Shown: piece after piece, positions 1 to 34,423 of the stretch | Layout of the letters: the number at the start of each line of letters is the position of its first letter | Numbering within the stretch: the first letter of the stretch is position 1 | DNA from: a virus | Virus record (IMG/VR): IMGVR_UViG_3300031857_000692 | Span: 1 to 34,423 of that record | Strand: one strand, 5' to 3' | DNA: 34,423 bases | Notes under the pieces: model-generated | Database searches by the model: none | The model's input: only the letters and a program-made list of their open reading frames with translations | What the model was told of the DNA's origin: nothing | Program-made: the position numbers and the translations under genes

Positions 1-19
1 AGGCAATCGATCTGGACCA

Positions 20-595
20 ATGGCCAAGGGTGGGGGTAGGAAGTACAACAGGGACAAGAACGGCAAGTTCGCGTCAACCGGTGGGGCGCGTCTCGGCGGC
101 AAGAGCAAAGGGCCGAAGCTGGGCAGTGGTCGTCCCGGTACTTCCGCTCCTGGCGGCACCGTGGCCAAGAGTTCCGTCAATCGGTCGCTGGGGGCCACCC
201 GTGGTGCCGGCAAAGGGAGCGTTGCCTCTGCCCCTGCTGCCGGTGGCAAGCGTCGTGGCGTGAAAATGGGCGCTGGCCGGCCTGGCACTTCCGCTCCCAA
301 GGGCACCATTGCCAAGAGCGCAGTCAATCGCACCCTGGGCGCTACTCGCGGCTATGGCAAGGGCAGCACGGCAACCCCCCCGGCACCCAAGCCCAAAGCC
401 AAGAAGGGCCCCAAGACGGCATCCGGCCGCGCTGGCGCCAACCTCCGCAGCGCCCAGAAGCAGCTCAACAAAAACCCCATGAGCAAGAAGGCCCAGAACT
501 CTCTGGTGACTGCTCAGGCTGCCAAGGACTACTACAAGACCATGGGCGGTGGTCGCAAGGGTGCTGCCAAGCCGAAGCGCAAGGGCAAGAAGTGA
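20..595 (+). CDS. Basic repeat protein with N-terminal RDxxGRF motif
   Basis: This 191-residue protein is very rich in Gly, Lys, Arg, Ala and Ser. It opens with MAKGGGRKYNRDKNGKFAST, an N-terminal RDxxG(R/K)F motif seen in many phage virion-associated proteins. Residues of about 32-68 and 80-116 form two copies of a unit centred on GRPGTSAP, then AKS-VNR-LGATRG-GKGS. The C-terminus is Lys-rich and probably disordered. Two other proteins here (18264-19139 and 19556-20248) share the same N-terminus, so this is a three-member paralogous family. It overlaps the next start by one base, so it belongs to the head-tail operon. A nucleic-acid-binding or head-internal role is plausible from charge alone; the function is not known. 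Confidence 0.8.
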   Translation: MAKGGGRKYNRDKNGKFASTGGARLGGKSKGPKLGSGRPGTSAPGGTVAKSSVNRSLGATRGAGKGSVASAPAAGGKRRGVKMGAGRPGTSAPKGTIAKSAVNRTLGATRGYGKGSTATPPAPKPKAKKGPKTASGRAGANLRSAQKQLNKNPMSKKAQNSLVTAQAAKDYYKTMGGGRKGAAKPKRKGKK

Positions 596-723
596 TGGCC
601 GCCTATCAGGACAGCATCGTGGCCGTAGGCAGGCTCCTGCAGCCCAAGGCCGGCGAACCCCAGCGGCGCGAGCTGCTCAAGGTCCGCCCTGATGGCACCG
701 TGAAGCGCATCCAGAAGCCATGA
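595..723 (+). CDS. Small 42-residue junction protein
   Basis: A 42-codon frame starts at the ATG inside TGATG of the preceding gene and ends in an ATGA overlap with the connector gene at 720. The product has the shape MAAYQDSIVAVGRLL, then a charged tail ending in RIQKP. Overlap at both ends implies translational coupling and is the main evidence that it is real. No family is recognised. The short basic C-terminal half (VRPDGTVKRIQ) could be a small structural peptide. Confidence 0.65.
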   Translation: MAAYQDSIVAVGRLLQPKAGEPQRRELLKVRPDGTVKRIQKP

Positions 724-1277
724 CCGTCACCGTCACCGCCACAGCAGGCTCTGCCTCTGCCAACTCCTACCTCACGGTTGCAGGCGGTGACACCATCGCC
801 AACCTGCAGCTCGGCACCTTGGCGTGGTCGTCTGCCACCACGGACGACAAGGGCAGAGCCGTCATTAGTGCCACCCGGTATCTCGACGAGCTGGAGTGGA
901 TCGGGGACCGGGCATCCTCCACGCAGGCCCTCGGCTGGCCCCGCAGCGGCATCACTTTGGACGGTGTGGCGCTGAGCAGCACCACCATCCCCGAACAGGT
1001 GGAGCAGGCCACCTTTGATCTGGCCAATGCGCTGCTGGCAACCCCCACCCTGCTCAGCGGCAGCAACACGGCACTGGGGGAGCTGATCCCTGGCATCCCC
1101 AACAGCAGCCTGCAGTCAGCCAGCGTGGACGTTGTGTCCGTCACCTTCCGCCAGGGCGGGGCGCCCACCGTGCTGAACTGCCTCACCGTCGTCCCCTCGC
1201 TGGTGGGAACGCTCGGTGTATTGACCACTTCGGTTCCCAAAGGCGCATCCGGTAGCATCAGGGTGTTCCGTGGCTGA
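720..1277 (+). CDS. Head-tail connector (adaptor), DnaT-like/gp6-like family
   Basis: The 185-residue product has the layout of phage head-tail adaptor proteins that databases often label DnaT-like ssDNA-binding: an N-terminal ANSYLTV segment, a helix with ATTDDKGRAVISATRYLDEL, then a GDRASSTQALGWPRSG motif and a helical IPEQVEQATFDLANALL segment. These proteins form a ring below the portal. The family name is misleading, and the position in a structural operon supports a connector role. The gene overlaps its upstream neighbour by ATGA and is followed six bases later by the sigma-like gene. Confidence 0.75.
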   Translation: MTVTVTATAGSASANSYLTVAGGDTIANLQLGTLAWSSATTDDKGRAVISATRYLDELEWIGDRASSTQALGWPRSGITLDGVALSSTTIPEQVEQATFDLANALLATPTLLSGSNTALGELIPGIPNSSLQSASVDVVSVTFRQGGAPTVLNCLTVVPSLVGTLGVLTTSVPKGASGSIRVFRG

Positions 1278-1283
1278 TGGGCC

Positions 1284-1895
1284 ATGGCCCGCAAGAACCG
1301 CGACCAACTCACGCTCCTGACGGGCCTTGGCTTTGAGGAGGATCAGTGGCGGGAACGTGACCACCTAGAGCGGCCCTTCACAAGGGAGGAACGGCGGGCC
1401 TTTGGGAAGCTCTACGCGGCCAACATCGGGCTGGCCTGGAAGTTCACGGCGAAGATGAGCAGGAAGTTTCCAGTCCTAGAGAGGGATGTGATCAGCTCCC
1501 TTGTGGACGTGGCCTTCCTGCGCACCTTTCGCAGCTACGACCCCACCAAGCTGAACCCTGCCAACGGCGAGCCGTACAAGCTCAGCACCCTCCTAGGCCG
1601 CTTTGTGGAGGGCGAGATCATGCACTACCTCCGGGACCACGGCTTCCAGATCGCAGCGCCCCCCGTCGTGCGCGAGCGGGGCAGCAAGGCACGCAAGCTG
1701 GCAGCCGCAGGGATGACACCGCAGCAGGTTGCTGAGGCCCTCGGCTGCAGCCTGCAGGAGCTACAGGAATCCTTGCTGGCCACCTCTGGCATTGGGCACG
1801 ACGTTCAGGACTGGGAGCTGCACTGCGATCAGCGGCCGTCGCCCATGGAATGGCTGGAGGCTGAGGAAGAGCGGGAACTGGCGGCGGCAAGCTGA
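1284..1895 (+). CDS. Sigma-70-family-like protein lacking region 4
   Basis: In this 203-residue protein, residues 44-120 resemble sigma region 2: a helical AANIGLAWKFTAKM segment, then FRSYDPTK, then YKLSTLLGRFVEGEIMHYLR, which parallels the FxTYxxxxIxGEIxxYLRD signature of SigB/SigF-type factors. Residues 125-167 resemble region 3, with ERGSKARKLAAAG followed by the MTPQQVAEALGCSLQELQ helix-turn-helix-like segment. The chain then ends in an acidic tail (LEAEEERELAAAS) with no region 4, the domain that reads the -35 element. It may direct late transcription using only a -10-type element, or work with a partner. It sits unexpectedly among head and tail genes. This is homology by eye; the role is inferred. 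Confidence 0.65.
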   Translation: MARKNRDQLTLLTGLGFEEDQWRERDHLERPFTREERRAFGKLYAANIGLAWKFTAKMSRKFPVLERDVISSLVDVAFLRTFRSYDPTKLNPANGEPYKLSTLLGRFVEGEIMHYLRDHGFQIAAPPVVRERGSKARKLAAAGMTPQQVAEALGCSLQELQESLLATSGIGHDVQDWELHCDQRPSPMEWLEAEEERELAAAS

Positions 1896-1924
1896 TCCGA
1901 TTCCCAAAGCCAAGGCCGTAGAAT
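1895..1924 (+). promoter_or_regulatory. Early-type element plus -10-like hexamer before HNH gene
   Basis: ATCCGATTCCCAAA at 1895-1908 is a copy of an element that recurs upstream of early genes (29907, 32214, 33051 on +; 23404, 23709, 23744 on -). TAGAAT at 1919-1924 looks like a -10 hexamer. It lies in the 88-base gap before the HNH gene and just upstream of a hairpin. Promoter activity is inferred. Confidence 0.45.
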
Positions 1925-1928
1925 GATT

Positions 1929-1957
1929 GAGGCAGCGGTGCGCTAACACCCTGCCCC
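1929..1957 (+). promoter_or_regulatory. HNH-leader hairpin, copy 1
   Basis: A 29-base stem-loop: outer arm GAGGCAG, unpaired C, inner arm GGTG, loop CGCTAA, inner arm CACC, outer arm CTGCCCC. One outer pair is A-C; the other ten pair. It starts four bases after TAGAAT and 26 bases before the ATG at 1984. Total length, bulge position and loop size are identical to the hairpins before the other two HNH genes (3271-3299 and 26099-26127). There is no U-run, so it is not a terminator. It is probably a 5'-end RNA structure. Confidence 0.55.
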
Positions 1958-1983
1958 TTGACCAACTCACTTCCGATGAGCTG

Positions 1984-2481
1984 ATGACAGCAATGGTAGA
2001 CCGCACCGGCCAGCGTTACGGCCGATTGGTGGCGCTAGAGCCAGTCCGCACAGAGAAGTATCTGTACTGGCGGTGCATCTGTGACTGCGGCACTGAAAAG
2101 CTGATCAACACTAGAAGCCTGGGGCGGCATACTCACAGCTGTGGGTGCCTCCGCAGGGAAGTCACCGGCAACCGCGCTCGGTCGCATGGGCGCAGCCAAG
2201 ACCCCATGTACAAGATCTGGGCGTGCATGAAGGATCGATGCTCCCGACCGGACCACAAGGACGCAGAGTATTACTACAGCAAGGGCATCAGGGTCTGTGA
2301 GCGGTGGCGCAACAGTTTCGAGTCCTTTGCTGAAGACATGGGCGATCGGCCGCCAGGCCTGACCATTGACCGGATTGACTCCAACGGGGACTACGAACCG
2401 GGGAACTGCAGATGGGCCACGGTCAAAGAGCAAAACAACAACAGGGGGCCGAGGCGCTGGGCAAAGCGGCCGGCAAGCTAA
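1984..2481 (+). CDS. HNH/AP2-type homing endonuclease
   Basis: This 165-residue protein begins near the typical family start (VDRTGQRYGRLVALEPV), has a CICDCG...SCGC zinc-ribbon-like segment, then the diagnostic PMYKIWACMKDRC, GIRVCERW, and GLTIDRIDSNGDYEPGNCRW blocks found in phage HNH/AP2 homing endonucleases. Such proteins nick DNA and spread their own genes between phages. An in-frame ATG at 1993 is an alternative start; upstream in-frame codons to 1927 (TTG) would run through the leader hairpin and are not favoured. It is inserted between the sigma-like gene and the major tail protein gene. Confidence 0.8.
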   Translation: MTAMVDRTGQRYGRLVALEPVRTEKYLYWRCICDCGTEKLINTRSLGRHTHSCGCLRREVTGNRARSHGRSQDPMYKIWACMKDRCSRPDHKDAEYYYSKGIRVCERWRNSFESFAEDMGDRPPGLTIDRIDSNGDYEPGNCRWATVKEQNNNRGPRRWAKRPAS

Positions 2482-2499
2482 GCCAAACGATCGCCGGCC

Positions 2500-3258
2500 A
2501 TGCCCAGTTATTTCAACGCGCTAGATTTTCAGCTTTATGTAGGGCTGGGAACTACGGCATCAACGGCCCCAACTTCTACGTCTGGGCTGACCGAGGTTCT
2601 GTCACTGACCAACGCCAGTATTGATGGCAGCACGGATTCTACTGATGCTCCGCTGGATTATTCCTCGGAGTATGGGTGGAAGTCGCCGTTGATGACCAAC
2701 ATCGGCTGGTCAGTCCCCGCCAGCATGAATCTGTCTCTGGCTGATGAGGGCTATCGCATCCTTAAGCGGGCATGGCTGAATGGCGCTGCTGGTACGGCTT
2801 TAAAGGTCTACCGTGTATCTCCTGTAAAAGATGGCTCCGGCAGCGACGCTGAGATCCACAGCGGCATTGCATTTGTCGAAGGATTTCAAGAAAGTGTGCA
2901 AGCAGGCGATGTCGCTACTTGCTCCTTCACATTCCGCGGTTTTGGCCAGCTTCTGTGGTATCCGCAGGGCAAGGGAATTGCAACCCTGACTGTAACCACC
3001 AACGGCAGCGGCCTGTCTCCTGCCACCTACAGCGGCGTGTCGCTGATTGGCAGCAGCCCTGCGCAGGGCGTGGGCAGCGGCCTGGGAGCCACCGCGGATA
3101 TTGTGGTTGCCGGTGGCGGCACGGTCACTGCAGCGCCGACGATCGTGGCAGCGGGCACCAACTACAACGTGGGCGACATCCTCACGGTGGGCGCGGGCAC
3201 TGTGGGCGACGCTGGTGCTGACGTCAGGCCTACGTTCACGGTCAGCACGGTCAGCTGA
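2500..3258 (+). CDS. Major tail (tube) protein with C-terminal decoration domain
   Basis: The first 155 residues of this 252-residue protein read like a siphovirus tail tube subunit: an N-terminal LTEVLSLTNASIDGSTDSTD strand pair, YGWKSPLMTNIGWSVPASM, and a final strand with SCSFT-like TCSFTFRGFGQLLWYP. Residues of about 165-250 form a separate Gly-rich domain with YSGVSLIGSSPAQGVGSGLG and GTNYNVGDILTVGAG, a repeat domain common in surface-exposed cyanophage structural proteins. It probably decorates the tail surface. GGCAAGCT lies exactly 20 bases before this ATG, the late-junction arrangement seen elsewhere in the window. Confidence 0.75.
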   Translation: MPSYFNALDFQLYVGLGTTASTAPTSTSGLTEVLSLTNASIDGSTDSTDAPLDYSSEYGWKSPLMTNIGWSVPASMNLSLADEGYRILKRAWLNGAAGTALKVYRVSPVKDGSGSDAEIHSGIAFVEGFQESVQAGDVATCSFTFRGFGQLLWYPQGKGIATLTVTTNGSGLSPATYSGVSLIGSSPAQGVGSGLGATADIVVAGGGTVTAAPTIVAAGTNYNVGDILTVGAGTVGDAGADVRPTFTVSTVS

Positions 3259-3261
3259 CGC

Positions 3262-3299
3262 TAAGATGGTGGGGTAGCGAGGGTGCAACCTCCTACCCC
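3262..3299 (+). promoter_or_regulatory. HNH-leader hairpin, copy 2, with -10-like TAAGAT
   Basis: TAAGAT (3262-3267) is followed after GGT by a 29-base stem-loop at 3271-3299: outer arm GGGGTAG, unpaired C, inner arm GAGG, loop GTGCAA, inner arm CCTC, outer arm CTACCCC. All eleven pairs are Watson-Crick. It ends 24 bases before the ATG of the HNH gene at 3324. No U-run follows. It has the same architecture as copies at 1929 and 26099, with compensatory base changes between copies. Confidence 0.65.
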
Positions 3300-3323
3300 T
3301 GGCCACCTGCTGTCACAGGCGAC

Positions 3324-4034
3324 ATGGACATCATCTCACGCGAGGAAGCCCGCGCACGCGGGCTGAAACTCTTCTATACCGGCAAGCCCTGCGCTCGTGG
3401 TCACGACTGCGAGCGCTACGTTGCTGTTGGTCGGTGCGTCATTTGCAACAGCATCAACGGCAAGAAGTATCACGAAAAGAACCGGGCTGCTATCTGTGCC
3501 CAACAGAAGCAGTATCGAGAGCAGAACGCCGAGCTTGTCAAAGAGCGCAAACGACAAGACTACGAAAAGCATTGGCACAAGCGCCGGGCCACCGCCCGAG
3601 CTTGGTACGAAGCCAATAGGGACAAGATGCTTGAATACCTGCGTGAATGGCAGACTGCCAATGCCGATCACTGCAGGCAGCAGAAAACGGCTTACTACCT
3701 GACGCGGAAGCAATCAGATCCTCAGTTCGCCGTTTTGACCCGGCTGCGCCGGCGGATCAATCACTTTGTGTCTGGCGATAACAAAAGCGGCAAGACGGCT
3801 GAGTTGATTGGATGCTCCTATGAGGCTTTCGCAAGGCACATTGAAAGCCAGTTCACGGGTGGCATGTCATGGGACAACCGATCCGAGTGGCACATCGACC
3901 ACATCATCCCCTGCGCGGCGTTTGACCTCAGCGATCCTGAGCAGCAGCGGCAGTGCTTTCACTACAGCAACATGAGGCCGCTCTGGGCCCATGAGAACCG
4001 CCGCAAGGGGGCATCAATGCCCGAAGCTGCCTGA
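3324..4034 (+). CDS. HNH endonuclease with N-terminal zinc-ribbon-like domain
   Basis: The C-terminal domain of this 236-residue protein carries the HNH core: WHIDHIIPCAAFDLSDPEQQ with H180/D182/H183, then N206 in HYSNMRPLW and N215 in HEN. The N-terminus (GLKLFYTGKPCARGHDCERY, then CVIC) has Cys/His spacing suited to zinc. The middle is long, helical and very basic. The product at 25202-26074 is a clear paralogue (shared RHIESQF, MSW, WHIDHI, FDL-DPEQQRQCFHYSN). Its base composition is visibly AT-richer than its neighbours. It has its own leader hairpin and its own terminator, so it looks like a self-contained mobile cassette dropped between the major tail gene and the inverted connector pair. 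Confidence 0.85.
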   Translation: MDIISREEARARGLKLFYTGKPCARGHDCERYVAVGRCVICNSINGKKYHEKNRAAICAQQKQYREQNAELVKERKRQDYEKHWHKRRATARAWYEANRDKMLEYLREWQTANADHCRQQKTAYYLTRKQSDPQFAVLTRLRRRINHFVSGDNKSGKTAELIGCSYEAFARHIESQFTGGMSWDNRSEWHIDHIIPCAAFDLSDPEQQRQCFHYSNMRPLWAHENRRKGASMPEAA

Positions 4035-4063
4035 GCTGAGCAAACTAGGGAGCAGTGATAGGG

Positions 4064-4092
4064 GCCCCCGCTTGCCATGGCGGGGGCTTTTT
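4064..4092 (+). terminator. Rho-independent terminator after HNH gene
   Basis: GCCCCCGC (4064-4071), an 8-base loop, GCGGGGGC (4080-4087), then TTTTT. It is a perfect 8-bp GC stem with a U-tract on the + strand only. It lies between the convergent genes ending at 4034 (+) and 4097 (-). Confidence 0.85.
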
Positions 4093-4096
4093 CTTG

Positions 4097-4522
4097 TTAG
4101 AGCGACCGCCGGGCCAGGGCACGCCACTGGTCAGCGAAGAACTGATCCAGCGGCTGTGCCTTGAGCGCCGGTTCAATCCAATTGCGTGGCGGGCAGACGT
4201 TCCCTCTGTTGGTGGTGTAACCGTTGAAGATCAGCGAGGCGTAGGGGACGTTCCAGCTGAAGCGCAGGGTTGTGGCATCAATCCTGTCCCGCTTCTGGGA
4301 TCGCAGGAAGGTGCCGAGATCCACGATGTCGCGCGGGCTGTCTTCGATGGTGCCGTTCTTCCGGTAGGTGCGGCGGGGCCAGGGGTACTGGACGAGCTTG
4401 ATCTGTTCCTGGAACTCGTCCCCGACTGCTTTGCCGTAGGCCGTGAGGATGGCCGGGATCCTGAGACGCAATTGCGTTGAGTTCCACCCCTGCAGGCGGT
4501 AGCTAGTGCGAACAACGGTCAT
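4097..4522 (-). CDS. HK97 gp10-like head-tail completion protein
   Basis: The 141-residue product has the features of gp10-like neck/tail-completion proteins: an N-terminal helix with AYGKAVGDEFQEQIKL, then RRTYRKNGT, DIVDLGTFLRSQ, and RFSWNVPYASLIFNGY, a common ending motif before a C-terminal helix (WIEPALKAQPLDQFFADQW). Its ATG overlaps the stop of the gene at 4519-4923 (ATGA). Both are on the minus strand although every flanking structural gene is on the plus strand. Confidence 0.65.
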   Translation of the reverse strand: MTVVRTSYRLQGWNSTQLRLRIPAILTAYGKAVGDEFQEQIKLVQYPWPRRTYRKNGTIEDSPRDIVDLGTFLRSQKRDRIDATTLRFSWNVPYASLIFNGYTTNRGNVCPPRNWIEPALKAQPLDQFFADQWRALARRSL

Positions 4523-4923
4523 CGCTGGCTGTACCTGCTGAGCCTGATCTTGTCTCCCAAGATTCCTTGCAACGTCTCGCCAAGGAAGCCGGTGCTGCCG
4601 AACGGGTAGCGGGCTGCGGCCACCTCACAGGGCACCGGGTCATCGCTGCCGAAGGTTAGTGTTCCCCGCACGCCGGGCACGATGCGGCTATCGAGGGCCT
4701 GGGGGCTGACGGCGTAGCCTTCCAGCACGTCATCTTCCACTCCAACGCCGGGAAACTCGCTGAGGGATGGGGCACTGCCCCCTGTGCCGCGGAGGTACAG
4801 CGATACCGTCACGGTCGTTGTATTGGGCACCACGTTGCCTGTGGTCGGGTCGGTCAGTGTCCCTGCCGTGGGCACGTCAAACACTGCCGAGGCATTGGCC
4901 AGGAAGGCGATGGCGCTAGTCAT
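4519..4923 (-). CDS. Probable neck / head-closure protein
   Basis: This 134-residue beta-rich protein contains VTVSLYLRGTGG, a region with GVRGTLTFGSDD and a C-terminal GDKIRLSRYS. The small-barrel pattern, size and coupling to the gp10-like gene suggest a head-closure (head-tail joining) protein; the family is not certain. The start ATG lies five bases from the half-site of the palindromic late element at 4928-4945. Together with the next gene it forms a two-gene module inverted relative to its operon. Confidence 0.5.
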   Translation of the reverse strand: MTSAIAFLANASAVFDVPTAGTLTDPTTGNVVPNTTTVTVSLYLRGTGGSAPSLSEFPGVGVEDDVLEGYAVSPQALDSRIVPGVRGTLTFGSDDPVPCEVAAARYPFGSTGFLGETLQGILGDKIRLSRYSQR

Positions 4924-4927
4924 GGCC

Positions 4928-4945
4928 TAGGTTTCCGGCAACCTA
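4928..4945. promoter_or_regulatory. Palindromic late element in divergent gap
   Basis: TAGGTT, TCCGGC, AACCTA: a perfect 6-bp inverted repeat with a 6-base centre. Seventeen bases (TAGGTTTCCGGCAACCT) are identical to 20268-20284. Both copies lie between divergent genes. The + half-site (GGCAACCT) is exactly 20 bases before the GTG at 4965; the minus half-site is 5 bases before the ATG at 4923. Confidence 0.6.
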
Positions 4946-4964
4946 TGGGAACAGCTGTGGTGGT

Positions 4965-7010
4965 GTGGCGGAGACGCTCGGCAATGCCGTACTGGTCCTA
5001 GGCATAGACGACGATCCGTTTCGCGCCGGGTTGGATCAGGCCAAGCGGGTTGCCGGCACGCAGGGCGTTCAGATCGGCAACAGCTTCGCCCGGTCGGTGT
5101 CCAGTGCTATCGCCGCGTTTGGGCTTGGTGTCACCGCTGTCAACTTCCTGAAGGGCTCGATTGATTCCGCCGTTGAGCTGGAAACGATCACGCGCAAGCT
5201 GTCCAACACCCTCGGGGAGCAGGGTGCTGCCCGGGCATTGGGACAGACGCGGCGGCTGTCTGACGAGCTGGGGCTGAGCTTCACCACCCTGGCAGGCACC
5301 TTTGGCAGCTTCACCGCTGCAGCGTCTGCCGCTGGCACGCCTCTGAAGGTGCAGGAAGACCTGTTTGCTGCCGTCGCGCGGTCTGCGCAGGCATTGGGCC
5401 TGAGCAATGACGAGCTGAGCGGCAGCCTGCTAGCCCTGCAGCAGATCGCATCCAAGGGCAACGTGCAGATGGAGGAACTGCGCGGTCAGCTTGGGGAGCG
5501 GCTGCCGATTGCGTTCTCCGCTGCGGCCAAGGGCCTAGGCGTCACGCAGCAGGAGCTAATCAAGCTGGTGGAATCGGGCCGGCTCACGGCTGGGCAGTTC
5601 TTCCCTGCCTTGACCAAAGGCCTTAACGAGTTGACGGCAGCAGCGGGAGGGGCCCCCACGGCTGCCCAAAACTTCCAGAAGCTGGGCAATGCTTGGAAGG
5701 ATCTGCAGACCTCCTTTGGCCAGAACCTACTGCCTACGGTGATCCAGGGGGTCGAAACCCTGACCAAGATCCTGCAGGTTCAGGGCGACAAGAATCGCGC
5801 CGATCAGCTGGGCTTTGGCACTGGCTTGCTGGGCAACCTCGGCATCTTTAAGCAAGAGGCGCTCAATTCCGTCGTTGCGGTCAAGTCGCTGCAGCAGCAG
5901 CTCAACCTGACGGACAAGCAAGCCAATGCCCTGTTCACCGATGCCCAGAAGGACGTGGGCATCAAGAATATTGGCCTGGCCAAGCCTGAGCAGGTGGATG
6001 CCGTGCTGTCGCGATTCCGCGAGCTGGCCAAGCTGTGGAGGGAGAAGTACCCAGACCGTCAGGCTGAGCTGGAAGGCGTGGCAGCGGCAACGGCGGCGGC
6101 AGCTCTAGCTGAAAAGAACCGGTTGAACACCGTTGGCAAGATCAGCGACAAGATCAAGGAACTGCAGACCAAGCGCACGCAGCTGGACATCAACAGTGAT
6201 GCTTACGTGGAGGCTGGTCAGCAGATCAAGGAACTGCAGAAGAAGATCGAGGAAGCGTCAAAGGATCCGGTCACGCTTCGGGCCAATACCACCCTATTTG
6301 AGCAGCAGACTAGGCTATCCCTGGACAACCTTGACCAACAGATCGCCAAGGCCAAGGAACTGGCGGCGGTGGACAACCAAGCACAGCGCGGCCAGTTGTC
6401 GGCCGTCAATGCCGTGCTGCAGTCCATCACCGCTGCCAAGGATCAGCAGAAGCAGCTGACCTTTGAGCTTGAAAACCAGTTCACCACCGGGGCGCCCACG
6501 GAAACGGTGCGGGCGACCTTGGCGGAATCGGTCAAGGCAGGAAAGAACGTGGAGCTGTCGCTCATCAACGGTGCGCGGCAGCTGCGGGACATCCTCAACG
6601 ATGCCACCCAGCGCCTGAGCGATGCCCTCACCAGCAACTTTGACATCTTGAACAGCGAGGGCAAAGCCGTAGTGCTGGAGCGGGCGCGGCAGGACGTCAT
6701 CCGTGGCGTGCAGACAGGCTTCATTGATCCCACCAAGATCCCCGGGCAGCAGGACGCGCAGGCCTTCATCCAGTTCGCCTCTCAGTCCAAGGCCATCGCT
6801 GATGCCTTCTCCAATCTCAAGGTGACCCAGGATGCGGTAGTCGCAGCAAATGCACAGCTGGAGACAAGTCAGCAAGCTGTTGTCGGTGGCATGAGCACGC
6901 TGGGCGGAATCATGCAGGGGCTTGTGGAAAAGAGCTGGGCCGTCAACGTCCGCGTCGACGCCGATGGATCCTCTGCCGCCTATGGCGACGTGCTCAACCG
7001 CGCCATCTAG
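4965..7010 (+). CDS. Tape measure protein
   Basis: This 681-residue protein sets tail length. Residues of about 65-225 match the conserved tape-measure N-terminal domain: a helical LGQTRRLSDELGLSFTTLAG segment, then DLFAAVARSAQALGLS, then LALQQIASKGNVQMEELRGQ, LGERLPIA and the GRLTAGQFFPALTKGL block. The rest is alpha-helical and coiled-coil-like. At the usual 1.5 angstrom per residue the tail would be roughly 100 nm, short for a siphovirus. The GTG start is chosen because it sits 20 bases after the late element and opens in MAETLGNAVLVLGID, a typical family start. Confidence 0.9.
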   Translation: MAETLGNAVLVLGIDDDPFRAGLDQAKRVAGTQGVQIGNSFARSVSSAIAAFGLGVTAVNFLKGSIDSAVELETITRKLSNTLGEQGAARALGQTRRLSDELGLSFTTLAGTFGSFTAAASAAGTPLKVQEDLFAAVARSAQALGLSNDELSGSLLALQQIASKGNVQMEELRGQLGERLPIAFSAAAKGLGVTQQELIKLVESGRLTAGQFFPALTKGLNELTAAAGGAPTAAQNFQKLGNAWKDLQTSFGQNLLPTVIQGVETLTKILQVQGDKNRADQLGFGTGLLGNLGIFKQEALNSVVAVKSLQQQLNLTDKQANALFTDAQKDVGIKNIGLAKPEQVDAVLSRFRELAKLWREKYPDRQAELEGVAAATAAAALAEKNRLNTVGKISDKIKELQTKRTQLDINSDAYVEAGQQIKELQKKIEEASKDPVTLRANTTLFEQQTRLSLDNLDQQIAKAKELAAVDNQAQRGQLSAVNAVLQSITAAKDQQKQLTFELENQFTTGAPTETVRATLAESVKAGKNVELSLINGARQLRDILNDATQRLSDALTSNFDILNSEGKAVVLERARQDVIRGVQTGFIDPTKIPGQQDAQAFIQFASQSKAIADAFSNLKVTQDAVVAANAQLETSQQAVVGGMSTLGGIMQGLVEKSWAVNVRVDADGSSAAYGDVLNRAI

Positions 7011-7012
7011 CC

Positions 7013-7777
7013 ATGACCGTCACCATCGGAGCCTTCACCTGCAACGTCCTGACCGCTCAGCCGTTCGGCTATGAGGGCGATGCACGGGCAGGCCTCACTG
7101 CCCGCACGTTCCAGATCAGTGGGCTGCTCACGCCGGCAGAGTGGGCCAACCTCGTCAGCGTCTACAACACTTGGCGGGACACGCGCATCACGGATGCCGA
7201 CACGCTGAGCAGCGGCGCCGTGGGCACCACCATCAGCGTGACGATCACCAGCGCCAATGGCGTGAGCGTGAGCGGGCTGGCCTGCTGGTTTGCGGATCCC
7301 CCGCAGGGCGATCAAACCGGCACCTACGTGGCCGCCTCTGTGGCGATGGTGGACGCAGCGCAGGCGCTGGCGGTGCTGCTGCGGGAGCAGGAAAAGAGCC
7401 GGCAGGCATCGGAGGCACTGGTCCCCAGCCTTGGCACGGTGACCCTTACGCGGGGCTCTGGCACGTCCCCTGTGGTCACGCTCACCAAGCCGATGGACAC
7501 GCGCCAGGACGGGCCCAACGTGGCACTCACGGCAACGGGGGTGAGCTACATCACCGGGCCGTTGGTGGCCCATAAGGTCCGCCAGATCGAGGGGTATCTG
7601 ACCACGGGAACCTACGCAGACGTGCTGAGCTGGTACGACGAAACGATTGCCGCCGTCCCGTCGTCTACCAGCTGGTTCCCGATCAGCCCACCGTCTGCCT
7701 CGGCTGAGGTGATCATCTCCGGGGGGGCGAAATCGACTAGGTATTCCGTGACCCTGACGGCGCTGCAGATCATCTGA
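7013..7777 (+). CDS. Distal tail-like structural protein
   Basis: This 254-residue beta-rich protein starts two bases after the tape measure stop and overlaps the next gene by one base (TGATG). It has two similar halves, each running through a strand-rich segment to a phrase like VTLTALQII or VSVSGLACWFADPP. Position directly after the tape measure is where distal tail proteins lie in siphoviruses. No diagnostic motif is seen, so the distal tail assignment is positional. Confidence 0.55.
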   Translation: MTVTIGAFTCNVLTAQPFGYEGDARAGLTARTFQISGLLTPAEWANLVSVYNTWRDTRITDADTLSSGAVGTTISVTITSANGVSVSGLACWFADPPQGDQTGTYVAASVAMVDAAQALAVLLREQEKSRQASEALVPSLGTVTLTRGSGTSPVVTLTKPMDTRQDGPNVALTATGVSYITGPLVAHKVRQIEGYLTTGTYADVLSWYDETIAAVPSSTSWFPISPPSASAEVIISGGAKSTRYSVTLTALQII

Positions 7778-10062
7778 TGGCCATTGACATCCGCGCCACG
7801 GTCACATGCAGCCTCGGCACCCTGATCAGCGCCTCGGTTTCCGATGACTACGTGCAGGGCACGGGGCTGGTCAAGACCAAGGGCAACTGTGAGATCAGCG
7901 GCCTCATCACCCCGGCCATCGGCACCGCCGTCACCTTCTCCTACACCAAGGATGGCGTCACCTACGACGTGCCCCGCACGCTGCGGGTGCTGAGCAGCTT
8001 TGCCGATCCCTTCCGCCGCACCACCAAGGTGGAGCTGGGCTGCAAGCTGACCTACCTGCAGGACGTGCAGGAACCCCTGAAGTGGGACTACACCGACGAC
8101 CCTGCCAACTCTGGCATCACGGCAGACGACGCGGCCATCATCACGGTTCCGATCAGTGCCGCTGCCATCGCGGCCGAGTGCTGCAGCAGGCTCGGCATCG
8201 CAGGCGCCCCGGGCCTGACCAACAGCTTCAGCGTTGCCCAGTTCGATTTTGGTGCCGGCTACGTCTCGATCCTGAGCGATCTGATGGTGTCCGAGTGCCT
8301 CTGCGGCTATCTGGACGACACCGAGACGCTGCAGACCATCAACCTGAGCGCAGCAGGCGGCACCGGCCCGGTGTTCACCTCTGCCAACGTCATCGACATT
8401 GCCCAGATCGGTGTGGGCCAGCTGCCAGGCGATGCCGTCACCGTCAGCTACAGCAGCCTCAAGCTGAACGCACCGGAGCCTGTTGACCCGGATGAGCCGG
8501 AAGAGCAGAAGGCAGAGAAGAACTGGGAGCGGGAGGAAACCATCGGGGCACCTTCTACGGTGCTGGTGTCCAACCCCTTCTACGACTCCAACCCGTTCCC
8601 GGTGTCGGTGCCAGAGCAGTGGGAGTACACCTACACCCCCCGCACCGTCACCTTCACCGCCTACGACACGCTCGATCGTGTCACCACCCGCACCACGACG
8701 CAGTACACGATCCTGGCTGAGTTGGCGCCGGCCTACCTGCAGCACAAGAGCGGGCAGTACCAGTCATGGGCCGTCTACGGCCCGCCGGACGGCAGCGATG
8801 AGTACACCATCATCACCACCGAGACCTACACCTACAACGTCGCCGCGCCGGGCGAAACGCCCAAGGCTGATCCGCCGGATGGCTACCAAGAGGTGGAACG
8901 TCAGGTGCAGGAGGTGTCAGAGCCCTGCATCAAGATGTACGCCTCCAGCCAGATCTACGACATGGCGGGGCAGCCTGGCGGCACGGTGTTTGAGTACCGC
9001 AAGAGCAACGCCGAACGCTTCACAGCATCCCGCACCATCAGCATCCCCGAGGCGGGCACCACCCAGGCCGGCACCCCCTGCACCAAGTCCACCACCGAGA
9101 CGCTGCGGGCCAACGGCTACACGCAGAAGGGGCAGCAAGCCCTGGCATCGGCGCTGACCCGCAACCAAGGCAATGCCGACTTCTACACCACGTTGGCGCC
9201 GGCTTTTCTGGATGCGGCGCTGGTGCTGCAGTCCGAGGGCACCGAGACGCGCATCAGCACCGGCCGTGACATCGGCCTTGAGCAGCGTGCCAGCGCCGCA
9301 GACCGGATCAACAAGGAAAGCGCCAAAGGCGAAGGTGAGGCAAAGCCGGACCCCAACAACGGCTGGCGGACCGCCAGTGAAAGCGAGATTGAGCTGGCGC
9401 TAGGGAGCCCCCTAGCCACCCGCCGCATCACGCTGTCCATGCCGTACGCGCCGGATGACATCTTCACCAAGAGCGGCAGCCCGCCGAGCGTGACCTACAG
9501 CGCCAGCCCCAGCGATGCGCCCACCAAGGCCAGGGCCTACGGCAGGGCCCAGAACATGCTGCTCATGGGCAACCGCTACGGCATCAACGTGCAGATGGCA
9601 GCGGAGCTGATGCCTGCTGCGCCGTTCTCGCCCTTCGTGCTCCAAGCCAACGGCCTCAGCGCGTTGTATCGCACCAACGGCACCAGCTGGACGATGAGCC
9701 CCGATGGCATCCTCGCCAGCACTGATGCCCTGTTCTGGGGCGCCGTGGGCGGCACCGGCACGTTCTGGTTCCCCGTAGCCCCCGGCATCACCACCCTGCC
9801 CACCACGCCGGCCGTGGTGGACGGAGAGATGACGGTGACGACGCCAGTGCCCGTGTGGAACGAGACGGTGCCCATCGTCGCCTCCACCGTGCTGGGGCTG
9901 ACGGTCCAGAGCCTGCCCTATGCGTTGGAGCTGTTGACGCCTGCCACGGTGAGCACAGTGCTGGGCGTAACGGTCACCGGCTATCCCTATGACCTCAGCC
10001 TGCTAACTGTTGTGGATCCCATTGGCACCGTTATTGGTGTGACAGTCACAGTCAACCCTTGA
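7777..10062 (+). CDS. Large tail tip / baseplate hub-like protein
   Basis: The first 230 residues of this 761-residue protein form a beta-rich domain with VTCSLGTLISASVSDDY, SGLITPAIGTAVTFSY and a LGCKLTYLQDVQEPLKW segment, consistent with the hub domain of tail tip proteins. The middle is Glu/Thr/Tyr-rich with YTYTPRTVTFTAYDT. The C-terminus has two approximate repeats of TVSTVLGVTVTGYPYDLSLL. Its order after tape measure and distal tail-like genes supports a tail tip role. No enzymatic motif is visible. Confidence 0.55.
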   Translation: MAIDIRATVTCSLGTLISASVSDDYVQGTGLVKTKGNCEISGLITPAIGTAVTFSYTKDGVTYDVPRTLRVLSSFADPFRRTTKVELGCKLTYLQDVQEPLKWDYTDDPANSGITADDAAIITVPISAAAIAAECCSRLGIAGAPGLTNSFSVAQFDFGAGYVSILSDLMVSECLCGYLDDTETLQTINLSAAGGTGPVFTSANVIDIAQIGVGQLPGDAVTVSYSSLKLNAPEPVDPDEPEEQKAEKNWEREETIGAPSTVLVSNPFYDSNPFPVSVPEQWEYTYTPRTVTFTAYDTLDRVTTRTTTQYTILAELAPAYLQHKSGQYQSWAVYGPPDGSDEYTIITTETYTYNVAAPGETPKADPPDGYQEVERQVQEVSEPCIKMYASSQIYDMAGQPGGTVFEYRKSNAERFTASRTISIPEAGTTQAGTPCTKSTTETLRANGYTQKGQQALASALTRNQGNADFYTTLAPAFLDAALVLQSEGTETRISTGRDIGLEQRASAADRINKESAKGEGEAKPDPNNGWRTASESEIELALGSPLATRRITLSMPYAPDDIFTKSGSPPSVTYSASPSDAPTKARAYGRAQNMLLMGNRYGINVQMAAELMPAAPFSPFVLQANGLSALYRTNGTSWTMSPDGILASTDALFWGAVGGTGTFWFPVAPGITTLPTTPAVVDGEMTVTTPVPVWNETVPIVASTVLGLTVQSLPYALELLTPATVSTVLGVTVTGYPYDLSLLTVVDPIGTVIGVTVTVNP

Positions 10063-10063
10063 G

Positions 10064-10073
10064 CCGGCAACCT
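10064..10073 (+). promoter_or_regulatory. Late junction element
   Basis: CCGGCAACCT in the 31-base gap before the gene at 10094; exactly 20 bases separate its last T from the ATG, matching copies before 4965, 19174 and 20305. Confidence 0.5.
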
Positions 10074-10093
10074 AGAGCCACAGGACTTTATCC

Positions 10094-10498
10094 ATGACCC
10101 TCACCGCAGCCCTGAGTCAGAAGGAACTGGAGCGCGTGGCGGCCCTGGCCTATGAAGGCGAGACGCTCAAGGTGCTATTGGCGTCGGTCGGGGGCACCGG
10201 CTACGACGCTCAGAGCACCGTGGCGAACTGGCAGAGCGTAGAGAAAAGCGGCAATGGCTACGTGCGCTACTCCGAAGTCATCGGCACTGGCGCATACGAC
10301 GGCACGGACGGCCGCTATGAGCTGCCCGACATTGACGCAGCCTTCACAGCAACAGGCGCCGGCTACAGCTTTGATCGCGTCGTGATCTACATCGACGGCG
10401 CCACATACCCGCACAGCGTGCTAACTGAAGCACCGAACATCACCCTAGCCGCCGGTCAAACTCAGACATACCGCATAAGTCTCAACACCAACGATTAA
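10094..10498 (+). CDS. Small virion structural protein
   Basis: The N-terminal helix (LSQKELERVAALAYEGETLKV) of this 134-residue protein is followed by strands containing GTGAYDGTDGRYELPDIDAAF and a closing ITLAAGQTQTYRISLN. This layout is typical of short virion proteins placed before tail fibres in cyanobacterial phages and resembles that of the gene at 13834. It is followed six bases later by the lectin-domain fibre gene. The exact role is unknown. Confidence 0.55.
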   Translation: MTLTAALSQKELERVAALAYEGETLKVLLASVGGTGYDAQSTVANWQSVEKSGNGYVRYSEVIGTGAYDGTDGRYELPDIDAAFTATGAGYSFDRVVIYIDGATYPHSVLTEAPNITLAAGQTQTYRISLNTND

Positions 10499-10504
10499 GG
10501 CGCT

Positions 10505-11614
10505 GTGTCTACCAACATCGTCGTTGATGTCGCTTTGGCCGCCCTGCGCCAGCTGAACCAATCGCAGGTGAACGCCAACCGCCAGGCCAAGCTGCTGGCA
10601 GACCGCAATAGCAAGCTGGCGGGCAAGGCGGTGGAGGCAGATGCCGCAGCCAAGGCGCAGCAGGGGAGAGGGCGCGATGGCGCCCTGCTGTATGGCATCA
10701 GGTCCGACCGGCGGCGGGTGCTACAGCAACCCGTGGCCGCGTATCGTGTTCCCGTTGTTGCTACTGCCGACGGTTGGTTGTTTGCGCCCTCCGATGCCGG
10801 ATTCAACGTCGCAACTAATAACATTTCGCCATTTGCATTTTCAGACTATTACATTAATGAGGGCGTGCCAGAGGGCACATGGGGGATTGACTTTACTCAG
10901 TTTGGGCTCGGAGAAGGGCCTCTGGGAAGTAACTCTTTTTACTGCTCTGACGTGCGAGCCCCGGGGTCTTTCGACCCTCTGTATCGTATTTCTATCGCCA
11001 AGGCAAAAAGCGGCGTCAGCCAAGAGCCCGCAGCCAAAGAATTTACGTTTGAGGTATTAGCCAAGCTTGCCACTAGAACATCTGGACCCCTGAGGCCGTT
11101 TTCGGGCAGCGCCGCTTACCGCGAAGACGGGTCGTGGGGGTTTTCCATAGACCAGACCAACTACTACACAGGATCAACATATGAAAACATAGGATCCCTT
11201 TTCATGTGGTACGGAAACATAGACGTAGAGGGGTATGAGTTTGAGCACCCTGACGGCATTGCTGGCTCGCTAGTAGTGCCGGGTCTTGCGGATACAAGCG
11301 TGTGGCATCATATGGCTATAGTGCAAATCCCTGGGTCCTCCGATGCGACTCGATCCGTCTCTTTCTACTTTGACGGAGTCAGACTGCTTGAAGTTATTGA
11401 CGTGCCGTCAGAGGATCTCCCAAGCTGGGGCTCAGTTTTTGATGACTATGACATAAGCACAGACAGCACATACGGCAACGGTTTGGGCACTGGTACTGGC
11501 ACCAGCGGCATTACGAACACGGCCACGAAGCTGCACGGATTACGCTTCACCGCCCGCGCCCTCTACACGGGTGCCACCTACACCCCGCCCACGTCCATCA
11601 CCTCGCTGGCCTAG
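10505..11614 (+). CDS. Tail fibre with LamG/concanavalin-like lectin domain
   Basis: This 369-residue protein has a GTG start. Residues 1-60 are a helical attachment segment (ALRQLNQSQVNANRQAKLLA). The C-terminal half has the LamG-like signature WHHMAIVQI, then SVSFYFDGVRLLEV, and ends LHGLRFTARALYTGATYTPP, a frequent ending of phage LamG fibre proteins. It probably binds host surface glycan. DNA from about 10790 to 11510 is clearly AT-richer and uses codons unlike the flanking GC-rich genes, while both ends match the phage, pointing to replacement of the receptor-binding part. Confidence 0.7.
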   Translation: MSTNIVVDVALAALRQLNQSQVNANRQAKLLADRNSKLAGKAVEADAAAKAQQGRGRDGALLYGIRSDRRRVLQQPVAAYRVPVVATADGWLFAPSDAGFNVATNNISPFAFSDYYINEGVPEGTWGIDFTQFGLGEGPLGSNSFYCSDVRAPGSFDPLYRISIAKAKSGVSQEPAAKEFTFEVLAKLATRTSGPLRPFSGSAAYREDGSWGFSIDQTNYYTGSTYENIGSLFMWYGNIDVEGYEFEHPDGIAGSLVVPGLADTSVWHHMAIVQIPGSSDATRSVSFYFDGVRLLEVIDVPSEDLPSWGSVFDDYDISTDSTYGNGLGTGTGTSGITNTATKLHGLRFTARALYTGATYTPPTSITSLA

Positions 11615-11616
11615 TC

Positions 11617-11859
11617 ATGGCGAACTACCGCCCCACTCCAGGCCCCCGCCCCGGCACAGCCGACGCCATCACCGCCGACAACGCACGCCGCCGCTACGAG
11701 TCACAGCAGGCGCAAGTGACCGAGGCGCAGGATCGCCTTAACGCTCTGCGAGCTGCAGCTCGCATGACCACGCACGCCAACCGCTTCGGCACCTTGTCCG
11801 AGATCGGTGCCGTCGTCGCCCTTCGGGCTGCGCAGGCGCGATCTGCTTCCCAAAGGTAG
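11617..11859 (+). CDS. Small helical protein
   Basis: This 80-residue protein starts two bases after the fibre stop (TAGTCATG). It has a Pro-rich N-terminus (MANYRPTPGPRPGT) and a charged helix of about residues 25-50 (ARRRYESQQAQVTEAQDRLN) that could form a coiled coil. Its position suggests a fibre accessory or assembly protein. No family is recognised. Confidence 0.6.
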   Translation: MANYRPTPGPRPGTADAITADNARRRYESQQAQVTEAQDRLNALRAAARMTTHANRFGTLSEIGAVVALRAAQARSASQR

Positions 11860-11882
11860 GATCAAGCATCAGCACCGATACC

Positions 11883-12464
11883 ATGGGCCTTCCGTTCCTG
11901 CAGGCGCCTGCAACCCCTGAGAAACGGGTTGTGGGCAATGAGGCCAGCGGCACGCTGGAAGTGCCCGTGCTGGGCGGTCTGACGGTGGCAGAGAGTGCCA
12001 CGATCCAGGATCTGCTGGCCAAGGATCAGTCGTCCTTTGTCAAAGGTGCGCAGGCTGCCGATGCGATTGCCAAAGCCGAGGGCATCACCCTCACCGAGGC
12101 GTTTGAGCTGATTGAGGCATCGGTTGCCGGCCGCGAGCTGGAGCCGGCAGCGGAGGCCATGAAGCTCAAGCACGCGGCCAAGATCGAGGAAGTGGGCCAG
12201 GTGTTCCGCAGTGCCGGCCAGCGCACGCAACAGGCCACCGTGACCGCTTTGATCCGTCACCGGCTGAACCTGCCCGACTGGGGGCTGGCGGATACACAGG
12301 GTCTACACCGGACGCTGTTCAACGAGCTGTACCGGCTGGCAGAAGAGGAGACGATCACCGAGGATCTGCCCAGCAAGCCCCGGACGGAGGAGGAGCTGGG
12401 AAAGCCGCAAGCGGGCGATGGCAGCCCGAGGCGTGGGACTGGGAAGAGGTCTTCTGGGGCCTGA
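11883..12464 (+). CDS. Tail assembly chaperone G-like protein
   Basis: This 193-residue protein (0-frame product) is largely helical, with VPVLGGLTVAESATIQDLL and a stretch of predicted helices to residue 165. It ends in a 19-residue Gly/Arg/Ser-rich tail that looks non-functional and is read only when no frameshift occurs. At 12398-12404 it carries GGGAAAG in the correct phase for -1 slippage, the same heptamer used by lambda G/GT. G and GT wrap the tape measure during tail assembly. The unusual point is location: 5 kb after the tape measure and after a fibre gene instead of immediately before the tape measure. Confidence 0.75.
   Translation: MGLPFLQAPATPEKRVVGNEASGTLEVPVLGGLTVAESATIQDLLAKDQSSFVKGAQAADAIAKAEGITLTEAFELIEASVAGRELEPAAEAMKLKHAAKIEEVGQVFRSAGQRTQQATVTALIRHRLNLPDWGLADTQGLHRTLFNELYRLAEEETITEDLPSKPRTEEELGKPQAGDGSPRRGTGKRSSGA
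12398..12428 (+). other. Programmed -1 frameshift site with downstream hairpin
   Basis: The heptamer G GGA AAG (12398-12404) is in the X XXY YYZ phase of the G frame. Seven bases later CGGGC (12412-12416), a 7-base loop, and GCCCG (12424-12428) form a GC stem that could stimulate slippage. The -1 frame is open through this point to 13057. Confidence 0.8.
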
Positions 12465-13057
12465 TCGCGGCGTTTCCGGGGCAGTTTCACCGGCAGACGT
12501 TTGGGGCTGAGCTGCGGGCGGTGGTGATCCGTGCGTGGAACCACCTGCAGCGGATGAAATTGGACGCTGCGGCGCTGGCAGAGCTGCCAATCGCTTACCT
12601 CCACAGCACGACCCTGAACCTGAATCGGGACGAGTCAAAACGGCGTGAGCCGTTCCTGCCGGCGGATGTGGCCCTGTTCCAGCGTGAGCAGAAGGCCAGC
12701 AGCGGCGAGGGCCTGTCGCCTCAGGTGGCTGCCGTGGCGCTGAGCCTGCAGCGGGAGGGGCAAGCTCCACCAATCCTGCTGGCGGCCTGGCCGGAGATCC
12801 TGAAGGCGTCCAAGCCTGACGTGGGGCCCCCCAGCCTGCGGTGCCTGCGATCAGATGACGGGGTGGTGTGGGTGCTGGCGCCGAAGCTGGAGGGCCGGAA
12901 CGTGCGTGGTGGGCTGGTGTGCGTGGGCAAGCCGCTGCATGGCCCCGTTAGGGTCCGGGACATGGACCGGCCGCTGCTGCACTACGACCTGACCGTGCCG
13001 AATCGGTATGCGGCAGCCTGGTTGGAAGGGGATTTGCTCCTGATGGCGGCAAGCTGA
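12404..13057 (+). CDS. Tail assembly chaperone T extension (GT fusion by -1 frameshift)
   Basis: After slippage the next codon is GCC at 12404 and the frame continues for 217 codons, giving a GT fusion of about 391 residues (174 from G). The extension begins with WQPEAWDWEEVFWGLIAA and HRQTFGAELRAVV-containing helices, the Trp-rich pattern of gpT-type extensions. A GTG at 12521 could in principle start an independent protein, but the open frame upstream plus the canonical slippery site favour fusion. The product ends in LLMAAS, and the stop falls inside a GGCAAGCTGA junction sequence five bases before the next ATG. Confidence 0.7.
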   Translation, partial: AASGRWQPEAWDWEEVFWGLIAAFPGQFHRQTFGAELRAVVIRAWNHLQRMKLDAAALAELPIAYLHSTTLNLNRDESKRREPFLPADVALFQREQKASSGEGLSPQVAAVALSLQREGQAPPILLAAWPEILKASKPDVGPPSLRCLRSDDGVVWVLAPKLEGRNVRGGLVCVGKPLHGPVRVRDMDRPLLHYDLTVPNRYAAAWLEGDLLLMAAS

Positions 13058-13060
13058 GGC

Positions 13061-13810
13061 ATGGACGTGCTCACCCTCAGAGGCCAGCTGGCAACGGTGT
13101 TGTCCCCGTTCCTGGGGCTCTACACGCTGGCCAATGGGGTCACCACGCCGTCGATTGCGGTGCGGTCTGCAGGGGAAGGCCTGGCACCGGGGACGCGGGT
13201 GAGCGGGCTGGAGTGCGTGATCCTGACGGAGCCGGATCTGACCCCGGTGCTGCAGTACCAAGGGCAGGGGGCAACGCGGGAATGGACCGTGTACCTGACG
13301 GACTGGGAAGGGGACAGCAACCTGAACACCGTGGCCGGCATCCTGCTCTACAGCTTTTCCGGCTCCACGGTCACGCGGATCAACGTGCCCGAGCGGGTCG
13401 GGCCCAAGAATCAGATGCAGCTGAGGATCCCCAGCGAGGCCGGAATCCTCAACTACACGCCGCCCACGGGGCTGGCCAACCTGGAGCTGCCCAAGAGCAT
13501 CAGCATCCCCAACCCACAGGCCGGCGACGACTTCACGCTGTTCCGTGCTGATACGGACGTGACGTTGACGGCTGTGATTGCCGTGCTGCAGGGCAGCAGC
13601 ACCCCGAGCGTCACCTTCGTCATCAAACACGCCGCAGACCGCACCGCCAGCGGCACCGCGGCCACGATCAGCACCGCCGTTACCAACACCACCACGGGCA
13701 CCAGCGTGGCCATTGACCAAATGCCGATCCCGGCGGATTCCTTTGTGTGGCTGGAGATCAGCGCGGTGAGCGGCACGGTGGCTGAGCTGAGCCTGACGCT
13801 GGAAACCTAG
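13061..13810 (+). CDS. Virion structural protein, two domains
   Basis: In this 249-residue protein, residues 1-125 form one domain (QLATVLSPFLGLYTL, then REWTVYLTDWEG), reminiscent of small tail-completion proteins. Residues of about 145-249 are a Thr/Ser/Ala-rich beta domain with DDFTLFRADTDVTLTAVIAV, and SFVWLEISAV near the end, similar to jelly-roll-like domains at fibre tips. The linker is around PKSISIPNPQ. It lies in the fibre/structural cluster. A fibre or tail accessory role is inferred. Confidence 0.5.
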   Translation: MDVLTLRGQLATVLSPFLGLYTLANGVTTPSIAVRSAGEGLAPGTRVSGLECVILTEPDLTPVLQYQGQGATREWTVYLTDWEGDSNLNTVAGILLYSFSGSTVTRINVPERVGPKNQMQLRIPSEAGILNYTPPTGLANLELPKSISIPNPQAGDDFTLFRADTDVTLTAVIAVLQGSSTPSVTFVIKHAADRTASGTAATISTAVTNTTTGTSVAIDQMPIPADSFVWLEISAVSGTVAELSLTLET

Positions 13811-13833
13811 GGGACCAAAGCCGCTAGTTCTCC

Positions 13834-14271
13834 GTGGCCTCTTTCGTCAAATACGAGCAGTTTGTGACGGACCTCTGTAGCGGGGTCCACCAGTTCCAGA
13901 CCGGCACCAGCCACGTGCTGAAGGTGGCGCTCACCAACACTGCCCCCAACACCGCAACCCACGCTGTACGGGCTGACATCACGGAGCTGGGGACAGGCGC
14001 CGGCTACACCAGCGGCGGCATCTCTGTCGGCACAATCACGGGCGCCGAGACTTCGGGCACCTTCAAGTGCACGGGCGGCACCGATCCGGTGTGGACGGCC
14101 TCCGCGTCTTTGGGTCCATTCAGATACGCGGTGCTCTACAACGACACGCCCACATCACCGGCTGATCCGCTCATCGGCTACTGGGACTATGGCAGCAGCG
14201 TCACTCTGGCCACATCTGAGACCTTCACGGTTGATCTGGATCAAAGCAACGGCCTGTTCACGGTGGCCTGA
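13834..14271 (+). CDS. Virion structural protein
   Basis: This 145-residue beta-rich protein starts with GTG. It contains FQTGTSHVLKVALTNTAPN, TELGTGAGYTSGGI and LGPFRYAVLYNDTP, a fold pattern common in short cyanophage structural proteins and similar in style to the gene at 10094. It overlaps the next gene by one base (TGATG). A GGAAACCTAGG junction element lies 25 bases before the start and includes the stop codon of the preceding gene. Confidence 0.55.
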   Translation: MASFVKYEQFVTDLCSGVHQFQTGTSHVLKVALTNTAPNTATHAVRADITELGTGAGYTSGGISVGTITGAETSGTFKCTGGTDPVWTASASLGPFRYAVLYNDTPTSPADPLIGYWDYGSSVTLATSETFTVDLDQSNGLFTVA

Positions 14272-15095
14272 TGGCAATCACGACGTTTGACCAGTACATC
14301 GGGGCGTATAAGCAGCACATCCAGATCAGCAAGTCCGGCGCGGTCACGACTACTGCCGGAAACTGGGCGACCACGGTTGCCGCCGCTGGATTCCCCGGCG
14401 CTGGTGCCGCTCCCTCCAACACCACCACGGGCGTGGTGCCCACGGACGCGACCACCGGCTTTCCCACGATCCAGGCCTTCAACGGCAGCAACAAGGGCTA
14501 TCTGTCGCGGGTGGAGGCGTTCTCCCCCGTCAACCAGACTCTGGCGCTGTTTGATGTGATCTTCTGGGCTGGCCCCACGACGATCCCCACCAGCGGCACA
14601 ACCACCGTCACGCTGGGCACGCAGCCGAGCTTCACGGGCCGCCTTCCGTTCCGCTCGGATGGCACAACGCCGGCCTACGAAGAGGTGGAGATGTGGGTGT
14701 GGCTGAGCACCGCAGGCTCTAACCACGCTCACACGTTCCAGATGTCCTACAAGGATCAGGACGACAACACCGCAGAGAGCAGCGCCACGGTCAGCACGCA
14801 GAACGTCGCTGTAAACCGGATGCTGCGGGTGCCATGGAACTCAGGGGACTACGGCGCCCGCCTGATGAATGGCTATCTGGTGAACGGTGCCACCAGCTCC
14901 ACGGGTGCGGTCACCGCCGTATTCATGCGGCGCCTCTGGACCGGCCGCTGCGAAGCCAACACCCATAAGGTGTTTGGCCCTGACCTCACCGGGATGCCGG
15001 AAGTATTCGGCACCTCGGCCATCATGCTCATGGGCCTGCCCGAAAGCACCAGCACCAGCACACCGAACGTCCTGATCGAGATCGCGGAGGGCTAA
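14271..15095 (+). CDS. Virion structural protein
   Basis: This 274-residue protein starts in a one-base overlap with its neighbour. It has an N-terminal helix (FDQYIGAYKQHIQIS), a Thr/Ala/Gly-rich beta section, EVEMWVWLSTAGSNHAHTF, and a final hydrophobic LPESTSTSTPNVLIEIAEG. The Thr-rich outer-surface composition suggests a virion surface or fibre-linked protein. No named family is recognised. Confidence 0.5.
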   Translation: MAITTFDQYIGAYKQHIQISKSGAVTTTAGNWATTVAAAGFPGAGAAPSNTTTGVVPTDATTGFPTIQAFNGSNKGYLSRVEAFSPVNQTLALFDVIFWAGPTTIPTSGTTTVTLGTQPSFTGRLPFRSDGTTPAYEEVEMWVWLSTAGSNHAHTFQMSYKDQDDNTAESSATVSTQNVAVNRMLRVPWNSGDYGARLMNGYLVNGATSSTGAVTAVFMRRLWTGRCEANTHKVFGPDLTGMPEVFGTSAIMLMGLPESTSTSTPNVLIEIAEG

Positions 15096-15098
15096 GCC

Positions 15099-16118
15099 AT
15101 GGCTCGGACGCGGGTCCGCTTTGGCATCTGGGTCCGGCCTGATGTTTTCCGTTGCACCAGCACCTGTAGGGCGCGAGGTGGCACCCGTGCCATTACGCGG
15201 TCGCTGTACGGGGGCACTGCTGGTGCCTACAGCCTGACGGCATCCCGTGGCACCTTCACGGCCACAGGCGTTGCAGCGGGCACCCTGCGCGGCCGTCTGA
15301 CGACAGGTGCGGCCGGATCGTATGCCGTCACCGGGCAAGCTGCCGGCACCAATGCAGGACGCCTGACGACGGCTGCCGCTGGCAACTACAGCGTCAGTGG
15401 CGTTGCTGCTGGCACGCTGCGTGGGCGGCTGCTGGGGGCCTCTGCCGGGGCGTTCACCATCACCGGCATCGCAGCCGGCACCCTCACGGGCCGTAAGGCC
15501 ACTGGCGACGCTGGCAGCTTCACGGCCACAGGCGTAGCGGCAGCCCTGATCAAGGGCCGCAGCATGGCCGGTGCTGTCGGATCGTTTGCCGTCATCGGCA
15601 TTGCGGCCGGGCTTGCTGCCATCCGCCAGGTGGTGGGTGCTGTCGGCTCGTTTGCCATCTCGGGGCAGGCTGCCACCGTCAAGACGGGCCGCATTGCCAC
15701 AGGCAGCGCAGGGGCGTTCAGCGTCACGGCACACCCTGCATCGCTCAAAGCGGGCCGGCTTGCTACGGGTGGCACTGGCGCCTTCACGGTGTCTGGGCAG
15801 GGAGCGGCCTTGGCGCGGGCGCTGCTGGTGCCCGGTGCGGCTGGCTCCTATGTCGTTGCGGGCCAGAGCGCAGGGTTCCAGGGCCAGCGGTATCTGGCAG
15901 TTGGTGGCGGTGCGTTTGCTGTCACCGGCATCACGGCTGATCTGATCAAGGGTGGAGGGGTTGAGCCGCTGGATGCGGGCGCGTTTGCCGTGACGGGGCA
16001 AGCTGCGGCACTGCTTAGGGGCTACATGTCGGCAGGGGGCGTTGGATCGTTTGCTGTGACGGGGCAAGCTGCAGACTTGAGCAAGACCACAATTCGGCGG
16101 CGCGTACTGATCTTCTAA
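15099..16118 (+). CDS. Tail fibre-like protein with 22-residue repeats
   Basis: After a basic 50-residue head, this 339-residue protein is built from about 13 tandem units of 22 residues with consensus G(S/A)(F/Y)AVTGQAAxLxxGRxxx. The alternation of short strands and Gly turns suggests a beta-solenoid or trimeric fibre shaft. Repeats diverge most in the middle (AHPAS, AGQSAG). It is the last gene before the membrane and lysis cluster. A host-contact or fibre role is inferred. Confidence 0.6.
   Translation: MARTRVRFGIWVRPDVFRCTSTCRARGGTRAITRSLYGGTAGAYSLTASRGTFTATGVAAGTLRGRLTTGAAGSYAVTGQAAGTNAGRLTTAAAGNYSVSGVAAGTLRGRLLGASAGAFTITGIAAGTLTGRKATGDAGSFTATGVAAALIKGRSMAGAVGSFAVIGIAAGLAAIRQVVGAVGSFAISGQAATVKTGRIATGSAGAFSVTAHPASLKAGRLATGGTGAFTVSGQGAALARALLVPGAAGSYVVAGQSAGFQGQRYLAVGGGAFAVTGITADLIKGGGVEPLDAGAFAVTGQAAALLRGYMSAGGVGSFAVTGQAADLSKTTIRRRVLIF
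15249..16106 (+). repeat. Tandem 66-bp coding repeat, about 13 copies
   Basis: Units of 22 codons starting at residue 51 (GTFTATGVAAGT), then GSYAVTGQAAGT, GNYSVSGVAAGT and so on to GSFAVTGQAADL. One unit near the end is 23 codons. Nucleotide identity is highest between first and last units, so copy number may vary by recombination. Confidence 0.75.
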
Positions 16119-16174
16119 GCGGCAACCTACCGCGAGTGAGGGCTATACCTATGGCCTCTCAGAATCGGCAACCT
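16119..16174 (+). promoter_or_regulatory. Two copies of the late junction element
   Basis: GCGGCAACCTACC around 16119-16131 and TCGGCAACCT at 16165-16174. The first is 22 bases before ATG 16151, the second lies just inside that frame, which makes the exact start of the following gene uncertain. Confidence 0.45.
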
Positions 16175-16486
16175 TTATTAAGTCCCGCTGTGACCATCGC
16201 CGGCCATGAATGCCCAAGCCTGCCCAGCGACTGGGCACATGCCATGGAGGTTCTCGTGAACGGGACGCCCGACCCTTTTTGGGATGAAGTCCGCCGCCAT
16301 GTGGTGTCGTGGCTGATCATCTGCGGCGTTGGCGGCATCGGCTACCTGGCCGTGCAGGTGCCGATCCGGCTGGATCGTGTCCTGATCAATCAGGAGACGT
16401 TTCAGAGCGAGATGCGGGAGTTCAAGGCCGAGCTGCAGGATCTGGGCGTGCGGATGACACGGCAGGAAATGAGGCAGCGGCCATGA
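16151..16486 (+). CDS. Small membrane protein of the lysis cluster
   Basis: The ATG start gives 111 residues; an upstream in-frame GTG at 16136 and later starts (GTG 16190, ATG 16244) are possible because a second junction element lies inside the frame. One membrane segment is seen at about residues 55-76 (VSWLIICGVGGIGYLAVQV), followed by a charged coiled-coil-like helix (ETFQSEMREFKAELQDLG). It overlaps the next gene by ATGA. Position two genes before the lysin suggests a holin or lysis accessory protein, but topology alone does not prove it. Confidence 0.6.
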   Translation: MASQNRQPLLSPAVTIAGHECPSLPSDWAHAMEVLVNGTPDPFWDEVRRHVVSWLIICGVGGIGYLAVQVPIRLDRVLINQETFQSEMREFKAELQDLGVRMTRQEMRQRP

Positions 16487-16788
16487 TCAGCGTCTCCCCC
16501 ACGTTCAAAGGGTTTACCCCCATCGGCATGATGATCGTCGGCGCTGCCGTGTCGCTGGCTGTCTCCGGCGCGGTGCGGGTTGGGTTGTGCGAGATGCGGG
16601 CATCCGGGCCGGATCAGTGCCAGCCGGCATGGGACAACATGCAGGCAGACTTGAGGGCCTCGGGGCTGGGGATCGGCGGGCTGCTGGCGCAGTCTCCGGT
16701 GGCTGCCTATCTGTCGGGGCACAAGCGGCGGCAAGAGCGTGGCCCGAAGCGTGGGCCTGATGGGCGGTTCCTGGGCAGGGAAAACTAG
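16483..16788 (+). CDS. Small membrane protein with basic PDGRF tail
   Basis: This 101-residue protein starts in an ATGA overlap. A membrane segment at about residues 11-33 (FTPIGMMIVGAAVSLAVSGA) is followed by a second weaker hydrophobic stretch (LGIGGLLAQSPVAAYL), then a strongly basic tail KRRQERGPKRGPDGRFLGRE. The PDGRF ending echoes the RDxxGRF motif of the three basic proteins. It is a holin candidate by size, hydrophobic pattern, charged tail and position before the endolysin. Confidence 0.6.
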   Translation: MISVSPTFKGFTPIGMMIVGAAVSLAVSGAVRVGLCEMRASGPDQCQPAWDNMQADLRASGLGIGGLLAQSPVAAYLSGHKRRQERGPKRGPDGRFLGREN

Positions 16789-16807
16789 GGAAACTGCAGG
16801 CTCCACC

Positions 16808-17089
16808 GTGAGATTGCGCCCCCTGATCGGCCGTCTGGCCACCCGTCTGGCCGAGATGGCCGTTGATCGTGCTTTGCAGGCCGTGTTGCCTCAGGTGTTC
16901 GGCCGGCTGGATCAGGAGCTGCCGATGGTGCTGCGCAACAGCGTCCCGCCCGTGATCGTGGAGGGCCTGATTGCCAGCGCCATCGCGGATGCCGTGGGCA
17001 AGCCGGCAACCATGGGGCAGATCGAGGCCGTCGCCCGTCTGTTCAACCCCGTGGCCGCCGCTGTTCCCTTCGACCGCCGTCGCCGCTGA
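16808..17089 (+). CDS. Small helical protein preceding the endolysin
   Basis: This 93-residue protein is read from GTG at 16808; the frame is open further upstream into the previous gene, so the start is not certain. It is amphipathic helical with IGRLATRLAEMAVDRALQAV and VEGLIASAIADAVG, and a basic end FDRRRR. It is coupled by TGATG to the endolysin. A lysis regulator or membrane-associated accessory is possible; no family is recognised. Confidence 0.5.
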   Translation: MRLRPLIGRLATRLAEMAVDRALQAVLPQVFGRLDQELPMVLRNSVPPVIVEGLIASAIADAVGKPATMGQIEAVARLFNPVAAAVPFDRRRR

Positions 17090-18246
17090 TGACGTTTGCA
17101 ACGGTGCGCGGGGCAGCGGAAGAGGCTGCCAAGCGGGGGAAGCTCACGCCCCATCAGCTGGCCGCGTTGTCGGCGCTGGATCAGGCGCTCACGGATGAGC
17201 AGCGGGAGCTGTTCACGGATGCATGGCGGGCCGAGGGGAGCCCCGCGAGGCTGCCGGAGCCGGCCTGGCTGAAGCCCGCGCTGAAGATCATCAAAGAGTT
17301 TGAGTCTTTGCGCCTTGAGGCCTACCGCTGCCCTGCTGGCGTGCCAACCATTGGATACGGGGCCACCCGCATGATCAACAAGCCCGTGCGGATGGGCGAC
17401 AAGATCACGGCTGAGTTTGCTGAGGAACTGCTGGTCAATCAGGTTGAGAACCTCTTTGCCCCCGGCATGTTCGCCCTATTGCCGATGGCCAAGGCATGGA
17501 AGCCGGACCAGCAGGCGGCATTGGTGTCGTGGGCCTTCAATGTGGGCCTAGGGGCCGTTGAGGATTCCACGCTGCGCAAGCGGCTGATGGCTAAGGAAGA
17601 TCCTGCCGTCGTGGTCCCGCAGGAGCTGATCCGTTGGGACAAGGCAGACGGGAAGGTGCTGCAGGGGCTCAAGCGGCGCCGTGAGGCTGAGGTGCTGCTG
17701 TTCCTTGGCGGATCTACACCGCCCAAGCCCGCCACCGTGGCACCGCCCACCAGCAAGCCGCACCTGAGGCTGACGAGGGCCGGCAAGAAAGACGGCAGAG
17801 GGCTGGAGCTGCTGAAGCTGCAGTACGTCAAGGGTGGCGCCGTGGTGGGTGAGCTGCTGGCCGTCTCTGGAGCCCCACGGGCGCAGGTGTTCCGCAAGGG
17901 CGTGGACTCCAAAGCCGGGAGCCTGGAGCCGCTGCCAGAGGGCCGCTGGGGCATCTCTGACATCGCGTGGGCCGGCGGGAAAGACAACTACGCGGCCAGC
18001 TGGGGTGTGGGGCTGGGGCCTGCCAGCATCCCCCTGCGGTACTTGGAACCGGGCACAACGCAGCGCAGTGCCATCGAAATCCACTACGACGCCAACGCGG
18101 GCAGCAGCCCTGGCACGGCCGGCTGCGTGGGGATGCGGTCTATCGGTGACCTGCAGACGCTGATCGGGTGGATGCGGGACACGGACCCCCGTGATCTGTT
18201 CTGCGATTGGGGTCTAGGGAGCTGCCCGACGCCAAAGGCAAGCTAG
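17089..18246 (+). CDS. Endolysin: GH24 lysozyme plus L,D-transpeptidase-like domain
   Basis: In this 385-residue protein, residues of about 60-205 are a T4-type lysozyme (GH24) domain with FESLRLEAYRCPAGVPTIGYG: catalytic Glu72, Cys81 at the position of T4 Asp20, and Thr87. Engineered T4 lysozyme with Cys at position 20 is known to stay active, so this is not a dead enzyme. After a Pro-rich linker, residues of about 225-375 carry IEIHYDANAGSSPGTAGC: H332 and G345-C346 arranged as in YkuD-type L,D-transpeptidases. The protein may thus cut glycan and act on peptide cross-links. No signal peptide is visible, so release should depend on a holin. Confidence 0.8.
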   Translation: MTFATVRGAAEEAAKRGKLTPHQLAALSALDQALTDEQRELFTDAWRAEGSPARLPEPAWLKPALKIIKEFESLRLEAYRCPAGVPTIGYGATRMINKPVRMGDKITAEFAEELLVNQVENLFAPGMFALLPMAKAWKPDQQAALVSWAFNVGLGAVEDSTLRKRLMAKEDPAVVVPQELIRWDKADGKVLQGLKRRREAEVLLFLGGSTPPKPATVAPPTSKPHLRLTRAGKKDGRGLELLKLQYVKGGAVVGELLAVSGAPRAQVFRKGVDSKAGSLEPLPEGRWGISDIAWAGGKDNYAASWGVGLGPASIPLRYLEPGTTQRSAIEIHYDANAGSSPGTAGCVGMRSIGDLQTLIGWMRDTDPRDLFCDWGLGSCPTPKAS

Positions 18247-18263
18247 GCAAACGCTTAGGGATC

Positions 18264-19139
18264 GTGGCCAAGAGTGGCGGGCGCCGGTATGCAAGAGACA
18301 ACCGTGGGCGGTTCGCCTCGACTGGCGCCACGGCTCGTGGTGGGCGGCTGAAGACTGCCGGCGGGAACAAGCGGGCCACCGTCACAGTTAAGGCCAAGGG
18401 TGGAGGGAATGGCACTATCGCCAAGCCCAAAGGTCTCAAACCGGGGACACTCAAGCCAAAGCCAGTCGCTAAGCCTGCGCCCGTAGCCAAGGCCAAGACA
18501 CGACTCCCCAGAACCGCCGGCACCGTTGCCAAGCCCAAAGGTCTCAAGCCCGGAACGCTAAAGCCCAAGACGACGGCCCGATCAGGCAAGGGCAAGGCTC
18601 CGGCCACCAAGCTCCCTGGCGTGAACTCTGATCAGTACAAGTACAACGCAGCCGGATACCTGGCGACCCCCAAAGAGCGGCAGCGGATGAGAGGCCGTGA
18701 CCGAGCCCGCGAAAAAAATGCGGCCCTCGCTTCCGCTCAAACGGCAGGCACGCTCAGGGCGCAGCGACGAGCGGCCGACTCCTTGCTGACTGGAAGGATT
18801 GAAACCAGAGCCTTCTCTAGTACCGCAAGCCTTGCCAAGTCTGCGCATGATCGCAGAGCCAAACGGGCAGGAGAGAACTTCTCGCGCACAAGCATTGCCA
18901 ACCTCAGGCAAAGCACGGCACTCACGCAGAAGGCAGTCCAGATCCAACAGAAGGCAGCCGAACGCAAGGCAGCTGGCAAGCCCATCACCGCAGCCATGCA
19001 GAGGCAGCACGCTGAGATTGTCAGCAAGATCAACAAGCTCAACAAGAGTGAGCAGACGGCCAGGAAAGCGCTTGACGTGCTCCAGCAGCAGAAGAACACG
19101 ATGGAGGGCAGGATCCGAGGCAATCGGAGATACCTGTAG
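18264..19139 (+). CDS. Basic RDxxGRF-family protein, copy 2
   Basis: This 291-residue protein starts from GTG at 18264, chosen because the resulting MAKSGGRRYARDNRGRFAST aligns with the starts of the proteins at 20 and 20248, and because TAGGG lies just upstream. An in-frame TTG at 18207 would overlap the lysin. Residues 45-125 contain two copies of AKPKGLKPGTLKPK. Residues of about 135-285 are helical and highly charged, ending in RIRGNRRYL. It follows the endolysin gene. The role is unknown; DNA-binding or head-internal is possible from charge. Confidence 0.7.
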   Translation: MAKSGGRRYARDNRGRFASTGATARGGRLKTAGGNKRATVTVKAKGGGNGTIAKPKGLKPGTLKPKPVAKPAPVAKAKTRLPRTAGTVAKPKGLKPGTLKPKTTARSGKGKAPATKLPGVNSDQYKYNAAGYLATPKERQRMRGRDRAREKNAALASAQTAGTLRAQRRAADSLLTGRIETRAFSSTASLAKSAHDRRAKRAGENFSRTSIANLRQSTALTQKAVQIQQKAAERKAAGKPITAAMQRQHAEIVSKINKLNKSEQTARKALDVLQQQKNTMEGRIRGNRRYL

Positions 19140-19143
19140 CCAG

Positions 19144-19153
19144 CTGGCAACCT
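19144..19153 (+). promoter_or_regulatory. Late junction element
   Basis: CTGGCAACCT, with exactly 20 bases between its last T and the ATG at 19174. Confidence 0.5.
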
Positions 19154-19173
19154 GAGAAAACCGCACCACGCCC

Positions 19174-19416
19174 ATGTCCGCCAAGCCCTCGCCTCACTGG
19201 GGCGATTGGATGTGTCCTCAGCTTCAGCTCCACCATGAAGTTGAGTTGGAGCGCGGCAAGCGGGCGCTGGAATCAGGGGCGCCTGGCGATGTGCTGGCCA
19301 TGGCGATGAAGTTGTGGAGATTGACGATCCACCAAGACCAGATCATCAGGGCTGCCACCCGGCACATCGCCGCGCTGGAAGCTCAGGCCGCCCTGTCCGG
19401 TTCCGGCCCGCTGTAG
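19174..19416 (+). CDS. Small helical protein
   Basis: This 80-residue protein has a Trp/Cys-containing start (SPHWGDWMCPQLQLHHEVEL) followed by a long helix (LAMAMKLWRLTIHQDQIIRAA). It has its own late element upstream. Its 3' end overlaps the 3' end of the convergent small gene 19383-19559 by 34 bases. No family is recognised. Confidence 0.6.
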   Translation: MSAKPSPHWGDWMCPQLQLHHEVELERGKRALESGAPGDVLAMAMKLWRLTIHQDQIIRAATRHIAALEAQAALSGSGPL

Positions 19417-19559
19417 CCCCGCGCCACGGCCATCTGGCGCCAGAGTTCCTGCGCACGGGCGCCGCAGCGGTCGCAGACGCTCATCCCGAGGCCACTGACA
19501 CGCCAGACGGGTTCCCCGCCCTGATTGACCACTTCGATGGTCGGAGCTTCAACGATCAT
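19383..19559 (-). CDS. Small CxxC protein, 58 residues
   Basis: The ATG at 19559 overlaps the stop of the basic-protein gene 19556-20248 (ATGA), and the frame ends at 19383. The product has a beta-like start (MIVEAPTIEVVNQGGEPVWR), then VCDRCGARAQELWRQM, a CxxC followed by a helix, which could bind zinc. The 3' end overlaps the convergent gene at 19174-19416. Coupling plus sensible composition support it; only one CxxC pair is present, so a zinc site would need a dimer or other ligands. Confidence 0.6.
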   Translation of the reverse strand: MIVEAPTIEVVNQGGEPVWRVSGLGMSVCDRCGARAQELWRQMAVARGYSGPEPDRAA

Positions 19560-20248
19560 TTGCGTGGCTTGCGTGGTTTGCGGGTGCGTTTCGGCGGGCC
19601 TGACGTGTTGCGCGGCCCCGGGCGAAGATTGTTCTTGCCGGCTTTGGGCTTGCCTTTGCCGGTGAAGGCCAGCTGCTGGTCGTATATCTGCAGGGCCTTC
19701 TGTGCCGGCTTGCTGCCTGCCGCTGCTGCTTTGGCGGCGCGTGATGCACGGCGGCGGATGGCACGGTTGGCCTGCTTGAAGTTGGCGCCTTGCGCCATGA
19801 TCCGGCCGATCTCGCCATCAATGCCCGGCTTGCTGCGCTCGGTGATCCAGCGGGCATCCTGCCGTTGCATGGCGTGACGCATCTGCTTGGCACGCTTGCC
19901 AATGCCCTTTAACTCGGTGTAGGCGCCGGAGAGGTTGCCTGCAGTCCTGACCCATTGGCGATCCCCTTTAGCATTACGGCCGGATCCGGTGACTGGCTGG
20001 TAAGGCCTGATGCCGCTGCGGATGGGTGCGCGGCCTGGGCGGATGTTGTTGGCTGGCGTTGGCGGTTTTGACGGTTTTCCCGGCCGCCGGCCGATGGTGC
20101 CCGAGGGTGCCGCCCCCTTGGCCTTGGCCGTCACCGTGGCCCGCTTGCCTGAGGCCTTTTTGATCCGTCCGCCACGTGCGGTGGCCCCGGTGCTGGAGAA
20201 CCGCCCACGGGCGTCCCGTGGTTGCCGTCTTGCACCGCCCCTGGCCAT
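19556..20248 (-). CDS. Basic RDxxGRF-family protein, copy 3
   Basis: The N-terminus of this 230-residue protein (MARGGARRQPRDARGRFSST, then GATARGGRIKK and KRATVTAKAKG) is closely related to copy 2, also at DNA level, but on the opposite strand, so the first ~130 bases of the two genes form imperfect inverted repeats. The middle is Pro/Arg-rich, and residues 100-200 are helical with KQMRHAMQRQDARWITE and NRAIRRRASRAAKAAAAG. It ends in Lys/Arg/Pro repeats (KPRKPRK). The start is 20 bases from the half-site of the palindromic late element. Confidence 0.75.
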   Translation of the reverse strand: MARGGARRQPRDARGRFSSTGATARGGRIKKASGKRATVTAKAKGAAPSGTIGRRPGKPSKPPTPANNIRPGRAPIRSGIRPYQPVTGSGRNAKGDRQWVRTAGNLSGAYTELKGIGKRAKQMRHAMQRQDARWITERSKPGIDGEIGRIMAQGANFKQANRAIRRRASRAAKAAAAGSKPAQKALQIYDQQLAFTGKGKPKAGKNNLRPGPRNTSGPPKRTRKPRKPRK

Positions 20249-20267
20249 CCATCTGCCGCCTGTTCCT

Positions 20268-20285
20268 TAGGTTTCCGGCAACCTG
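20268..20285. promoter_or_regulatory. Palindromic late element between divergent genes
   Basis: AGGTT, TCCGGC, AACCT inverted repeat; 17 bases identical to 4928-4944. Exactly 20 bases separate each arm from a start codon: ATG 20305 on + and ATG 20248 on -. This symmetry is the best evidence that the element acts directionally from each half-site. Confidence 0.65.
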
Positions 20286-20304
20286 CTGTAACGGCAGGCA
20301 TGGC

Positions 20305-20472
20305 ATGGACGTGGCAGAGGCGCGTGAGCAGCTGGTCACGGTCTGGTGGTGGACGCGAGCCGGGGCAAGCTGCCGCAAGATCCACCGCGATGACGTGGAC
20401 GAGGTGCGGCAGGCGCTGCGGGCCGAGGGTGCGGATACGTGGGTGACGGGGCTGATCCTGACTGGGTGCTAG
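20305..20472 (+). CDS. Small 55-residue protein
   Basis: The product MDVAEAREQLVTVWWWTRAG continues with a helix ending in TGLILTGC. The start is fixed by the 20-base spacing from the palindromic element and is preferred over ATG 20300 in another frame. A hairpin follows directly on the stop codon. The rare WWW run and helical C-terminal half (DDVDEVRQALRAEG) suggest a small regulatory or membrane-proximal protein. No family is recognised. Confidence 0.55.
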   Translation: MDVAEAREQLVTVWWWTRAGASCRKIHRDDVDEVRQALRAEGADTWVTGLILTGC

Positions 20473-20504
20473 CTGAGACTGCCTGCAGCGCAGCAGGTTT
20501 CAGC
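20472..20504 (+). terminator. Imperfect hairpin after the 55-residue gene
   Basis: Arms of 15 bases (starting GCTGAGACT and ending TTTCAGC) around a 3-base loop; 13 of 15 positions pair, two as wobbles. There is no clear U-tract, so termination is likely but not certain. Confidence 0.4.
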
Positions 20505-20507
20505 CTG

Positions 20508-20555
20508 TATATCCCGTAGGCCACTAAGGCGAGGATCGGTGCGCAACGGGATATA
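20508..20555. repeat. Inverted repeat TATATCCCGT / ACGGGATATA
   Basis: Perfect 10-bp arms at 20508-20517 and 20546-20555 with a 28-base spacer, ending eleven bases before the ATG of the serine-recombinase fragment. TATAGT within the right arm could be a -10. An operator or a recombinase-binding site is possible. Confidence 0.5.
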
Positions 20556-20565
20556 GTCCGCCCCC

Positions 20566-20655
20566 ATGGACGGACTCACTGCTGGGTATGCCCGCGTCAG
20601 CACCTCGTCAGGGGAGCAGCTCAGCGCGTTGCGGGCGCAGCTGGCCCGCGTCAAT
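20566..20655 (+). pseudogene. Serine recombinase N-terminal remnant
   Basis: The frame from ATG 20566 reads MDGLTAGYARVSTSSGEQLS, then ALRAQLARV. This matches the N-terminus of serine recombinases (Y-x-R-V-S-T with the nucleophilic Ser, then a helix EQLxALxxQ). After about residue 30 the similarity stops; the open frame runs on to 20883 but is antisense to the gene 20608-21087 and does not look like a recombinase. The catalytic Arg cluster and DNA-binding domain are absent. It is probably a deletion scar. Chance similarity is the alternative, but the match over 25 residues in the right order argues against it. Confidence 0.6.
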
Positions 20656-21087
20656 GAAAGCGCGAGCTTGAGCAATCAGGTCCAGTGTGTTCGGTTCGCT
20701 GTCATGCAGTCGGGCCAGTTCTGCGGTCAGCTTCAGGATCAGTTGGCGGGTTGCGTCGAGTGGTGGAATGGGGCGGGGGTGGGTGCCGTAGCGGGCCAAG
20801 ACGGCGCGGGCATGTTCCAGTGCCGCAGTATTGAGGCAGACGCGGAAAATCCCAGGCTTTACCTTGTCGCCGGTTGCGTTTGAGCAAACCTGAGCCGCGT
20901 AACTAAACTCATCCCGCATTGTTTCAGGCATCAACTCCAGCAGCTCCTCATCCGTAGGCCCCGCCCCATCCCACTCAGCCAGGGCGGCGCGGGCGCGTTT
21001 GCAGAGCCGGTTGGTGAGCGCCAGTTCGTCAAGCTGAATTTCAAGCGCCGTCAACAGCTCGGCGGCTAGTGCTTTGTAGTCAGTCAT
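20608..21087 (-). CDS. Last gene of small-gene operon, 159 residues
   Basis: It starts at the ATG overlapping the upstream stop (ATGA). Residues 1-35 form a helix (MTDYKALAAELLTALEIQLD), followed by AEWDGAGPTDEELLELMPE and DEFSYAAQVCS segments typical of accessory cyanophage proteins. The last ~15 codons (AFIDAGQLRPQRAELLP) are antisense to the serine-recombinase fragment, so the C-terminus may have been created by the event that broke that gene. Function unknown. Confidence 0.65.
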   Translation of the reverse strand: MTDYKALAAELLTALEIQLDELALTNRLCKRARAALAEWDGAGPTDEELLELMPETMRDEFSYAAQVCSNATGDKVKPGIFRVCLNTAALEHARAVLARYGTHPRPIPPLDATRQLILKLTAELARLHDSEPNTLDLIAQARAFIDAGQLRPQRAELLP

Positions 21088-21668
21088 GGCGTTGCGTATG
21101 CAGGACAGTGGCGGGCGTACGTCCCCTTGGTGCGTGAGGCTTCCGGGTAACCCAGCCCGCATTTGTGAACCCAATGGACGCAGGTTGCGCAGTTCAGGGT
21201 TCGTTGCCGGTTGCGGTAGTTGCGGTTGTATTCCCGCTGCCGTTCCCGCTTGGCCTGTAGCCGGCGGGCTTCTTCTTCCGGACTGAGCTGTGGGCGTTGG
21301 TTGCCGATCAACTTGGGCCGTGGCAGCTCCCGCAGGTCGTGGTCACAGTGGGCCCAATCCTTCCACCGCACGATGCGGGACACGCTGGCATCGTGGGTGT
21401 TGAAGCGGGCCGCTATGGCGCAGATGCTCTGGTGCTGCAACAGGTGCAGTTCCCGCATCTCCCTGACCACGGCCTCGGTCCAGCGTGCGTTGGGGTTGTG
21501 GGTGCCTTTGCCGTAGCGGTGGCGCTGATGGCGGCGGGTGAGCTGCAGGATGCGCTCTGGGACGAGGTGCTCAGAGTGAACGGTTGAAGTCAACTTGCCC
21601 ACGGTGATGCGGATGGCCTGGTCTGGGAGGCGGTCAACCTGCGGGGCTGGTTTGCGGTAGATGGTCAT
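21084..21668 (-). CDS. HTH DNA-binding protein with Cys-rich C-terminus
   Basis: In this 194-residue protein, residues of about 58-105 contain ARWTEAVVREMRELH followed by ICAIAARFNTHDASVSRIVR and WKDW, the homeodomain-like helix-turn-helix that often accompanies phage regulators and HNH proteins. Residues 128-160 are Arg-rich and helical. The end (LNCATCVHWVHKCGLGYPEA, then HCPAY) has four Cys and two His that could bind zinc. It overlaps both neighbours by ATGA. It is a regulator candidate. Confidence 0.65.
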   Translation of the reverse strand: MTIYRKPAPQVDRLPDQAIRITVGKLTSTVHSEHLVPERILQLTRRHQRHRYGKGTHNPNARWTEAVVREMRELHLLQHQSICAIAARFNTHDASVSRIVRWKDWAHCDHDLRELPRPKLIGNQRPQLSPEEEARRLQAKRERQREYNRNYRNRQRTLNCATCVHWVHKCGLGYPEASRTKGTYARHCPAYATP

Positions 21669-21922
21669 CGCACGTCGATGGCTTTGCTGCTGAGTTCCAG
21701 CTGGGCAATGCGCCAGCCTTTGCCGTCTGCGTCTGCCACCTCGTAGTGCGGCGAGTAGATGCCCACGGTGGAGAGGTGCAGCAGGCGGCGGGTGATGATG
21801 ACGGGCTCGGAATTGATCCAGCCACGGACGTAGGCACGCTTGCCCAGCTTGAATCGGAACCTTGAATCCTCGTCGTCGGCAATGAGCAGCTCAGGCGCTG
21901 CGGTGGTGGTGTCGGTGGTCAC
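21665..21922 (-). CDS. Small protein, 85 residues
   Basis: Read from GTG 21922, which overlaps the upstream stop (GTGA). It is beta-rich with KLGKRAYVRGWINSEPVIIT, RRLLHLSTVGIYSPHYEV and ADADGKGWRIAQLEL, suggesting a compact SH3-like or OB-like barrel. A longer frame to 22048 exists but would run through the upstream gene. Function unknown. Confidence 0.6.
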   Translation of the reverse strand: MTTDTTTAAPELLIADDEDSRFRFKLGKRAYVRGWINSEPVIITRRLLHLSTVGIYSPHYEVADADGKGWRIAQLELSSKAIDVR

Positions 21923-22068
21923 TTGGAAGACAGGCAAAGGACACGGGCTAAGGTCTCGGTGTAGAGCACACGACACACCAGCCACTTCTGGGGCAGGAAG
22001 TAAATGGCTAGGCCGATCTGCAGGGACAGCACGGCGCAGACGAGGCACAGCCAGGCGCGGTCAGTCAT
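21919..22068 (-). CDS. Small membrane protein, 49 residues
   Basis: MTDRAWLCLVCAVLSLQIGL continues into AIYFLPQKW: one membrane segment at about residues 5-25, then a short polar tail. It overlaps both neighbours by a few bases in the operon. Function unknown. Confidence 0.55.
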   Translation of the reverse strand: MTDRAWLCLVCAVLSLQIGLAIYFLPQKWLVCRVLYTETLARVLCLSSK

Positions 22069-22387
22069 CGAGTTGCTCCAGGGCGCGGCGAAGAAGGGAC
22101 AAGTCGCATTGCAGGTCAACGCGCTTTTGCAGGCCGGTGACTACCTCAAGCGCCTGCTCCTTCAAGCTCGGCGGCTTGGGGCGTCGGGTATTGCGGAGGT
22201 TGTCTACGCCTTGGATCCCCCAGCGCTGCAGCTGGTCCAGACACGCCTCCAGCTCTTGGTCGGCACCCCATTGGGCGGCCTGCATGGCGATCATTCGTTC
22301 GTAGCTCAGATCTTCTTCGGTGTAGCGAAGACCTCGGCACCATTCGGCCACTTGCTCAATGGTGGGGTCAAGGGTGGGAACACTCAT
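22061..22387 (-). CDS. Small helical protein, 108 residues
   Basis: Acidic and helical, with TIEQVAEWCRGLRYTEEDLS, YERMIAMQAAQWGADQELEA and a C-terminal helix LLRRALEQLDD. It overlaps the upstream gene by ATGA and the downstream membrane protein by eight bases. No family is recognised. Confidence 0.65.
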   Translation of the reverse strand: MSVPTLDPTIEQVAEWCRGLRYTEEDLSYERMIAMQAAQWGADQELEACLDQLQRWGIQGVDNLRNTRRPKPPSLKEQALEVVTGLQKRVDLQCDLSLLRRALEQLDD

Positions 22388-22647
22388 GGAAGGGTGCGGT
22401 AGGTGAGGTAAGCCATGTCCCGGCGGTGCTGCTGCTCCTTTTGATCAAGGGACACCGCGTACCAAGCCAGGAGGAAGGTGCCCACGGCAAAGACGGTCAG
22501 GGCTCCGCGATAGGTAAAGGCCTTGGCAAAAGCCGCAGCACAGCGGTTGGGGCGGCGAGGCGATGCAACGCGACGTGAACGAGGCGCAGCGGCACGAATA
22601 CGGGCGCGAGCACGGGCATTACAGAAAGGGGGAAGCTCAGGGCTCAT
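22384..22647 (-). CDS. Small membrane protein with basic N-terminus
   Basis: This 87-residue protein has an Arg/Ala-rich N-terminal 35 residues, a membrane segment at about residues 48-66 (GALTVFAVGTFLLAWYAVSL), then a charged tail (DQKEQQHRRDMAYL). It overlaps neighbours on both sides by ATGA. Function unknown. Confidence 0.6.
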   Translation of the reverse strand: MSPELPPFCNARARARIRAAAPRSRRVASPRRPNRCAAAFAKAFTYRGALTVFAVGTFLLAWYAVSLDQKEQQHRRDMAYLTYRTLP

Positions 22648-22820
22648 TGGTGGCAGGGGAGGATGTTGAGCACGGTCGTGTTGCTGTGGATGGCCTCAAA
22701 CCGCTCTGAGGCGTAGACGGCATCCCAGTCCTCTGGCGTGACCCAGATGGTGGTGTCGTTGATCGGCACCTCTGGGAAGTAGGCAGAAGGGCGCCGGTAG
22801 GTGATGACGTAGGCAGGCAT
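22644..22820 (-). CDS. Small protein, 58 residues
   Basis: MPAYVITYRRPSAYFPEVPI, then NDTTIWVTPEDWDAVYASER and a short end LNILPCHQ. It overlaps the upstream stop by TGATG and the downstream start by ATGA, which together with sensible composition supports translation. Function unknown. Confidence 0.6.
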   Translation of the reverse strand: MPAYVITYRRPSAYFPEVPINDTTIWVTPEDWDAVYASERFEAIHSNTTVLNILPCHQ

Positions 22821-23077
22821 CAGACTTCCCCCCGTGCTGCGGACGGCAGGACAAAGAACACGTCTTCGTCGCTGTCGGTGTCGTCGGGCTCCCCGGCCTC
22901 TTGCATGGCGAAGTAGGCATTAGCCCAGCTCAGGAACTGCTGATCGCTCCAGTAGCTGATGTAGGAGCCACCGAGGTAGACCCAGTAGCTGGTCTCCCCA
23001 AGGCCGCCGTGCTGGATGCGGGGCTCAAGGCCTGCGGTTTCGCAGGCGGCCATGGCGTCGTCAACGGTGGCGAACAT
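22820..23077 (-). CDS. Small protein, 85 residues
   Basis: MFATVDDAMAACETAGLEPR, then a Tyr/Trp-rich strand section (TSYWVYLGGSYISYW) and an acidic tail (DDTDSDEDVFFVLP). Overlaps neighbours at both ends. Function unknown. Confidence 0.65.
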   Translation of the reverse strand: MFATVDDAMAACETAGLEPRIQHGGLGETSYWVYLGGSYISYWSDQQFLSWANAYFAMQEAGEPDDTDSDEDVFFVLPSAARGEV

Positions 23078-23400
23078 CAGACCAGCTCCTTTGTGCGATC
23101 AGGGCAGGTGGAAGCGGAGTGGATCACGGCGGCCAGCTTCTGGGCTTGGCCGCGCAGCTCCTGCACCCAGTCCTTGTCCATGGGGCGGGATTCGTCCCAG
23201 GCGTTGTCAGCAATGGCAGCGGCCACTGCGTCGGCAGCGTCCAGGAGGGACTCCAGCAGGGGCACCAGCGGCTGGTTACGGCTGCTGGCAGCGGGGCGGC
23301 TGCCACCACGCTGGAAGGCCTGCCCGAGGGGAGAGGCAACGGCATCCCGTGCGGCCTGGAGAACCAGATCGGACAGGGCGGATTCGCATTCGATGGTCAT
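23077..23400 (-). CDS. Small helical protein, 107 residues
   Basis: Helical and Ala-rich with LSDLVLQAARDAVASPLG, LVPLLESLLDAADAVAAAIA and a final ELRGQAQKLAAVIHSAS. It has its own copy of the early element (CTCCGCTTTCCAAA at 23404-23417) three bases before the ATG. Function unknown. Confidence 0.65.
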   Translation of the reverse strand: MTIECESALSDLVLQAARDAVASPLGQAFQRGGSRPAASSRNQPLVPLLESLLDAADAVAAAIADNAWDESRPMDKDWVQELRGQAQKLAAVIHSASTCPDRTKELV

Positions 23401-23403
23401 GGG

Positions 23404-23417
23404 TTTGGAAAGCGGAG
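23404..23417 (-). promoter_or_regulatory. Early element copy
   Basis: CTCCGCTTTCCAAA on the minus strand, three bases before ATG 23400. It matches the pattern of other early-gene copies. Confidence 0.4.
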
Positions 23418-23426
23418 GGACGGGAG

Positions 23427-23648
23427 TCAGCGGAAACCGGCGGATGCCCAGGACAGGGCAGCACGCTCATCGCGGGCAGCGGTGACCTGTTCGCAGAGGA
23501 TTGCGTCGGCCACGGTGTCGATCTGGTCATTGAGGCCATCGAACAGCAGGGAGGCCTCAACGGAGTCGGCCAGATCCCAGAGCTGATCGCTGATCTTGTC
23601 GCCGTAGGCGGACTGCAGCCGCTCGGCAATGAAGTCTCTGAGGGTCAT
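23427..23648 (-). CDS. First gene of small-gene operon, 73 residues
   Basis: MTLRDFIAERLQSAYGDKIS, then LADSVEASLLFDGLNDQIDT and a helix to WASAGFR. ATG 23648 is chosen because upstream in-frame sequence is the regulatory gap. It probably opens the ten-gene operon. Function unknown. Confidence 0.65.
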   Translation of the reverse strand: MTLRDFIAERLQSAYGDKISDQLWDLADSVEASLLFDGLNDQIDTVADAILCEQVTAARDERAALSWASAGFR

Positions 23649-23802
23649 GGGGTGGTGGGTGCGGGGCGGGAGGTCCGCCTGTTGTGACTGTAAACCCTGT
23701 CCCTTGGCTTTGGGAGGCGGATTGTTGCATCTCGTCATGCGGGCTTGGAAAGCGAAGGGGTAGGCTCCGGGAACTGCCGCCGTGGGGCGGCCTCTGAGAG
23801 CT
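23649..23802. promoter_or_regulatory. Divergent regulatory gap with two early elements
   Basis: On the minus strand ATCCGCCTCCCAAA (23709-23722) and CTTCGCTTTCCAAG (23744-23757) are two copies of the early element, both pointing toward the small-gene operon. A weak -10 candidate (TTACAG) lies 15 bases after the CCCAAA at 23709. The 155-base gap presumably drives both the operon and the regulator at 23803. Confidence 0.45.
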
Positions 23803-24402
23803 ATGAAACGCCGCACGTGGTCTGAGGCCGAGGATGAGTTCCTGCTGGGGCTGGCCGGCGATCTGCCGATGCCGCTGTTGCAGATGACGTGGACAGCAGA
23901 GGCGGCCAAGCGGGGCTGGAAGGACCGCAACATCCACGCGCTCAGGACGCGGATCTACAGGTTGGGTTGCCAGTCCACGCCCACCGGCAAGTGGATGACG
24001 GTCTCCGGGCTGCTGGGTCTAGGCATCCACCGCAAGACACTGAGCGACTGGCTCACGCAGGGTGTCATCCCGTCGCGGCTGACGAGGGGAAGGAACCTGC
24101 GCTATTTCAAGCGGTCAGACGTGCGGGCCCTGGCGCGGCGGGAACCCTGGCGGTTTGGCGGATGCCAGGCAGACGATCTGTTCTGCGTGCTGGAAGACCG
24201 GGAGCTGGCCGAGCGGATCGCAGCGGACTACCCGTACCGGCAAGGCATGGCGATTCCTGTGCGGTGCCTTGATACGGGCAGGGTGTGGCCCTCGGCATCG
24301 GAGGCAGCAAGGGCCGTGTACTGCACGCAGCAAGCGATCAACGACGGGATCAGGGAAGGCCGGCGGGTGGTGGGGATGCGTTGGGAACGGGTGGCAGCCT
24401 GA
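23803..24402 (+). CDS. DNA-binding regulator (SANT/Myb-like, MerR-like HTH, NUMOD-like)
   Basis: This 199-residue protein has an N-terminal RRTWSEAEDEFLLGLAGDLP and RLGC block that resembles Myb/SANT-type binding helices. Residues 65-110 (MTVSGLLGLGIHRKTLSDWL, then RNLRYFKRSDVRAL) resemble a MerR/excisionase winged HTH. Residues 150-199 (VRCLDTGRVWPSASEAARAV, then GMRWERV) resemble a NUMOD1-type DNA-binding repeat. It stands alone, divergent from the ten-gene minus operon, so it may control that operon and itself. This domain combination is known in phage-borne regulators. Confidence 0.65.
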   Translation: MKRRTWSEAEDEFLLGLAGDLPMPLLQMTWTAEAAKRGWKDRNIHALRTRIYRLGCQSTPTGKWMTVSGLLGLGIHRKTLSDWLTQGVIPSRLTRGRNLRYFKRSDVRALARREPWRFGGCQADDLFCVLEDRELAERIAADYPYRQGMAIPVRCLDTGRVWPSASEAARAVYCTQQAINDGIREGRRVVGMRWERVAA

Positions 24403-24475
24403 TGCCTGTTGTGGCTAGGGTTTCCGGGTCGTTTTGCACCCTCGTCCAAGAGTCCGTTGTGGGGGCCAGCGGTGA

Positions 24476-24498
24476 GCCCTAGGGCGTTCCCCTAGGGC
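24476..24498. terminator. Symmetric GC hairpin between convergent genes
   Basis: GCCCTAGGG, CGTTC, CCCTAGGGC: a perfect 9-bp stem with 5-base loop, each arm containing the palindrome CCCTAGGG. It lies between the convergent genes ending at 24402 (+) and 24509 (-). It may be a bidirectional terminator, though neither side has a U-tract. Confidence 0.5.
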
Positions 24499-24508
24499 AG
24501 CCTCTACC

Positions 24509-24910
24509 TCAGGCAGCGACCATGGCGAGTAGTTCAGCGCGGCGGAATCGCTTGGAGCGGATGCCGGTGAGTTCGCGCAGCTGGCGGACGGAGAGGTGTG
24601 CCAGCTCATCGAACAAGGGCGCCACGGCGGGCGGTGCGGGCACCGGGGCAGGCTCAGGGGCGGCTGCGGGTGCAGGGTCCTCGGGGCGGACCCAGAGGGC
24701 CACCCAGTGCCGGCTGAGGGCGTCGTTCGCCTTGTGAACCGCAGTGCCGAGGCCCTTGCCCAGCAGGTACAGGATGACGGCGAAGGTGACGACGCCGCGG
24801 GTGACGAAGTAGCCGATCAGCTCCCAGTCAAGCTGGGCCCAGAACCAGCGGAGCGCCAGCCAGACGTGGCCTGCGATGCGGCCAGCGTGAGCGGGGATGG
24901 TCTTGGTCAT
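24509..24910 (-). CDS. Membrane-anchored protein with SAP-like C-terminus
   Basis: This 133-residue protein starts at ATG 24910 after a good AGAGG ribosome-binding site. There is a hydrophobic segment at about residues 32-56 (YFVTRGVVTFAVILYLLGKG), a Pro/Ala-rich linker (APAAAPEPAPVPAPPAVAP), then residues 102-133 (LAHLSVRQLRELTGIRSKRF, then RRAELLAMV) with the helix-extension-helix look of SAP/Rho-N domains that bind nucleic acid. It might tether phage DNA or RNA to the membrane; this is inference. Confidence 0.6.
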   Translation of the reverse strand: MTKTIPAHAGRIAGHVWLALRWFWAQLDWELIGYFVTRGVVTFAVILYLLGKGLGTAVHKANDALSRHWVALWVRPEDPAPAAAPEPAPVPAPPAVAPLFDELAHLSVRQLRELTGIRSKRFRRAELLAMVAA

Positions 24911-25201
24911 GATTCCTCTTGCCCTTGTCGGGCGGGATCCGGGAGGCCTCTCAGTGCCTGCGACCGGGTGGATGTGCCGGTGGACGGGGCAGCGCCGCGT
25001 CGTCCTTCGACTCCCCCATTGTCGCCATTGGGAACCCCCATGGCGCTCACCTGTCACATGTCTACACAGTGCGGTGGCGGGAGGGCTCTAGGATGGCTGG
25101 GCAGTAGCGGGTGGTGCCGACTGTCTCTTTCCGGCTGTGTGATGCAGCCAGAGAGGGTGCGGACGGGGCCCCGGGGAGACTCGGGGTCTCGTTGTAGGCA
25201 C
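24911..25201. other. Intergenic region, no gene supported
   Basis: 291 bases without a convincing gene. It holds the ribosome-binding site of the minus gene at 24910, a small hairpin GAGAC, TCGGG, GTCTC (25176-25190), and at its right edge a perfect inverted repeat TGTAGG, CA, CCTACA (25193-25206) that overlaps the stop codon of the HNH gene. A promoter for the gene at 24910 must lie here but no strong match was seen. Confidence 0.5.
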
Positions 25202-26074
25202 CTACAGCGGCTGCCAGTTCAGAGCCGCGCCCTTTGAGCAGTTTTGCGAGGCCCACAGAGGCTGCAGGTTGCTGTAGTGAAAGCACTGACGCTGCTGCTC
25301 GGGATCCGTAAGGTCAAAGCTGGCGCAGGGCCGGATATGGTCGATGTGCCAGCCGGTGCTCCCCCATGTCTCCCATGACATCCCTGGCTGAAATTGGCTC
25401 TCAATGTGCGCCCTCACTTCCGCAATTGAGCAGCCGATAAGCGCCAGGGTTGATTCGGATTTGTAGCCATGCTTGATGGCCTCTTTCACGCGATGGCGCA
25501 ATGCGCAAACGAGCCTAAAATTTAGGTCGTTTTCCCTGCGCGACTGAATGTATTGGCGCTTGTATTCAGTCACCTTTTCTTTGTTGGCCGCCAGCCACGA
25601 CTGATAGTAATCGCGGTGCTTTTCCGCATAACCCGCCGTCGCTCGGCGCCTAGCTTCTTTTGCGTTCTGCCTTTTGCGGTACTCTGGGTCAGTTCTTCTA
25701 CGGGCTTTGACGCGTTCGTTCAGGTTGGCCCTGCGCCGATAACCCGCGTCTTGGCATCTTCCTGAACAATACACGCGCTCTTTAAAAGAATCGCCAATAC
25801 GGCAGAACTTGGCACCCTGTGTCCCTTTGGAGATTCCATCCAAGACAACTTCCGCGGAGCAAACGTGGCACCTCAAGACAAAGCCAATTCTTGCTGTGCG
25901 CACTGGCACAGGCTTGAGTTGCGATTTCCTTTCTAGCTGCCATGCCCGCTTGCATGGAACGCATTGCCTTGTGGTGACGTATCTAACGTCAATGTGCCCA
26001 TTGCGGCACGGGACACCGGTAAAGAAAAAGCGCAGCCCCTGTCGCTGGGCTTCCGCGCGTGCAATGATCTCCAT
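25202..26074 (-). CDS. HNH endonuclease, paralogue of 3324-4034
   Basis: The N-terminal zinc-ribbon-like part (GLRFFFTGVPCRNGHIDVRY, then CVPCK) and C-terminal HNH (WHIDHIRPCASFDLTDPEQQ, then HYSNLQPLW) of this 290-residue protein match the protein at 3324. Compared with it, about 55 extra residues (around 60-115) add a further Cys-rich segment (CHVCSAEVVLDG, then VYCSGRCQDAGY). It follows the RusA gene and has its own leader hairpin. The DNA is AT-richer than its surroundings, consistent with recent arrival. Confidence 0.85.
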   Translation of the reverse strand: MEIIARAEAQRQGLRFFFTGVPCRNGHIDVRYVTTRQCVPCKRAWQLERKSQLKPVPVRTARIGFVLRCHVCSAEVVLDGISKGTQGAKFCRIGDSFKERVYCSGRCQDAGYRRRANLNERVKARRRTDPEYRKRQNAKEARRRATAGYAEKHRDYYQSWLAANKEKVTEYKRQYIQSRRENDLNFRLVCALRHRVKEAIKHGYKSESTLALIGCSIAEVRAHIESQFQPGMSWETWGSTGWHIDHIRPCASFDLTDPEQQRQCFHYSNLQPLWASQNCSKGAALNWQPL

Positions 26075-26098
26075 GGCTTCAGGTTGCTCTGAGGTCCG

Positions 26099-26137
26099 GG
26101 CGTAGGGGGCTGCAACCCCGCTACGCCACCTATTCTA
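26099..26137 (-). promoter_or_regulatory. HNH-leader hairpin, copy 3, with -10-like TAGAAT
   Basis: On the minus strand TAGAAT (26137-26132), AGGT, then a 29-base stem-loop (26127-26099): outer arm GGCGTAG, unpaired C, inner arm GGGG, loop TTGCAG, inner arm CCCC, outer arm CTACGCC; 24 bases to ATG 26074. The hexamer overlaps the RusA stop codon. Relative to the copy at 3271 two pairs are changed on both sides (G-C to C-G, A-T to G-C). Confidence 0.65.
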
Positions 26138-26594
26138 CACCGTCTGCCTTGGATTCAACAGGCGAAGACTTCGTGCCAAGAGGGACAATGGTGACAATTG
26201 CACCTGGCTGCTCGTCTCCTACGCAGTATCTTTTTTGAGCGATCAAGCTGACAACTCTTGCGTCGTCTTCAAACAGCACCTTCGTGAGAGCGTCTGCGAG
26301 TGCGCGGCTGATTTTGTCAATGTCAGGGCGCACCATGTGCCATCTTGGTGCGTTTGGCTTAATCGCTCCACTTTTTTTGAAATGATTGGCCGGCCGAGCA
26401 AACACAAACACGACGCTCAAAGAAACGGGGCCGGGAATGACCCCGACCCCGAGTGCCTCAGCGGTGGATTCAATGAGTTTCCGCCAGCGCGGGAGGTCTT
26501 TGCAGGATTCGACCATCCGGCCACGCATCAACACCTTCGACCCTTGGCTAGCGGGCTTCATGCCCTTGACCGTGAAGGTGATGGCCTCAGGCAT
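26130..26594 (-). CDS. rusA: RusA-like Holliday junction resolvase
   Basis: The 154-residue product carries the RusA pattern: an N-terminal strand FTVKGMKPASQGSK, then RPDIDKISRALADALT, VLFEDDARV and KRYC, with the conserved Asp residues of the active site in PDIDK and EDDA. RusA dimers cut four-way junctions during recombination and replication. ATG 26594 is preferred over GTG 26600 because it makes a TGATG overlap with the methyltransferase gene. It is somewhat longer than RusA (about 120) owing to a C-terminal extension. Confidence 0.85.
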   Translation of the reverse strand: MPEAITFTVKGMKPASQGSKVLMRGRMVESCKDLPRWRKLIESTAEALGVGVIPGPVSLSVVFVFARPANHFKKSGAIKPNAPRWHMVRPDIDKISRALADALTKVLFEDDARVVSLIAQKRYCVGDEQPGAIVTIVPLGTKSSPVESKADGVE

Positions 26595-27181
26595 CAGCAC
26601 AGCAGCAACTGCTCAACTACGGCAGGCAGCGCCGCCTCCCCCCATTGCTTACCCATGGCCTCTGCCACGCCTTCATAGGTGCGGCTGCGTTCCTTCCACC
26701 GATCAGGGCCAGGGGGCATCCTGTGGACCCTGTTCTCTCGGCCGCTGACCACGTTGGTGGGGCGCAGCTGCGGCAGGTTTTTCAGCCAGAGACAGGTGGC
26801 CTTCGTTTCACCGTGGCCGTGTTCCCACGGTTGGATGATCTGGTCCGGCGGCCTGATGGCACTGCTGATGATGCTGACTGGGTTTTCAATGCACCACCGC
26901 TCGATGGGGGCATCCATGAGCAGGCGCACAAAGTCCAAGGCTTCGCGCTGTTCCTGCTGTTTGCGGTGAAAATGACGGCTCCCGCTGACGGCCAGATGCG
27001 TGCAGGGGGGGTGGGCCACCATCAGATCGAACCCATCCCCCAGCAGATCCTGCACCGGCCCTTGGTAGTGAGGGCCGGGCGCCTCGGTGGGCAGCAGGTC
27101 GCAGCTGATGGCATCGTGGCCACGGCGGCGGAACGCATCACGCACCCTGCCGCTGTATTCACAGGCCACCAGAACGCGCAT
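26594..27181 (-). CDS. Short DNA cytosine methyltransferase-like protein
   Basis: This 195-residue protein opens MRVLVACEYSGRVRDAFRRR (motif I region), then FDLMVAHPPCTHLAVSGSRH, with the PPC catalytic motif of C5 methyltransferases, and a WCIENPVSII motif VI. It lacks a long target-recognition domain, as in the known short phage family. It could protect phage DNA from restriction or be a regulatory methylase. It overlaps SSB and RusA by one base each. Confidence 0.75.
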   Translation of the reverse strand: MRVLVACEYSGRVRDAFRRRGHDAISCDLLPTEAPGPHYQGPVQDLLGDGFDLMVAHPPCTHLAVSGSRHFHRKQQEQREALDFVRLLMDAPIERWCIENPVSIISSAIRPPDQIIQPWEHGHGETKATCLWLKNLPQLRPTNVVSGRENRVHRMPPGPDRWKERSRTYEGVAEAMGKQWGEAALPAVVEQLLLC

Positions 27182-27564
27182 CAGAACGGAACTTCCTCGT
27201 TATCCCGTGCTGCTGCAGGTTGCCGCCGTGCCGGCGCCTGCCGCTGCGGCTGCCCCTGCTGCACAACTTGCGCAGGTGTTGCCACCGACTCAGCGATCAC
27301 GACGGTCTTGTAGACCTTCTTGCCGGTGCTGCGATCATCCCAGCTTTCGGTGGTGATGCGGCCGAAGATTTCGACGGCATCGCCTCGCTTCATGTCGGCC
27401 AGTTGCTGGCCTTGGTCATCCCATGCGGCCACGTCCACCTTGTCCGGGTACTGGCGGCCGGGAGCCTGCGCGGCAATGAGGCACGTTGCCTTGGACTTGC
27501 CGGAATCGAAGAACTTGATGCGGGGATCGAAGGCGAGGGTGCCAACGAGATGGACTTGGTTCAT
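27181..27564 (-). CDS. ssb: Single-stranded DNA-binding protein
   Basis: This 127-residue protein has an OB-fold start MNQVHLVGTLAFDPRIKFF, then a central DKVDVAAWDDQGQQLADMKR and VEIFGRITTESW, a disordered Gln/Arg/Pro linker, and the acidic tip DNEEVPF that recruits partner enzymes in bacterial SSBs. It is part of the SSAP-SSB-methylase-RusA operon. ATG 27564 overlaps the previous stop. Confidence 0.9.
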   Translation of the reverse strand: MNQVHLVGTLAFDPRIKFFDSGKSKATCLIAAQAPGRQYPDKVDVAAWDDQGQQLADMKRGDAVEIFGRITTESWDDRSTGKKVYKTVVIAESVATPAQVVQQGQPQRQAPARRQPAAARDNEEVPF

Positions 27565-27740
27565 TGCAGGTTCCAGGTGGATTGATGACCGTGCGGGAGA
27601 ACACGGGCGAGCATGGTGAAGCCGGGCTCTACGGCCTGCGGTGTGCGGGCGATGTAGGGCGGGCGATGGGCGGGGTGGACGATGAAGCAGGGTGTGCCGG
27701 TGGCGTCGGCAATGGCGCGGGCCTGGTCGTAGAGGGTCAT
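27561..27740 (-). CDS. Small protein between annealing protein and SSB
   Basis: 59 residues: MTLYDQARAIADATGTPCFI, then VHPAHRPPYIARTPQ and a short end STWNLQ. ATGA overlaps at both ends link it to the recombination operon. The composition is protein-like, but no family is recognised. Confidence 0.6.
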   Translation of the reverse strand: MTLYDQARAIADATGTPCFIVHPAHRPPYIARTPQAVEPGFTMLARVLPHGHQSTWNLQ

Positions 27741-28531
27741 GCCGCAGCCCCCGCGAGGCTGAGCAGGCTCTGGTCTTCGGGATCCTCAAGGTCCGAGGGC
27801 TCAGGCACCAGCACCACCTCACCCGTGCGCGGGTTGGTGCCGGCATTGAACGCCGCGATGTTGTCCGGCCGGGTGATCCAGGTGGGGATTTTTTCCAGCT
27901 GCTCCTGAGGCACCTGGCGCAGGGCCTGCGTGGTGCCACCGCTGAACAGGTGGCAAACGGTGCGGATGCCGAAGGGGGTGAGGTCGCTGCGGGTGATGGC
28001 AGCCTCCACGCTCTGCAGCACCTTGGCCGGGTCAGGCGTGCGGGCAGGCGATGCCGGTGCCGGCGTGTCCCGGTGGGGATTCTCGATCTCTTCCCGTGCC
28101 CACAACTGCCATGCCAGGCCGAACGTGGCCGCTGCGGCCGTGCAGAGGCAACGGCGGTGGGAGTCGGTCAAGTCACGGGCGCTGATCCGCTCCATGGGCA
28201 CCGGAGCATTGCGGTTGTCCATGACCGCCTGAGGGAAGTCGGGCGTCACCGCGGCATCAGGGCCGGTGAAGTAGCCGACCACGTAGCCAGTGCCGTTGGG
28301 GGCTGCCCAAACGTGGTGGCCCTCTGCGGTGGGCCTCAGGTGGAACTGCCAGCCGGGGGCATGGACGTGGAGCAGGTGCGCGACGCGGCACCAGTTGATG
28401 TAGTCGGCTTGGTAGGAGCCGGTGCCTTTGGTGCTGACGTCATCGGTCGTGATGACGCCTGCCAGGTTTGGGAAGCCAATGGCTTCTGTGACGGGCTCCG
28501 TGTCTGCAGGAGCCCTGCGCGTGGTGGCCAT
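27737..28531 (-). CDS. Single-strand annealing protein, DUF1071/Sak type
   Basis: This 264-residue protein has the Sak-type order: YQADYINWCRVAHLLHVHAP, then a strand pair GYVVGYFTG, DFPQAVMDNRNAPVPMERIS, then DSHRRCLCTAAAATFGLAWQ and LWAREEIENP. In these proteins a helix with a conserved Arg-Cys pattern follows the PVMD-like motif. They anneal complementary strands and act with SSB, RusA and helicases in phage recombination. It is first in the operon, downstream of a well-marked control region. Confidence 0.75.
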   Translation of the reverse strand: MATTRRAPADTEPVTEAIGFPNLAGVITTDDVSTKGTGSYQADYINWCRVAHLLHVHAPGWQFHLRPTAEGHHVWAAPNGTGYVVGYFTGPDAAVTPDFPQAVMDNRNAPVPMERISARDLTDSHRRCLCTAAAATFGLAWQLWAREEIENPHRDTPAPASPARTPDPAKVLQSVEAAITRSDLTPFGIRTVCHLFSGGTTQALRQVPQEQLEKIPTWITRPDNIAAFNAGTNPRTGEVVLVPEPSDLEDPEDQSLLSLAGAAA

Positions 28532-28553
28532 GATTTCTGCGGTGGTGGTGCGG

Positions 28554-28567
28554 GTGCCCTAGGGCAC
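28554..28567. promoter_or_regulatory. 14-bp palindrome GTGCCCTAGGGCAC
   Basis: A perfect palindrome 22 bases before ATG 28531. A minus-strand -10 candidate TAGGAT (28579-28574) would place transcription start at its edge, so the palindrome could be an operator covering the start site. Shares the CCCTAGGG core with the hairpin at 24476. Confidence 0.55.
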
Positions 28568-28586
28568 TGCTGCATCCTACCTCAAC

Positions 28587-28676
28587 CCCTGCGGTTTGGG
28601 AGGCAGGGGAACAGTCTCACGTAGCACTGCCGGGAGGCTGGCAGCCGTGCTACAGGTGCCCTGCGCTTTGGGAGGC
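28587..28676 (-). promoter_or_regulatory. Twin early-element repeats with hairpin between
   Basis: CCCTGCGGTTTGGGAGGC (28587-28604) and CCCTGCGCTTTGGGAGGC (28659-28676) differ at one base. On the minus strand each carries CTCCCAAA, the core of the early element, and points toward the annealing-protein gene. Between them, GTAGCAC (28621-28627) and GTGCTAC (28647-28653) form a 7-bp stem extended by TGCC/GGCA with a bulge. Confidence 0.5.
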
Positions 28677-28690
28677 CGCATCCCCGGCGC

Positions 28691-28725
28691 TATGCGTGTC
28701 GCGCATAAAGGGAGGCGTTTCCTCC
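28691..28725. promoter_or_regulatory. Two adjacent small inverted repeats
   Basis: TATGCG, TGTCG, CGCATA (28691-28707) and GGAGG, CGTTT, CCTCC (28711-28725). Operators or RNA hairpins are both possible. Confidence 0.35.
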
Positions 28726-28791
28726 TGTTCCCGTCAGCTTTCCTTGATCAGGCTTTAAGGTCCGGCCTCTGCCAAAACGCAGTGGCAAGCT

Positions 28792-28807
28792 CCCCCCCCC
28801 CCCCCCC
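28792..28807 (+). repeat. Homopolymer of 16 C
   Basis: Sixteen consecutive C residues, ending 10 bases before ATG 28818. Such tracts slip readily during replication and could vary the spacing between upstream signals and the gene. Confidence 0.85.
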
Positions 28808-28817
28808 GGTAGGTGTC

Positions 28818-29036
28818 ATGGCTCAGGGCTTTGTGATCACCGTTCCATCCATCGATGCCCTGGACGCTGCCTGGCAGCTCCTACGGCAGCAGGAAACGAT
28901 CTCAGAGGCCGAGCTGCACGTTGCAGGCCGAGGCCTTGTCTGGCGGGCTGCTAGGTCCGTTTCCGGCCGGTGGACAGCAACGCATGAAGCCCCTCTGGGC
29001 TCAGGCTCCCATCCTCTTCCCCTCGCAGGCGGCTGA
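28818..29036 (+). CDS. Possible small gene behind poly-C tract
   Basis: A 72-residue frame: MAQGFVITVPSIDALDAAWQ, then LLRQQETISEAELHVAGRGL and a less convincing end rich in Gly/Pro/Ser that is antisense to the gene 28951-29706 (86-base overlap of 3' ends). The first 50 residues look like a real folded protein. The upstream frame is open through the C tract as a Pro run, so slippage could also alter an N-terminal extension. Confidence 0.45.
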   Translation: MAQGFVITVPSIDALDAAWQLLRQQETISEAELHVAGRGLVWRAARSVSGRWTATHEAPLGSGSHPLPLAGG

Positions 29037-29706
29037 CCGTGAGGGCAAGGCTGGCCAGCTCCGTCTCCAGCTCGTCACGGGTGTAGTTGCGCCTGCCGGT
29101 CACCACGTCCAGCAGCAGGTTCACCCGGTCACGGTCGCTGACCGGGTAAGCCCGCTTGATAGCCTCAAGGCCGTCCATGATGGTGCCGGCACTGGCGGTG
29201 AGCTGGCCCAGGAGCTGGGCAAGGGCAGGGCTGAGGTCTTCGGACGGGGCCAGGCTCAGGCCCACGTAATCCAGCGTGAGGATGCCGGCGAACAGCTCAG
29301 CCCAGTCCGCGAACTGCAGCGGGTCGGAGTCGTCGTCCGGGTGATGCAGCCAGATGGCACGGTTCAGCCATTCTGGGCGCACCTGCCAGGTGGACAGCGG
29401 GCCGAGGGCCTGCATGGCTGCCTCGGTGCCTTGGGTGTGCCAGCGCCAGATGGCCAGGTTCGCGGCGCTTAGGCCTTCCAGCACGGTCAGGTTGAGCCGG
29501 CTGACCCTTGCATTGCGCAGGTGGCTGATGTTGCTGCTGATCAGGCCTGACTTCTCCCCAAGGCCCCAGCTGCTGATGGCAGATAGGATCTCGGCGCTCA
29601 TCTCCGACCGTGCCAGCCAGTAATTGATGGCCGATGCCGCATGGGCAATCCCCCGCTCACGCCTGCGTGACGGCAGCATCCGACTAGGTGCAGCGGTGGG
29701 GGTCAT
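28951..29706 (-). CDS. Putative repressor-like protein
   Basis: This 251-residue protein has residues of about 30-70 containing SEMSAEILSAISSWGLGEKS and GLISSNISHLRNARVSRLNL, resembling a helix-turn-helix region of a Cro/CI-like protein; the rest is helical with no known enzyme motif. It is a lone gene between the early minus-strand control region and the rightward replication operon, the place of a lysogeny repressor. GCTACAGGTACC 24 bases before its ATG recurs with one change at 28649. The repressor role is inferred from position and these sites. Confidence 0.5.
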   Translation of the reverse strand: MTPTAAPSRMLPSRRRERGIAHAASAINYWLARSEMSAEILSAISSWGLGEKSGLISSNISHLRNARVSRLNLTVLEGLSAANLAIWRWHTQGTEAAMQALGPLSTWQVRPEWLNRAIWLHHPDDDSDPLQFADWAELFAGILTLDYVGLSLAPSEDLSPALAQLLGQLTASAGTIMDGLEAIKRAYPVSDRDRVNLLLDVVTGRRNYTRDELETELASLALTVSRLRGEEDGSLSPEGLHALLSTGRKRT

Positions 29707-29729
29707 GGTGGGTGCGGGCTGAAGGGTCA

Positions 29730-29741
29730 GCTACAGGTACC
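29730..29741. promoter_or_regulatory. Candidate operator GCTACAGGTACC
   Basis: Twelve bases just upstream of the putative repressor gene; matches 28649-28660 (GCTACAGGTGCC) at 11 of 12 positions. Confidence 0.4.
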
Positions 29742-29798
29742 TTACATCGCATTGCCTAACCCCGATGGGGTAGTGCGTGGTTCGGGAACCGCGCATTG

Positions 29799-29824
29799 AA
29801 AAGCCCGCCCCCTCCAGGGCGGGC
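29799..29824 (-). terminator. Terminator on the minus strand without an assigned gene
   Basis: GCCCGCCC (29803-29810), 6-base loop, GGGCGGGC (29817-29824): a perfect 8-bp stem; on the minus strand it is followed by TTTT. It would end minus-strand RNA coming from about 29850-29950, where no minus gene is seen, so it may end a small RNA. Confidence 0.6.
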
Positions 29825-29906
29825 ATCACCCGACAGCCACCCGGCCGGAGAACCGGGCACCGCTGACGGTAGACCGACCTTGACTCCGAAAGCAAAGGGG
29901 CTTGCC

Positions 29907-29920
29907 CTCCGAATTCCAAA
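29907..29920 (+). promoter_or_regulatory. Early element before replication operon
   Basis: CTCCGAATTCCAAA, with a looser copy CTCCGAAAGCAAA just upstream at 29884-29896 and a -10-like TATGCT at 29925-29930, 22 bases before ATG 29953. Confidence 0.5.
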
Positions 29921-29952
29921 CCCCTATGCTGTGATCGCTTCACGCCTACGCC

Positions 29953-30114
29953 ATGCCCGCAACGCGCAAGCCCCGCAGCGTCATCACGTTTGACCTGCCC
30001 GAGCCCATGATCGACTGGATCAACACCAAGGCCGCCGAGCTGAACCTCAGCCGCAGCGCCTATCTCCGCATCCTCGTCCACCGGGCCATGACCTCCGCGA
30101 TCGAGGTCGTCTGA
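29953..30114 (+). CDS. Ribbon-helix-helix protein 1
   Basis: 53 residues: a basic start (MPATRKPRS), a strand VITFDLPEPM, helix IDWINTKAAELN, then LSRSAYLRILVHRAM. This is the strand-helix-helix layout of CopG/Arc-type regulators, with a Ser-capped second helix. It overlaps the next gene by TGATG. It is first in the replication operon and probably binds its own promoter or the iteron region. Confidence 0.75.
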   Translation: MPATRKPRSVITFDLPEPMIDWINTKAAELNLSRSAYLRILVHRAMTSAIEVV

Positions 30115-30269
30115 TGGACGGCACCCGCGTCTTCATTGACCCCACCATCCTGGAAAAGGTTGAGGCCACCCGTCCGGCCACCCTTTCCCAAACCGGCTGG
30201 GTCAACTACCTGCTTGATGTCGGCATCGCAGCCCTGAACCGACAAGGCAACCAACATGACAAGCCCTGA
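30114..30269 (+). CDS. Ribbon-helix-helix-like protein 2
   Basis: 51 residues: MDGTRVFIDPTILEKVEATR, then LSQTGWVNYLLDVGIAALNR. It has the same strand-helix-helix order as its neighbour, but sequence is divergent. It overlaps by one base with the gene before and 14 bases with the gene after. A heterodimer partner for protein 1 is possible. Confidence 0.65.
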   Translation: MDGTRVFIDPTILEKVEATRPATLSQTGWVNYLLDVGIAALNRQGNQHDKP

Positions 30270-30624
30270 CGCTGAGCGCAGGGCCTTTGACCTCCTGCAG
30301 TGGGTGCCGTTCTCGTTGCCGGTGCCCTTTGACCCGGAGCTAGCCGAACAAGGCCACTACACGGCCCTGCAGAAGGCCCGCAGTGATGCCGCCCTGGACG
30401 CCTGGGATAAGGCTCACCCGCACGAGACCAGCACCGAACTAGCGGCCTTCCACGAGCTGGAGCGCCTTGGCATCTACAGCCAGGCCGTTTTCTATTCCCC
30501 CGCCAAAGCCAAGGATGGGTACTACACCCGAAGACTCCGGGACCACCTCAGCACCAGCAGCGCTCCAAGAGCATCAAAGCCTGCTCAACCTGGTCGAAGA
30601 GCACGCCGCCGCCGTCCTCTCTAA
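30256..30624 (+). CDS. Protein of unknown function upstream of helicase
   Basis: In this 122-residue protein, residues 1-90 are well-formed (RRAFDLLQWVPFSLPVPFDP, then ALQKARSDAALDAWDKAH and HELERLGIYSQAVFYS). The last 30 residues become basic and Ser/Pro-rich where the frame overlaps the helicase start by 110 bases. Function unknown; the replication operon context suggests a helicase accessory role. Confidence 0.6.
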   Translation: MTSPDAERRAFDLLQWVPFSLPVPFDPELAEQGHYTALQKARSDAALDAWDKAHPHETSTELAAFHELERLGIYSQAVFYSPAKAKDGYYTRRLRDHLSTSSAPRASKPAQPGRRARRRRPL

Positions 30625-32209
30625 CGAGTCAGACCGCATCCGCCGCAACCACCTCCTGCGGCTTTATGCGGAAGAGATCGGCTGCCCCATCAGTGAGCGG
30701 ACCGCATCTTCCTTCCTGGCCAAGGCCCAAGGTCATGCCGTAGGCGTGCCCCAGCCTCGCCTCAGGGGTGAGCGCATGGATACGACGCCAACCCCGTGGA
30801 TCTGGGAGGGCATCGTCATGGCAGGCACCTTCAACCTGCTGATCGCCCCACCCAAGATCGGCAAGTCCGCGATCATGGTCGGCATGATCGCCGCATGGTG
30901 GCGCGGTGATTCGCACTTCCTTGGCCAGCCGCTGCACGGTGAGTGCCCGCCGGTCTACATCGTCGGCACCGACCAGCCTGAGAACGACTGGCACACCCTG
31001 TTCAAGCGCGAGGGCCTGGTCAACGCTGACGGCACCCTCGGCGGCCCGATCGAGATGCTTTGGCACACCGGGGCACCACTTCACCTCACCGATGAGGGCA
31101 TCGAATACCTGGCCGAGGTGTCCTCTGCCAACCCCGGCGCCCTGTTCCTGCTGGACAGCTACCACGCCTGCGTGAGCCCCCTGGCCATTGATGAGGCCAC
31201 CAGCGCCTTTGATGGCCCTGCCCGTGACCTGTCGCAGGCCTTGGCACCGCATCAGGCAAGCATCGTGGTCATCCACCACAGCAACAAGAGCGTGAGCGGT
31301 GGCAATGCCACCAACGCCAGCCGTGGCAGCAATGCCCTGCCCGCAGCGGCCAGCCTCACCATCCTGATGAACTGGCTAAAGCAACCGGTAGAAGGCCAGA
31401 CCCAGAGCGACTACCGCATCGTGTTGAAGACGCAGGGCCGCGCCAAGGGCTGCACCCTGCTGGCCGAGCTGCAGGATGAGGGTTGGATCAGCCATGGCAA
31501 CGGCGCTGATGCCCTGCACGCTGAGGCGTTTGCTGAGGCTGAGCGCGAGCTGACCGGCAGGCAAGCCGATGTCTTCGACTACATCGCGGACCGCTGGCAC
31601 CTGGGCAGCTTCCCCGTGCAGGCCAACGAGCTGGCCTGTCACCTCAACGTGGAGCGCAACAAGATCCACCGCTGCCTGTCGGCCCTCATGCACAAGGGCC
31701 TGATCCGCAAGGTCGGGGAAGGCGAAACCACCGAGGTGGGCGGCCGTCCGTCAGCCCTCTATGGCCCTGCTTTGCCCGCTTCCATCGCTGCAGACACCCC
31801 CCTCCCCCGGGAAGGGGTGGCAAACGTGACAAACCGAACAAACCCCGTGACAAACCTCCCCGAGGAAGGGGACAAACCTGTGGAAAACCTCGCGCGTGTA
31901 CAGGAAAGAAGGGGTTTGTCACCTTTTACCCCTTTGTCACCCCTCCAGCGGGGAGGGGGGGGTTTGTCACCCCTGCCTGAAGAGGTTTGTCACCCTGACC
32001 CTGACGTGACAAACCCCCTGCCTGCCCCTGGCGCCCCCGTGGAGCGCCTGATCAATGACGACTGGCAAAACGGTTGGGTCGTTCGGTACGCGCCCAACCC
32101 TCACCACATCACCATCGAAAAGCTCGGCCGCTCGACCATGGTTCTGGAGAACCGCCGCTGGATGGTGGACGTTCGCCCCTGTGACAAGACCTATCCCTCT
32201 GCAGCCTGA
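30515..32209 (+). CDS. RepA-like hexameric helicase/primase-type ATPase
   Basis: The product is 564 residues from ATG 30515; an open frame continues upstream to 30467. Residues 98-270 form a RecA/RepA-type ATPase: MAGTFNLLIAPPKIGKSAIM with Walker A A111-S118, then YIVGTDQPENDWH, LFLLDSYHA (Walker B) and IVVIHHSNKS. Residues of about 347-400 form a winged helix (FPVQANELACHLNVERNKIH). Residues 430-505 are low-complexity (VTN and GLSP repeats) because this DNA contains origin iterons. The C-terminus (WVVRYAPNPHHITIEKLGR) is again folded. It is the replicative helicase or initiator of the phage. Confidence 0.75.
   Translation: MGTTPEDSGTTSAPAALQEHQSLLNLVEEHAAAVLSNESDRIRRNHLLRLYAEEIGCPISERTASSFLAKAQGHAVGVPQPRLRGERMDTTPTPWIWEGIVMAGTFNLLIAPPKIGKSAIMVGMIAAWWRGDSHFLGQPLHGECPPVYIVGTDQPENDWHTLFKREGLVNADGTLGGPIEMLWHTGAPLHLTDEGIEYLAEVSSANPGALFLLDSYHACVSPLAIDEATSAFDGPARDLSQALAPHQASIVVIHHSNKSVSGGNATNASRGSNALPAAASLTILMNWLKQPVEGQTQSDYRIVLKTQGRAKGCTLLAELQDEGWISHGNGADALHAEAFAEAERELTGRQADVFDYIADRWHLGSFPVQANELACHLNVERNKIHRCLSALMHKGLIRKVGEGETTEVGGRPSALYGPALPASIAADTPLPREGVANVTNRTNPVTNLPEEGDKPVENLARVQERRGLSPFTPLSPLQRGGGGLSPLPEEVCHPDPDVTNPLPAPGAPVERLINDDWQNGWVVRYAPNPHHITIEKLGRSTMVLENRRWMVDVRPCDKTYPSAA
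31817..32015 (+). other. Likely replication origin: iterons and DnaA box inside the helicase gene
   Basis: Eight copies of GTGACAAACC or its complement: direct at 31826, 31847, 31869 (one mismatch) and 32006; inverted at 31913, 31931 (CC for GG), 31961 and 31984. Degenerate copies lie at 31817, 31835 and 31880. TGTGGAAAA at 31879-31887 is the complement of TTTTCCACA, a DnaA box form used by cyanobacteria. Most copies share the same codon phase. Initiator genes that contain their own origin are known (lambda O). Confidence 0.7.
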
Positions 32210-32412
32210 TGCCCTCCGATTCCCAAACCACGCAGAGCGCCCTCTGTGCGCCTCAGGAAGCCCTCTCAAGGCCGCCGCCGCTGTCCATGCACCCGAAACA
32301 CCTTCCAAACGTCTTCCATCCCCTTGTGATCACCTCTGCCCTCTTGGTCGCCTACCTAGCCGGCCTCTGCCTCGGCCTCACCATCCTCCAGCTCACACAA
32401 CGCCATGACTGA
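32209..32412 (+). CDS. Small membrane protein, 67 residues
   Basis: TGATG overlap with the helicase gene. There is one membrane segment near the end (VITSALLVAYLAGLCLGLTI). The first codons (MPSDSQTT) are encoded within an early element copy at 32214-32227, so an internal ATG at 32287 (MHPKHLPNVFHP) may be the true start. Function unknown. Confidence 0.5.
   Translation: MPSDSQTTQSALCAPQEALSRPPPLSMHPKHLPNVFHPLVITSALLVAYLAGLCLGLTILQLTQRHD
32214..32227 (+). promoter_or_regulatory. Early element copy
   Basis: CTCCGATTCCCAAA, identical to the copy at 33051-33064. Confidence 0.45.
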
Positions 32413-32716
32413 CACCAAACCCGCCGGCATCGACCACCTCTGCCCCGATGACTGGGCAACCGATGCCCGCGTCAAGCTCCCCTCCCTCATTGACCGTGCC
32501 GAAGACATGTCCGCCCGCTTCGGCGAAGGCATCTCCCGCACCTCGGATCCCACCGCACGCCTCTACCCCGTCACCATCCCTCTGCTGAACGCCCCCACCG
32601 TCAAGGCCACCATCCGTGCCGTCAGCACCCGCCAGGCACGCACCTTCGCCGCCAACAATCACCCCAACGCCGATACCGCACGCATCACCGTCGGCAAGCC
32701 ACTCAAAGCCCTCTGA
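32405..32716 (+). CDS. Protein of unknown function, 103 residues
   Basis: MTDTKPAGIDHLCPDDWATD, then RVKLPSLIDRAEDMSARFGE and a strand-rich second half (LYPVTIPLLNAPTVKATIRA) ending ARITVGKPLKAL. It overlaps the membrane protein gene by eight bases. No family is recognised. Confidence 0.6.
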   Translation: MTDTKPAGIDHLCPDDWATDARVKLPSLIDRAEDMSARFGEGISRTSDPTARLYPVTIPLLNAPTVKATIRAVSTRQARTFAANNHPNADTARITVGKPLKAL

Positions 32717-32721
32717 CGGCT

Positions 32722-33045
32722 ATGGCCACTTCATCCGCACCCCAACTCCACACCTGGGCCATCACTGGCACACACCCCCTCTCAGGCATCCCCATCGCAC
32801 TCCCCTGGCCACAGCGCACCACCCTTGAGGTCGCTGCCCAGATCGCTCAAAGCATCCTCAACACCTACACCGTCACCGATCTCGTCTGGCCAATCGAAAA
32901 CTCCCCCGGCCACATCTGCGCCGTCATCCTCTGGACCTACCTCGGCACCCAGAAGCTCAGCCTTCTCCCCGCTGACAGCATCGATGACGCTGTGGTCCGC
33001 CTAGCCTCCCTCGCATCCAGCGGCACCCTCACCGTTCTGGCCTAG
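32722..33045 (+). CDS. Protein of unknown function, 107 residues
   Basis: MATSSAPQLHTWAITGTHPL, then LEVAAQIAQSILNTYTVTDL and HICAVILWTYLGTQKLSLLP, ending in SIDDAVVRLASLA. Five bases separate it from the gene before. A small alpha/beta fold is likely. No family is recognised. Confidence 0.6.
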   Translation: MATSSAPQLHTWAITGTHPLSGIPIALPWPQRTTLEVAAQIAQSILNTYTVTDLVWPIENSPGHICAVILWTYLGTQKLSLLPADSIDDAVVRLASLASSGTLTVLA

Positions 33046-33050
33046 ACTTC

Positions 33051-33064
33051 CTCCGATTCCCAAA
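33051..33064 (+). promoter_or_regulatory. Early element copy
   Basis: CTCCGATTCCCAAA, 15 bases before ATG 33080. Confidence 0.45.
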
Positions 33065-33079
33065 CGCACCACCACCGCC

Positions 33080-33304
33080 ATGACCCTCCCAGACCTCATC
33101 GACGCAGCGCCCGACTTCCTCCAGGACGCCTCCACCGAAGTCGCTACCGCCCTTGCCGTCGTATCCCAAGCCTTCCGCGATCTCGGCTTCCACATCACCG
33201 CCGAAGACGCCTATCCCTACGTCTCCCTCATCCTGGAACGGGCAGACGCTGACCTCGCCCTCTACGCTGAGGATGACGGGGAAACTGAAGAAGACGACGC
33301 CTGA
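33080..33304 (+). CDS. Small acidic protein, 74 residues
   Basis: MTLPDLIDAAPDFLQDASTE, helices with VATALAVVSQAFRDLGFH, then AYPYVSLILERADADLALYA and an acidic end GETEEDDA. It lies directly before the terminase genes. Acidic DNA-mimic or packaging-accessory roles are conceivable; none can be shown. Confidence 0.6.
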   Translation: MTLPDLIDAAPDFLQDASTEVATALAVVSQAFRDLGFHITAEDAYPYVSLILERADADLALYAEDDGETEEDDA

Positions 33305-33324
33305 ACACACCTCGCCCTGTGGGC

Positions 33325-33786
33325 ATGGCAAAAGCAATCGAAATCACCCCGGCGATGATTGCTCGCGCCGAAGAGCTGGCCGCTGAAGGACTCCCCCAGT
33401 CCTCCATTGCGGCCGGCCTTGGCGTGTCACATGCCACTTTCTACAAGTGGGTCGATCTTGCCAAGACAGGCACCGGAGACGACTCCCACGTTGAGTTTCT
33501 TGACGCAATCCAGAGGGGCACCCTGCGCGGGGAACAGCAGCTCCTTGGCTTCATCCGCGCCAAGGCTGCCGAGGGCGAGTCACGCGATGCCCAGTGGCTC
33601 CTGACTCACTCCCCCCGCTGGCGCAACACTTGGTCCGATGCAGCCGCCACACGCCGTGAGGTGCAGCGCACCGTGTCCGAGGTTGTGGCCGCCATTGAAG
33701 CCACCCCAGGCCTGCCCGTAGAGCAGCGCCGCGCTGTTCTCCTGTCCCTTGCCGCTCGGGGCATCGGTGCTGACCCTGCCACCTAG
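33325..33786 (+). CDS. terS: Terminase small subunit
   Basis: The 153-residue product starts at ATG 33325 (an upstream GTG at 33319 is in frame). The N-terminal helix-turn-helix is typical of TerS: ITPAMIARAEELAAEGLPQS, then IAAGLGVSHATFYKWV. A helical middle (VEFLDAIQRGTLRGEQQLLG, DAQWLLTHSPRW) gives the oligomerisation core. It would recognise the packaging start. It overlaps the large-subunit start by 20 bases. Confidence 0.75.
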   Translation: MAKAIEITPAMIARAEELAAEGLPQSSIAAGLGVSHATFYKWVDLAKTGTGDDSHVEFLDAIQRGTLRGEQQLLGFIRAKAAEGESRDAQWLLTHSPRWRNTWSDAAATRREVQRTVSEVVAAIEATPGLPVEQRRAVLLSLAARGIGADPAT

Positions 33787-34423
33787 CCCCCACATCAGGG
33801 CAGCCCTAGCCCGTGCCGATCAGGAGGCCACGCCTGAGGCTGCCCCCAGCACGGCCGAAGTGCTGGCCCGCATGAGGCCCACCCTCCTGCGCCATCAGCT
33901 CGCCTTCTGCGACAACCTGGAAGCCCGCAAACTAGGCCTCGTCTGCGGCTTTGGGGCAGGCAAGACCCATGCGCTGGTGGCCAAGGCCATCACCATGGCC
34001 GCCCTCAACGTCGGGCACGTCTCGGCACTCTTTGAGCCCGTGGCACCCATGCTGCGTGACATCCTCCAGCGCACCATGGATGAGCTGCTGGAGGAATACG
34101 GCGTGCCCTTCACCTTCCGCGTCTCGCCCCTGCCTGAGTACGTCCTGACCTTCGCGGAAGGCAGCCACACGATCCTCCTGCGCACCATGGAAACGTGGAA
34201 CCGCATCCGTGGTCAGAACCTCTGCGCCATCGGCTTTGATGAGGCCGACACTGCCAACAAGCGCGTCGCAGAGCAAGCCACACGCATGGCACTGGCACGC
34301 TTGCGGGCTGGCAACGTGCGCCAGTTCTACGCCGCAACTACCCCCGAGGGCTGGGGCTGGGCGTATGAGACCTTTGAGAAAAACGCCGGCGACGACACCG
34401 CCCTGATCCGTGGCAGCAGCTAC
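33767..34423 (+). CDS. terL: Terminase large subunit, partial
   Basis: 219 codons are in the window and the frame is still open at the right edge. Start GTG 33767 (VLTLPPSPHIRAAL...) is favoured; GTG 33860 and ATG 33872 are alternatives. Shown are the packaging ATPase motifs: LGLVCGFGAGKTHAL (Walker A), TMETWNRIRGQNLCAIGFDE with the DEAD-like Walker B GFDEAD, and QFYAATTPEGWGW (motif III). The nuclease domain lies beyond the window. Confidence 0.85.
   Translation, partial: MLTLPPSPHIRAALARADQEATPEAAPSTAEVLARMRPTLLRHQLAFCDNLEARKLGLVCGFGAGKTHALVAKAITMAALNVGHVSALFEPVAPMLRDILQRTMDELLEEYGVPFTFRVSPLPEYVLTFAEGSHTILLRTMETWNRIRGQNLCAIGFDEADTANKRVAEQATRMALARLRAGNVRQFYAATTPEGWGWAYETFEKNAGDDTALIRGSSY

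Follow-up and report, generated by a model that had tools for sequence, protein, structure and literature searches.

Each of the three HNH nuclease genes in the window (the whole stretch of DNA analysed, 34,423 nucleotides of virus record IMGVR_UViG_3300031857_000692) is preceded by a real, structured RNA leader that is borne on a cassette. This leader is probably a portable element, subject in its symE-like form to control by a cis-antisense RNA, that has been captured by homing-nuclease cassettes. The features concerned, lettered A to C by gene and with the two hairpins of each leader designated H1 and H2, are as follows.

1896 to 2479, plus strand: inserted cassette C, with direct repeat GGCAAGCT on both flanks, ending at the HNH stop
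1919 to 1924, plus strand: leader C −10-like box, TAGAAT
1929 to 1957, plus strand: leader C H1, GAGGCAG C GGTG(CGCTAA)CACC CTGCCCC (clade-2 profile, E 9e-6; clade-1 model, E 1.4e-3)
1966 to 1980, plus strand: putative leader C H2, CTCA(CTTCCGA)TGAG (pairing by inspection)
1984 to 2481, plus strand: HNH gene C, of another HNH family (phrog_374)
3259 to 4036, plus strand: inserted cassette A (−10 box, leader and HNH gene), from empty versus occupied sites
3262 to 3267, plus strand: cassette A −10-like box, TAAGAT, 3 nt 5′ of H1
3271 to 3299, plus strand: leader A H1, GGGGTAG C GAGG(GTGCAA)CCTC CTACCCC (window-free model, E 1e-20; covariation)
3306 to 3319, plus strand: leader A H2, CCTG(CTGTCA)CAGG, 4 nt 5′ of the ATG (covarying helix 2)
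3324 to 4034, plus strand: HNH gene A, endonuclease-VII-like (phrog_1035), with an N-terminal phrog_1081 domain
25202 to 26074, minus strand: HNH gene B, endonuclease-VII-like
26079 to 26092, minus strand: leader B H2, TCAG(AGCAAC)CTGA (covariation analysis)
26099 to 26127, minus strand: leader B H1, GGCGTAG C GGGG(TTGCAG)CCCC CTACGCC (window-free model, E 1e-14)
26132 to 26137, minus strand: leader B −10-like box, TAGAAT, overlapping the end of a RusA-like gene

The common order is a −10 box, 3–4 nt, H1 (29 nt), a linker of about 6–8 nt, H2, about 4 nt and the ATG, with H2 across leaders consisting of 4 bp and a loop of 6–7 nt. The sequences and coordinates given for the hairpins and −10 boxes in a preliminary description match the window sequence, and the paired exchanges listed there (3-27, 10-21, 5-25 and 11-20) are present; H1 of copy C has one A·C mismatch, at pair 2. 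The spacer of 24 bases claimed between H1 and the ATG holds for A and B but not for C, in which it is 26 nt (ATG at 1984), and the leader had been described as a single hairpin, which is correct for H1 but overlooked the second small hairpin beside each ATG. H2 of leader C is absent from the predicted minimum-energy fold. No Shine–Dalgarno sequence was found in the H2 loops of the window copies, so that ribosome access may be governed differently in these copies, and H1 in the window leaders sits 5′ of the ribosome-binding region rather than sequestering it. A terminator was rejected for lack of a U-run, as had already been stated for the window hairpins.

Perfect hairpins of this 7/1/4/6 geometry arise 1 to 4 times per shuffled window and are thus common by chance, so the three window copies alone prove little. 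Viral contigs encoding homologues of HNH genes A and B supplied relatives with the same leader, and a clade-1 alignment of 14 leaders, window copies included, was made on sequence alone. In this alignment 95.7% of cells are paired, both-side changes occur in 11 of 15 pairs, compared with 0–3 when the partner is slid, and the covariation score is 0.39 versus at most 0.10 for slid partners; H2 also covaries, with double changes at all 4 of its 4 pairs. A clade-1 covariance model trained on 12 relatives, and containing no window sequence, recovered A (E 1e-20), B (1e-14) and C (1.4e-3), the sole further window match below E 1 being the opposite strand of copy B. Among 46 bacterial leaders, the covariation score is 0.60 versus at most 0.11 for slid partners, in an alignment fitted to the model. 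The earlier argument for selection on RNA structure is therefore supported by both the clade-1 and the bacterial leaders. No matches came from an exact 22-mer pattern search or from a BLASTN comparison of the cassette with annotated phages, and at gathering score no Rfam family matched the window or the HNH leaders.

The −10 boxes of clade 1 are real as a class. A box of at least 3 bits at a gap of 2–5 nt is found in 16 of 17 distinct clade-1 leaders, all of which came from protein homology or from the window, whereas control upstream positions carry such a box in 0–10%. A further 51 TATAAT-selected loci were left out of this evidence because the search pattern itself demanded the box. Judged from sequence, transcription from the box would begin at the foot of H1; a search of 3150–3500 revealed neither a promoter pair nor a terminator. 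Overlap of H1 with the expected start site, together with the conserved H1 loops of the phage sets and the repression by I-TevI of its own promoter (PMC2988022), could be taken to mean that H1 is a protein-binding site for the nuclease as autorepressor or for a host factor, either as an RNA hairpin or as a DNA inverted repeat over the promoter. This is considered improbable, given that the same H1 precedes unrelated proteins, that its stems vary freely with pairing kept and that its loops differ between bacterial copies.

Evidence that the leader moves with the nuclease comes from sites that are empty in relatives. The A site is empty in L341–L343 and L345–L351 and occupied in the window and L344. 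Empty sites in the tail-protein relatives read ...GTGAGC TGAGCAAACTAGG, whereas the occupied site in the window reads ...GTCAGC TGA CGC TAAGAT(leader, HNH A)CCTGAGC TGAGCAAACTAGG, from which it follows that the insertion starts 3 nt before the −10 box and stops at the HNH stop codon, its exact end being ambiguous by the repeat AGCTGA. Cassette A sits between a tail-gene stop and the downstream terminator of that gene. At the C site, the empty relatives (L342, L343, L345 and L346) read GGCGGCAAGCTAAGCC, whereas the occupied site consists of GGCGGCAAGCTGA, 23 nt, the −10 box, the leader, HNH C and CCGGCAAGCTAAGCC, so that this insertion starts about 23 nt before the −10 box. Presence/absence polymorphism at a single site, as expected of a homing cassette, is thus found at both A and C. 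These insertion ends make the leader the 5′ end of a mobile cassette, which bears out the proposal of a cassette signature in the sense of a leader belonging to the mobile unit, and because A and C carry different HNH families, one leader type fronts different nucleases.

A second group of leaders, clade 2, was found with a DNA pattern from copy C and its relatives and then with a clade-2 model. Its features are the loop GTG CGCTAA CAC, the linker CTAAYCA and a Shine–Dalgarno sequence inside the H2 loop, and its members precede HNH, HNH_3, HNH_5, endonuclease VII and GIY-YIG proteins. When bacterial genomes were searched with the model, 12 of the 248 in the family to which the Pseudomonas abietaniphila genome belongs gave a match, as did 16 of the 248 in the order that includes the Yersinia pekkanenii genome; the genomes that first yielded the pattern are included in these figures. 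Most bacterial matches precede mobile-element genes, namely Icd-like small proteins, P4-type primases and SymE; SymE lies downstream in 3 of 42 other leaders, and the downstream genes in the window are HNH nucleases. The hairpin had been described as shared by HNH genes, which is true of the window but too narrow, since GIY-YIG, symE, primase and satellite genes also carry it, and the specificity for HNH genes on which that description was to be checked was not borne out, bacterial matches lying mostly away from such genes. The two leader types are bridged by copy C: a clade-2 sequence profile made without C finds C alone in the window (E 9e-6), whereas A and B are recovered by the clade-1 model only. 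The clades are joined mainly through copy C and the common architecture. The PS-1 type leader was found at full length in one annotated phage only.

That this leader also fronts P4-type primase and Icd-like genes raises the question of whether H1 is the target of a trans-encoded immunity RNA of the C4/CI type of P1 and P4 phages. The phage P1 C4 target leader likewise precedes a mobile-element operon and has two antisense target sites, but it has another sequence and a trans-acting C4 RNA, and the clade-2 model matches neither P4 nor the first 50 kb of P1, a stretch that covers the c4 region. Nor are 8-mers complementary to the loop in excess within 1.5 kb (11 versus 8.1, S.D. 3.2). With neither a model match in P1 or P4 nor a local complementary RNA, this explanation was rejected as highly improbable.

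A nearer likeness is to the symE/SymR type I toxin–antitoxin system (RF01809, PF08845), which has the same order of H1, linker, H2 and ATG. The Rfam SymR model (RF01809) matches the opposite strand of clade-2 leaders over its full length, reaching 61.1 bits in the Pseudomonas leader L263 (cut-off 61). Five leaders of homing nucleases score 48, 45.4, 44.6, 37.8 and 34.3 bits (E values from 5e-6 to 9e-3); these scores lie below the Rfam cut-off and so denote resemblance, not membership. Conversely, the clade-2 model, although built without symE, recovers the Escherichia coli symE leader (44 bits). An opposite-strand −10 box lies 12–13 nt from the start codon, the same place as in symE, in 44 of 60 clade-2 leaders and 22 of 29 nuclease leaders, compared with 2 of 374 control ORFs; the position was picked after seeing the data, and the other positions from 4 to 30 all give at most 8%. 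The location of this box inside the gene explains why unrelated proteins start with MTDAS, MADAI, MANAD and the like. The symE gene of E. coli itself contains the symR promoter, and when the −10 box of that promoter is mutated, SymR is lost and SymE rises more than sevenfold (PMC1891008). In one Pseudomonas genome, leaders L274 and L275 have identical stems and different apical loops, as would be expected of antisense specificity, and L263 is similar. By analogy, the wider family is probably a symE-type leader silenced by an opposite-strand small RNA. The leaders described here differ from symE/SymR in that they front homing nucleases, in that the nuclease copies have a sense −10 box fused to H1, and in that the window copies lack a detectable antisense promoter.

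Under such antisense control, the portable 5′ leader would consist of H1 as its first half, the linker, and H2 next to the start codon; it would have a −10 box of its own for transcription and would occupy the 5′ end of a mobile homing-nuclease cassette. A short antisense RNA from the embedded box would pair with H1 and H2, beginning at the H1 loop, and would block ribosome access, holding nuclease levels down until antisense transcripts are outnumbered by sense ones. The window copies may be under the same control from a different antisense start or may still use the folded leader alone. A more speculative extension, regarded as rather unlikely, is that the loop serves as a compatibility tag, with the antisense RNA of a resident cassette silencing incoming cassettes of the same loop and the front end being shared by unrelated nucleases, toxins and satellite genes.

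At the window copies themselves, an antisense RNA is no more than suggested. SymR has no match at E 10 in window-type (clade-1) leaders, including those of L002 with A and C, and a −10 box at the symR position is absent from A, B and C, the best antisense candidates in A and B being weak; antisense control of these copies is for this reason something we infer. The third bases of codons 2–5 are constrained in clade-1 genes, and 17 of 21 have A as the last base of codon 5, versus 29% elsewhere, across Thr, Ser and Ala, although the genes are related and a coding motif could cause part of the signal. The constraint would fit an extended −10 box (TGN-RATGAT) closer to the ATG. The proposal that the hairpin times or represses nuclease translation gains indirect support through the wider symE-type family, in which the strand opposite the leader is similar to SymR and has a promoter box embedded in it.

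The same lack of a SymR match in clade 1, and a −10 box that puts the start at the H1 foot, would also suit a leader with no antisense RNA, in which a 5′-terminal stem-loop shields the mRNA and acts together with H2 either to set the rate of translation or to insulate the gene from read-through transcripts. RNA hairpins are used by T4 I-TevI, segB and Aeh1 mobE, seg43 of Aeromonas phage 25 has a stable hairpin just 5′ of an unsequestered ribosome-binding site (PMC2988022), and leaders L310 and L330 carry a T4-late-like TATAAATA before H1. This is a substantial possibility, held to be short of an even chance, but it leaves unexplained the antisense −10 box of clade 2, the conserved apical loops and the constrained third bases of codons 2–5 in clade 1. 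The T4-type leaders (I-TevI, segB, Aeh1 mobE and seg43) also combine a structured leader with an endonuclease-specific promoter; their hairpins mostly sequester the ribosome-binding site and are not described as one family, whereas here one RNA family is common to unrelated nucleases and travels with them.

Rfam 15 holds the antisense strand (SymR) and no family for phage nuclease leaders. Among the papers listed in a literature search, no title or abstract linked SymR/symE to homing nucleases or dealt with this structured leader of phage HNH/homing-nuclease genes. The leader is best regarded as related to that of symE and, as far as searched, as new at the front end of homing nucleases. A single toxin–antitoxin leader would thereby become a widespread regulatory module on selfish genes, and the question of how free-standing phage nucleases stay quiet in lysogens and between coinfecting phages would gain a testable answer. 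Two other antisense-related families gave weak matches, below the Rfam cut-off, in leaders L263 and L268: PtaRNA1 (RF01811) on the SymR-side strand and R1162 (RF00043) on the sense strand, both of which belong to other genes.

Several minor observations were made among the leaders. T4-late-like TATAAATA or variants lie directly 5′ of H1 not only in L310 and L330 but also in L305, L323 and L324, as though the nuclease-associated cassette bore a promoter of the class used by its phage. The −10 box overlaps or adjoins the upstream stop codon in the window (26132–26137), L154 and L169, so some cassettes may supply that stop. H1-type hairpins with a CGGCAA loop precede genes without a nuclease match in L306/L327, L308/L314, L318 and L338. 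In one relative, Salmonella phage SEN34 (L249, 2999–3040), the same GTGCGCTAACAC hairpin precedes a U-run and a 46-amino acid ORF, an arrangement suggestive of a terminator or a decayed cassette. Repeated operator motifs resembling GGTGTTCA/TGTGTTTC lie upstream of satellite leaders, by divergent genes, in L276, L277, L280 and L284. A second leader type on nuclease cassettes resembles int-alpA RNA (RF02996), which has a similar −10 box and structured leader before HNH genes (PS-1 gp42, L011 and L048) but differs from the window leaders in H1 fold and loop; it replaces H1 on HNH genes in PS-1 gp42 (L250, 640–768), L011, L048 and L053, and in PS-1 gp42 it is preceded by TATAAT and accompanied by an H2-like hairpin with a Shine–Dalgarno sequence in its loop.
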